The position numbers and the translations under genes are program-made. From positions 1 through 35,073 of the IMG/VR virus record IMGVR_UViG_3300024346_000247: a DNA stretch of 35,073 bases. One strand, 5' to 3'. A model generated the notes under the pieces. That model searched no databases. It had not been told where the DNA came from and saw nothing but the letters and a program-made list of their open reading frames with translations. Positions within the stretch are counted from its first letter, which is position 1. Every line of letters starts with the position of its first letter. This document shows, piece by piece, positions 1 through 35,073 of the stretch. Origin of the DNA: a virus.

Positions 1-116
1 TGACGAGCAATCATACGCTCAAAGAGACGAGCCTGGTTGTCGGCCTGTGCCGCAATCATCTTCATTACGAAGCCGCTTACGCCCCCGCCTAGCATTGCTA
101 ATAGTTCTGGTGTCAT
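1..116 (-). CDS. Small membrane-associated protein, partial at the left edge
   Basis: An ATG at 116 opens a frame that runs off the left edge. The visible 38 residues start MTPELLAMLGGGVSGFVMKM and continue with a polar stretch rich in Q, N and R (AAQADNQARLFERMIAR). The pattern is a short Gly-rich hydrophobic helix followed by an amphipathic helix. It starts 1 nt after the stop of the holin-like gene (118-285). The frame is too short for a family call. Its position next to a single-pass membrane protein suggests a lysis or membrane role, but this is inference only. The C-terminus is not in the window. Confidence 0.6.
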   Translation of the reverse strand, partial: MTPELLAMLGGGVSGFVMKMIAAQADNQARLFERMIAR

Positions 117-117
117 A

Positions 118-285
118 TTAATCCTTATCTCGGAGTTCCTTGATTACCTTGACTGCTGATGCAGTCATATAGACTAGAGTAGCAAGACCCACAACTAGAC
201 CTAGAAGTTCGTTAATGTGACCCAGTTCGATAGTAGCGATGAAGCCCCCTGTTCCTATGGTTGATTTGTAAATAATGTCGTGCAT
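118..285 (-). CDS. Holin-like single-pass membrane protein, 55 aa
   Basis: This 55-codon frame encodes one clear membrane helix at about residues 27-46 (ELLGLVVGLATLVYMTASAV), preceded by a short N-terminus with glycines and followed by a charged tail (KVIKELRDKD). One hydrophobic helix with a charged C-terminus fits class III or T7-type holins, which make the membrane holes that release endolysin. The gene lies in the late operon between a beta-rich virion-like gene and the partial membrane gene, a common place for holins. No family signature is decisive, and an inner-membrane protein of other function is possible. Confidence 0.55.
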   Translation of the reverse strand: MHDIIYKSTIGTGGFIATIELGHINELLGLVVGLATLVYMTASAVKVIKELRDKD

Positions 286-291
286 CGTTAT

Positions 292-1014
292 TTAACTGAA
301 GGTAACATTAAACTCAATGCTGTGGAGTCCGTAAGAAGTATTATCAGCACCCGTTATTCCAATAGTGAAACTTCCTGCTATGCCAGCACCTACACCCTGA
401 ATTGTTACATCCTGTGTTCCAAAGTCATCAAATTTAACAATGTTAGTTCCGCCTAGTTGAGGAGTATAGTTAGCTGTGCCAGAAGAAAAATCCGTTAATA
501 CCATAGAAGGTTTTTGATTTACAGGCACGAAACCAGCTCGTGTAACACGAATACTTTTTACGATAAAAGAAAATTCAGGATCTAAGTCACGCACCTCGAA
601 AGTAATCTTCTCCGTTTCATTACCAGAAAGTATGTCTATCTTACCTGGATTTCCGCCATTGATACCTACACTATCTTCAGTGCTACCTCCTTGAATAGTG
701 CTAGGAACCCCATTCCGACTGCCGAGTGCACGTACCTGAAAAGTGGCTGGACCCACAGCTTGCACAGTTCCTGTGTCATTAAAATTAGTAATATCGACAT
801 CAGTAGTTTGATTGGTCTTCGTTACGGTAAGCTCACAAACATTATTAGCTCCAAATGACAAATCGTGCCACAACTGACCCATCTGATATTCAGCTCCGCC
901 CAATACACTGGTTGCTCCGAAAAAACGCAGAGTTGTTGAAAATACTGGTGCAGGTGGTGGAGTAATAGAACTGGTCGATTTAGTATCCAGTGAACTCTTT
1001 AAGCTCAAGTACAT
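292..1014 (-). CDS. Beta-rich virion-like protein, 240 aa, function unknown
   Basis: I do not recognise the family. The sequence is rich in T, S, G, N and V with alternating beta-type patterns, lacks cysteine pairs and membrane segments, and has a Pro-rich spot near residues 19-23 (TPPPA). The last 90 residues (from about SMVLTDFSSGTANY to the C-terminal HSIEFNVTFS) look like repeated beta strands. Such composition is usual for head decoration proteins, head fibres or tail-spike parts. It starts 1 nt after the stop of the 85-aa gene (1016-1273), so the two are probably co-translated. Its place after the connector gene supports a virion role. Confidence 0.6.
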   Translation of the reverse strand: MYLSLKSSLDTKSTSSITPPPAPVFSTTLRFFGATSVLGGAEYQMGQLWHDLSFGANNVCELTVTKTNQTTDVDITNFNDTGTVQAVGPATFQVRALGSRNGVPSTIQGGSTEDSVGINGGNPGKIDILSGNETEKITFEVRDLDPEFSFIVKSIRVTRAGFVPVNQKPSMVLTDFSSGTANYTPQLGGTNIVKFDDFGTQDVTIQGVGAGIAGSFTIGITGADNTSYGLHSIEFNVTFS

Positions 1015-1015
1015 A

Positions 1016-1273
1016 CTAGTACTTGTGAGCTACCACAACTCCAGTTGTAATCGTGAAGGCACTGAACTGACCATACAGTACGGTTCCCGCTGCAATAGTA
1101 ATGCCTTGCAGGTTGGAAATGCCATCTACATTACTAGCAACTAATGCTGAAAAGATAGTGTCGTTAATCATTTGCAACGCTCCATAGCGTTGACCAGTTG
1201 TAGATCCACCAGAAGTAAAAGCTTCTGATCCAACTGAGGAAAATTCTAGGGTATTGTTTCTGGATGAACTCAT
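1016..1273 (-). CDS. Small Ser/Thr/Gly-rich protein, 85 aa, possible decoration protein
   Basis: The product begins MSSSRNNTLEFSSVGSEAF and ends with alternating small and hydrophobic residues (GTVLYGQFSAFTITTGVVVA), a beta-sheet pattern. It has no cysteine or membrane helix. It may decorate the capsid or join the head-tail interface, judged only by composition and by its position directly after the connector gene. A perfect extended -10 box (TGCTATAAT, 1280-1288 on the minus strand) lies just upstream, with 6 nt between the -10 hexamer and the ATG. The gene may therefore have its own promoter and a leaderless message. Confidence 0.6.
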   Translation of the reverse strand: MSSSRNNTLEFSSVGSEAFTSGGSTTGQRYGALQMINDTIFSALVASNVDGISNLQGITIAAGTVLYGQFSAFTITTGVVVAHKY

Positions 1274-1279
1274 AATTGT

Positions 1280-1288
1280 ATTATAGCA
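1280..1288 (-). promoter_or_regulatory. Candidate extended -10 promoter ahead of the 85-aa gene
   Basis: On the minus strand the sequence reads TGCTATAAT, a perfect extended -10 element. The TATAAT hexamer (1280-1285) ends 6 nt before the ATG at 1273. No good -35 hexamer is visible 16-18 nt upstream, which is usual for extended -10 promoters. The same nonamer occurs upstream of the scaffold gene (4427-4435), supporting a shared late-booster role. Confidence 0.45.
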
Positions 1289-1294
1289 CAGGTG

Positions 1295-1903
1295 CTATCT
1301 TGATTGACGGTTTACGTAAGTTGAAAACTTCTGGTTAATTGTATTGTTATTTGAACGCAGGTCAATCTTCTCTAGCTCTAGGGCAAGGTAAGTTCCCGCA
1401 ACTTGTTCTTCCGTCATAGCCTTGTCAGTCTGGCCATCCATCCGTAGGAAGTCAGCATATGCAGCGTGCGCTAGGTAGAAGAAAAACTCATAAGGAATAT
1501 CTGTGGATTCCTCGGTAAAGGTAGGTAGTTCTTTTTGATAGTTTACAAATGCAGAAGTTGAATCCGTTGTAACTATATTTAGGATGTGCGCTCCATTTGA
1601 ATCAACATAGAACTCGTACTCTAGTACTGAGTTCCGTAAAAAGGGTTGACTACGATAGATACGCTGAAAGTCAGAAATAGTATCAAGGCCAGTCTGCGCA
1701 TAGGGCACAAGTCCATCTGTACCAAGCGTACGCTCTTCTCCAATGACTAGGTACCTGGGCCAGCTAGGGCTAGTCCGATACGCTTCAAATGCTCGTCGAT
1801 TGACGAACTGTAAAATATTAAGCTTCTCCTCTGCGGTGAAACTACCTACACCCGAAAGTGCTTGCACTAAATTATATAAATCGCTGTAGGTTTTTGTCTG
1901 CAT
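1295..1903 (-). CDS. Head-tail connector (adaptor) protein, 202 aa
   Basis: The N-terminus (YSDLYNLVQALSGV, then FTAEEKLNILQFVNRRAFEAY) is an alpha-helical stretch typical of phage connector or adaptor proteins of the T7 gp11 / P22 gp4 type, which bind beneath the portal ring and join it to the tail. The middle is beta-rich, and the C-terminal part is again helical (FFFYLAHAAYADFLRMDGQ, EEQVAGTYLALELEKI). Length, fold pattern and position after the capsid gene all agree. Its ATG overlaps the stop of the upstream 101-aa gene (TAATG at 1901-1905), so translation is probably coupled. The exact family is an inference from pattern. Confidence 0.6.
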   Translation of the reverse strand: MQTKTYSDLYNLVQALSGVGSFTAEEKLNILQFVNRRAFEAYRTSPSWPRYLVIGEERTLGTDGLVPYAQTGLDTISDFQRIYRSQPFLRNSVLEYEFYVDSNGAHILNIVTTDSTSAFVNYQKELPTFTEESTDIPYEFFFYLAHAAYADFLRMDGQTDKAMTEEQVAGTYLALELEKIDLRSNNNTINQKFSTYVNRQSR

Positions 1904-2208
1904 TATAGCTTGTTTGGCGTAAGGTCTGAGAAATTCTTTTGGAAGTAAGTCAGGAACTCCTTGGAGTGCACTGTCTCTTGTCCATATTTTTTAATAAGTC
2001 GGAAGTACTCACGGTGCGGAATAGTTGCAACGCAACGTCCTAATACAGGATGCACCTTGCCTTTTTCTGCTGTAGCTTCTTTACGAGCCTGATTGACACG
2101 GGCCGCTTCAGTCTGTTTCTCTAGGGCAAATCCGTTCTTGATTTCGTTCATAAATGCAGCATCTATCTCTGCATCAGAATAAGTAGTTTCTTTTGTAATT
2201 ACTTCCAT
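1903..2208 (-). CDS. Hypothetical protein, 101 aa, late operon
   Basis: I do not recognise it. The first 50 residues are helical and charged (AEIDAAFMNEIKNGFALEKQ, then ARVNQARKEATAEKG). The second half holds HPVLGRCVATIPHREYFRLI and a basic-aromatic helix (FLTYFQKNFSDL). There is no membrane helix. It is the first gene after the terminator that follows the major capsid gene and is coupled to the connector gene by a TAATG overlap. A head-completion or small virion role is plausible from position only. The leader upstream of its ATG is A/T-rich with no Shine-Dalgarno. Confidence 0.6.
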   Translation of the reverse strand: MEVITKETTYSDAEIDAAFMNEIKNGFALEKQTEAARVNQARKEATAEKGKVHPVLGRCVATIPHREYFRLIKKYGQETVHSKEFLTYFQKNFSDLTPNKL

Positions 2209-2222
2209 ATTAAAAATTAAAA

Positions 2223-2262
2223 TTAAAAAAAGGGAGAGGCTGGGATCGGACCAGCCCCTCCC
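2223..2262 (-). terminator. Intrinsic terminator after the major capsid gene
   Basis: On the minus strand a 12-bp stem (2251-2262 with 2232-2243, one G-U-type mismatch, 7-nt loop) is followed by seven T residues (2231-2225). It sits 18 nt past the capsid stop codon. Partial termination directly after the capsid gene is common in phages and lowers expression of the genes beyond it. Confidence 0.85.
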
Positions 2263-2279
2263 CTGAAATTTAATCAGGA

Positions 2280-3278
2280 TTACTGAGTGATCTTACCGTG
2301 AGCCTGTGGATGGTAAACACCCAAGGTCAAAGTGCAATCACAAAATCCACGCTCACCACCACCGAGATTAGGCAGACGGCTAGAACCCATAGGGATCAGC
2401 TCGTGTACACCGTAGTACTCAGGGTTAATAAGGTAACCATCGTTGTAGTCAGTACCGCCTGCAAGTGTAGCAGGAGCAGTGTCTGGGTTCATGTTGACGA
2501 TGGATACGATGCCGTGGTCGCTTTGGTAAAGCTCGACAGAGAGTTTGATCTCAGCCTTGTTACCATCGTAGTTGACAGCACGGATGTTTTCAGTTGCTCC
2601 AGCAGATACACGAGCGAAGTCAGCAATCGTACGACGAAGACCAGTGTCAGCAACAAGCATAAGGTTGTTGCTGCTACCAGTTTGACGATAGATCGAAGAG
2701 ATCATGTCGTTAAGTGCTTCTTCACCAAATGCACCTTGTGTGCTGATGTCATAGATCGAAGCAGCAGGTGTACGGAAGTTAGCAGGAACGTCGGTAGGAC
2801 CAGCAGAATCGATCCAGTCACCAAGACCACGAAGGCCGTAAGGTGTACCATTACCGTCTTCAATGCTGCGATCTTGTGTACCGATCAAGGTAGCTTCAAC
2901 GTCACGCTTAAGCTCACGAATGGCTTTAGCTTCAGCTTGTGCAACCTTGGCTGGGCCAACAGAGTCAACAGCTTCTTGGAGATCCGAAACACGGAAGTCA
3001 CGACGAAACTTTTGAACGTAGTTACCAAGACGAGCACGACCAGCGAACTGATCGGTGAATGTAGTAACGTCTGCACCTTCGTCTACACCAGCAGTACTGG
3101 GAGCAGAGAGAGCGTCTACGGTCCACTCAGTGAAAGTAGCACTGGAGCGTTTCTTAGAAGCAGATGATAGAACGGGAGTTTCTTCGGGAGCCAAGATGGT
3201 AAGTACATCTGTGAGGTCTTCACGATTAGAAACAGCGGAACCAGGATTACTGGTGTCGAATGTATTTGAGAATGCCAT
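2280..3278 (-). CDS. Major capsid protein, SU10/HK97-fold type, 332 aa
   Basis: The N-terminal region carries the pattern of the SU10-type major capsid family: DLTDVLTILAPEETPVLSSA, then TFTEWTVDALSAPS and a FAGRARLGNYVQKFRRDFRV segment. Next comes a long charged helix (QAEAKAIRELKRDVEATLIG, about residues 113-134), which would be the spine helix of the HK97 fold. Length fits the family. The gene follows the scaffold gene and is followed by a strong terminator, the usual capsid arrangement. No Shine-Dalgarno is seen; the leader is A/T-rich. I see no separate protease gene nearby, so the capsid may mature without cleavage. Confidence 0.88.
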   Translation of the reverse strand: MAFSNTFDTSNPGSAVSNREDLTDVLTILAPEETPVLSSASKKRSSATFTEWTVDALSAPSTAGVDEGADVTTFTDQFAGRARLGNYVQKFRRDFRVSDLQEAVDSVGPAKVAQAEAKAIRELKRDVEATLIGTQDRSIEDGNGTPYGLRGLGDWIDSAGPTDVPANFRTPAASIYDISTQGAFGEEALNDMISSIYRQTGSSNNLMLVADTGLRRTIADFARVSAGATENIRAVNYDGNKAEIKLSVELYQSDHGIVSIVNMNPDTAPATLAGGTDYNDGYLINPEYYGVHELIPMGSSRLPNLGGGERGFCDCTLTLGVYHPQAHGKITQ

Positions 3279-3296
3279 AATATTTTAGAATTTAAT

Positions 3297-4385
3297 TTAT
3301 CGGTTTTGTAATTGAAGTGTTCTGAGAGTAATGAAGTCACTCTTATCACCTGATTGCTTAAACTGAGCACTTAAGTTCTTGATTGATTTACTTGTACGAC
3401 TAGCAGGTTTTTCCGAACCAGCAGCACTAGGTGTAGAATTACTGCTAGGGTTAAGTCTTACATTAGACTTTGTACTCTTTACAGCTTTTCGACCATAGAT
3501 GCTATTAGCGGCGTGCGCTAGCAGGTAGGGCATTTGTGCTCTAACGTCAGGCGGAAGGTTAGCCATTAATGTATCAACCCTAGGGTCACCCATAATAGCT
3601 TGGTACTCACGCCGTGTATCGTTGTCTTCGCCCTGTAACCAAGGAAGCTCAGCTTCAGCTTGAGCAGTTAAGTGCTCCTGCATCTGTTTGCTTTGCTCTA
3701 TTGCTTGGATCTTTTCGAGGCGGTCAGGCAGGAACTTGTCACGGGCTTTACGTGCCTGCAATAAAGCATTGCGGACATCGGCCTTGGTCATTTCCTTGCC
3801 TTCGACTTCTGTGACTACGTCATCAGCTTCATATCCGTCTGCATTGAACATAATGTCCTCTGCCCATTCAATAACGTTACTAGCATCCGTTGCCTTAGAT
3901 TGTAGATCCTCAAGGGTTTCTACATTAGCAAATGGATTGTTGGTAACTTCTTTCTTTGGTGTAAGCGGATTGTTTTGCTCGGCAGAAAGTCGGGCTTCAA
4001 TTTGTTGAAGTTTTTCTTCTGCTGCCTTACGTTTAGCTGTGAGTTCTCCAAAGCGAGCTACTGCACGGCTGCCTAGCTTATCAGCTAGTTCCCGCAGTTC
4101 CACTTCGGACATATCATCTAAATCAATCTGAGAAAGAACTTGCTCATCTGATTCGGCTTCTGAAGTTTCGTCTTCAGTATCTTCTACTGACTCCTCAACT
4201 TCTTCTGCTTCTTCATTAGCAATTTCGTCGGTAACCTCTTCTTCAACCTCGGGAGCTTCTTGCTCTTTTGGTTGAGGCGTTGGCTGCCCTAAGCGTTGGA
4301 TCGCAAAATCCTCCGCTGTGATATTTGTCTTTTCCACTGTAGTATTGTCGGGTTCAGCGATTCCCGTTGTGACTTCTGTATTCAT
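3297..4385 (-). CDS. Scaffolding protein, 362 aa
   Basis: A very acidic N-terminal half (about residues 40-100 with long runs of E, D and V/A, for example EAPEVEEEVTDEIANEEAEE) leads into predicted coiled-coil helices (ELRELADKLGSRAVARFGEL, AEEKLQQIEARL). The C-terminal part has a Ser/Asn-rich linker and a basic end (SKSIKNLSAQFKQSGDKSDF). This charge layout, acidic N-terminus and basic C-terminal helix, is typical of phage scaffolding proteins that guide capsid assembly. It lies directly upstream of the capsid gene in the same direction. A candidate extended -10 promoter stands 41 nt upstream. Confidence 0.8.
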   Translation of the reverse strand: MNTEVTTGIAEPDNTTVEKTNITAEDFAIQRLGQPTPQPKEQEAPEVEEEVTDEIANEEAEEVEESVEDTEDETSEAESDEQVLSQIDLDDMSEVELRELADKLGSRAVARFGELTAKRKAAEEKLQQIEARLSAEQNNPLTPKKEVTNNPFANVETLEDLQSKATDASNVIEWAEDIMFNADGYEADDVVTEVEGKEMTKADVRNALLQARKARDKFLPDRLEKIQAIEQSKQMQEHLTAQAEAELPWLQGEDNDTRREYQAIMGDPRVDTLMANLPPDVRAQMPYLLAHAANSIYGRKAVKSTKSNVRLNPSSNSTPSAAGSEKPASRTSKSIKNLSAQFKQSGDKSDFITLRTLQLQNR

Positions 4386-4426
4386 ATATTTCCACTCTTC
4401 AACGCCGAGCGATAGCTATGTTTTGC

Positions 4427-4455
4427 ATTATAGCATACTAAATGTATGCTATGAA
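4427..4455 (-). promoter_or_regulatory. Candidate promoter for scaffold and capsid genes, with inverted repeat
   Basis: On the minus strand TGCTATAAT (4427-4435) is a perfect extended -10 box; the hexamer TTCATA (4450-4455) stands 17 nt upstream as a 4/6 match to TTGACA. The spacer overlaps a perfect 9-bp inverted repeat (4430-4438 and 4444-4452, 5-nt loop), which could be an operator or simply an RNA hairpin. A promoter here would boost expression of the two most needed head proteins. Confidence 0.5.
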
Positions 4456-4456
4456 A

Positions 4457-4663
4457 TTATTCACTGGACGAAGTCTCTGCCCAGTCGGCCATTGTAATAA
4501 TCTGATCGTAGCTTAGTATGCGACCTGATAACTGCTGTAGCTTATCAGTGGGAACCTCGTGCATTTCTGCGATGCACTCTTCCCGCATCTGTTTGATTAG
4601 ATCAATAAAGCGGTTAAACGAATCGTGCCGCTTTAAATGTTCAATGTCTTTTTGAATTGTCAT
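4457..4663 (-). CDS. Small conserved-looking protein between portal and scaffold, 68 aa
   Basis: The product is helical and charged: FNRFIDLIKQMREECIAEMH, then VPTDKLQQLSGRILSYDQII and ADWAE at the end. I recall small proteins of this pattern between portal and scaffold genes of many podoviruses, but know no assigned function. It starts 1 nt after the portal stop codon and ends just before the scaffold promoter. The ATG is preceded by ATACTAAT, the same octamer that precedes the gene starting at 7334. A minor head-assembly factor is the likely role by position. Confidence 0.65.
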   Translation of the reverse strand: MTIQKDIEHLKRHDSFNRFIDLIKQMREECIAEMHEVPTDKLQQLSGRILSYDQIITMADWAETSSSE

Positions 4664-4664
4664 A

Positions 4665-6761
4665 TTAGTATTGTGGCATATCCTGGGTGCCTACTTCTCC
4701 CATTTGTGCTGGAGTTGTACCAATGCGGCCAATCTCAGCGTTCTGCATTTGTTGCATCTGGAACTGATACTGACCTGCGTACTTTTGCAGGCGACCCGCA
4801 AAGGCTTCGTCACTCTGTAGCTTTTCCTGGATGTCAGGCTGTTGACCGTATTGTTCAAGGACTTGCATGGCAATCTGACCACCGCTTGGACGTGCAGGCA
4901 TTTCAATGCCAGCATAGATCTTAGTGAGATCATCGGTTACGTCCTTGACTACCTGCTGCTGTGCGTCCTCTACAGGAGTCAAAACAGAATCCGCTAGGAT
5001 TGGGTCAATGGCTCCAGCCATTACAGATAGTAGTTTGTCTACGTCGATACGACCATTGCGATCCAGTTGCAGTAGCGCAGTCATCTGAGCTAACTTAACT
5101 TCCTGAGACTTAGGATCTGTGTTCAGTACATCGTAGTTAATAGTAATATCAAAGTTTGCATCAGGGTCACCTCGGTCCATTACCTGTGGATCAGGGATAC
5201 CAGTTACACGGAAGAATACTTCGTCTGGTCCAAAACGCTGGAAGCAGCGATACGCCATACGCATAACCTCTGCGTTGTGCTGCAAAAACTTGTCTACCAA
5301 GAACTGCTTGCGTACACTGGAGATCTGATCGGCTTCATCTAGTCCAACTAGGCGGTCAGCCAGAGCTTCCAGGGTTTGCTCAATTTCAATTGAGCCAACA
5401 GGAGCTGGGGGCGTAGGAGCAAAGTCCAGATCACCTTTACGGCGATAAGGGATCATACGACCTGGACCCCAGTCACTTGGTGCCTGTCCTACTGGGTGCA
5501 GGATAGGAGGAAGTGTAGCTAGGCTGTTGCGATCAATACGGGAGTCACGCTCTACCTTTACTTGGTTCTGGATACCACGAAGGATATCTGGGACTGTAGT
5601 TGTATCGTATAGACGCTTGCTGTCTTCTGACAGCTTTGTAACTACAACTGGGTAGTCCTCGTAGCCATTAAGCAGTTCACGCTTTGCGTATGCAGGGGCT
5701 TCATTGTTTTCACCACTGTAATCCTTATGGAACACAGTGCAGTAGATACCCTCTGAACCATCTTCAGGATCGACCAACCGCTGGTACGCATACACGATTT
5801 CTATTAGTTCATTCGCCTCGTAGGCGTTATCGGTCAAGCTAGTACTGCGGCGGCCTTCCTGTTCTCTTTCTACACTATCTATATTAACACCTCTGTAGTG
5901 CTCGATAATATATTCAACGAAATCAGGGTCCCATCCTGCGGTTGCTACCTTGTTCTCAAGTTCTTGAGCCGTATAAAAAGTTTTCCAAAAGCAGTAAGGT
6001 GCACGCTGCGGATCTGTAACATAAGCAGGGAAAAAGAAATCCCCGTCTGGTGCTAGTGTCTTAATTTCTGGTGCATCAATCTGACGGCGAACTGTAGGAA
6101 GCTCCGCTTCCCCAAACTTTCGTAGATCCTTGAGTGCTTTCTTTGCTCGCTTATCTGTTACACCATCAAAGACGTTTTGAAGCATGAACACTAGTTCATC
6201 GTCATTCTCTCCTGACTGCACAGCCCCAAAAATATTTGGGTCTAGCTCTGCAATCTGCTCAAGTGTAAGCTTCTGTAGGAACTGACGGTCTTCTGAATGC
6301 CAGCCCACGTAAGTGATAAGTAGACCACGCTCAAGTAAGTAGTTGGCACCTAGTTCCATTTCACGCTTGTAGCGAGGGATGTAACCACTTGTTACCATCC
6401 ACTTAAGGAAGGAAGATACAATCTCTGCCCGTGCTACGTCATTGGACTCCACTGGATAGGCACGAATGTTTGAGCGATTTAATGAAGATACAAACAAAGA
6501 TACCAGTCGGGTAATACGCTCGTCGATAACGTGGCTCTCTGTGTCTGATGCTCCCTCCCAAGGGAAGGCATCTGCTCCGTGCTTGCGGTGATCACGGCTT
6601 TTACCTGGCCACCAGTTGCGGCGATCATCGTAGCTAGTACGGCATAAATCAAAATAAGCTTCTAATTCATTGACGGTTTGGTCGTAGGCATTGCGTAAAG
6701 CGGAAATGTCTGGCGAATCCTCAACGTACGTCAAAGCTTCAAAGGTAGATTTATTTTGCAT
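4665..6761 (-). CDS. Portal protein, P22-like, 698 aa
   Basis: The N-terminal part contains the typical portal motif FPWEGASDTESHVIDERITR (about residues 64-83) followed by IRAYPVESNDVARAEIVSSF and YKREMELGANYLLERGLLIT. This matches P22-type portal proteins, which form the dodecameric channel for DNA packaging and ejection. The C-terminal third is helical and Q-rich (QMQQMQNAEIGRIG), like the barrel region of the family. Length of about 700 aa is normal for that family. It lies between TerL and the scaffold/capsid genes as expected. The start overlaps the end of the 68-aa gene 6751-6957 by 11 nt. Confidence 0.9.
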   Translation of the reverse strand: MQNKSTFEALTYVEDSPDISALRNAYDQTVNELEAYFDLCRTSYDDRRNWWPGKSRDHRKHGADAFPWEGASDTESHVIDERITRLVSLFVSSLNRSNIRAYPVESNDVARAEIVSSFLKWMVTSGYIPRYKREMELGANYLLERGLLITYVGWHSEDRQFLQKLTLEQIAELDPNIFGAVQSGENDDELVFMLQNVFDGVTDKRAKKALKDLRKFGEAELPTVRRQIDAPEIKTLAPDGDFFFPAYVTDPQRAPYCFWKTFYTAQELENKVATAGWDPDFVEYIIEHYRGVNIDSVEREQEGRRSTSLTDNAYEANELIEIVYAYQRLVDPEDGSEGIYCTVFHKDYSGENNEAPAYAKRELLNGYEDYPVVVTKLSEDSKRLYDTTTVPDILRGIQNQVKVERDSRIDRNSLATLPPILHPVGQAPSDWGPGRMIPYRRKGDLDFAPTPPAPVGSIEIEQTLEALADRLVGLDEADQISSVRKQFLVDKFLQHNAEVMRMAYRCFQRFGPDEVFFRVTGIPDPQVMDRGDPDANFDITINYDVLNTDPKSQEVKLAQMTALLQLDRNGRIDVDKLLSVMAGAIDPILADSVLTPVEDAQQQVVKDVTDDLTKIYAGIEMPARPSGGQIAMQVLEQYGQQPDIQEKLQSDEAFAGRLQKYAGQYQFQMQQMQNAEIGRIGTTPAQMGEVGTQDMPQY

Positions 6762-6957
6762 TTAATTGTTTTTTTACTGATTTACTTATGTCGTGGATAT
6801 GTCCCTTGTAAACTCCAATTTTATCACATAATTCCTGTGGACGCATTGGTTTGTCAATCTGATGCCTAACATAACGATTAAGGTACTCCCAGCCAGCAAG
6901 TCTGTTGACCTGCTCGTCGATCCATTTTGGATCTAAAGTTATGTCATCCTCTTCCAT
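6751..6957 (-). CDS. Hypothetical protein with possible helix-turn-helix, 68 aa
   Basis: I do not recognise it. The C-terminal half (PMRPQELCDKIGVYKGHIHD, then ISKSVKKQLNAK) has the spacing of a helix-turn-helix, with a basic last helix. The N-terminus is acidic (MEEDDITLDPKWIDEQ). It lies two genes after TerL and overlaps the portal start by 11 nt, so it is translated with the portal. It could be a small regulator or packaging helper. The helix-turn-helix reading is by eye and weak. Confidence 0.55.
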   Translation of the reverse strand: MEEDDITLDPKWIDEQVNRLAGWEYLNRYVRHQIDKPMRPQELCDKIGVYKGHIHDISKSVKKQLNAK

Positions 6958-6959
6958 TT

Positions 6960-7334
6960 TTATTTAACATAGCGATACGATGTACCTACATTGTCAGTAA
7001 TAACCTCTACGTTTACGTTCTTTCCAGGAAGTAAATGATTCTCAAGTTTCCTTGGGATAACCACTGGTACTTTCTTTTTAATTTCCTTGATGTAGACATA
7101 CAGGTAACTTCTGTTTGGAGCCTTTGAGTGCACGACTCCACGAAGGATCTTGGGCGTAAGCTCAGGAATGTCAATTGCTTTCTCAAGCATTGCCTGTCCC
7201 TCTTCGTTGATCCATCGTCCCTTGCCAACTCCAGTGACTGTATCCGATGGTAGTTTACTTTCTACTAGCCCCGAAAGGTATTCTAGTTCTAGGTTATTCT
7301 CTTTGGCAATTATTGTTAATCTTTTCTTGGGCAT
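6960..7334 (-). CDS. Possible DNA-binding protein, 124 aa
   Basis: The first 50 residues (RLTIIAKENNLELEYLSGLV, later GKGRWINEEGQAMLEKA) resemble a MerR/excisionase-type winged helix pattern. The remainder is basic and beta-rich (YLYVYIKEIKKKVPVVIPRK, VNVEVITDNVGTSYRYVK). It has one of the few canonical Shine-Dalgarno sequences in the window: GGAGG (7343-7347) 8 nt before the ATG. The gene sits directly after TerL. A role in packaging control is possible, but the function is unknown. Confidence 0.6.
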   Translation of the reverse strand: MPKKRLTIIAKENNLELEYLSGLVESKLPSDTVTGVGKGRWINEEGQAMLEKAIDIPELTPKILRGVVHSKAPNRSYLYVYIKEIKKKVPVVIPRKLENHLLPGKNVNVEVITDNVGTSYRYVK

Positions 7335-7335
7335 A

Positions 7336-8994
7336 TTAGTATCCTCCTTTATTTGTTCTGGTTGCTTGCATAGAGGAGTCAGTCATAAAGTCTGGACCTT
7401 CTCCACCGTTGGACATTCGCAGGTATCGGATCACGTCAAAGAAATCCTTTAGTGCTTCGTCTGATTTACCCTGCGAGTTATAGTTAATCAGGCTGTCGAT
7501 CAGGTTTCCGCAGTCCTCGTGTATGTAGCACAGCGGTCGGTTTGATAGGTCTACTCCTGCATTTGGGTTATAGTTAAACCAATCATCGAGGGCAGTAATG
7601 CCCTGCTCCTCCATTACCCCGCTTGACGGAATAAAGCTTAGACCAAAGTCATAGAAGGAAGTAAATAGGTCATCATTGTTTTCATTCTCCTTTGCAAAGA
7701 ACCTAGAGTCACCAATGCGCTCGGTTACTTCAATGCCTAGGTCTTCTTCGATCTCCTTAAATAGCTCGCAGTATCCCTCTACGTTAAGTCCAACCTTCTT
7801 AGATGCAGGGCCATATCTCCACTTGGGATCACCGAATATCGCCCATTCTCCGTAGGTACCACGGTCTGGCCACTCCTTTCGGATGTATACTTCCCCTAGC
7901 TCATTTACTCCTGCCCAGATAGCCGTGTAGTTCCTTGCACCAGCAGGGTCAACCACCTGATAGCAGGTGAACTCCGACTTATCCGAAATGTCGGGGAACT
8001 TCATCTTGTACTTGTTCGGTTCTTCCTTGAGTACATTTACTTCTGTGTTGAAGTAAGGAAGCAAAGCATTTGCTGATTTCACTGGTACGCCGTAGGCACG
8101 TACCATTATCTCTGACTCAGGCTGGTTGACTAGGTCCTTGGCTATACGCTCGTAACCCCCAAAAGGATTCTCGTCTGAGTGCAGGTATACAACTCTTGCA
8201 TCTCTGCCAGGGCTATACTGCTCAACAGGTACTGCCTTGTTCTTTAGTAGTGCAGCGGGTCGGGTCTTTAACGTTTCAGCGTTCTTGAGGTATTCGGATA
8301 TAAAGGGTGTATATCCGTCAATCGGCGTAAAGCCGATGAGCATCTTTGAGTCACGGGTAGCTAAACGGAATCGCAGGGTGTTGACCAGTGCAGCGTCACC
8401 TAGATATTCGTCAAGCCATGCGCCGATATTCAACCCTACTGGTTTCTTGAACCCGAACTCAAAGCCCTCAAGGATTGTCTGGTTATTACTGTACTGCGTG
8501 TATGTCTTGAAGTCTACACGGGTCCTAGTATCTGGGAAGATAAACGAAGAGGCCGTGAAGCCATTCTGCATAGAGTAGTTGATGTAGCCGTCTACGCTCT
8601 TGGTCTTGCGCTTGAACTCCTTGGGCATCATCTCCCATACGGCGGACTGCTGTACCTTGATAGAGGTATCTGCGTTCTGAGAGAAGCATACGATATGCCC
8701 GTCCATACTTTCGGTGACGGCCTCCATTAGCATCTTGGCGCAGCCAGTGGTCTTGCCCGATCTGTTGCCACCTAGTGCAAGTACTTCATTCTTTGTACGT
8801 AATCCCGTACGTATTCTGTCCCATCCCGCTAGGTCAAAGCCGTAGCGGATAGGGTCTTCCTCTGCTGCTTGTATACGTCCCTCGTGAGCCTCGTGCAGTG
8901 CAGCCAATAACTTAGGGTCCTGCTCACCAAGCAGGACTATCTCTTCATCCGTAGGGGGATGAATAATCGGATGCGAGGTAAACTGAATCGGCAT
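7336..8994 (-). CDS. Terminase large subunit, 552 aa
   Basis: This is the ATPase and nuclease that pumps DNA into the head. The Walker A motif is GGNRSGKT (residues 75-82), and a Walker B-like segment is IGAWLDE (190-196) with the catalytic Glu after the Asp. The C-terminal nuclease domain starts near VVDPAGARNYTAIWAG (348-362), where Asp349 is the likely first metal ligand, with further acidic residues in RIGDSRFF. Length is normal for the family. Its ATG overlaps the stop of the 43-aa gene upstream (TAATG), indicating coupling. It follows TerS and precedes the portal in the usual order. Confidence 0.93.
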   Translation of the reverse strand: MPIQFTSHPIIHPPTDEEIVLLGEQDPKLLAALHEAHEGRIQAAEEDPIRYGFDLAGWDRIRTGLRTKNEVLALGGNRSGKTTGCAKMLMEAVTESMDGHIVCFSQNADTSIKVQQSAVWEMMPKEFKRKTKSVDGYINYSMQNGFTASSFIFPDTRTRVDFKTYTQYSNNQTILEGFEFGFKKPVGLNIGAWLDEYLGDAALVNTLRFRLATRDSKMLIGFTPIDGYTPFISEYLKNAETLKTRPAALLKNKAVPVEQYSPGRDARVVYLHSDENPFGGYERIAKDLVNQPESEIMVRAYGVPVKSANALLPYFNTEVNVLKEEPNKYKMKFPDISDKSEFTCYQVVDPAGARNYTAIWAGVNELGEVYIRKEWPDRGTYGEWAIFGDPKWRYGPASKKVGLNVEGYCELFKEIEEDLGIEVTERIGDSRFFAKENENNDDLFTSFYDFGLSFIPSSGVMEEQGITALDDWFNYNPNAGVDLSNRPLCYIHEDCGNLIDSLINYNSQGKSDEALKDFFDVIRYLRMSNGGEGPDFMTDSSMQATRTNKGGY

Positions 8995-9125
8995 TATTTA
9001 CTCTTGGGTCGGGGCTGCTCTGTCCTAGGTGCAGATGGTTTCTTACTCCAGTCAATACAGTCGTAGTTTTTACGCTGCTTCTCAGCGTTGTGTCCCTTAC
9101 GTGGGCCGCTTCCTTTAGTGCTCAT
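8994..9125 (-). CDS. Small basic protein between the terminase genes, 43 aa
   Basis: An ATG at 9125 gives 43 residues starting MSTKGSGPRKGHNAEKQRKN followed by YDCIDWSKKPSAPR and a basic end. It is highly basic with no hydrophobic core, so probably unstructured or nucleic-acid binding. It overlaps the TerS end by 11 nt and the TerL start by TAATG, so all three are probably translated together. I recall small proteins with a similar IDWS core at this place in other marine podoviruses, without known role. The tight overlaps on both sides support it as real. Confidence 0.7.
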   Translation of the reverse strand: MSTKGSGPRKGHNAEKQRKNYDCIDWSKKPSAPRTEQPRPKSK

Positions 9126-9702
9126 CTATTTCTACTACCTCTGCTTGTTTAAGTTTTTGGATTCTCTCCTTGGCTGCCTTGATTGTTTCGTCGTAGTCCT
9201 CCTGTGTAATGACCTGGCGGTCTTCAGTTATCTGCGTGGCCTCGCCACGAGCAGTGAATGCCTGCCTAGCTGCATTGGATACCGATATAGAAATCTCCTT
9301 TAGGTCCCTGACTGTAGGCTTTAACTCCCCTGACTCTAGGTCTTCCCGCACTGAGTTAATAAGGTCCTCCTCTAGGCTAGACAGATTTAGGTAACTCTTT
9401 GCGGCAATCTTGCCGCTTAAGTCCCTGAACTTCCCTAGGTGATCCGTGTAGTCCGACAGGACGCTGATGACTGTCTCCCTGTCTATCCCGTACTTCTTAA
9501 CAATCCTGGTCTGGCTGTTGCCAGTACTATACAAATAAAGGATCGAGGCTACCTTTTCGGGGTTGTGCCTAGACAGACTCCGCACCTGAGCGATCTCTTT
9601 CTTGTCGGCTACTTCCCAGATGGCCCCTTGGATCTCCTTCATCAATGCCTCTTTATTGCACGGGGAAGCTTGCTTCCCCTTATTGTCAGCTTCTTCTAGC
9701 AT
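9115..9702 (-). CDS. Terminase small subunit, 195 aa
   Basis: TerS proteins recognise phage DNA and start packaging. A helix-turn-helix is visible at about residues 51-85 (VASILYLYSTGNSQTRIVKK, then YGIDRETVISVLSDY). It is followed by long helices (SSLEEDLINSVREDLESGEL) and a charged C-terminus ending in EVVEIDEH. Position directly before TerL supports the call. Two starts compete. ATG 9702 lies 6 nt after a -10 box and would be leaderless. ATG 9642 (residue 21) has an AAGAGG Shine-Dalgarno 5 nt upstream. A hairpin of 8 bp (9662-9679) lies between them. Confidence 0.75.
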   Translation of the reverse strand: MLEEADNKGKQASPCNKEALMKEIQGAIWEVADKKEIAQVRSLSRHNPEKVASILYLYSTGNSQTRIVKKYGIDRETVISVLSDYTDHLGKFRDLSGKIAAKSYLNLSSLEEDLINSVREDLESGELKPTVRDLKEISISVSNAARQAFTARGEATQITEDRQVITQEDYDETIKAAKERIQKLKQAEVVEIDEH

Positions 9703-9708
9703 TTAAAA

Positions 9709-9737
9709 ATTAAATCAAAATAAAACTTGACTGTCAA
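9709..9737 (-). promoter_or_regulatory. Main late promoter candidate ahead of TerS
   Basis: On the minus strand a perfect TTGACA (9732-9737) is separated by 17 nt from TTTAAT (9709-9714), a 5/6 match to the -10 consensus. This is the best sigma70-type promoter in the window and faces the whole packaging and head operon. The -10 ends 6 nt before the ATG at 9702, so the message would start at or next to that codon. Confidence 0.7.
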
Positions 9738-9764
9738 TCTTATAGTTCATTAGACTCAAAGCAT

Positions 9765-9778
9765 ACTCCTTAAGGAGT
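9765..9778. repeat. 14-bp palindrome ACTCCTTAAGGAGT, copy 1
   Basis: A perfect 14-bp palindrome 28 bp upstream of the late promoter -35. Identical copies stand at 9855-9868 and 10304-10317. Exact conservation of an even palindrome is expected for a dimeric DNA-binding protein site. Operator function is inferred. Confidence 0.7.
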
Positions 9779-9854
9779 CCAAGCCTTAAAGAGTTTCTTG
9801 CCCGAAGGGCAAAAGAAATAAGGTATAACCAAAATCAAAGGATAACTTAACAAC

Positions 9855-9868
9855 ACTCCTTAAGGAGT
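9855..9868. repeat. 14-bp palindrome ACTCCTTAAGGAGT, copy 2
   Basis: Identical to the copy at 9765-9778, 90 bp away. It lies on the late-promoter side of the control region, just before a G-tract and T-tract (about 9899-9914). Confidence 0.7.
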
Positions 9869-10244
9869 ACAGGTAGCTGGTTGGGTATAGGGCTATGAGG
9901 GGGGTATTTTTTTATGGGGCGGTTTATGAATAAACAATTCAGACTTAAAAATTAAAAGCAACCCCCTCCCCCCATCAACGGCTCCTCCGCAAGGGACATG
10001 ACGCTACCCCGATCGGGCACGGCAAGGCACCGCAGAACCCCAGTATAAGCGCAGCTAATAGTAAGTCCGCAACCCAGCTCCCATAAGCCCAGCTAATACC
10101 AAGGCACGGCAGGTTCCAGCATAAGCACAGCTAATACCAAGGGCATCGGCTCGGGGGCATAAGCACAGCTAATCAAGGCGGGACGCTCGGGCATGAGATA
10201 AGTTTTTCTTCTTCGGAAGGGGAAAGGATTACAGCATAAGGAAA

Positions 10245-10264
10245 TCTACTCTACTCTACTCTAC
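10245..10264. repeat. TCTAC microsatellite, four units
   Basis: Four perfect tandem copies of the pentamer TCTAC lie inside the 38-bp-phased array, in a non-coding region. It may be simple slippage. Confidence 0.8.
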
Positions 10265-10303
10265 TTCACCTACATAAGCACAACTGATGCTAGGGACTCT
10301 TGT

Positions 10304-10317
10304 ACTCCTTAAGGAGT
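10304..10317. repeat. 14-bp palindrome ACTCCTTAAGGAGT, copy 3
   Basis: Third perfect copy, located where the 38-bp array lacks a recognisable ATAAG box (expected near 10312). The palindrome appears to have replaced or overwritten that box. Confidence 0.7.
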
Positions 10318-10612
10318 GTTCGTAATAGCTACGGGGATATGGCAATAGGATAAGGAAGTCTTATGTCAGTATTCTAAGATAAGCGCAGCTGTCTGCTGCT
10401 TCTCAGCATTAGCGCATCTACTTAAACGGGGACGGCTACAGGGTGCCACAGCTCTGGAAAATGTAATTGCGACTGAATCTCAACAAAGGTCGATATCGCT
10501 CAGAAAGCCTTTGCAGCGGCGGCGAGGGGTAAGGTGCCAGTCGAAAATCGGAGGCCATGCTGGGGACGTGAGGTGCCCTGCTGTCGATTTGATTTTCTGC
10601 TTTTTAGAGCAT

Positions 10613-10694
10613 TATCAACGACTTACGAAAGTTTATTAACGACTTACAGAACTTCTATCAACAACTTACAGAAGTCTATCAACGACTTATGGAG
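10613..10694. repeat. Four iteron-like direct repeats with DnaA-box-like cores
   Basis: Direct repeats start at 10613, 10634, 10656 and 10677, spaced 21, 22 and 21 bp. The shared core is TATCAACGACTTACAGAAG with few changes. Including the preceding base, the 9-mers are TTATCAACG, TTATTAACG, CTATCAACA and CTATCAACG, each resembling the DnaA box TTATCCACA at 6-7 of 9 positions. Spacing near two helical turns puts all sites on one face of DNA. This is the arrangement of plasmid and phage iteron origins; the origin role is inferred. Confidence 0.7.
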
Positions 10695-10765
10695 CATATG
10701 GATGCAGTCGGGGAACTGGTCTCAAAATAGCCGAGAAAAAAAGATTAAAATAATTTCGAATCGAG

Positions 10766-10793
10766 TTGACAGTGCACCATCTATTCACATTAT
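10766..10793 (+). promoter_or_regulatory. Candidate early promoter
   Basis: A perfect TTGACA (10766-10771) is followed after 16 nt by CATTAT (10788-10793), a 4/6 -10 match. It faces the early operon. Transcription from here would cross the terminator at 11046-11077 before reaching the first gene at 11125. Confidence 0.45.
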
Positions 10794-11045
10794 GGCTGAT
10801 GTAGTACCGTTCTTTTCCAGTCATCCGAGCCATCCCCGAGGGGGGTTGCCAGCCTCAGAAGTGCCTCACGGCTCTTGGCTGGTCGTTCCCCGACCGAGAG
10901 CCTCTCATGATACCAGCGCAAGCCACCGACCAGTGCATCGGACATACGACCGCATAGCTGCACCGCAATGACGAAGGGCTAAGGATCCTCCCAGCATAGA
11001 CAGCCGCCATATGGCGAATACAGACCGACACTGTAATAACACCAC

Positions 11046-11077
11046 AGCCTGCTAGCCTAACCGCTAGCGGGCTTTCT
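11046..11077 (+). terminator. Repeated intrinsic terminator, copy 1 (upstream of the first early gene)
   Basis: An 11-bp stem (11046-11056 with 11063-11073, one G-U pair) is followed by TTTCTGG. The same design, with stem AGCCTNCNAGC and tail GGGCTTTCTGG, recurs at 11514-11547 and 12325-12357. The T-run is short, so termination may be partial. Confidence 0.65.
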
Positions 11078-11080
11078 GGG

Positions 11081-11124
11081 TATAAGCATTCTGCTTACAA
11101 CTAACACACATATATATACAAACT
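11081..11124 (+). promoter_or_regulatory. Repeated early leader with small hairpin, copy a
   Basis: The leader holds an AAGCA-TTC-TGCTT hairpin (11084-11096), then ACAACTAACA and an A-rich ACAAACT directly before ATG. Related leaders stand before the genes at 11590 and 11882. A TATATA hexamer lies 6 nt before the ATG. Confidence 0.55.
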
Positions 11125-11505
11125 ATGAGCATTACACTAAATCACGGCGACCAAGTAAAAACTTCAAGCGACCGCTACGAGACCGTATTTAAAGTCGGAT
11201 CAGTCGAAGGATACCACGGCAAGTGGGAAACTTCAGAGGAAGCTCTCGAGCGTTCAATAGGATTCGGCCACCCACTAGCATGGGTCAATGCAAGCGGTGC
11301 TTGTCTGACCGCTGACTACGAGGGAAAAGCGGATGACCGCAGAAGGGCATCCGAGGCATACAGGGATGCCACACTCATCAACAGCGGCGACCACGTCATT
11401 GTAGAGGGCAGAGAATACACGGTCGATGTCCTAGACAGACATGAGTCCTACAGCGATGGAATTAAGTTGGTTCCATTTGCCAATCACCCTTACGTCAACT
11501 CCTAG
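11125..11505 (+). CDS. First early protein, 126 aa, unknown
   Basis: I do not recognise the family. The product begins MSITLNHGDQVKTSSDRYET, is hydrophilic, has a single cysteine, and contains two similar beta-type edges (NHGDQVKT near the N-terminus and NSGDHVIVEGREYTVDVLD near residues 91-109), which suggests a small internal duplication. No membrane helix or signal peptide. As the first gene of the early operon, bracketed by two copies of the repeated terminator, it may act early in host takeover, but this is only positional inference. No Shine-Dalgarno; start context ACAAACTATG. Confidence 0.65.
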   Translation: MSITLNHGDQVKTSSDRYETVFKVGSVEGYHGKWETSEEALERSIGFGHPLAWVNASGACLTADYEGKADDRRRASEAYRDATLINSGDHVIVEGREYTVDVLDRHESYSDGIKLVPFANHPYVNS

Positions 11506-11513
11506 TTATTAAC

Positions 11514-11547
11514 AGCCTCCCAGCCGCAAGCTGGGGGGCTTTCTGGG
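11514..11547 (+). terminator. Repeated intrinsic terminator, copy 2
   Basis: Stem AGCCTCCCAGC (11514-11524) pairs with 11530-11540, followed by TTCTGGG. It lies 8 nt after the stop of the first early gene and shares design with copies at 11046 and 12325. Confidence 0.65.
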
Positions 11548-11548
11548 C

Positions 11549-11589
11549 AAAGCACATCTGCTTCAACTAACACCTAGCAAAGACAAACT
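11549..11589 (+). promoter_or_regulatory. Repeated early leader with small hairpin, copy b
   Basis: AGCA-CATC-TGCT hairpin (11551-11562), then CAACTAACACC and AAAGACAAACT before the ATG. Matches copy a in order and spacing. Confidence 0.55.
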
Positions 11590-11844
11590 ATGAAGATCAA
11601 ATTACCTACAGCATCCGAAGTACTGAACCATAAAAACTGGACAGGGCACAGCCTCACCGAGCTTGTAGACTTCGGTCGAGTACAGCCAGAGAAAGGTGCA
11701 GGCGACTGGGTCGCTCACTTCCAACAGGAGCATGAGAAGGGTGCCGACTTTGCACTACCGCTCGACCAGATCGGCGAATACGTCAAGGTCTGGGAGCAGC
11801 TCGAATACGAGGTGCTTGATGCACTCCTAAAAGTAGAGGTATAA
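11590..11844 (+). CDS. Small early protein, 84 aa, unknown
   Basis: Unrecognised. Starts MKIKLPTASEVLNHKNWTGH and is otherwise acidic, with helical second half (GEYVKVWEQLEYEVLDALLK). No signal peptide or cysteine. Short acidic proteins of this kind at the front of early operons often inhibit host enzymes or mimic DNA; nothing here proves that. The stop codon overlaps the next leader hairpin (from 11841), so termination of translation may affect that hairpin. Confidence 0.6.
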   Translation: MKIKLPTASEVLNHKNWTGHSLTELVDFGRVQPEKGAGDWVAHFQQEHEKGADFALPLDQIGEYVKVWEQLEYEVLDALLKVEV

Positions 11845-11881
11845 GCATCCTGCTTCAACTAACAACCAACGCATACAAACC
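11841..11881 (+). promoter_or_regulatory. Repeated early leader with small hairpin, copy c
   Basis: AAGCA-TCC-TGCTT hairpin (11843-11855), CAACTAACA, then CCAACGCATACAAAC before the ATG. The last part (about 17 nt) is repeated almost exactly before the gene at 12078. Confidence 0.55.
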
Positions 11882-12061
11882 ATGATCAACATCGACAATA
11901 CAACGCACGACAGACTGCTTCAGCTAATCGACAAATACGATCTGCACATACATCGACTGTGCGATCAAGGATATCACCCTAGTCACCCTACCGTGTCCGA
12001 TGCCATAGCACGCCTCCAAGGTGCGCAGGCGATCTTCGACATTATCAACGGCAACACCTAA
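11882..12061 (+). CDS. Small early protein, 59 aa, unknown
   Basis: ATG 11882 to TAA 12061 encodes a 59-residue protein beginning MINIDNTTHDRLLQLIDKYD, with a His-rich centre (LHIHRLCDQGYHPSHPTVSD) and an alpha-helical end (AIARLQGAQAIFDIINGNT). The helical, amphipathic pattern and the repeated leader before it make it likely real. Histidines and one cysteine could bind a metal, but no known motif is present. It is followed by 16 nt of leader and the next gene. Confidence 0.6.
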   Translation: MINIDNTTHDRLLQLIDKYDLHIHRLCDQGYHPSHPTVSDAIARLQGAQAIFDIINGNT

Positions 12062-12077
12062 CCAACGCATACAAACT

Positions 12078-12305
12078 ATGGAAAAGCATACAAAAATAAT
12101 AAACGGGTATCACTGCGAGGTCGAGATCGACACTAACTGCGACCCAAGCACGGAGGGCTGGATATCAAAGGGCAGCTGCTCTGGCAGCATCGCCTGCGTA
12201 CTCGATCAAGGGTACTTCACCACATCCTGTGGGTCACGTCAGTACGAGATCCCCGACAGCATCCTGCACCGCATCGAAGACTGGGCATACTCAGTCGGAT
12301 ATTAA
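12078..12305 (+). CDS. Small Cys-containing early protein, 75 aa, unknown
   Basis: I chose ATG 12078 because it carries the CATACAAACTATG context of its neighbours; an upstream ATG at 12021 overlaps the previous gene and gives an unlikely N-terminus. The product starts MEKHTKIINGYHCEVEIDTN and holds five cysteines (CEVEIDTNC, SCSGSIAC, TTSC), unusual for a cytoplasmic phage protein; these could form a metal site. It ends IEDWAYSVGY. A repeated terminator follows 20 nt later. Confidence 0.6.
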   Translation: MEKHTKIINGYHCEVEIDTNCDPSTEGWISKGSCSGSIACVLDQGYFTTSCGSRQYEIPDSILHRIEDWAYSVGY

Positions 12306-12324
12306 CCCTACGGCACGCAACAGC

Positions 12325-12357
12325 AGCCTCCTAGCCATCCGCTAGGGGGCTTTCTGG
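12325..12357 (+). terminator. Repeated intrinsic terminator, copy 3
   Basis: Stem AGCCTCCTAGC (12325-12335) pairs with 12341-12351, followed by TTCTGGG. Closely similar to copies 1 and 2. It lies in a 121-bp gap before the gene at 12427 that shows nothing else clear. Confidence 0.65.
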
Positions 12358-12426
12358 GTAGCAGGGCTATCCTAGCACTCGCAACCTAACACAACGCCGT
12401 ACAGCGGCACACAGAGGAACTACACT

Positions 12427-12582
12427 ATGGACTTATACGATACACTAATCAATGACGGCATCTGCACCGAAGATGAGATAACACTTGTTACTTCAATTAA
12501 TGGCAGCTCAGATGAAACCTACCTCGACATCCTATTTGTACGGACAGGGTGCCGCTCACTAGAACAATACCAACAGGACTAA
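12427..12582 (+). CDS. Small acidic early protein, 51 aa, unknown
   Basis: ATG 12427 to TAA 12582 encodes 51 residues starting MDLYDTLINDGICTEDEITL. It is acidic with a beta-like centre (LVTSINGSS, TYLDILFVRTG). No motif recognised. The start context is ACACTATG, and the stop is followed after 3 nt by the next ATG, which supports it as part of the operon. Confidence 0.55.
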   Translation: MDLYDTLINDGICTEDEITLVTSINGSSDETYLDILFVRTGCRSLEQYQQD

Positions 12583-12585
12583 ACT

Positions 12586-12774
12586 ATGACTATTGAAATA
12601 ACTAAAGAAGCCGCCCAAAAACTAATCGGAAACGACGAAGAAACGTGGCGAGATTATAAGCAAGATGAACTAGCCGAGACTTCATTTTATTACGGTTACG
12701 GGGTTCACATTCAAGTGATTCACAATTGGGTAGGTGGCATCACTCAATACTACATTACAGACATCAACGCATAA
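12586..12774 (+). CDS. Small early protein, 62 aa, unknown
   Basis: Starts MTIEITKEAAQKLIGNDEET, then an acidic helix and an aromatic-rich beta region (SFYYGYGVHIQVIHNWVGGI, TQYYITDI). The tyrosine and tryptophan content suggests a compact folded domain. It lies 3 nt after the previous stop, with AAACTATG as start context. No function can be assigned. Confidence 0.6.
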   Translation: MTIEITKEAAQKLIGNDEETWRDYKQDELAETSFYYGYGVHIQVIHNWVGGITQYYITDINA

Positions 12775-12780
12775 TAAACT

Positions 12781-12975
12781 ATGGACACTAACTCAAGAAA
12801 CATACACACCGCCTGCAACATGGCAGAAGAACTAGTCGAACTCCAGATGGGCGACCGCCCGACATGGAGCATCGACCACTTCGACGGCTCAGAGTCATTG
12901 ACAGAAGATGCACAAGACCTTTTCAATGACATCTATCACATCGTAATGATTCACCTAGAAAAACATGACCAATAA
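12781..12975 (+). CDS. Small acidic early protein, 64 aa, unknown
   Basis: Starts MDTNSRNIHTACNMAEELVE, is acidic and mostly helical (LTEDAQDLFNDIYHIVMIHL). It contains two histidines near the C-terminus and one cysteine. The gene is 6 nt after its predecessor (TAATAAACTATG) and overlaps the next by 11 nt. Function unknown. Confidence 0.6.
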   Translation: MDTNSRNIHTACNMAEELVELQMGDRPTWSIDHFDGSESLTEDAQDLFNDIYHIVMIHLEKHDQ

Positions 12976-13165
12976 AAACGCCATCAGAAACTTCCTCCTT
13001 TGCGCTCGCATACTGCGAGCCGAAGGCAAGGGACTAACAGTCAACCGCAGTCGCTACGGCGGCTGCACAGAGCTGCGAGCTAAGCAGCACGGGACTACGG
13101 ACAGCGTAGTTCTTTACATGGGCGTACGTGGCGACATCAGTTGCTCCGTAGCCTTCACACGATAA
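12965..13165 (+). CDS. Small basic early protein, 66 aa, unknown
   Basis: In contrast to its acidic neighbours, this product is basic: MTNKNAIRNFLLCARILRAE, then LTVNRSRYGGCTELRAKQHG and a beta-like end (VVLYMGVRGDISCSVAFTR). The charge suggests nucleic-acid binding. It overlaps the previous gene by 11 nt, so translation may be coupled. No recognised motif. Confidence 0.55.
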   Translation: MTNKNAIRNFLLCARILRAEGKGLTVNRSRYGGCTELRAKQHGTTDSVVLYMGVRGDISCSVAFTR

Positions 13166-13185
13166 CCAACACCGAGAGATAAATT

Positions 13186-13428
13186 ATGACACATACAGAA
13201 GCATACATAACCGCATCAAAATTCTACCTGTGCGAGCCGTTGCCAGAAGACTTCGACGAGCTAGACGAGCAAGACGTGACGGACTTCATTAGAGAAAACA
13301 AGTGGGAACCATTTGAAGAGTGGGAGCCACACGGCATCTGGGAGCTGATCGAAGATCTCGCCGCCGAGTTCCTAATTGTAACCGACAACGAGTGCAATGA
13401 CCTATTAACAATACACACCGAGAAATAA
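13186..13428 (+). CDS. Very acidic early protein, 80 aa, unknown
   Basis: Rich in D and E throughout (EPLPEDFDELDEQDVTDFIR, WEPFEEWEPHGIWELIEDLA). A strongly negative small early protein could be a DNA mimic, as some anti-restriction proteins are, but no family signature is present. Start context AAATTATG; the next gene starts 3 nt after its stop. Confidence 0.6.
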   Translation: MTHTEAYITASKFYLCEPLPEDFDELDEQDVTDFIRENKWEPFEEWEPHGIWELIEDLAAEFLIVTDNECNDLLTIHTEK

Positions 13429-13431
13429 AAT

Positions 13432-13665
13432 ATGAACACATACAAAACAGTACTATTCGACGTATCATTTGATGAGCCAACAGGGCAGGACAGACCTTCG
13501 GTCACCATCACGCACAGGAGGACAGAGGATTACTTGGAGTTCTTTAGCCTAGCTTCCGTATGCATTGAGGTCGATGACCTCTTGCAGTGGGGCAAGCTGT
13601 ACGAACAGGAAGCCATCAAGGTCATCCGCAAGGCTGCCGCCTTCTTTATCCTTAATGGGAAATAA
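13432..13665 (+). CDS. Small early protein, 77 aa, unknown
   Basis: Starts MNTYKTVLFDVSFDEPTGQD with a beta-strand pattern, followed by helices (YLEFFSLASVCIEVDDLLQW, YEQEAIKVIRKAAAFFILNG). It is the last gene before a 120-bp non-coding break holding variant palindromes. The stop codon lies directly at the first variant palindrome (13665). Function unknown. Confidence 0.6.
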   Translation: MNTYKTVLFDVSFDEPTGQDRPSVTITHRRTEDYLEFFSLASVCIEVDDLLQWGKLYEQEAIKVIRKAAAFFILNGK

Positions 13666-13728
13666 CTCCTTAAGGATTCCCTTTTTCCTTTACTCTTTCC
13701 CCCTTCGGGGGGAGGCTCCTTAAGGAAT
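13665..13728. repeat. Two variant palindromes flanking a UUCG-loop hairpin
   Basis: ACTCCTTAAGGATT (13665-13678) and GCTCCTTAAGGAAT (13715-13728) are near copies of the 14-bp palindrome of the control region. Between them is a CCCCC-TTCG-GGGGG hairpin (13699-13712), a very stable tetraloop, preceded by a pyrimidine tract. There is no T-run after it, so it may be an RNA processing or stability element rather than a terminator. It separates two groups of early genes. Confidence 0.6.
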
Positions 13729-13788
13729 ACATTCTTAATTCTAATAACCAAAACAATCACGTCAAGCAAAATAAACCAAGATAATAAA

Positions 13789-14004
13789 ATGAGTTACTAC
13801 CACAAATTAGAAATCATGAAAAAAGAGCTAGAAAACTTCAAGTCTAAGAACTTTGAGAAAGAAGATATAGAGTATTTCACATACGAAATTGAAGAGCTGC
13901 ACGAGCAACTTCTTAGCGACGAAGATTATGACTTATATAATTCAGTCGACGACATTCTTTGTGAATGTGAAAGTTATTACGAACCAATACATCGAAAGAT
14001 GTAA
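13789..14004 (+). CDS. Acidic helical early protein, 71 aa, unknown
   Basis: Starts MSYYHKLEIMKKELENFKSK and is highly charged and helical (DIEYFTYEIEELHEQLLSDE, DDILCECESYYEPI), suggesting a coiled coil. It is A/T-rich compared with its neighbours, which may reflect separate acquisition. Start context AATAAAATG. Function unknown. Confidence 0.55.
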   Translation: MSYYHKLEIMKKELENFKSKNFEKEDIEYFTYEIEELHEQLLSDEDYDLYNSVDDILCECESYYEPIHRKM

Positions 14005-14034
14005 GTTACAATCAACCACCAACCAAGCAAAATT

Positions 14035-14238
14035 ATGAGCACACAAACAGACACACAAGACCTAGTAAGCCTACTCACCGACTTCGAGATGGGCGAGCTG
14101 GACTCCTACGATACCCTCAAGCTCTTCGGGGCACTGATCAGCACGGGCACCATCAACAGCCTGCAAGGGTACTACCAGCGCACAGCACGTGACCTAGTGG
14201 ACGCAGGTTACCTGTCCAACGAAGGGGACGTACTATGA
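14035..14238 (+). CDS. Small protein coupled to the transglycosylase, 67 aa
   Basis: Starts MSTQTDTQDLVSLLTDFEMG and is helical with few charges after residue 30 (LFGALISTGTINSLQGYYQR). The stop overlaps the start of the lytic transglycosylase (ATGA), so translation is coupled and the two may work together or simply be expressed at the same ratio. No membrane helix is clear, so a holin role is not supported. Function unknown. Confidence 0.6.
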   Translation: MSTQTDTQDLVSLLTDFEMGELDSYDTLKLFGALISTGTINSLQGYYQRTARDLVDAGYLSNEGDVL

Positions 14239-14669
14239 GGGCACTAGCCTTCGCCCTCCTGCTCGTGGGCACTAGCCTCACGGGCACGGGGGAGACCCTA
14301 GAGCGTGCCATACAGGCACTCATACAAGTCGAGAGTAACGGACGTAGCTCCGAGATCGGGGACGCAGGCAAAGCCTACGGCATCCTCCAGATTCACGACA
14401 TAATGATACAGGACTACAACAGGATCACAGGTGCCAGCCTCCAGCACTCAGATGCCTTCGATGCACAGACATCAGAGGCTGTATGCCGTACTGTCATTAG
14501 CTACTACCTACAGGACATCGAACACCCTACCCTCAAGCACGTTGCATTCATCTGGAACGGCGGCGGCGGGGCACGGCACCGAGTCGAGCACCCTCGGCAA
14601 GATGCAAAGCAAGGAAATCTCAATGAGTACTACCACAAGGTACGCTCAGCCTATCACCAACAACAATAA
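14235..14669 (+). CDS. Secreted lytic transglycosylase-like lysin, 144 aa
   Basis: Lytic transglycosylases cut peptidoglycan glycan chains. An N-terminal signal peptide is clear (MRALAFALLLVGTSLTGTG). The catalytic Glu33 lies in IQVESNGR, the ESxG pattern of the SLT/GH23 fold, followed by AYGILQIH (47-54) as the GxxQ block and by FIWNGGGGA (105-113) in place of the usual AYNAG block. Length is short but complete for the catalytic core. It overlaps the upstream gene by ATGA. A lysin in the early block is unusual; it may serve lysis or act earlier. Confidence 0.75.
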   Translation: MRALAFALLLVGTSLTGTGETLERAIQALIQVESNGRSSEIGDAGKAYGILQIHDIMIQDYNRITGASLQHSDAFDAQTSEAVCRTVISYYLQDIEHPTLKHVAFIWNGGGGARHRVEHPRQDAKQGNLNEYYHKVRSAYHQQQ

Positions 14670-14673
14670 TAAA

Positions 14674-14862
14674 ATGAACCAAGAAAAATACACACAGAAA
14701 CTAGAGCTTATGAAACAAGCCAGAGAGGCTCTCGACCACGCAATCGGAGTTAATACTTCTCTTGACAGTGAGATTAGGGACTTAATGTTCGGCGTAACAG
14801 ATGCCATCGAGTGGCTTAGAGAGGACTACCCAGAATATGAGCAACCACAACCACAACAATAA
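14674..14862 (+). CDS. Small helical early protein, 62 aa, unknown
   Basis: I chose ATG 14674 because it has the AATAATAAAATG context; a longer frame from 14431 overlaps the lysin gene. The product starts MNQEKYTQKLELMKQAREAL, is helical throughout, and ends with a Pro/Gln tail (EYEQPQPQQ). The motif DAIEWLREDYPEY is unrecognised. It follows the lysin by 4 nt, so it belongs to the same transcript. Confidence 0.6.
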   Translation: MNQEKYTQKLELMKQAREALDHAIGVNTSLDSEIRDLMFGVTDAIEWLREDYPEYEQPQPQQ

Positions 14863-14866
14863 TACT

Positions 14867-15223
14867 ATGGAACAAATACAGATCAACACCTACCCAGCAG
14901 GGGTAGCCAACAAACTCGGACAGGACGTAATGGTTCAACGCCTTAACAGCCTCAACCGATTCGATGACTGCCTTGTCGTTGACCTCGATGACGGAGACAA
15001 GTACTTCGTGCACCCGCAGTCGCTACCACAGCGCAGCGCAGAAGAGATCCTCAACTTCATTCAAGAGAAGCACCTGCACATCGTGTTTAACACAGACGTA
15101 GACGGGAACTTCAACGTGGTCGAGACGTACTCATTCGAAGACAACATCGACGAGATCATCCCCACTACCTCGCTGCGAGATGCCATCAACTACTTGATGG
15201 ACATGGATGCAGACGAATTATAA
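14867..15223 (+). CDS. Acidic early protein, 118 aa, unknown
   Basis: ATG 14867 (context AATACTATG) is preferred to an upstream ATG at 14801 that lies inside the previous gene. The product begins MEQIQINTYPAGVANKLGQD, is acidic, and alternates beta strands (DCLVVDLDDGDKYFVHPQSL, HIVFNTDVDGNFNVVETY) with a C-terminal helix (LRDAINYLMDMDADEL). It ends just before a candidate promoter for the nuclease gene. Function unknown. Confidence 0.6.
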   Translation: MEQIQINTYPAGVANKLGQDVMVQRLNSLNRFDDCLVVDLDDGDKYFVHPQSLPQRSAEEILNFIQEKHLHIVFNTDVDGNFNVVETYSFEDNIDEIIPTTSLRDAINYLMDMDADEL

Positions 15224-15252
15224 TTGACAGGTCATAAGGTGAGTCATTCAAT
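15224..15252 (+). promoter_or_regulatory. Candidate promoter for the recombination and replication genes
   Basis: A perfect TTGACA (15224-15229) is separated by 17 nt from TTCAAT (15247-15252; 4/6). The -10 ends 6 nt before the ATG at 15259, the same geometry as the TerS promoter, so a leaderless message is possible. Confidence 0.5.
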
Positions 15253-15258
15253 ATCTGG

Positions 15259-16020
15259 ATGGCTCACTTCTATGACTGCAATGACACACTGGATGCATTC
15301 CTTCGGGATGACATCACTACCGTAGCACAGGCTCGCAAAGTCCGTGCTATTTTTCCGTCCGTTACTACCGTACTTGGCATCTGCAAGGATGAATTTTTAG
15401 ACAGCATCTACAAGCCAAGCAAGATGGTCGAACTAGGTAGGGAGAAACCTTACCTGCACTGGCGAGATATCGAACGCCTATGCTACGGGATGCGCAAGCA
15501 CCCGACCGATGGATCATTGATAACATCCTCTGAATTTGGCACAGCAGTGCACGCACGTATCGAAGATTTGATACAGGCACAGCTTCACGATTACGAGATC
15601 GGGGAGTCACCATACCAAGAGTGGGCAGCACCATTCCTAGAGTGGATGCAGGTCTGCGAAGTCAAACCGATTGCCACCGAGTGCGTAGTGGCAGACAAGC
15701 TTATCAAGATTGCAGGAAGCGTGGACTTCATTGGCTATGACAACGAAGGTAAGCTATTCCTAGCGGACTATAAGTGCCGCACCAATACCAAGGGTAAGGC
15801 CAAGGTATACGACAAGGACTGCGAGCAGTTAGCCATCGAAGCTTTCATCGTGCAGAAGCAGCACGACCTACCTTACACGCCAGAGTGCAGGTCAGTAGTC
15901 ATTGACTGCGAGACCAAGAAGCACTGGCACCACGTCTGGAATACAAAGGACGTGAAGCAGGGCATCGCCAACGCCAAGCTGATGGCAAAACTTTACTGGA
16001 ACAAGAGGATGAAAAAGTGA
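15259..16020 (+). CDS. PD-(D/E)XK exonuclease, RecB/Cas4-like, 253 aa
   Basis: The motifs of the RecB-type nuclease fold are visible in order: GTAVHARIEDL with His98 and Glu102, GSVDFIGY with Asp156, LADYKCR with Asp170 and Lys172, then Gln190 in EQLAIEAF as the QxxxY-type helix. Such phage proteins trim double-stranded ends so that a single-strand annealing protein can act. An ERF annealing protein lies three to four genes downstream, giving the usual exonuclease plus annealase pair. No zinc-cluster cysteines of Cas4 are seen. The next gene starts with GTG overlapping its TGA stop. Confidence 0.8.
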   Translation: MAHFYDCNDTLDAFLRDDITTVAQARKVRAIFPSVTTVLGICKDEFLDSIYKPSKMVELGREKPYLHWRDIERLCYGMRKHPTDGSLITSSEFGTAVHARIEDLIQAQLHDYEIGESPYQEWAAPFLEWMQVCEVKPIATECVVADKLIKIAGSVDFIGYDNEGKLFLADYKCRTNTKGKAKVYDKDCEQLAIEAFIVQKQHDLPYTPECRSVVIDCETKKHWHHVWNTKDVKQGIANAKLMAKLYWNKRMKK

Positions 16021-16274
16021 AAGACCTATACCCGATTGACTGGGATGACTGCGGATACTTTTTACAAGACGATGCAATCAAACTGGATGGCCTTGACTCA
16101 GCAGTGCTGGGCATCACCGACACTGGGCACCTGTGCTACAGCTATGAACTAATCGTGGACGTATTCGTTACACGGGATGAGATGCAGTACGACGAGGCCA
16201 TCGAGTGGGTCGAGTACAACATTGTACCGCTGCATATGTACGGTGGGTTCTCACTGGTATACACGGACATCTAG
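16017..16274 (+). CDS. Acidic protein coupled to the exonuclease, 85 aa
   Basis: It starts at GTG 16017, overlapping the exonuclease stop (GTGA), so translation is coupled. The product starts MKDLYPIDWDDCGYFLQDDA, is acidic, rich in aspartate, and has an aromatic end (MYGGFSLVYTDI). Coupling to the nuclease suggests a partner or control role, but no family is recognised. Confidence 0.6.
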   Translation: MKDLYPIDWDDCGYFLQDDAIKLDGLDSAVLGITDTGHLCYSYELIVDVFVTRDEMQYDEAIEWVEYNIVPLHMYGGFSLVYTDI

Positions 16275-16276
16275 GT

Positions 16277-16483
16277 ATGGTATTTGAAATCAAATACAGG
16301 CAGAAGGATATGCCGAAGGGATTCATCTGTAGTGCAATCAAGCACGCTCACACAGCCGAGGCTGCACTCAAACTCTTCGCACCCAAGAAGCCAGACAGAG
16401 GCGGGTACACAACCACCAAGCGTAAGGCATACGTACAAATCATAAGCGTAAATGAAATACCTACCACAAATGAACACACTTGA
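16277..16483 (+). CDS. Small basic protein, 68 aa, unknown
   Basis: I chose ATG 16277, 2 nt after the previous stop; an ATG at 16205 in the same frame lies inside the upstream gene. The product starts MVFEIKYRQKDMPKGFICSA, then has an alanine-rich helix (HAHTAEAALKLFA) and a basic stretch (GGYTTTKRKAYVQIISV). Its end overlaps the next gene. This beta-alpha-beta size with basic charge could be a small nucleic-acid binder, which is inferred. Confidence 0.55.
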   Translation: MVFEIKYRQKDMPKGFICSAIKHAHTAEAALKLFAPKKPDRGGYTTTKRKAYVQIISVNEIPTTNEHT

Positions 16484-16961
16484 TTTTATAGATAGTCCTA
16501 GTTGGAACAGGGGTCAAAAAGTAGAGACATCATTCCAAGATATACTCGACAGACGTGGTATAAAATACAGGAAGGCAACCCTGGATGAGCAATACAAGCA
16601 CTTTGACTACATCACTGATCGAGGTACGATAGACGTTAAAGCTCGCAAGAGAATCAACAGGAGCGACAGCTCCGAGCAGGACGAATTAGTCTGGCTTGAA
16701 TTTAAAAATACCGCAGGAAAAAAAGGATGGCTAACATCCAATGTAGACTTAATTGCTTTTGAGAGAGTAAAAGATTTTGTTTTAGTTAGAAGGCACTCAC
16801 TTTACCAAATGGCAATAGGCAAGTGCAATCTAGAAGATAGGGTTAGCCGAGGCTCTGAAGCTCTCTATAAAGGATACCAAAGGAACGGCAGAAAAGACCT
16901 GCTATCAATCGTAAAGATGAAAGACATCTTAAATTTAACGGTGAAGATAATTGAAAAGTGA
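16452..16961 (+). CDS. PD-(D/E)XK-like endonuclease, 169 aa
   Basis: Around residues 25-85 the pattern of the restriction-endonuclease-like fold is seen: a leading Glu25 in KVETSFQDIL, Asp61 in GTIDVKAR, then E83-F-K85 in WLEFKN followed by AGKKGWL. The later DLIAFERVKDFVLVRR fits the next strand and helix. Such proteins in replication blocks resolve junctions or cut DNA; the exact substrate is unknown. The frame may start at ATG 16452 or 16470, both inside the previous gene. It overlaps the next gene by GTGA. Confidence 0.6.
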   Translation: MKYLPQMNTLDFIDSPSWNRGQKVETSFQDILDRRGIKYRKATLDEQYKHFDYITDRGTIDVKARKRINRSDSSEQDELVWLEFKNTAGKKGWLTSNVDLIAFERVKDFVLVRRHSLYQMAIGKCNLEDRVSRGSEALYKGYQRNGRKDLLSIVKMKDILNLTVKIIEK

Positions 16962-17410
16962 ATATGAAATACCTCCCAAGCAGCAAACTCAAGCAGTGGA
17001 GGGAAGACAACAGGCCGAAGGTGTGCCCGATCTTCAAGTGCAGTCTAAGTGATTCAGTAGTCGATCACTGCCACGATACTGGACTGATACGGGGCGTGCT
17101 GCACAGGCAGAGCAACGCTTGGGCTGGTAAGATTGAAAACTCTTGGAAGAGATTCGGTCGTAACAATTCAAAGGCTACCCTGCCAGAGGCACTACGTGCC
17201 CTAGCAGACTATCTAGAGAATGCTAGGACAGACGTGATGCACCCAGTCGGACTGACACAGAAGTGCAAACGCTTTAAGAGATTCCCGAAGGCCAGGCAGA
17301 TTAAGATATTAATTCACATGAAATGCGCAGAAGATGATATTAACTCTTGCAAGAATGCAGCCGAGCGCACACAGTATTTTCGTACTGCTTTTATCAAGCA
17401 GTGCACCTAA
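16958..17410 (+). CDS. Endonuclease VII-like protein, 150 aa
   Basis: The core VVDHCHDTGLIRGVLHRQSN (residues 34-53) matches the endonuclease VII family, an HNH-type (beta-beta-alpha metal) nuclease that resolves branched DNA. Upstream is CPIFKC (23-28) where CxxC is usual. The second cysteine pair of the classical family is replaced by His49 and Gln51-Ser52, so the zinc site is altered or absent. The rest (ATLPEALRALADYLENARTD) resembles the extension of short podoviral members. It starts with GTG overlapping the previous stop, or with ATG 16964. Confidence 0.72.
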   Translation: MNMKYLPSSKLKQWREDNRPKVCPIFKCSLSDSVVDHCHDTGLIRGVLHRQSNAWAGKIENSWKRFGRNNSKATLPEALRALADYLENARTDVMHPVGLTQKCKRFKRFPKARQIKILIHMKCAEDDINSCKNAAERTQYFRTAFIKQCT

Positions 17411-17436
17411 CCAATAACACATAACACATAAAACAT

Positions 17437-17874
17437 ATGAACATATTACAACAGATACAGTCGGAGCTGAAAGCTCCCAAAGGCCAGAAGAATAACTTCG
17501 GCAACTACTCGTACCGATCAGCCGAGGATATCCTCAGTGCGGTTAAGCCCCTACTACAGAAGCACGGAGCAGCACTCATATTGACTGACGCACTGGTGGC
17601 ACTTGAAGGACGCATCTTTGTTAAGTCTACGGCCTGCCTGCATCACGATGGCGGCACACCGTTTACCGCAGATGGATTTGCAGAGCACGCCGAGACAAAG
17701 AAGGGAATGGATCAAGCACAGATTACTGGCAGTGCCTCCTCCTACGCACGTAAGTACGCTCTTAACGGCCTGCTATGCATCGACGATACCAAAGATCCAG
17801 ATGCAACAAACACTCACGGGAAGGGCGAACCTTCCTACAAAAAGAAAACACAAACCCTGGATGGGTTAATATAA
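17437..17874 (+). CDS. erf: ERF-family single-strand annealing protein, 145 aa
   Basis: ERF proteins anneal complementary single strands in phage recombination and genome circularisation. The family pattern is clear: a YRSAEDILSAVKPLLQKHGA segment (about residues 26-45), then GGTPFTADGFAEHAETKKGM and QAQITGSASSYARKYALNGL before a DDTKDPDATN tail. Length is at the short end of the family but holds the whole core. It is next to the small protein at 17874 by TAATG overlap and near the RecB-like exonuclease, forming a recombination module. Host RecA may be bypassed. Confidence 0.88.
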   Translation: MNILQQIQSELKAPKGQKNNFGNYSYRSAEDILSAVKPLLQKHGAALILTDALVALEGRIFVKSTACLHHDGGTPFTADGFAEHAETKKGMDQAQITGSASSYARKYALNGLLCIDDTKDPDATNTHGKGEPSYKKKTQTLDGLI

Positions 17875-18125
17875 TGGAAACACAAACATACGACAACAAC
17901 AACAGTGGTGCACTCTTCCCTAACGACCGTAAGGAGAAGGAGACTCACCCCGATCTCACAGGCTCTTGCGAAGTTGACGGCAAGGAGTACTGGTTCAAGG
18001 GCTGGAAGAAAACCAGCAAGGCAGGCAAAGCTTTTTTGTCTGTAGCGTTCGACCCGAAGGAAGCAAAGCCAGACGTAGTTTCATCTGGAGTTGCCCCAAT
18101 GAGCGACGATCCTATCAGCTTCTAG
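17874..18125 (+). CDS. Possible single-strand DNA-associated protein, 83 aa
   Basis: ATG 17874 overlaps the ERF stop (TAATG). The product has a disordered N-terminus with Asn residues (METQTYDNNNSGALFPNDRK), then a compact beta segment (LTGSCEVDGKEYWFKGWKKT, then SKAGKAFLSVAFDPKE). Small proteins with this WKKTSKAGKxFLS pattern are common beside phage annealing proteins; an OB-like or ssDNA-associated role is my inference. The next gene follows without gap (TAGATG). Confidence 0.65.
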   Translation: METQTYDNNNSGALFPNDRKEKETHPDLTGSCEVDGKEYWFKGWKKTSKAGKAFLSVAFDPKEAKPDVVSSGVAPMSDDPISF

Positions 18126-18461
18126 ATGCTAGACTTTGATAAGGTATGGTGGGAGAAATTCCGCCACGATGAAGTTGTTTCCATATTGGAAATGACTGGT
18201 CGTAAGAACAGTGACTACACGGGAGGCTCAGAAAACAGCAACCCCTTTGCGAACTTCGATGAAAGCTTGGAGTTCGGTGTAGATCCCCTCACTGGGATAT
18301 GCGTACGCATGGCTGACAAATTCCAGCGAGCCAAGGCTTACTGCAATGAAGGCAAGCTATCCGTATGCACCGAAGGCGACCAAGCCAAAGACATCTTCCG
18401 AGATCTCATTGGCTATTCACTGATCGCCCTAGGTATGATCGAAAGAAACAGCCAACCATAA
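18126..18461 (+). CDS. Nmad1-like (DUF1599) protein, 111 aa
   Basis: The pattern KNSDYTGGSENSNPFANFDE followed by GICVRMADKFQRAKAYCNEG and AKDIFRDLIGYSLIALGMIE fits the nucleotide modification associated domain 1 family. The members occur in phages and have been linked to modified bases by genomic context; direct activity is not settled. The conserved acidic and asparagine residues resemble all-alpha NTP pyrophosphatase folds, so it may act on nucleotides. It starts immediately after the previous stop codon. I see no other DNA-modification gene in the window. Confidence 0.72.
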   Translation: MLDFDKVWWEKFRHDEVVSILEMTGRKNSDYTGGSENSNPFANFDESLEFGVDPLTGICVRMADKFQRAKAYCNEGKLSVCTEGDQAKDIFRDLIGYSLIALGMIERNSQP

Positions 18462-18472
18462 CTACCCTACTC

Positions 18473-18501
18473 GCCAGCTGCAGTCCGATCCTGTAGCTGG
18501 C
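18473..18501 (+). other. Hairpin upstream of the DnaB gene
   Basis: GCCAGCTGCAG (18473-18483) pairs with 18491-18501 over 11 bp with one G-U, loop TCCGATC. There is no T-run after it, so it is more likely a processing or attenuation hairpin than a terminator. It lies 28 nt before the DnaB start. Confidence 0.6.
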
Positions 18502-18529
18502 ACTTGGGATTTATAAACTATGAAAAACT

Positions 18530-19876
18530 ATGACAAACATACACGACTTACTAGAACCAGACACAGTACTACCAAACAATTTATCAGCAGAGCGGGCATT
18601 GATTGCCTGCTGCTTACTCGGGGATGACTCAGATGCATACGACAGTATCTCTGGGATCGTACAGCCCGATGACTTCTATGCCCTACGGCACCAGCTTGCT
18701 TACCAAGCTATAGCTGAGCTATCGGGGGCAGGCCAACCTATCGACGAGATCAATCTTGTCGAACGTCTCAAGGCTAACAACAGCCTCGACGAAGTCGGAG
18801 GCATCGCAGGTGTAATGGCCTTAGCTGGGGCCGCCGACACACCCTTCAGAGTCCTCAACTATGCAGGCATAGTAAAGGAGAAGAGTAACCTACGCAGGAT
18901 GCACCGAGCCTACAAGCTGGCAGCCGAGCGCAGCGCATCAGAGCAAATGGATTCAGCCGAGATCCAAGGACAGATCGACAGCGAACTGAGTGCGGTCAAC
19001 GGAACCGAGTCTGGGGTTGAGAAGATCTCCAACTCAGTCGAGCTACTGCAAGAAGAGTTCAAGCAGATGCAAGAGGGAACCTACGTCAAGGACGTAGTAC
19101 GTACGCACATCCCGCACCTAGACGAGAAGCTAGGTATGGGAGGCATCGGAGCAGGTGAAGTATGTATCATCGCTGCACCTACCTCCTGCGGCAAGTCCGC
19201 CGTGGCCATTAACATTGCACTACGTGCAAGTAAGATAGAGTCCGTACCTTCTGCCATCTTCTCTTTTGAGATGCCACAGAAGCAAATCGCAAGGCGTATG
19301 ATCCAGACACTCAGCGGTGTCAACCTACGCCAGATCGAAGAGAACGTAGCTACACCCGCCAAGGTGAAGTCAGTGCACGCAGCCAACGAACTGCTGGCAA
19401 GCCTGCCCATCTACACTGTGCACGCAGTCAAGGGGGCAGATGATCTACGGAGTCAGATCAGACTACTGGTACGTACGCACGGAGTTAAGCTCGTGGTCAT
19501 TGACTACCTGCAACTAATCCCATTCGGGAAGAACGTAGGTAAGACCGAGGGTATCTCATCTATCTCTCACAAGATAAAGCAGATAGCAGTGGAGCTGGAG
19601 ATCGGCATCCTGCTGTTAGCACAGGTCAACCGTGAAGGTGCCAAGCGTGAAAGCGGCCTGTCACTGTACGACCTAAAGGACTCTGGTGACATTGAGAATG
19701 ACGCAGACGCAGTCATCCTTATGTGGCCTAAGAATGGGGACATCGAGTCAGCCAAGAAGGTTGACCCCGAAGGACCTTACACTGAGTTGCAATACTCAGT
19801 TGCAAAGAATCGAGAAGGCGAACGTGACGTTCGTGGAATCTTCAAACTATATCACTGCGTAGGAATTATAAAGTAA
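18530..19876 (+). CDS. dnaB: Replicative DNA helicase, DnaB family, 448 aa
   Basis: DnaB unwinds DNA at the replication fork as a hexamer. The N-terminal domain starts at NNLSAERALIACCLLGDDSD. The RecA-like domain has Walker A APTSCGKS (216-223), FSFEMP (244-249) with the catalytic Glu, Walker B LVVIDYLQLI (321-330), the LLAQVNRE switch (362-369), and DLKDSGDIENDADAVI (381-396). Length is typical. There is no primase or polymerase in the window, so host enzymes are presumably used. An out-of-frame ATG at 18520 shares the AACTATG context; 18530 gives the conserved N-terminus. The stop overlaps the next ATG. Confidence 0.95.
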   Translation: MTNIHDLLEPDTVLPNNLSAERALIACCLLGDDSDAYDSISGIVQPDDFYALRHQLAYQAIAELSGAGQPIDEINLVERLKANNSLDEVGGIAGVMALAGAADTPFRVLNYAGIVKEKSNLRRMHRAYKLAAERSASEQMDSAEIQGQIDSELSAVNGTESGVEKISNSVELLQEEFKQMQEGTYVKDVVRTHIPHLDEKLGMGGIGAGEVCIIAAPTSCGKSAVAINIALRASKIESVPSAIFSFEMPQKQIARRMIQTLSGVNLRQIEENVATPAKVKSVHAANELLASLPIYTVHAVKGADDLRSQIRLLVRTHGVKLVVIDYLQLIPFGKNVGKTEGISSISHKIKQIAVELEIGILLLAQVNREGAKRESGLSLYDLKDSGDIENDADAVILMWPKNGDIESAKKVDPEGPYTELQYSVAKNREGERDVRGIFKLYHCVGIIK

Positions 19877-20208
19877 TGCTAAACAAAATTAAACTAACTG
19901 AAATCGTAGCCGAAGAGTTCGGCACTAAACATAACATCATTCGTGGCAAGTCCCGCACTAGACGGGCATCGTATGCCAGAGATGCACTTGCATATGTAAT
20001 GCACCTGCACAACTGCACGCACGAAGAGATCTCACGCCTAGTCAACAGGCACCGCACCAGTGTAACGCACGGACTCGACAGGGTACGGGCACGCATTGAA
20101 TCCAAGGCAGAGGACTGCACCATCTATTGCTCTGCACTTCAAAACGTATGCACCGAGGCTGGTGTACAAATCAAATACAAAACCAATGAAACTATCGAAG
20201 AAGATTAA
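19876..20208 (+). CDS. DnaA domain IV-like DNA-binding protein, 110 aa
   Basis: The sequence SYARDALAYVMHLHNCTHEE followed by ISRLVNRHRTSVTHGLDRVR matches the C-terminal DNA-binding domain of DnaA, where the RDHTTVxHA signature corresponds here to RHRTSVTHG. It contains no ATPase domain. The start overlaps the DnaB stop (TAATG), so the two are made together. The likely role is origin recognition and helicase recruitment, perhaps at the DnaA-box-like iterons at 10613-10694. It could instead be a DnaA-binding-site competitor that blocks host initiation. Confidence 0.8.
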   Translation: MLNKIKLTEIVAEEFGTKHNIIRGKSRTRRASYARDALAYVMHLHNCTHEEISRLVNRHRTSVTHGLDRVRARIESKAEDCTIYCSALQNVCTEAGVQIKYKTNETIEED

Positions 20209-20332
20209 ACTAGAGTACTGGCAGGGAGTGACCACTGGCAAGACGCACGCTACGCTGGAGTTCATGCTGACCGAGGCCCTCGACAAGATGGAGGAAGAGC
20301 TAACTAAACTAAAAGAAATCAAAGCCCAGTAG
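20186..20332 (+). CDS. Small charged protein at the end of the early operon, 48 aa
   Basis: I chose ATG 20186 (context AACCAATG); an ATG at 20096 in the same frame lies inside the previous gene and gives an unlikely N-terminus. The product MKLSKKIKLEYWQGVTTGKT continues with an acidic coiled-coil-like helix (MLTEALDKMEEELTKLKEIK). It overlaps the DnaA-like gene by 23 nt. It may be a small partner in replication. Its last codons lie in the first copy of a 24-bp direct repeat. Confidence 0.55.
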   Translation: MKLSKKIKLEYWQGVTTGKTHATLEFMLTEALDKMEEELTKLKEIKAQ

Positions 20333-20369
20333 GGAGCACACATTATTCAACCTTTCCCTATATCCTCTC

Positions 20370-20473
20370 CTTGAAGACGCTACGATCACTATGGTGTGTC
20401 TGAGATATTCAAGTGATGGTTACTATCTGAGAACAGGTAGCAGTGGATCTGATCACCACTGGGGACTTTTTTT
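20370..20473 (+). ncRNA. Candidate structured RNA ending in an intrinsic terminator
   Basis: Several hairpins lie in order: CTTGAA/TTCAAG (20370-20375, 20408-20413), CTATCTG-AGAA-CAGGTAG (20423-20440), and CAGTGG/CCACTG (20441-20446, 20456-20461), followed by a T7 run (20467-20473). At least the terminator for the early operon is likely real. A separate small RNA is possible, but no clear promoter is seen inside the segment. Confidence 0.4.
20441..20473 (+). terminator. Intrinsic terminator at the end of the early operon
   Basis: A 6-bp stem CAGTGG/CCACTG with a 9-nt loop is followed after GGGAC by seven T residues. It stands 108 nt after the last early gene. Confidence 0.6.
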
Positions 20474-20507
20474 AACCAAACAACCAGCCCAGTAGGGAGC
20501 ACACATT

Positions 20508-20537
20508 ATGAAAGTATCAAAAGATTGCTACGAGTAG
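20508..20537 (+). pseudogene. Nine-codon frame, possible gene remnant
   Basis: ATG 20508 opens MKVSKDCYE and stops at TAG 20537. A GGGAG Shine-Dalgarno stands 8 nt upstream. The tail overlaps the end of the reversed secreted-protein gene (20528-20791). It may be the start of a gene cut off by insertion of that cassette; it could also be chance. Confidence 0.35.
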
Positions 20538-20791
20538 TTCTTAACAATTGCTACAACAACTCGATTGCCATTCCCCGATTTAAATTTCACGACTCCATCC
20601 TCTGTAAGCAGAAGCATACCATCGGTTGCTTCTACCTCCTTATAGAAAACGTGGTCACCGCTGTTAGCATATATAGTTTTAGCCTGTGCAATTGAATGCG
20701 TTAATCCGCTATCGCAGAGAATCTTTATTGCTGGATCAGCCAGTGAAGTTAAAGGAGATAAGATAATCGAAAGGAGAAGTAGTAGTTTCAT
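20528..20791 (-). CDS. Small secreted protein, moron-like, 87 aa
   Basis: The N-terminus MKLLLLLSIILSPLTSLADP is a clear signal peptide with probable cleavage after SLA. The mature part is about 69 residues of mixed beta pattern (KILCDSGLTHSIAQAKTIYA, DGMLLLTEDGVVKFKSGNGN) with one cysteine. It would be exported to the envelope or periplasm. It is read against its neighbours on both sides, which is typical of a moron (an added gene with its own control). Superinfection exclusion or envelope change are possible roles, not shown. An inverted repeat lies 10 bp upstream of the ATG. Confidence 0.65.
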   Translation of the reverse strand: MKLLLLLSIILSPLTSLADPAIKILCDSGLTHSIAQAKTIYANSGDHVFYKEVEATDGMLLLTEDGVVKFKSGNGNRVVVAIVKNYS

Positions 20792-20800
20792 CCACCCATA

Positions 20801-20819
20801 TTAAACCAATGAGGTTTAA
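20801..20819. promoter_or_regulatory. Inverted repeat between divergent genes
   Basis: TTAAACC (20801-20807) and GGTTTAA (20813-20819) form a perfect 7-bp inverted repeat with loop AATGA. It lies 10 bp upstream of the secreted-protein gene and 65 bp upstream of the nuclease-like gene on the other strand, so it could be an operator for one or both. Confidence 0.5.
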
Positions 20820-20884
20820 AATGATATCGAGTGAACCACGTATATTTGTATCTTTATTCTCGTATACATAACCCAAAGATAATT

Positions 20885-21304
20885 ATGAAACATAAGAGAT
20901 TCGACATGGAAATGTTCGACCTGACGGACAGCCCCGCCAGAGAAGCAACCAAGCAGTACTTATCCCGAATGGGATACACTGCCATAGATAACCCCGACAA
21001 GTACTGCGCTGACCTTATCATTGAGGACATTTGCTATGTCGAGTGCGAGTGCAAGCTCGTGTGGAAAGGTCCAGTATTCCCTTGGCCTACAGTGCACATC
21101 CCGCAGCGTAAGCAGAAGTTTGCCAAGCTGGATATGCGAGTCCTGTTCTACATCTGGAACGCAGAGTACAGTCACGCTATGCGTATAGCTGGGGAGCTGC
21201 TGACAGATGACAGGCTAGTTGAAGTACCTAATCGAATGATATCAAAGGGTGAATACTTCTATGATATCCCTATGAATTGCATTCATATCGTAAGCAAATG
21301 CTAG
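20885..21304 (+). CDS. PD-(D/E)XK nuclease-like protein, 139 aa
   Basis: I chose ATG 20885 because of its AGATAATTATG context; ATG 20831 would add 18 unusual residues. The product has a leading Glu in SPAREATKQYLSRMGY, then NPDKYCADLIIEDICYVECE and CK, which give an Asp, then Glu-x-Lys (ECK), followed by IPQRKQKF with a Gln. This order is the PD-(D/E)XK nuclease pattern. Such small proteins often act as junction resolvases or modification-dependent nucleases. It lies apart from the other recombination genes. A GCAA-loop hairpin (21345-21360) follows. Confidence 0.6.
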   Translation: MKHKRFDMEMFDLTDSPAREATKQYLSRMGYTAIDNPDKYCADLIIEDICYVECECKLVWKGPVFPWPTVHIPQRKQKFAKLDMRVLFYIWNAEYSHAMRIAGELLTDDRLVEVPNRMISKGEYFYDIPMNCIHIVSKC

Positions 21305-21344
21305 TATTACTTGCGTTGTATCACAGGACCAACATAGTGAAGTT

Positions 21345-21404
21345 ACCTTAGCAATAAGGTTTGTGTTATGTTACGTTATGTGTACAGTGCAGGGGGCTTT
21401 TTTT
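21345..21404 (+). other. Weak terminator-like sequence after the nuclease-like gene
   Basis: ACCTTA-GCAA-TAAGGT (21345-21360) is a GNRA-loop hairpin followed by T-rich sequence. Further on, GGGGGC is followed by seven T (21398-21404), similar to the end of the repeated early terminators, but its upstream stem arm is not evident. Confidence 0.35.
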
Positions 21405-21421
21405 CATAGTTCAAGTCCCCA

Positions 21422-21457
21422 AAAAACTTGGCCTCCCTTTTAATTAAGGGAGGCCAA
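21422..21457 (-). terminator. Strong terminator of the minus-strand late operon
   Basis: A perfect 12-bp stem, TTGGCCTCCCTT (21428-21439) with 21446-21457, loop TTAATT, is followed on the minus strand by a T-run at 21426-21421. It stands 15 nt after the stop of the 2,444-aa gene and closes the late operon. On the plus strand it is followed by ACTTGTTTT, so it may also work weakly that way. Confidence 0.9.
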
Positions 21458-21471
21458 ACTTGTTTTAGGAC

Positions 21472-24400
21472 CTAGCGATCAAAGGTAGGAGTTACTCCTT
21501 CTTTCCTTTGCTTCTTTTGGTACTTCCTCTGGGACTCTACGCCACCTCCAGTGCGGTAGTACCATACGTCAGACAGAGGAGAGTTACGCCAAGATTTAAT
21601 CTCGAACAGTTCCTTGTCGCCCTTGACCCACGATCTCAGTGACTGTTCACCGTCGATCATAATGTTAATCGCAGGAGGAGTGAAGCGTTGAATTACACTT
21701 TCTACTACACCCTTATTCAGTGCACTAGAAGTAGTGTACCTAGACAGTCCAAACATACCCAGCATATTATTCATTACGTGCTCGGGGATATAGGTATCCT
21801 TGCCTGCAATCCAGTCATCGAGTAAGTCCGATGGTAGGCCAAACATAGTCAACAGGGTAGCCATATATGCGAGCCTACGTAGCGCAACGGTACGTTGCTG
21901 CAATGTTTTTCCTGGGCCACCAAGGTCATTCATAAACTCCTGTCTGTTGTAGTTCAAGTCCAGTAGCATAAAGGTACTAAGCTTGTAGAACAGACGCTTG
22001 CTCGGATCAGTCTGGTATCCCTCTGGCACCTGCAAGTAAGTCAGCGGCTGCCGCTCAAGTAGTTCGGATAGTAGTGCCTCCTTAATCTCTTTGCTCTCTG
22101 CCGCCCTATCTAACTTGAGATCGCTGATGGCCTTCCGTGCACCCTCTGGACCCATTTTAATAGTAAGGTAGTCAACCAACTGCTGGTGCTTCTTAGATCC
22201 TACTGGTGCATTGGCTTTCTTGACGAAGTCATCGTAGGCAGCCTCGACACTAGCGTGCTTCATAGCTGTATCCATTTGACGGAACGGGACCAGACGGCTA
22301 AGACCAAAGTCCAGTGCCTTGGTTAGGAAACTAGGATCTTCAAACTCAGCAGATAGCTGAGTCTTAGCAATACCGAAGTCCCTCTCGATGTCGAACCTAC
22401 GGTTACCTGTAACGGTACGGTAGGTGCCAGAGACTACTCCACCAAGTCCACGGTACAGTGCCACCTTGTACAAGTCCATAATCTGTACGAGCACAGGGCC
22501 AGGGTTGATAAGTGTAGCCATGTACGTAAGCGTACCGAGGCTCTTTAAAATTTCATTCTCCGCTTGGAACTGAGACGTAATCAACTCGGTCAAGCTCTTG
22601 AGTTCATTTGCATCCGCTTGATCAATTTGACCTGCGGTAAATAGTTGCTCGGTAAGTTTACCAAGCTCACCTAGTAAGCGACCCTCGCCCTTCTTAGTAT
22701 CACCCACAACCTTGAAGCTTTCAATCGCTCGGCTCATGTTCGTAGTGTACTTGCCAAAGGCAATGCCTGGGTTGTCGTAGAACTTTAGCTTGTCCTCTGG
22801 TATCAACTGAATCTCACGTGCCTTAACATTGCCTGGAAGTTTAACACCGTTAAGATCCAAACGGAACTTACCTTGCAGGAAGTCCTGAAAGAAACGTGCA
22901 CGCTCGGTCTCTTGCATTTCAGGCAGAGGTGCAGGGTTACCATCTGCATCCTTCATTTCACTACGACGAATGTTCTCTTCGTTGACCAGCAGCTCAAAGG
23001 TACGCTTAGTCTTATGCCCGTAGGATTTAATTAGGCCCTCAAGATCTTTGATTACACGAGGGAAGTAGTCCTCAAGGTAACCAATCTTAGGCATACCGAG
23101 TTCATTGTACTCAGTATATATCTCCTCCAAGATAGGCTGTACGTCCAAGCGGTACATATTAAGTAAGCCGTGCTTGTGAAGTAGCGCATCCCTGCGCTGC
23201 ATCTTAGCTTTATTGGACGGAAGGTTTGCCTCCTCTGGAGTAGGGCTAAAGAACATAAGCTGCTTGAGTTCTTGGAACTCTGCACCCTTAACAGCATTCA
23301 ACTTATTAAAGAACATCTCTGTCTGCTTCCTGTACCCTATAGACCGCATGCGAATAGCAGAGTCTAAGTTCTGAAGTATACGACCAAACATCGGATTGAT
23401 ACGATTCAGTCGTGTAATGACTGGAGTCAGGTACTTCGATGCAGTCTTACGGAAGGCACCGTCGAGCCACTTGCGCTCTTCACGGATGCGCTCAGATGCA
23501 TCCTGGCCTACCCTTTCACCCGCTTCGGTGTTCTCCTTGGCAGTGTTCTTGTCTGTTGCATCGTAAGCCCGTGCTACCACGTCCTGATTCTTGGGTCGGA
23601 GTGCAGGGTCTGCTGCCTTCAGCAGCTCCACAGAGTCAACAATGACCTGTGCAGCTTCAGGGTTAGTCTTGATCATTGGCCCCAGTACCTTAGCCATATA
23701 AGCCTGTACCGAGCGAAGTAGTTGTACGATGGCATTCCAAGCTGGACCGCCTTGGCTTTCCATTTGGTACTGCTCGGAAAACTCTCCATATAATAAATTC
23801 TGTATTACTGCACGGCTGTACTCTGAGCCATAGGCAACATAGTCCTCGGGCTTGATGTTCTGGTACACATCTTTAATATCCGAAAGCTCTACATCGGTAA
23901 GGGTTTTACCATAGGCATCGAAGAAGTCTCTCCATACCTTGCCTCCCTCGGCCATAGAGAATTTCTTTCTGGCCGAAACCATTAGGACTTGGTGCATAGC
24001 AGCGTGAATTATTTCTTCACGCATTGCTGCACGTACGCCAGCCTTGCTGCGTTTAAGCAGCAGCATAGGGTTGTACTCAATGATCCCCCTAGTAGCATTG
24101 TAACGTGCTACATAGTCGGTGTTCCCCATTCGCATAACGATAGGAGTACTGATCTTATCGCCTATAGGAAAGAACTCCTTCTCGATGGCATCCTGTACTT
24201 GGCCGCCATTGTCGTAGGTATCTCTGGGACCACGGTCCTCTACCTCGGTGTCAGTAGCCTGAGCTGTTACGTCTTCTTGACTGGCTAGTCTTACTCCCTC
24301 TTCGTATGTATCTACTTCTGGAAAGCCAGTTCCATCGTATTCACTTCCGACCGTTCCATCGAAACGCATAAACACTACGTCTGGCTGACCTCCATTGAAG

Positions 24401-27400
24401 TTTCTATAAGTTTGAGTAGACCAACCATCGGGTTGAAACTCAGGATTAAACTTTAATCTAGCGACTGGAGTAAATCCATAGCTTGCGTACTTGACGGGAA
24501 GAACAGTTTCAAATCCATTTAAAAACTTAACCTTACCAGTAGAGATAGCCATATCAAAGGCTGCATCTACATCTTGAGCTGTAGCATTAGAAGATTTAGT
24601 TACACTGGATAGTTCTCCATCTGGGGAGATTGCCATAGTAACACTTTCGCCACGCTCGCTAGAGGTAATGATTAGATCATAACCTTTATAATCAGAAGCT
24701 TTGAATACATCAACAGATGATCCAAATTTATTCCCGTCTTTATTATCTTTCGCAATTCTTGCGAATCTATTCTCGCCTAGAACGGGGCCTCGCTTAACAA
24801 CTTTAAGGCTTCCTTTTGGTTCTTTGCCAGTCCCATTTTTATAACTGACCTTACCTGTGTAGCTTGAGAGCCTGTTAATTGATCTTGTAACTTGTCGTTT
24901 TCTGTTTGATTCAACTGAGCTGCTTTCATATACCGCTCCGCTTCCTCTGGATTTGAGGTAATCAGAGATAACACGTTGTCTAAGGAATTTGTCATATTCT
25001 TTTCTGTTTTCATTTTGTCTTGTTTTTGCTACGGCATCAGGGAACTCAATGTCACGTTTAACTAAACGTTCTTTAGCTAAGAAATCAAGTATCAAGTTAG
25101 CATCTGCTTCACTCCTCGTCGATCCATCGACAGGATAGAAGACATCGGCTGGCTCATCAAAGGAAGACTTAAGTGCACCCGCTGCACCAGTCCACCCGTT
25201 GCGATCCCATATTTGTTTTTCTCCAAACCATACTAAAGCCTGCAAATCGTCTGGGTTCATGTTCAGCTTTTGTGCTGCCCTACGAAAAACTAACTGCCCT
25301 AATGCAAAGTCAGGATTATTTACTGCTGTCTCTTGAGATGGAAGAATCCTAGCATCCGCCTGCCCAGCGTAGATAACCCTACGCAATAGACGAGCAGCCC
25401 ATACATCAATTGTTGCCTCCAGAGATTCACCATTCAAGTTCATCGTGAACTGAGGTGTCTTAGGGGTCATCTTGTCCTTGCTTAGTCTCTCATTAAACCA
25501 GACTTGGGCCAATGCCTTTAATGCAGGGTAAGAGTTTGTTCCGTATTTTTTACCGCTAGTTTGCGCTGGCTCCAAGTTATAATGCTCGGCAGCCGAGCTT
25601 AGTAAAGCACTCGGCTCAGACTTCTTAATCATCTCAGGTGTGTATAGCACACCCTTACTGTTCTTTACCTTATCTTTAAGTAGTAAATCCCCGAGTGTAC
25701 CAGCCTTCATTTGGCCATACAACTTTAAGTACTCTTTAATATTTGCATCAAACTCTCCCGCTTTAAATCTATTATATAGATCTACGCTAAAACGAAAGTT
25801 AGTTTCAACTGGTGTTTGAGCAGAAGTAGTTCCTAATAACTGAGTAAAGATTGGCAAGTCATTGCCAAATATCTGACTGAGGCGTTGACGCATTCTACCA
25901 TACCAACCAATTCCAGCAGCAATGGCTGGGTCATTCATCATAGTAGCAGCTTCATTTGCTACTTGGTCGGCTAGATTATCTACGGCCCCCGATGCAATCG
26001 CTGCATTTAATTCCTGCTGTTGTGGACTTGACACAACATAATGAAAGGAACCATAGTCTGGAACGGAAGTATCAGTGGGTCCAGGGCCACTGTAATCGCT
26101 GATAAAAGGAGAACTTAGTAGATCGTAGTCCCGTGTTACTTTCTTTTCTTTGGGCTTTGAAGGTGCCGCCTCGGCCACCACGTCTCCTTCAATTTGTTCA
26201 TTCGTTCTGTATTCCCTCATGTTCCTGTAATCCAGGACAACACCATATCTGTCATAGCTTTTATCCTCGTCAGACATCGCTTCACGAACTTCTTGAAGAG
26301 TCATAGGGCTTGTTTGAGGGTAGCCGTTAAACGGATCTACAAATTCATAGAGCGGTTCTCCCTCGGCCTTATCTAATGGTGCCGCCTCGGCCACTACGTC
26401 TGGTCCTAGAGACAGCCACTCATTACTTGGTGTAGCTCCGTACTGAGGATTCTTAACTAGGACAAGCGGTCCGATCTGAATAGCTTGGTCGCCTGCGACC
26501 ACCTCCTGCATTGTCTCACGGTTATAGAAGTAACCTCTGCGCTCTGGGTCCATACCTACCTGTATGTAAGACGGATCTTTGAGGGCCTTGTCGGCCATCT
26601 TCTTAGCTTGAGTAGAAGTTACATTTTTGTATGTTCCCCGAATCGTAGCTATAGTAGTTTTGTCTTTTCCAGTTGCTATGTTTAAGGCGGCGAGGCCGTT
26701 TTTTCCAGCCACGCCAAGCTGCACGTTTTCAAGAACCCCTGTAGATTTATACGAAAGTGGATTACCAGCCTGAAAACTGTTACCTTTCGGTTCGTGAATT
26801 ACAGGAATCCAAGTTCCGTAATATTTGTATGCGGGAATATCCAAACGCATAGCTACTAGCTTTCCGTCAGGAACTACTGCGTTAAAGAGAGGAACTTGAT
26901 TCTCTTTCAAGGCAGTGCGCATTTCCGAGTTAGTCTCAGGGGCAGGCACAAAATCATAAGCGTGCACTGGTTTAAACTCATCCGCAACCTCTGCTAACCT
27001 GCGGCTTTGCTGACGATCACCAGCCTTAATGTTTTCCTTAAGTATCTTGGCTTGCTCTTGGATCTCTGGAGTGCGCTTCAAAACATCCTTGAAAGACATT
27101 GACAGGCGGTCCACGCCTGCCACTTCAGCCGTTACATCTTGTGCAATAGCAACCGAGATAGGCTTTCTGCTGTTAGGGTTATAACCCTTCTTCATCTGCG
27201 CACGTACTTCCTTGCCCATTGCATTAATTTCAGCAGGTGAATACCCAGCTTCAATTAACTCTGACCGAACCCTAGAAGCGTTCTTGCCTTTGCCATTTGC
27301 CATATAAACAGCAAGCTCAAGGTCCGAGTTATATGCAACCTTCTGACCGCTGTACCTTGGTTTAGACTGAGACATCCTTGGAGAGATACGGAAGTTACCA

Positions 27401-28806
27401 CGTACTGCTGGTGCTTGTTCTCTAGCACGCTTTTCTAATTGATCAACTACCGCTGGAGCCTCACGGCGAAACTGCTCTTCGCTCATACCAGCTTGTTTAG
27501 CTCTGGTCTGTATGTTGGATAGTTCTTGCTCTGGATCTAAATCTAAAACATCTGGCTCTGGTGCCTGCTCTACAGCAGCCTCTGGCTGCACTGGTACTTG
27601 CTCCCGTGTAGGATCGGGTGCTTGGTCAGGTAGGTCTAGCTCTTGTTCAGGGCCAACAGGCACAGGTGCACTAACTGTATCAATTTGCATTGGGTACGTT
27701 GTATCGTACCGACCAGCTAGTTCTGCTTCGACTGCTGCCCTTGGATCTTGGCCAGCATCAATGGCCAATGATACCGTCTTTACTGGACCATCAATTGGCT
27801 TGTAGGTTACTGTAACCGCATCGGGGATAGTAAGCTCTGATCTTTCTTGAACTGGTTTATTTAAGTCTGCCTTTGTTCCGCCTGATGGTGCACTTGGTGC
27901 ACCTCCAATAAGTTGTACCCCTCCGCTCACTGTCCCACCTACTACAGCACCTACGCCGAACTCTAAAGCACGCTTCCTGAGTACGTCCATTGACACAAGC
28001 TCACGGTCTTCGTCGTACAGTAAAGATGCAATGGTATCAAGCGACTGCCCTTGCAGTGCTTCAGTGCCGCCTTCTGCCAATGAGGATTCCCCCATTTGAC
28101 GAAGTGCACTCTTTTGCTTTTCAATAGCTTTCTTTAGAGCCTTATTAGATACGCCACCCTTTTGAAGTTGTCTCAAGACAGGACGCATTATCTTGCCTAA
28201 TGCTGCTGTCTCAAGGGCAGTACCAATTGCAGTCTGAGCAAGCATACCAACAAGAGCTTGATCCTTTTCATTTTCATCAAAGTCCGTGTATCCTTTTTGA
28301 AGCGTCTGCTCCATATCGCCAAGAAACTCAGATGACATTTGACCACCTGTAGTAAGAGCCGCTGCACCTATCATTCCAGGAACGTTACCCGCAGCAAAGC
28401 CTGCTGCACCAGCAGCAGCGGTAACTGGTAATTGACCAATGCCACGGAACACTTGCCCTGCAAAGGATTCTCCAAACTCTCTATCTAATCCAACGTTTTC
28501 ACCAATGCCTTGACCGTACTGCCGTAGATCCTGAGCGGCCTCAAGCATACTATCGCTTTGATAAACTTGTCCTGCCCACTGGGTAATGCCAGCAATAGTA
28601 CTAACAGTAGACTCAGCTGCACCAGTAAATAATCCCTTAACAACGTCTAAAGCAAGAGGATCTTCTGCATCTATAACCTTAGGCGGTAAACTTTGTTGAG
28701 TAGTTTGCTGCTGTAAAACATTAAAGATATCACTTTCAGAAGCACCCTCTGGGTGCGTGACTTTGTATTGCTTACCTTGAGGGTCAGTTACTATACTTAC
28801 TGGCAT
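21472..28806 (-). CDS. Giant internal virion (ejection) polyvalent protein, 2,444 aa
   Basis: This one gene covers 21% of the window. The N-terminus (VTDPQGKQYKVTHPEGASES) is a small domain common at the start of such proteins. Residues about 50-310 are Gly/Ala-rich hydrophobic helices (AAAGAAGFAAGNVPGMIGAA), about 372-428 a Pro/Glu/Gln linker. Further segments: about 750-770 MDPERRGYFYNRETMQ; about 980-1015 GNDLPIFTQLLGTTSAQTPV; about 1385-1487 a GNAT-like region (SISPDGELSSVTK-type start as ISPDGELSSVTK, then YASYGFTPVARLKFNPEF, QPDVVFMRFDG); about 1590-1605 REEIIHAAMHQ, a possible metal-binding helix. The C-terminal 700 residues are helical. Ejection with the DNA and action in the cell are inferred. 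Confidence 0.75.
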   Translation of the reverse strand: MPVSIVTDPQGKQYKVTHPEGASESDIFNVLQQQTTQQSLPPKVIDAEDPLALDVVKGLFTGAAESTVSTIAGITQWAGQVYQSDSMLEAAQDLRQYGQGIGENVGLDREFGESFAGQVFRGIGQLPVTAAAGAAGFAAGNVPGMIGAAALTTGGQMSSEFLGDMEQTLQKGYTDFDENEKDQALVGMLAQTAIGTALETAALGKIMRPVLRQLQKGGVSNKALKKAIEKQKSALRQMGESSLAEGGTEALQGQSLDTIASLLYDEDRELVSMDVLRKRALEFGVGAVVGGTVSGGVQLIGGAPSAPSGGTKADLNKPVQERSELTIPDAVTVTYKPIDGPVKTVSLAIDAGQDPRAAVEAELAGRYDTTYPMQIDTVSAPVPVGPEQELDLPDQAPDPTREQVPVQPEAAVEQAPEPDVLDLDPEQELSNIQTRAKQAGMSEEQFRREAPAVVDQLEKRAREQAPAVRGNFRISPRMSQSKPRYSGQKVAYNSDLELAVYMANGKGKNASRVRSELIEAGYSPAEINAMGKEVRAQMKKGYNPNSRKPISVAIAQDVTAEVAGVDRLSMSFKDVLKRTPEIQEQAKILKENIKAGDRQQSRRLAEVADEFKPVHAYDFVPAPETNSEMRTALKENQVPLFNAVVPDGKLVAMRLDIPAYKYYGTWIPVIHEPKGNSFQAGNPLSYKSTGVLENVQLGVAGKNGLAALNIATGKDKTTIATIRGTYKNVTSTQAKKMADKALKDPSYIQVGMDPERRGYFYNRETMQEVVAGDQAIQIGPLVLVKNPQYGATPSNEWLSLGPDVVAEAAPLDKAEGEPLYEFVDPFNGYPQTSPMTLQEVREAMSDEDKSYDRYGVVLDYRNMREYRTNEQIEGDVVAEAAPSKPKEKKVTRDYDLLSSPFISDYSGPGPTDTSVPDYGSFHYVVSSPQQQELNAAIASGAVDNLADQVANEAATMMNDPAIAAGIGWYGRMRQRLSQIFGNDLPIFTQLLGTTSAQTPVETNFRFSVDLYNRFKAGEFDANIKEYLKLYGQMKAGTLGDLLLKDKVKNSKGVLYTPEMIKKSEPSALLSSAAEHYNLEPAQTSGKKYGTNSYPALKALAQVWFNERLSKDKMTPKTPQFTMNLNGESLEATIDVWAARLLRRVIYAGQADARILPSQETAVNNPDFALGQLVFRRAAQKLNMNPDDLQALVWFGEKQIWDRNGWTGAAGALKSSFDEPADVFYPVDGSTRSEADANLILDFLAKERLVKRDIEFPDAVAKTRQNENRKEYDKFLRQRVISDYLKSRGSGAVYESSSVESNRKRQVTRSINRLSSYTGKVSYKNGTGKEPKGSLKVVKRGPVLGENRFARIAKDNKDGNKFGSSVDVFKASDYKGYDLIITSSERGESVTMAISPDGELSSVTKSSNATAQDVDAAFDMAISTGKVKFLNGFETVLPVKYASYGFTPVARLKFNPEFQPDGWSTQTYRNFNGGQPDVVFMRFDGTVGSEYDGTGFPEVDTYEEGVRLASQEDVTAQATDTEVEDRGPRDTYDNGGQVQDAIEKEFFPIGDKISTPIVMRMGNTDYVARYNATRGIIEYNPMLLLKRSKAGVRAAMREEIIHAAMHQVLMVSARKKFSMAEGGKVWRDFFDAYGKTLTDVELSDIKDVYQNIKPEDYVAYGSEYSRAVIQNLLYGEFSEQYQMESQGGPAWNAIVQLLRSVQAYMAKVLGPMIKTNPEAAQVIVDSVELLKAADPALRPKNQDVVARAYDATDKNTAKENTEAGERVGQDASERIREERKWLDGAFRKTASKYLTPVITRLNRINPMFGRILQNLDSAIRMRSIGYRKQTEMFFNKLNAVKGAEFQELKQLMFFSPTPEEANLPSNKAKMQRRDALLHKHGLLNMYRLDVQPILEEIYTEYNELGMPKIGYLEDYFPRVIKDLEGLIKSYGHKTKRTFELLVNEENIRRSEMKDADGNPAPLPEMQETERARFFQDFLQGKFRLDLNGVKLPGNVKAREIQLIPEDKLKFYDNPGIAFGKYTTNMSRAIESFKVVGDTKKGEGRLLGELGKLTEQLFTAGQIDQADANELKSLTELITSQFQAENEILKSLGTLTYMATLINPGPVLVQIMDLYKVALYRGLGGVVSGTYRTVTGNRRFDIERDFGIAKTQLSAEFEDPSFLTKALDFGLSRLVPFRQMDTAMKHASVEAAYDDFVKKANAPVGSKKHQQLVDYLTIKMGPEGARKAISDLKLDRAAESKEIKEALLSELLERQPLTYLQVPEGYQTDPSKRLFYKLSTFMLLDLNYNRQEFMNDLGGPGKTLQQRTVALRRLAYMATLLTMFGLPSDLLDDWIAGKDTYIPEHVMNNMLGMFGLSRYTTSSALNKGVVESVIQRFTPPAINIMIDGEQSLRSWVKGDKELFEIKSWRNSPLSDVWYYRTGGGVESQRKYQKKQRKEGVTPTFDR
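24777..25013 (-). CDS. Possible overprinted gene inside the giant gene, 78 aa
   Basis: In another minus-strand frame within the giant gene (residues about 1264-1343) a 78-codon frame encodes a regular helical protein: MTNSLDNVLSLITSNPEEAE from its second Met, RYMKAAQLNQTENDKLQDQL, and SVIKMGLAKNQKEALKLLSE. Its composition looks more protein-like than chance, and its leader ACAAGACAAAATG resembles the phage early leaders. In the same segment the giant protein is basic and low in complexity. Chance cannot be excluded. Confidence 0.35.
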   Translation of the reverse strand: MKTEKNMTNSLDNVLSLITSNPEEAERYMKAAQLNQTENDKLQDQLTGSQATQVRSVIKMGLAKNQKEALKLLSEAPF

Positions 28807-28852
28807 ATATTTAAATTAGAATGTAAATTGATTAATAGAGTTACTAGATTAA

Positions 28853-30142
28853 TTAAAATATAGTATTACTCATGTCAGTTTTTAAATTCCTAATACTATC
28901 TTCGTATTCCTTAAGTTTATTACCATATGATGGATTATCTGAACCAAATAAGTATTCAAATCCAGCAGGTACAGCAGCAAAACCAGTTTCGGCCATCTGT
29001 TGAGCTGTTAGTCCTCCCATTTTTAAAGCATTACCAATGCCACTCACAAAACGTCCAGCCCTTGATCCTTCAGGATTAGAAGGTACTACACTTTGAAGTT
29101 CAGCATTTGTTACTGCATTAGAATCTTGGTTAGTGCCTGATGCTTGACCATCTAGAGGTTCAATTGCATAGCCTGGTGGAAGAGCAGAATTACCGCCTTG
29201 GGCACCCTCAGGATTAATACTTATGTCTCTAAGCGTTTGCATTCCTTCTATGCGTAGATGAGAAGGATTATCTACACGAGTTGCACTGCCATTAAACCAT
29301 CCGCTTTTCTTATATAATTGTCCATCGACAAATACTAGATCATTTGTATCCATGTACTCTTGTGCACTTTGGAGCTTCTTTGCGCTAACAGGATCTCGTT
29401 GGTACATTGCGGCAACTGCCCTGTCCTCAGCGGACCTTGCAATTTCCATGCGTTGGACTCTTTCCTTTTGAGTTTGCCCAGCTAAAATAACCGCTCGTGC
29501 CTCTTGAGCATCGGCTCGTAAACCAGCCTTCTCTTGCTGATTCATGGAAGCTATAGAACTAGCTATACCTTGCTCAGCCACTGCGTCTGCTCTGGCATCA
29601 GCGTTGGCCGCAATACTTGTAGCTTGCTCGGTTTGCAGATTCCTAAGTCCTATGCCTTTACGTAGCATGGGATTTGTGGCCACACTTTGAGCCAAGTTTT
29701 CCTTTGCTTGCAATGCTGCGGTTTGAGCCGAAGATAATTGAGAATCAAACAATGATCCACGTTGACCTATTTGTTGTTCCAGGGATTGATTTGCTAATTC
29801 TAGAGCCTTTACTCTACCCTCTTGCATTTGACTTGCGGAGGTCATGTCTTGTATCAACTTGTTCATGCCTAGTAACTTACTTCCGCCACCAGCTCCTTTT
29901 ACACCTTTCCTAATTTCTTCTGGTGTTGCATTTCCAAAGGCTCCCGTCTGCACAAGGAAATCAACCATTCCATCTTCATTGGCTTTATCCTCTTTTTTCT
30001 TCTGATACTTCTCAATGCCTTCACCGATCTGCTGACCAAGGTTAGCTAGTGCGTTAGCTCGTATGTTAGCGGCGTTTGTAAAGCCGCTGTAATCCGCCTG
30101 CATTAGACGGGGATCTACTTGTGTACCTGCTTGAAATGCCAT
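28853..30142 (-). CDS. Internal virion protein, coiled-coil type, 429 aa
   Basis: The product is Ala/Gln/Glu-rich and predicted helical over most of its length (ANALANLGQQIGEGIEKYQK, LELANQSLEQQIGQ, IASSIASMNQQEKAGLRADA). It has no enzymatic motif that I recognise, and a C-terminal region with Gly/Ala hydrophobic segments (GFAAVPAGFEYLFG). By place (between another virion protein and the giant ejection protein) it corresponds to the T7 gp15-type internal core protein, which passes into the host during DNA ejection. Sequence similarity is not claimed. The leader is A/T-rich without Shine-Dalgarno. Confidence 0.65.
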   Translation of the reverse strand: MAFQAGTQVDPRLMQADYSGFTNAANIRANALANLGQQIGEGIEKYQKKKEDKANEDGMVDFLVQTGAFGNATPEEIRKGVKGAGGGSKLLGMNKLIQDMTSASQMQEGRVKALELANQSLEQQIGQRGSLFDSQLSSAQTAALQAKENLAQSVATNPMLRKGIGLRNLQTEQATSIAANADARADAVAEQGIASSIASMNQQEKAGLRADAQEARAVILAGQTQKERVQRMEIARSAEDRAVAAMYQRDPVSAKKLQSAQEYMDTNDLVFVDGQLYKKSGWFNGSATRVDNPSHLRIEGMQTLRDISINPEGAQGGNSALPPGYAIEPLDGQASGTNQDSNAVTNAELQSVVPSNPEGSRAGRFVSGIGNALKMGGLTAQQMAETGFAAVPAGFEYLFGSDNPSYGNKLKEYEDSIRNLKTDMSNTIF

Positions 30143-30144
30143 AA

Positions 30145-31533
30145 CTATTTAATCTTTGTATTCATCCAGTTGCGGATGATTGATTTGATACGAGGTTTAT
30201 TGGAGATGAACTTAGCAAAGCGTTCGCCGTACTTTAAGTACAGCTTACGGAACCAGCTTGGGGAATCGTTAAGCATCCATTCACGGAACTGCATCCACTT
30301 GCCGCTTTCAATTCCGTAGACCTCACGGGCTACCCAGCAGGCGGCTATCATTCCGCCAGCAATACTACCAGCTGCACCCATTATTCCTGCCTGCCCTGCT
30401 GCCTTAGCCTGAGCCTGCATACCTTGGAACGTAACGTCCTGACCACGCTGTTGCATAGCCATATTCAACCCTACATTAGGATCGAACAACTGAGGTCCCA
30501 TAGGTCCTGCTGCGCCCTGCTGTGCCTGTCCTAGCATTTGACCGCCAAGGTTAATAGATGAAGAAGGGCGACCTAAGATAGTCATACCTACGTCACCAGC
30601 AAGCTGACGGTTCATACCGAAAGCCTGTTGTCCCATACCTGCTGCTTGACCACGAAGGCCAGATAGGTACTGCTCACGTCCAAGTAGTTGCCCAGCAACT
30701 GCACTCTGGTCCGTTACACGGCCCTGACGTTGTGCCATTCCTAGTGCCTGCTGATCTACTAGACGTTGTTGCTCTGGGTTAAGACCCTGAGAACGCTGAT
30801 AAAGATCCTCAGCCATAGCAGTCTGCTGCTCGGCTAGTCCTGTGCTGTAGGGGTCAGCTTCACGGTAGGCCTCTACTACTTGAGGAGCGAACTCCTGTAG
30901 TGCGCCTACATCTGACTCACGCTGCAACTGCAACTGCTCACGTTGCAACTTGCCTGCACGGGTTGACTGCTCTTCAAGGAGTTCAAACAATCCAGGAGTA
31001 CCCCCAAGGGTAGGAGACATACCTTGCATCTGTGTCTCGATCTGTGCAATACGTACTGCACTATCCTTACCTGGATCTCCAGCGGCAGCAATGTACTCAG
31101 CTCTTTTCTTGGCTTGCTCCCTATCGTAAGCCGACGACCCACCGCCTTTGCGACCTCGCAGACCACTCGAACGCTTCTTGCTGGGGAATAGACTATTAGC
31201 AGAAGCTTCAATAGCAGCCTTACGCTCAGAGCTGCTCATTGTTTCGTATTCCTGTCCTGCCTTAAGTCCAGCTAGTTCATTCTTTAGGCGTTCGTACTCA
31301 GGGTTGACTGTCCCACCTTCAATACCACGGGCCATTACGCCAATGTCAGCTAGCTCTAGGGCGGTGTACTGCGGACGGTACGTCCGTTCAGCACCAATCA
31401 ATCGCTCCTGCAAGCGAGGGTCCGTGATGCCCTGGTAAGAGCCACTAAAGCTCTTGCCGAATAAGTATTCACCCATTGACTTTCCAGGGTCAATTGGTGG
31501 TGGTGCTGATGATCCGCCTTTTCCGCCTCCCAT
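30145..31533 (-). CDS. Internal virion protein with conserved basic C-terminus, 462 aa
   Basis: It starts with a Gly-rich linker (MGGGKGGSSAPPPIDPGKSM), then long Gln/Glu/Arg helices (LEEQSTRAGKLQREQLQLQR), a Gln/Gly/Met-rich region (GMGQQAFGMNRQLAGDVGMT), a hydrophobic helix near residue 395 (GIMGAAGSIAGGMIAACWVA), and a basic C-terminus (SWFRKLYLKYGERFAKFISN). The WVAREVYG plus LYLKYGERFA end is one I recall from virion proteins of many tailed phages. The hydrophobic helix may insert in the membrane during ejection. It directly precedes the coiled-coil protein gene. Confidence 0.65.
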   Translation of the reverse strand: MGGGKGGSSAPPPIDPGKSMGEYLFGKSFSGSYQGITDPRLQERLIGAERTYRPQYTALELADIGVMARGIEGGTVNPEYERLKNELAGLKAGQEYETMSSSERKAAIEASANSLFPSKKRSSGLRGRKGGGSSAYDREQAKKRAEYIAAAGDPGKDSAVRIAQIETQMQGMSPTLGGTPGLFELLEEQSTRAGKLQREQLQLQRESDVGALQEFAPQVVEAYREADPYSTGLAEQQTAMAEDLYQRSQGLNPEQQRLVDQQALGMAQRQGRVTDQSAVAGQLLGREQYLSGLRGQAAGMGQQAFGMNRQLAGDVGMTILGRPSSSINLGGQMLGQAQQGAAGPMGPQLFDPNVGLNMAMQQRGQDVTFQGMQAQAKAAGQAGIMGAAGSIAGGMIAACWVAREVYGIESGKWMQFREWMLNDSPSWFRKLYLKYGERFAKFISNKPRIKSIIRNWMNTKIK

Positions 31534-31537
31534 AATA

Positions 31538-32020
31538 TTATATTCCTAAGATTTTGTTGAATAATGCAGTGCTGTATACCACTTTAGTGGGAGCACCTTG
31601 CCTGTATCGTATGCCCAGTAGTTTCTTTTGCATAACCTCAGGGCATTGAATAATGAAGTTATGTGTCATTTGTTTAAAAGTTTGATTGTCCTCCGCAAAT
31701 AGGAAGGCCATAAAGATTGCATTGCCGTCTTCCTTGTCCGACTCCCAGTTCTGAACAAAGAACCAGTCATCGTCCTTGTCGCAATTATACCACATAAAGA
31801 CACCTAGGATATTACCCTCTGCGTCCTGCTCTACAATGAAGGTATCCTTGGCCATATGGTAGGCCACAAGAAGTTGTATTAAGTCACGAGGCCATCCGTC
31901 CAGTACCTTGCCGTTCTCCTTTTCAATACAGAAGTCCACTACCTTGTCGATAAAGACAAGGGCTTCCTTTTGCGTAGCGTTTTGCAACGCTAGTTGTACT
32001 GATTGAAGGAGGGGGTTCAT
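31538..32020 (-). CDS. Late protein, 160 aa, unknown
   Basis: The product has an alpha/beta pattern: LLVAYHMAKDTFIVEQDAEG, NILGVFMWYNCDKDDDWFFV, then a conserved-looking end RQGAPTKVVYSTALFNKILG. The core (strand, WYN, strand, helix) vaguely recalls an acyltransferase fold but no acetyl-CoA motif is visible, so I do not assign one. By position it could be a small T7 gp13-like virion assembly protein. Its first codons are duplicated upstream as a ten-residue mini-frame (32021-32053). Confidence 0.55.
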   Translation of the reverse strand: MNPLLQSVQLALQNATQKEALVFIDKVVDFCIEKENGKVLDGWPRDLIQLLVAYHMAKDTFIVEQDAEGNILGVFMWYNCDKDDDWFFVQNWESDKEDGNAIFMAFLFAEDNQTFKQMTHNFIIQCPEVMQKKLLGIRYRQGAPTKVVYSTALFNKILGI

Positions 32021-32054
32021 TTATCGCAACTCTGTCTGAAGGAGGGGGTTCATT
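32004..32054 (-). repeat. In-frame 33-bp duplication creating a ten-codon mini-ORF
   Basis: An 18-bp perfect repeat stands at 32004-32021 and 32037-32054 (period 33 bp = 11 codons). On the minus strand the upstream copy encodes MNPLLQTELR and stops at TAA (32023-32021), directly before ATG 32020 of the 160-aa gene, which also starts MNPLLQ. It looks like a duplication of the gene start that gained a stop. The mini-ORF could act as a translated leader. Confidence 0.65.
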
Positions 32055-32057
32055 AGG

Positions 32058-32771
32058 TTAGTTAATAATTGCTCCCTTTATAATCGCTTGATTTGAAGTA
32101 CCACCACTAAATCTGAGATCAAAACTTCCCTGATTTTCATTAATTGGTAAGTTATATGTTGCTGAATTTTTTCCCTTGTTATTATCAAAGCCATAAACGT
32201 GACTATACGCTATGAAGGTTTCCGTATTATTTGGCAATGTAACTGTAATATAGGAAGCATTTTCATTATCATCTCCTACGAAGGCTTCAATTACAATTGT
32301 AGTGATTTTAGTTGTATCAAAGTCTACATCAGAAGAAGTAAAATCAGCTATATTCCAAGTTAATGTTTGAGCCGTTAAGTTACCAGAATTTAAGGCGTGA
32401 GTTCCACCAGTAAGGGTAATAAATTTGGATCGTGGAGTAGTGGTTGAGTCCACATAAGCCTTAATGCTTTCGGAAGTAGCCAAGGTAGTAGCAGTAGCCG
32501 TAGCCATTGTGTCATCGTCGATAACATCAGCAAGTTTTGCAAAGGTCACGTTGGCATCTTTAATCTTGGCTGTTTCTACAGCATCCGTAGCCAGCTTAGC
32601 AGTAGTAATACCGCTGTCCGCTACTACAATCTGACTAGCAGAATTAACTGTAGTCGAGGCACTGTCAGCAGCTGACTGGTTAAACGTAGCTAGTTCCAAC
32701 AGGTTATTAATCTTGTCAGCCGTAAGTTGTTCTCCGTTAGAGAACGCTGTTCCTTTATTTATAATGGGCAT
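32058..32771 (-). CDS. Tail-fibre-like protein, 237 aa
   Basis: The N-terminal region has the TTAKLATDAVETAKIKDANV type of repeat that is very common in marine phage tail fibres, and then ATTLATSESIKAYVDSTTT, shared with the next gene upstream. The rest is a beta-rich, cysteine-free domain (FITLTGGTHALNSGNLTAQT, TTIVIEAFVGDDNENASY) typical of fibre or spike tips. The upstream gene 32809-33480 looks like a diverged paralogue. Its place between tail and ejection genes fits receptor binding. Confidence 0.7.
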   Translation of the reverse strand: MPIINKGTAFSNGEQLTADKINNLLELATFNQSAADSASTTVNSASQIVVADSGITTAKLATDAVETAKIKDANVTFAKLADVIDDDTMATATATTLATSESIKAYVDSTTTPRSKFITLTGGTHALNSGNLTAQTLTWNIADFTSSDVDFDTTKITTIVIEAFVGDDNENASYITVTLPNNTETFIAYSHVYGFDNNKGKNSATYNLPINENQGSFDLRFSGGTSNQAIIKGAIIN

Positions 32772-32808
32772 AATTTAAATTGTTAAGCTGGTTGAAAGAG
32801 TAGGTGCA

Positions 32809-33480
32809 TTAGCGAAAGACTGCAACGTCTACAATTACCTGATCTATAAGACCACCACTAGGTCCGCTGCCAGTAGTTTTAATTTGAAAACTGGAAGTTG
32901 TTTTACTGAAAGTTTGGAATGCTGATATATAGGCATTACCAGTTTGACCAGAAAATGTACCACCGACAACTAGGCTGTAGTTTACATCAGGCATATCTAC
33001 ATCAAAATTAAAAGTATAAGTACCAGTTGAATTTTTGGTTACACTGGCAATATTGGCTCCATTATTAAGCGCACCAGTAGATCCGTTATAAGATGCAAAA
33101 GCCCTGCAACCATAGTAAGGAGCAGTACCTGTAGTTTTAGTAATACTAGAACTATCTACATAAGCCTTAATGCTTTGGTCCGTAGCTAGGGTAATAGCTG
33201 ATGCGCCAGAAAGGTCATCATTATCATTAATAGTAACCTCTTCAGCTACGCCTGCACCCGCTGTAGTACGACCTAAAACTCTCAATGGAGCAGAGATGTT
33301 TTCAATTTTAGCTTTAGTTACTCCTGCGTCCTTAATACCAAGCTTGCCGTCACCCTTTAGCTCAAGGCTTGTGCCGTCAACTGGGTCGCTAAATGTAGCT
33401 GCATCCGCAACAGCATTAAGAGTTGTTGATGTAACCGCATCGGTTGCACCAAATGATCCGTTTGTAGTAATGATTGCCAT
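32809..33480 (-). CDS. Tail-fibre-like protein, paralogue, 223 aa
   Basis: The product starts MAIITTNGSFGATDAVTSTT, then GDGKLGIKDAGVTKAKIENI and SAITLATDQSIKAYVDSSSI. The last block is shared with the 237-aa protein (pattern ATLATxxSIKAYVDS), while the C-terminal beta domain differs (YYGCRAFASYNGSTGALNNG, TYTFNFDVDMPDVNYSLVVG). A common N-terminal anchor with different tips is the usual form of fibre paralogues. It lies directly after the tail protein gene, 3 nt from its stop. Confidence 0.7.
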   Translation of the reverse strand: MAIITTNGSFGATDAVTSTTLNAVADAATFSDPVDGTSLELKGDGKLGIKDAGVTKAKIENISAPLRVLGRTTAGAGVAEEVTINDNDDLSGASAITLATDQSIKAYVDSSSITKTTGTAPYYGCRAFASYNGSTGALNNGANIASVTKNSTGTYTFNFDVDMPDVNYSLVVGGTFSGQTGNAYISAFQTFSKTTSSFQIKTTGSGPSGGLIDQVIVDVAVFR

Positions 33481-33483
33481 ATC

Positions 33484-35073
33484 TTATATTGCTGTATTTG
33501 TTGATCTAAATGCTTCAGCTGCACCAACCTTAATTGCTCTGAACCTAGGGCGGCCAACTGTATTGTTAAGTGTTACTTGCATTCCGTACGCTCGATTGTT
33601 ACCTATTCTACCACGTATGGAAACATCCTCGTCAATAGCTAGGTTAGTACCTGAGTTTAATTCATTCAGTGTACCAAGATTTACTACTGCGTCAATGTTT
33701 TCTAGCTCTGCGCTAATGCTCAGGTCGGACTCATTATCCACAGATGACTGCACGTGCAGCTCAAAGTTGTTCCAACGCTTGCGGTTCATACTTCCCATTG
33801 TGAACTGCCTTGTGGTAACGGAGGCTGGTATGTCGTGCTGTACGGCTAACTCTTGACCCTCTACTGGGATTTCAGTAGCAAGCAAGTCCACTGCATCTAC
33901 ACGGGCATCTAGCTTGTGCAGACCACCGAGTGTATTTACTGCATAAACCGCACGGGCATTCTCCTTACCAGCAACAATCAAGTTGGCTATGTTCCAGTTG
34001 GAGTCCGAGGTGCTGTCGATACTTTCCCACTGCTTGTTAAGAAAGTTGAAAATTAAGATAGCGTTGTTGACTTGGCTGCCATCCAGAGGGACCGCTATGT
34101 AGTACCTATTGTCAAAGTATACTGCTACGCTCTTGTCCCACACGCTTCTATTAATCCGCTCTATAGTTGGATTAATGCTTGAGCTTAGTGGCACTTCGTT
34201 GCCACGCAGATTGTAAAGGTCCTGGAAGTTAGCACCGTATACACCGTTGTCCGAAAGGAACATTACGTTGTTACCTATCTGCACAATGCTCTGCCTTGCT
34301 ACGCACCCTACTTCATTGGTGATTAATTGAACTGATGCACCCTGTCCAGCACCACTCACTAAGTGAATACTATTGCGGTTAAACACCAGTAGCTTGTCAT
34401 CCGAGAAGGAGTGCAGGGCTACGTTAAAGTCCGCTGTACCTGCATTAAACCTGTACTGTCCGTAGATTTGATCGTATGTATCCGAGTCCAAGATGTCAGA
34501 AATAATTACTTCGTCTAGGATCTTGCGGTAAGTAAAGGTATCAACTGCATCGTCTACGCTGTACTTGAATGGCATTACCAGCCTACGCTGGTGATATGCT
34601 GCGTACTCTGGTGCAGGCATATGAGTAAACCCAAGGCCCTGAGATACGTGCTGCTGGAAAATAACATTAGTCAAATTAGAGGCATCTGGTTCTTGAACGT
34701 AGAACTCAAGCTCAAAGTTAGTTTCGTCCCTAGAAGATATTACGTAGTCTGTTCCTACCGTGAAGGTAGATGCGCCATTGTCTTCAATCTCGATTATGTC
34801 TCCTACTTTAGTCCCGTTCATATCGGCTAAAGAGTTGAACTCAGCCGTTGCCTTACCGTCCGTTATGTGGACTTTCTGGGGAGCAAGCTGCGTGGGCTGG
34901 CTGTATGCTCCACTAGCTACTAGCTTGAACCCTGGAGATATAAGTGAAAGTGCGCTGACCGTATAAGTAGCTGCTGCTTGAAAAGCAGCTGGAAGGTCAT
35001 ACGTAAAACTAGTAGTACTAGGTACTGTATTAACAACCCAAGTTCCATTGGGGTCCTCGTGAATTACAGGGGA
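33484..35073 (-). CDS. Tail (stabilisation/propeller-like) protein, partial at the right edge
   Basis: The frame stays open to the right edge, so at least 529 residues of the C-terminal part are seen and the start is outside the window. The internal Met at 34821 is not the start. Repeated strand patterns (FSDDKLLVFNRNSIHLVSGA, IGNNVMFLSDNGVYGANFQD, SVAVYFDNRYYIAVPLDGSQ, ILIFNFLNKQWESID) look like beta-propeller blades. This matches the family of podovirus tail or packaged-DNA stabilisation proteins below the connector (T7 gp12 / P22 gp10-like place). The fibre genes follow. Confidence 0.7.
   Translation of the reverse strand, partial: SPVIHEDPNGTWVVNTVPSTTSFTYDLPAAFQAAATYTVSALSLISPGFKLVASGAYSQPTQLAPQKVHITDGKATAEFNSLADMNGTKVGDIIEIEDNGASTFTVGTDYVISSRDETNFELEFYVQEPDASNLTNVIFQQHVSQGLGFTHMPAPEYAAYHQRRLVMPFKYSVDDAVDTFTYRKILDEVIISDILDSDTYDQIYGQYRFNAGTADFNVALHSFSDDKLLVFNRNSIHLVSGAGQGASVQLITNEVGCVARQSIVQIGNNVMFLSDNGVYGANFQDLYNLRGNEVPLSSSINPTIERINRSVWDKSVAVYFDNRYYIAVPLDGSQVNNAILIFNFLNKQWESIDSTSDSNWNIANLIVAGKENARAVYAVNTLGGLHKLDARVDAVDLLATEIPVEGQELAVQHDIPASVTTRQFTMGSMNRKRWNNFELHVQSSVDNESDLSISAELENIDAVVNLGTLNELNSGTNLAIDEDVSIRGRIGNNRAYGMQVTLNNTVGRPRFRAIKVGAAEAFRSTNTAI

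Follow-up and report, generated by a model that had tools for sequence, protein, structure and literature searches.

The closest described systems are found in phages, bacteria and mobile elements. One account of ori lambda, the origin of phage lambda, describes it as four iterons together with an AT-rich region (PMC7466680). Domain IV of DnaA, in turn, has been noted outside DnaA: a passage on transposases of TnpA-REP subclass 2.1 (TIRYT) attributes to them a Bac_DnaA_C domain and flanking repeats unlike the DnaA box (PMC6006769), and a ‘DnaA-like replication initiator’ is annotated in the Bacillus podophage Pony, in a passage that contains neither a domain analysis nor iterons (PMC3853050). 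In the literature searched, which took in only a minority of subscription papers, no report of a stand-alone DnaA domain IV serving as a phage initiator was found, nor did we find a passage on DnaA in PMC6813254.

Here, we describe a locus in which four direct repeats and a stand-alone DnaA domain IV-like protein, hereafter D4, occur in the same phage DNA. The window, i.e. the whole stretch of DNA analysed, is the IMG/VR record IMGVR_UViG_3300024346_000247 with its 35,073 bases, and its relatives constitute a family of uncultivated phages. Like ori lambda with its O and P proteins, the locus displays four direct repeats beside an A/T-rich tract and a phage DNA-binding protein as the candidate reader. 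Unlike in ori lambda, however, this candidate is a DnaA domain IV rather than an O-type protein, the array is situated in a non-coding gap instead of inside the initiator gene, and the phage brings its own DnaB, whereas the helicase used by lambda is delivered by the phage protein P. In its mode of action, the system would resemble lambda O with its iterons; because, however, the candidate reader is a DnaA domain IV and because a PHROGs scan of 23 window proteins (part of the ORFs) detected no member of an O-like initiator family, we do not file it in the lambda O-iteron family.

The comparison with bacterial DnaA and oriC is similarly two-sided: D4 has the domain IV fold, but it lacks domains I, II and III, its recognition helix is changed, and its candidate target measures 13-14 bp, in contrast to the 9-bp TTATNCACA. 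As in TnpA-REP 2.1, a DnaA domain IV-like domain outside DnaA is accompanied by repeats that do not resemble the DnaA box; yet the domain is fused to a Y1 transposase in those proteins, while D4 stands alone beside DnaB. Pony is likened to the present phage by annotation alone, i.e. by a DnaA-like initiator having been named in a phage.

The repeat array and its conservation

The ORF list places leftward late genes from 9.7 kb on, rightward early genes from 11.1 kb on and leftward genes again from ~21.5 kb onward; end repeats were not found in the 35,073-base record. The early block encodes an exonuclease-like protein, endonuclease VII, an ERF annealing protein, an SSB-like protein, DnaB helicase and D4. 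The features in and next to the gap in front of this block are:

9115..9702, minus strand: putative TerS, the gene nearest the array, named from its place before TerL and with homologues in relatives
9703..11124, no strand: 1.4-kb gap between the divergent late (TerS side) and early blocks, which holds the array (ORF list)
10585..10612, plus strand: T-rich stretch abutting iteron 1, kept in the closer array-bearing relatives (alignment, AT content)
10613..10625, plus strand: iteron 1, TATCAACGACTTA (sequence; kept in relatives)
10634..10646, plus strand: iteron 2, TATTAACGACTTA, 21 bp after iteron 1 (sequence)
10656..10668, plus strand: iteron 3, TATCAACAACTTA, 22 bp after iteron 2 (sequence)
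10677..10689, plus strand: iteron 4, TATCAACGACTTA, 21 bp after iteron 3 (sequence)
10735..10762, plus strand: A/T-rich tract ~45 bp past the last iteron (sequence, AT profile)
10766..10793, plus strand: sigma-70-like promoter match TTGACA-16-CATTAT, ahead of the early genes (motif scan)

The four direct repeats TATYAACRACTTA thus occupy positions 10613-10689, with a spacing of 21/22/21 bp, copies starting at 10613, 10634, 10656 and 10677 and the consensus TAT[C/T]AAC[G/A]ACTTA; only three other matches at up to two mismatches exist in the whole 35 kb. When tandem 13-mers 19-24 bp apart were searched for with up to three mismatches, four copies were obtained in the window as against two (19 runs) or three (one run) in 20 first-order Markov sequences. 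Since the Markov sequences reach at most three tandem copies, the array is not a product of chance; it is also kept in relatives. The four repeats at 21-22 bp spacing that the initial annotation had picked out are real. Tandem direct repeats in helical phase, as found here, are a feature of iteron-type phage origins. The T-rich stretch in front of the array is a possible unwinding or contact segment and the A/T-rich tract behind it a possible unwinding element.

The same annotation had described the repeats as resembling DnaA boxes; that they are such boxes was not supported. When 68 distinct units from relatives are compared, one base accounts for at least 97% of cases at 12 of the word's 13 positions and for 90% at the remaining one, figures that are inflated by a search allowing one mismatch in the 13; downstream of the 13-mer, the units mostly continue with Y, R, any base, A and A. 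This conservation therefore extends well beyond the part that resembles a DnaA box, and the conserved unit is 13-14 bp, longer than and different from such a box. Compared with TTATNCACA, three copies have two mismatches and the fourth is further off (range 2-3), and none of the four repeats comes within one mismatch of TTWTNCACA. Moreover, sites with two mismatches to TTATNCACA number 297 in the window vs 350 expected, i.e. they are rarer than chance.

Relatives were gathered with a TerS query, of which the best 80 of 259 relatives were used, many of them carrying repeats at the corresponding place; two DNA-pattern scans for the repeat itself added further phages, so that the counts below are ‘at least’ figures among the matches listed. 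Merging by shared exact 400-mers, which can pool the features of near-identical contigs, condensed 369 loci into 171 groups among the matches listed, 29 of which possess a tandem array; as the repeat itself was the target of some scans, this number should not be read as a fraction of 171. At least 900 nt upstream of TerS are available in 48 groups (among the matches listed), comprising 27 with two or more repeats, nine with one and 12 with none. When only the 36 groups holding a locus found via TerS (best 80 of 259 relatives) are considered, these numbers are 19, six and 11, respectively.

The phasing is 20-22 bp in nearly all relatives, with one gap of 33 in L073. Five of the 27 groups carry the array at the same place but in the opposite orientation with respect to TerS; the A/T-rich flank, which accompanies most of 30 arrays, does not move with it and remains on the side of the early genes. 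Inversion with retention of place fits an array bound by a protein, not an RNA element that is read in one direction. Accordingly, a structured RNA or type III toxin-antitoxin repeat was rejected: the array has no Rfam family (a single sub-threshold match lies outside it), its fold energy is ordinary (z-score 0.05, with DNA parameters only) and its orientation flips between phages. A coding repeat was discarded as well, for although the array lies inside a 145-aa GTG-started ORF (10534-10971), the repeats advance in steps of both 21 and 22 bp and are inverted in relatives, so the reading frame is not kept.

Other repetitive elements are found nearby. On the TerS side of the array, a 38-bp tandem repeat occupies positions 10082-10173 of the same non-coding gap in 2.4 copies, and 2.9 copies of it are present in L094:1588-1700. 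Between the early genes, a GCTAG...GGGCTTT motif (up to two mismatches) recurs at 11063, at 12341 and near 11530, with an inverted partner at 11044; this motif may constitute a repeated attenuator or terminator.

The D4 protein and its neighbours

The early genes of concern here are:

17775..18125, plus strand: SSB-like protein (phrog_18154, E 8.1e-17)
18530..19876, plus strand: DnaB-type replicative helicase with N- and C-terminal domains, whose stop codon overlaps the D4 start (domain matches, sequence)
19876..20208, plus strand: D4, a 110-aa stand-alone DnaA domain IV-like protein and candidate iteron reader (PF08299, AlphaFold, Foldseek)

That the last of these resembles only the DNA-binding domain of DnaA, as had been proposed from the sequence, was borne out by a match to PF08299 (Bac_DnaA_C) with an E-value of 5.2e-11 and 42.9 bits at a cut-off of 31.5. 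A profile search likewise matches DnaA chains. The AlphaFold model of D4 (mean pLDDT 87.5, pTM 0.81; alignment of n=16 sequences) finds its best PDB matches via Foldseek in 3pvp and 1j1v, both of them DnaA domain IV on DNA, with TM-scores of 0.81-0.84 by target length, and the structural comparison that had been suggested thus came out in favour of domain IV. Domain I and the AAA+ domain III of DnaA are absent from the protein, whose 110 aa amount to domain IV plus a short tail. As the defining ATPase is absent, D4 is not a DnaA. In E. coli, it is domains I and III of DnaA that contact DnaB, and their absence from D4 counts against the origin reading given below. The presumed coupling of D4 to DnaB was confirmed too: stop and start codons overlap as TAATG, and D4 begins on the final base of the DnaB stop codon.

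The DHTTV signature in the helix-turn-helix (HTH) of DnaA contacts bases, and the residues through which DnaA touches DNA were reportedly described by Fujikawa in 2003. This signature is missing from D4. In the recognition segment, RHRTSV of the window protein stands opposite RDHTTV of DnaA, and R-x-R-(S/T/A)-S-V is present in 15 of the 16 aligned D4 sequences, with R58, S62 and V63 invariant and R60 nearly so. Judged by these residues, the natural reading is that the binding specificity of D4 would have changed relative to DnaA.

The suggestion that polymerase and primase are not phage-encoded agrees with the Pfam scan, in which none of 26 window proteins (small ORFs being covered partly) matched a DNA polymerase, primase or helicase loader. 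Three D4 queries returned no D4 from 50,697 phage records, and the genome contigs searched contained neither a D4 relative nor an exact repeat pair; these phage records and contigs thus yielded neither an isolate nor a host carrying D4. A weak D4-like ORF (E 3.8e-8) on L197, a contig from the word scan, was dropped, the contig being without a match to the window proteins compared.

Two further proteins of the window deserve mention. A 2,444-aa protein encoded at 21472-28806 on the minus strand has DUF7178 (residues 1082-1193) as its sole Pfam match and is perhaps, as a guess, a virion internal protein. The early block also encodes an SLT transglycosylase-like protein (14235-14669, plus strand), with a borderline Pfam score of 21.4 vs a cut-off of 21.3 bits.

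Distribution of array and D4 among relatives

If an array extends far enough to be informative, D4 comes with it: among the groups listed, D4 directly follows DnaB in all 12 array groups that continue past the 3′ end of DnaB, with array and DnaB-D4 on single contigs in each case (G001, G008, G011, G012, G013, G017, G018, G023, G032, G037, G043 and G057). In G060, D4 is cut by the contig end, and G045 and G015 end inside DnaB and are uninformative. Both regions are visible in 17 groups, where two or more repeats occur in 12 of 14 with D4 vs none of three without it (Fisher p 0.015, with relatedness ignored). None of the eight groups that have DnaB and lack D4 has an array (0/8), the TerS-side gap being visible in only three of them, with 0-1 repeats; one of the eight, L091, has a DnaB only 29% identical. 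Among 30 window genes compared, no other early gene tracks the array, i.e. is present with it and absent without it.

On a DnaB tree, the D4 label changes five times by parsimony, three of these changes being forced by well-supported branches. The D4-less labels of L355 and L368 are not real, as these contigs end 75 and 139 nt past DnaB; one of the changes (L355) is thus false, which leaves perhaps two or more genuine exchanges. One relative without D4 is C75C1 (OQ984151), which is complete and circular. Its TerL, TerS and DnaB are 75%, 57% and 45% identical to those of the window, and the order exonuclease - endonuclease VII - Erf - SSB - DnaB is similar, yet it has no D4, no repeat was found in it, and it encodes a 139-aa lambda O-like initiator instead (L125:18747-19166, minus strand; phrog_11233, E 1.8e-29; phrog_678 ‘O-like’, E 2.3e-7). 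This points to an exchange of initiators within the phage family, and the strongest clue to the function of D4 comes from this O-like protein in a relative that lacks it.

The slot after DnaB is filled in other ways as well. In G027 (L139:11593-11940) and in L365/L366, it holds an HTH_Tnp_1-like protein, which in L139 starts at the DnaB stop; the Pfam scan covered the proteins of L365 and L139 and placed the former over the cut-off and the latter just under it. In G025, the slot holds a 143-aa protein without a Pfam match, and a similar protein is present in G024.

The link between array and D4 is not strict, because of an array-less clade that has D4 (seen in one member) and two D4-less phages with one repeat each. 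The clade comprises L012, L013, L014, L016, L018, L024, L026, L027 and L094, whose TerS are 90-99% identical to that of the window, making them its nearest relatives by this protein. In all nine, the flanks align while window positions ~10444-10746 are replaced by other DNA, and a repeat within one mismatch is absent. L094 (G031) is the sole one that spans both regions, the D4 region of the other eight lying outside the fetched DNA; it has kept D4 at 85% identity with the recognition segment unchanged, and L004 of the G031 group has the same segment, NRHRTSVTHG. In seven contigs, the replacement DNA contains CGTTAGGAAG twice, 21 bp apart, with TTA-x-GAA shared with the repeats in the same phase, and this pair may possibly represent a diverged repeat site. 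The two D4-less phages, L087 (G027) and L078 (G025), have one exact repeat upstream of TerS. A single repeat is also found in the L063/L068 clade, whose D4 is divergent and escapes detection by Pfam, and in the record of G033, where D4 lies ~2.8 kb from DnaB. Hence, the connection that the initial annotation drew between the iterons and the protein stands as a co-occurrence, with exceptions, and not as a strict pairing. With single repeats in phages without D4 and further repeats near distant TerS (only 49-58% identical), the word seems older or broader than its pairing, as an array, with D4.

Readings of the array

Our preferred reading, to which we give slightly less than an even chance, is an iteron-type origin that has D4 as its reader, DnaB being encoded next to D4 and the remaining enzymes coming from the host. 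The array with its phasing and conservation, the predicted fold of D4, its coupling to DnaB and its co-occurrence with the array are observations, whereas binding, melting, placement of DnaB and use as an origin are what we infer. The array at 10613-10689 would be the initiator-binding part of the phage replication origin. D4, a domain IV that lacks the ATPase and has altered recognition residues, would occupy the 13-14 bp repeats next to one another, at intervals of two helical turns, and the bound protein might bend or strain the neighbouring A/T-rich DNA. The phage DnaB would then be placed at the array, delivered by D4, and host primase and polymerase would carry out synthesis. A bolder form of this reading, which we hold to be somewhat less probable, takes a DnaA domain IV alone, ATPase-free and directed to a new target site, as the whole phage initiator; it would mark the four iterons as an origin for the adjacent helicase and would be evolutionarily interchangeable with lambda O-like initiators.

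If true, D4 would be a very small DnaA-derived initiator in which the reading of sequence is split from ATP-driven melting, the helicase being supplied next door, and the locus would show an iteron origin working without an AAA+ protein or a separate loader. It would also provide a reader-site pair open to swapping and testing, for which the D4-less relative with its O-like protein and the clade with a replaced array, whose one fully seen member kept D4, are ready-made comparisons. The conserved array and the small protein encoded directly after the helicase together suggest a stripped-down start of phage DNA copying that is now testable.

GC skew had been put forward as a check for an origin at ~10.6 kb, but it gives no support for an origin there. 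The detrended cumulative GC skew of the window spans 260, within the range of 300 shuffled sequences (mean 159, largest 283), and in none of the six array-bearing records checked (the window, G012, G017, G018, G037 and G057) does the minimum fall at the array. Only for C75C1, which has no repeat, and for G025, which has one, is the minimum located within the gap on the TerS side, and the genes change direction in that gap as well. On the plus strand, the GC skew of third positions turns from positive to negative near 10 kb, where gene direction changes too; by the usual convention, such a change has the polarity of a terminus. AT skew in the window tracks gene direction.

A transcription switch and a packaging site are serious rivals to the origin reading. 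In the former, which we regard as unlikely, D4 or another early HTH protein on the repeats would switch a TerS-side late promoter on or the early promoter off. DnaA itself is described in one passage as able to act as a plain transcription factor (PMC5448010). The position of the array between divergent units, ~75 bp upstream of the sigma-70-like promoter match (one of 4 matches vs 2.0 expected in the scan), would suit such a switch, as would an orientation that flips while the place is kept and a weak match of D4 to sigma-70 region 4, below the cut-off. However, D4 is coupled to DnaB and not to a regulator gene, the D4-less relative has an O-like initiator, and a stretch resembling the promoter at 10766..10793 is also visible in L094 and L016, which are without the array.

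The packaging reading, which seems improbable, makes the repeats a pac- or cosB-like packaging start bound by TerS, the product of the nearest gene. TerS has weak HTH matches in the Pfam scan and no PHROG match. For 27 of the 29 array groups (among the matches listed), no more than 1.5 kb separate the array from a TerS homologue, the fetched DNA of the other two, L168 and L199, containing no such homologue; repeats also occur upstream of TerS only 49-58% identical to that of the window (L180, L194, L198, L223 and L226, all via the word scan and among the matches listed). Against a TerS site, the TerS of L013, L014 and L094 are 98-99% identical to that of the window in the absence of any repeat, and the array can be flipped relative to TerS, as in the five of 27 groups above.

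Very improbable is a third rival, in which the repeats are low-affinity sites for host DnaA and D4 is a competitor or anti-DnaA that shuts host initiation: the 5′ part of the repeat, TTATCAACG, resembles a DnaA box, a one-mismatch box, CTATTCACA, is located at 10781 and a stand-alone domain IV could compete for boxes, but the conserved unit continues beyond the box, with ACTTA invariant in the 68 units (one mismatch allowed), box-like sites are no commoner than chance, and DHTTV is replaced in D4, so it should read normal DnaA boxes poorly.

Finally, the repeat word was also encountered in inverted pairs of the GTAACTCGTTGA...TATCAACGACTTAC type, namely near 6828 on the plus strand of L166 and near 4377 and 5655 of L181 (reverse-complement coordinates). 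Both contigs are without a homologue of the TerS, TerL, DnaB, ERF or exonuclease of the window, and their inverted pairs resemble small palindromic repeats.

Follow-up and report, generated by a model that had tools for sequence, protein, structure and literature searches.

What does a single phage gene coding for 2,444 amino acids carry in its middle, how do these parts come and go, and what might they do during infection? The question is raised by gene P0001 of a podophage-like virus record of 35,073 bases, which was analysed at its full length and is called the window here. An initial annotation had placed the gene at 21472-28806 without naming a strand. The ORF listing and the translation give an open reading frame of 2,444 aa exactly there, on the minus strand (window 28806-21472), while the plus strand over the same positions is a reading frame full of stops. 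The segments quoted in that annotation are present as well, YASYGFTPVARL at residue 1440, QPDVVFMRFDG at 1474 and REEIIHAAMHQ at 1596.

Polyvalent proteins, with GNAT and zincin domains among their parts, are a class already described, for which injection and an early action are supposed, according to passages of Iyer et al. 2017 (PMC5512222). Here we ask how far P0001 belongs to this class and what is particular to it.

Gene context and relatives

P0001 is the final gene of a minus-strand virion operon whose gene order is kept in relatives. Ahead of P0001, the operon has a 445-aa protein, which matches head-closure and internal virion PHROGs, then two tail-fibre-like proteins and the proteins of 160, 462 and 429 aa. 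The TerL and the portal of the window are 75% and 69% identical to those of Phage C75C1, and no relative of P0001 was detectable in that phage. The equivalent place in Phage C75C1 (L070, OQ984151.1; 38751-12738 across the origin) holds a 2.8-kaa and a 1.3-kaa protein, with no similarity to P0001.

Relatives of P0001 were found at 20 IMG/VR loci, and dN/dS was 0.09-0.15 in the C-terminal core and 0.08-0.17 in the GNAT-like module. Therefore, with relatives at 20 loci and a low dN/dS, a sign of purifying selection, the ORF is not due to chance. Regarding the whole protein, the only strong matches in Pfam, PHROGs and NCBIfam were DUF7178 and phrog_3842; no LPD domain reached the cut-off in Pfam, phmmer against the PDB gave no match, and none of 50,697 phage records matched the C-terminal core.

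The size of the gene had been presented as exceptional, internal virion proteins being usually below 1,500 aa. This is right for the classical gp16 type, since T7 gp16-like homologues are listed at 609-1,337 aa (PMC8954989), all of them exceeded by P0001. Nevertheless, it does not extend to the N4 virion RNA polymerase, a protein of about 3,500 residues that also has an HExxH domain (PMC12633501), nor to the relatives of the P0001 modules, which occur in ORFs of 2,200-5,169 aa. P0001 resembles the podophage ejection proteins (T7 gp16, N4 vRNAP) in its position in the virion operon and its hydrophobic segments, and N4 vRNAP also in being very large. It differs from them in a cargo slot that varies between close relatives, and neither a peptidoglycan hydrolase nor an RNA polymerase domain was recognised in it.

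Layout of the protein

The coordinates of all the features are collected in Table 1.

Table 1. Features of P0001 and of its operon; positions are those of the window.
Feature	Residues or sizes	Position	Strand	Description	Basis
Upstream virion-operon genes	429, 462, 160, 237, 223, 445 aa	28853..34821	-		order common to relatives
P0001, whole gene	2,444 aa	21472..28806	-		ORF, translation, relatives
N part	1-556	27139..28806	-		conserved in relatives; hydropathy
Linker J1	557-563	27118..27138	-	DVTAEVA	
Module A	564-802	26401..27117	-	widespread phage domain	viral-contig matches
Linker J2	803-809	26380..26400	-	DVVAEAA	
Module B	810-874	26185..26379	-	short, common to window and L006	
Linker J3	875-881	26164..26184	-	DVVAEAA	20/21 nt identical to J2
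Module C	882-1308	24883..26163	-	contains DUF7178; predicted 8-oxoguanine-glycosylase-like fold	Pfam, model, VIA-align
K1116 to D1134	1116-1134	25405..25461	-	candidate catalytic Lys/Asp pair of an HhH-GPD site	invariance, spacing
Module D	1309-1511	24274..24882	-	GNAT fold, predicted	model, Foldseek, VIA-align
GNAT core of module D	about 1345-1485	24352-24774	-		
Linker J4	1512-1518	24253..24273	-	DVTAQAT	
Domain E	1519-1741	23584..24252	-	EEIIH domain, probably decayed zincin	
REEIIHAAMHQ	1596-1606	23989..24021	-		
Linker-like J5	1742-1748	23563..23583	-	DVVARAY, less exact, away from mapped exchange edges	
C-terminal core	1749-2444	21475..23562	-	conserved	

Judged by its hydropathy profile, the N part is hydrophobic in stretches around aa 128, 185 and 283, and the equivalent part in the relative L006 matches phrog_6958, a virion structural protein. 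Module A of P0001 has no Pfam or PHROG match, although it is widespread, at least 583 candidates having been counted in viral contigs; its relatives include roseophage and ctYwJ313 proteins, encoded by genes placed after the portal. Its RLDIPAY and FYxR motifs (loci L101-L180) resemble an uncharacterised polyvalent domain. A 5,169-aa ORF of L018 (642-16148) holds module C and part of A in a different order.

Exchange of the middle of the gene

Residues 565-1510 are swapped wholesale between relatives, whereas the core from about residue 1510 stays 75-98% identical; the N part is moderately conserved. P0001 thus has a mosaic structure, in which a fixed N part and a C-terminal core surround an exchangeable middle, and this middle looks like a cassette slot inside the gene.

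The exchange borders are sharp at the DNA level, and three patterns were found:

i) Replacement of the whole middle. Three relatives (L002, L004 and L012) have no DNA in common with the window from the N part to about residue 1510.

ii) Loss of one module. In L001 and L010 the blocks corresponding to residues 874-1306 and 1509 onward are separated by only about 6 nt, so the GNAT module is missing there as one clean in-frame block.

iii) A single common block. L011, L013 and L015 have one 1.9-kb block (residues 888-1517) in common with the window at 81-83% nucleotide identity, and no window DNA beyond it, which suggests that phages unrelated in other respects have exchanged it.

Regarding the alternative cargo, that of L002 (8336-10258) matches phage proteins annotated as lysin, RelA/SpoT or large polyvalent protein, as well as 187 mycobacteriophage records; from these matches, the slot appears to accept other polyvalent domains too. 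The alternative cargo of L008 had no match in phage records.

A repeated linker at the module edges

Seven residues with the pattern DV[VT]A[EQ]AA recur at J1 to J4 and, less exactly, at J5. In ten family proteins 26 of the 31 copies lie at module edges, where 2.7 would be expected, the motif having been derived from the very sequences in which these edges lie. In five held-out relatives, which took no part in the definition, the copies were again on edges with two exceptions, one of them a copy of the J5 type and the other a copy lying close to the end of an ORF that is incomplete. Furthermore, the linker is absent from 28,815 control residues, which belong to fifteen giant proteins whose core is more distantly related. 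Repeated linkers mark the module edges, although modules C and D have none between them.

The repetition is also seen in the DNA. De novo repeat detection returned J2 and J3 as a direct repeat of 24 nt with 96% identity, and the window has four copies of the linker DNA with at most 3 mismatches (0.05 expected by shuffling), a descriptive figure because the pattern was derived from these sequences. Among the 223 Ala codons of the gene GCC and GCG are rare, with 34 and 24 occurrences, and they come back at matching positions from linker to linker. When viral contigs were scanned for exact matches, 19 stretches were obtained; 11 of them belong to the P0001 family, the others looking unrelated. 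The same 21-nt pattern (LVADVAAEAAL) occurs in an unrelated 81-aa ORF of five contigs (L221, L223, L225, L228 and L233), apparently by coincidence.

Such linkers may be recombination joints or protease sites. As protease sites, they would be cut by a prohead or other protease so that the precursor frees its effectors in the manner of a polyprotein. The linkers do sit between domains, and polyvalent proteins have been proposed to undergo processing, P1 DdrB being processed before packaging (passages of PMC5512222). However, not only the residues but also the codons of the linker are conserved, rare Ala codons included, and cleavage needs no conserved codons; in addition, modules C and D lack a linker between them and no adjoining protease gene was recognised. 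We consider release by cleavage quite improbable, although the linker might equally be some processing site or plain inherited filler. The conserved codons lean toward a recombination joint, and recombination rather than cleavage is what we infer at the linkers.

A glycosylase-like module

The initial annotation had pointed to two domains and missed a third one, module C. Its structural model (pLDDT 86, pTM 0.82) had no match with Foldseek alone. With VIA-align, the top five rows were all 8-oxoguanine DNA glycosylases, with Z 9.9 (179 aa, 4.0 A), 7.5, 6.8, 6.8 and 6.5, and the next unrelated row had Z 5.2; the value of 9.9 is too low to be safe for helical proteins, among which middling Z scores are common, and is suggestive when taken alone. 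In BFVD similar structures were found in many phage proteins, some of them named ART-PolyVal, N-acetyltransferase or large polyvalent.

HhH-GPD glycosylases have a catalytic Asp and, in the bifunctional enzymes, also a Lys about 18-19 residues apart from it. In module C, K1116 and D1134 are invariant in alignment A9 and are 18 apart. The same spacing of 18 separates K120 and D138 of E. coli endonuclease III (Nth), whose sequence was checked; these two are its catalytic residues. The alignment thus clearly contains a conserved Lys and Asp at the spacing of a putative glycosylase site, and the glycosylase fold predicted from the model is supported too, although more weakly.

Regarding similarity in sequence, module C stands apart from the HhH-GPD superfamily, as well as in being embedded in a virion protein and belonging to DUF7178. 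No search gave a significant link between DUF7178 and glycosylases, the module C profile found no glycosylase in the PDB, and hhalign of A9 against endonuclease III gave no useful alignment. With the broader profile A10, the best local alignment to endonuclease III was the K..D segment, without significance. Solo DUF7178 proteins have K..F..D[RT]H motifs (DRHA/DTH), and one of them is annotated 'glycosylase'; phages Cece, A-4L and Panino have such solo genes outside a virion context. In the literature searched we found no publications on DUF7178. Taking the fold model, the Lys/Asp spacing and the solo proteins together, we regard it as quite probable that module C is of the HhH-GPD type.

The GNAT-fold module and the EEIIH domain

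Residues 1300-1760 were modelled with AlphaFold2, and the model has a mean pLDDT of 78 and the strand and helix order of a GNAT; structure prediction in this analysis left out two rows taken from phage records. Its best 50 Foldseek matches were GNATs, counting LasI, of related fold, and VIA-align against RimI gave Z 11.3 (141 aa, 4.0 A) and Z 11.1 (133 aa, 2.6 A). At the level of the model the GNAT fold of module D therefore holds, in agreement with solved acetyltransferases. In sequence searches the signal was faint: the PDB gave a weak GNAT match, 2qec (E 0.14), which was gone with a broader profile, and no acetyltransferase model of Pfam matched the members of this region.

Catalysis, the other half of what had been proposed for this segment, did not fare so well. 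GNATs bind the pyrophosphate of acetyl-CoA at a loop, (Q/R)xxGxG/A, where sister domains in other giant phage proteins have GAGR or GGGR. Module D keeps the Tyr of RimI-like GNATs four residues ahead of GF in the YxxxGF helix, but unlike them its clade has no glycines in this loop, which reads SSNATAQDV and similar. With the loop degenerate, acetyltransferase activity is doubtful; its dN/dS shows that the module is selected, perhaps for a function other than catalysis. GNAT-like domains also occur in giant ORFs of many phages, and one terminates a minor capsid protein of Microbacterium phage Caron. Limnohabitans phage DC33 (L023, PQ492659.1) has one in a 9.4-kb ORF; this phage is filed under Inoviridae, a taxonomy that appears wrong given its 39-kb genome.

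Domain E contains the helix that had been thought to bind metal. Every aligned relative has R-E-E-I-[IV]-H-A, that is EEXXH where a zincin has HEXXH, and neither HEXXH nor HEXXXH was found in domain E of any of them, so the canonical zincin site is absent and the proposal is not upheld. Within the model, the predicted order is a helix, three strands, the motif helix and a later helix with the invariant Glu1662, which fits the zincin core as described in passages of PMC5512222. SprT-like matches were obtained for five of the ten relatives (E 0.006-0.04, below the curated cut-off), and the VIA-align rows of this model were filled by GNATs, with no zincin among them. Domain E is probably a zincin whose first metal-binding His has turned into Glu, a decayed metallopeptidase; its sequence makes zincin descent likely, and metallopeptidase activity not.

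These results bear on the role that had been proposed for the cargo, namely that the injected protein disables host defences ahead of transcription by means of its acetyltransferase and metalloprotease domains. The predicted GNAT fold would suit it, GNATs and zincins are listed as early effectors in polyvalent proteins (in passages of PMC5512222), and the quick turnover of cargo among close relatives suits an arms race. But the degenerate loop of module D, EEXXH in place of HEXXH in all aligned relatives and a defence target that is not known make this role unlikely.

The degenerate motifs would also agree with a structural ejection protein that keeps dead enzyme folds for their shape, for packing, channel building or DNA binding, the exchange being neutral mosaicism; a mosaic make-up is a known trait of ejection proteins (PMC8954989). 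A purely structural role is rather improbable in our opinion, because module C has its invariant Lys and Asp at glycosylase spacing and solo DUF7178 genes exist outside the virion context.

Comparison with polyvalent proteins

By its architecture and gene context P0001 belongs to the polyvalent ejection-type class, as had been suggested; ejection itself is probable, P0001 being probably injected together with the phage DNA. As in the parts of PMC5512222 that concern these proteins, it is large, multidomain and located among virion genes, and it has disparate domains, GNAT and zincin-like ones included: at the level of predicted folds, a single ORF combines a GNAT fold, a glycosylase-like DUF7178 domain and a zincin-like domain. 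It also has the strong mosaicism reported there for Helicobacter jhp1044. Compared with the same parts, P0001 differs in the repeated linker at the module edges, the EEXXH form of the zincin motif and the OGG-like HhH-GPD domain in its cargo. Thus the class is known, while a slot with a repeated joint and a glycosylase-like cargo were not found in the literature searched.

Proposed role and implications

We give somewhat better than even chances to P0001 being a virion-borne polyvalent protein of the ejection type, with a linker-jointed slot whose cargo acts early and whose glycosylase-like module excises bases. The N part and the C-terminal core would enclose the slot (about aa 565-1510), and the modules would be joined by the DV[VT]A[EQ]AA linker, with its partly repeated DNA, and be gained, lost and exchanged there, also with unrelated phages. 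The cargo in the window would consist of domain A, the short B, the HhH-GPD-like C with Lys and Asp of catalytic type and D, of GNAT fold and degenerate loop. Packaged in the head and then ejected with the DNA, the protein would act within the first minutes of infection. Packaging, ejection, catalysis and targets are all parts that we infer.

The base excision would most likely serve to repair the incoming genome, or else to attack other DNA. The cargo could have roles in repair of the incoming genome, in attack on host or rival DNA or in modification of host proteins, and we favour, with modest confidence, an action on DNA upon entry. Counter-defence is one possible role and repair of the incoming genome is another; DNA repair on entry fits the glycosylase-like module at least as well as disarming of host defences. 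Host DNA glycosylases serve as anti-phage defences (PMC13160076), so base excision already belongs to the conflict between phage and host. That this single virion gene is a dedicated system for cargo exchange, with a DNA-linker joint and an injected DNA glycosylase that repairs the genome or attacks other DNA, is a tentative reading with well below even chances.

If the 21-bp linker marks the cassette borders, the cargo could be listed by reading between linkers, and the polyvalent protein becomes a testable architecture, with recombination or processing at the linkers. If DUF7178 has a glycosylase-like fold, this would hint at what the solo genes in cyanophages, actinobacteriophages and others do. 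Finally, an injected base-excision enzyme, if true, would give a new explanation of how phages deal, on entry, with DNA that is damaged or modified.
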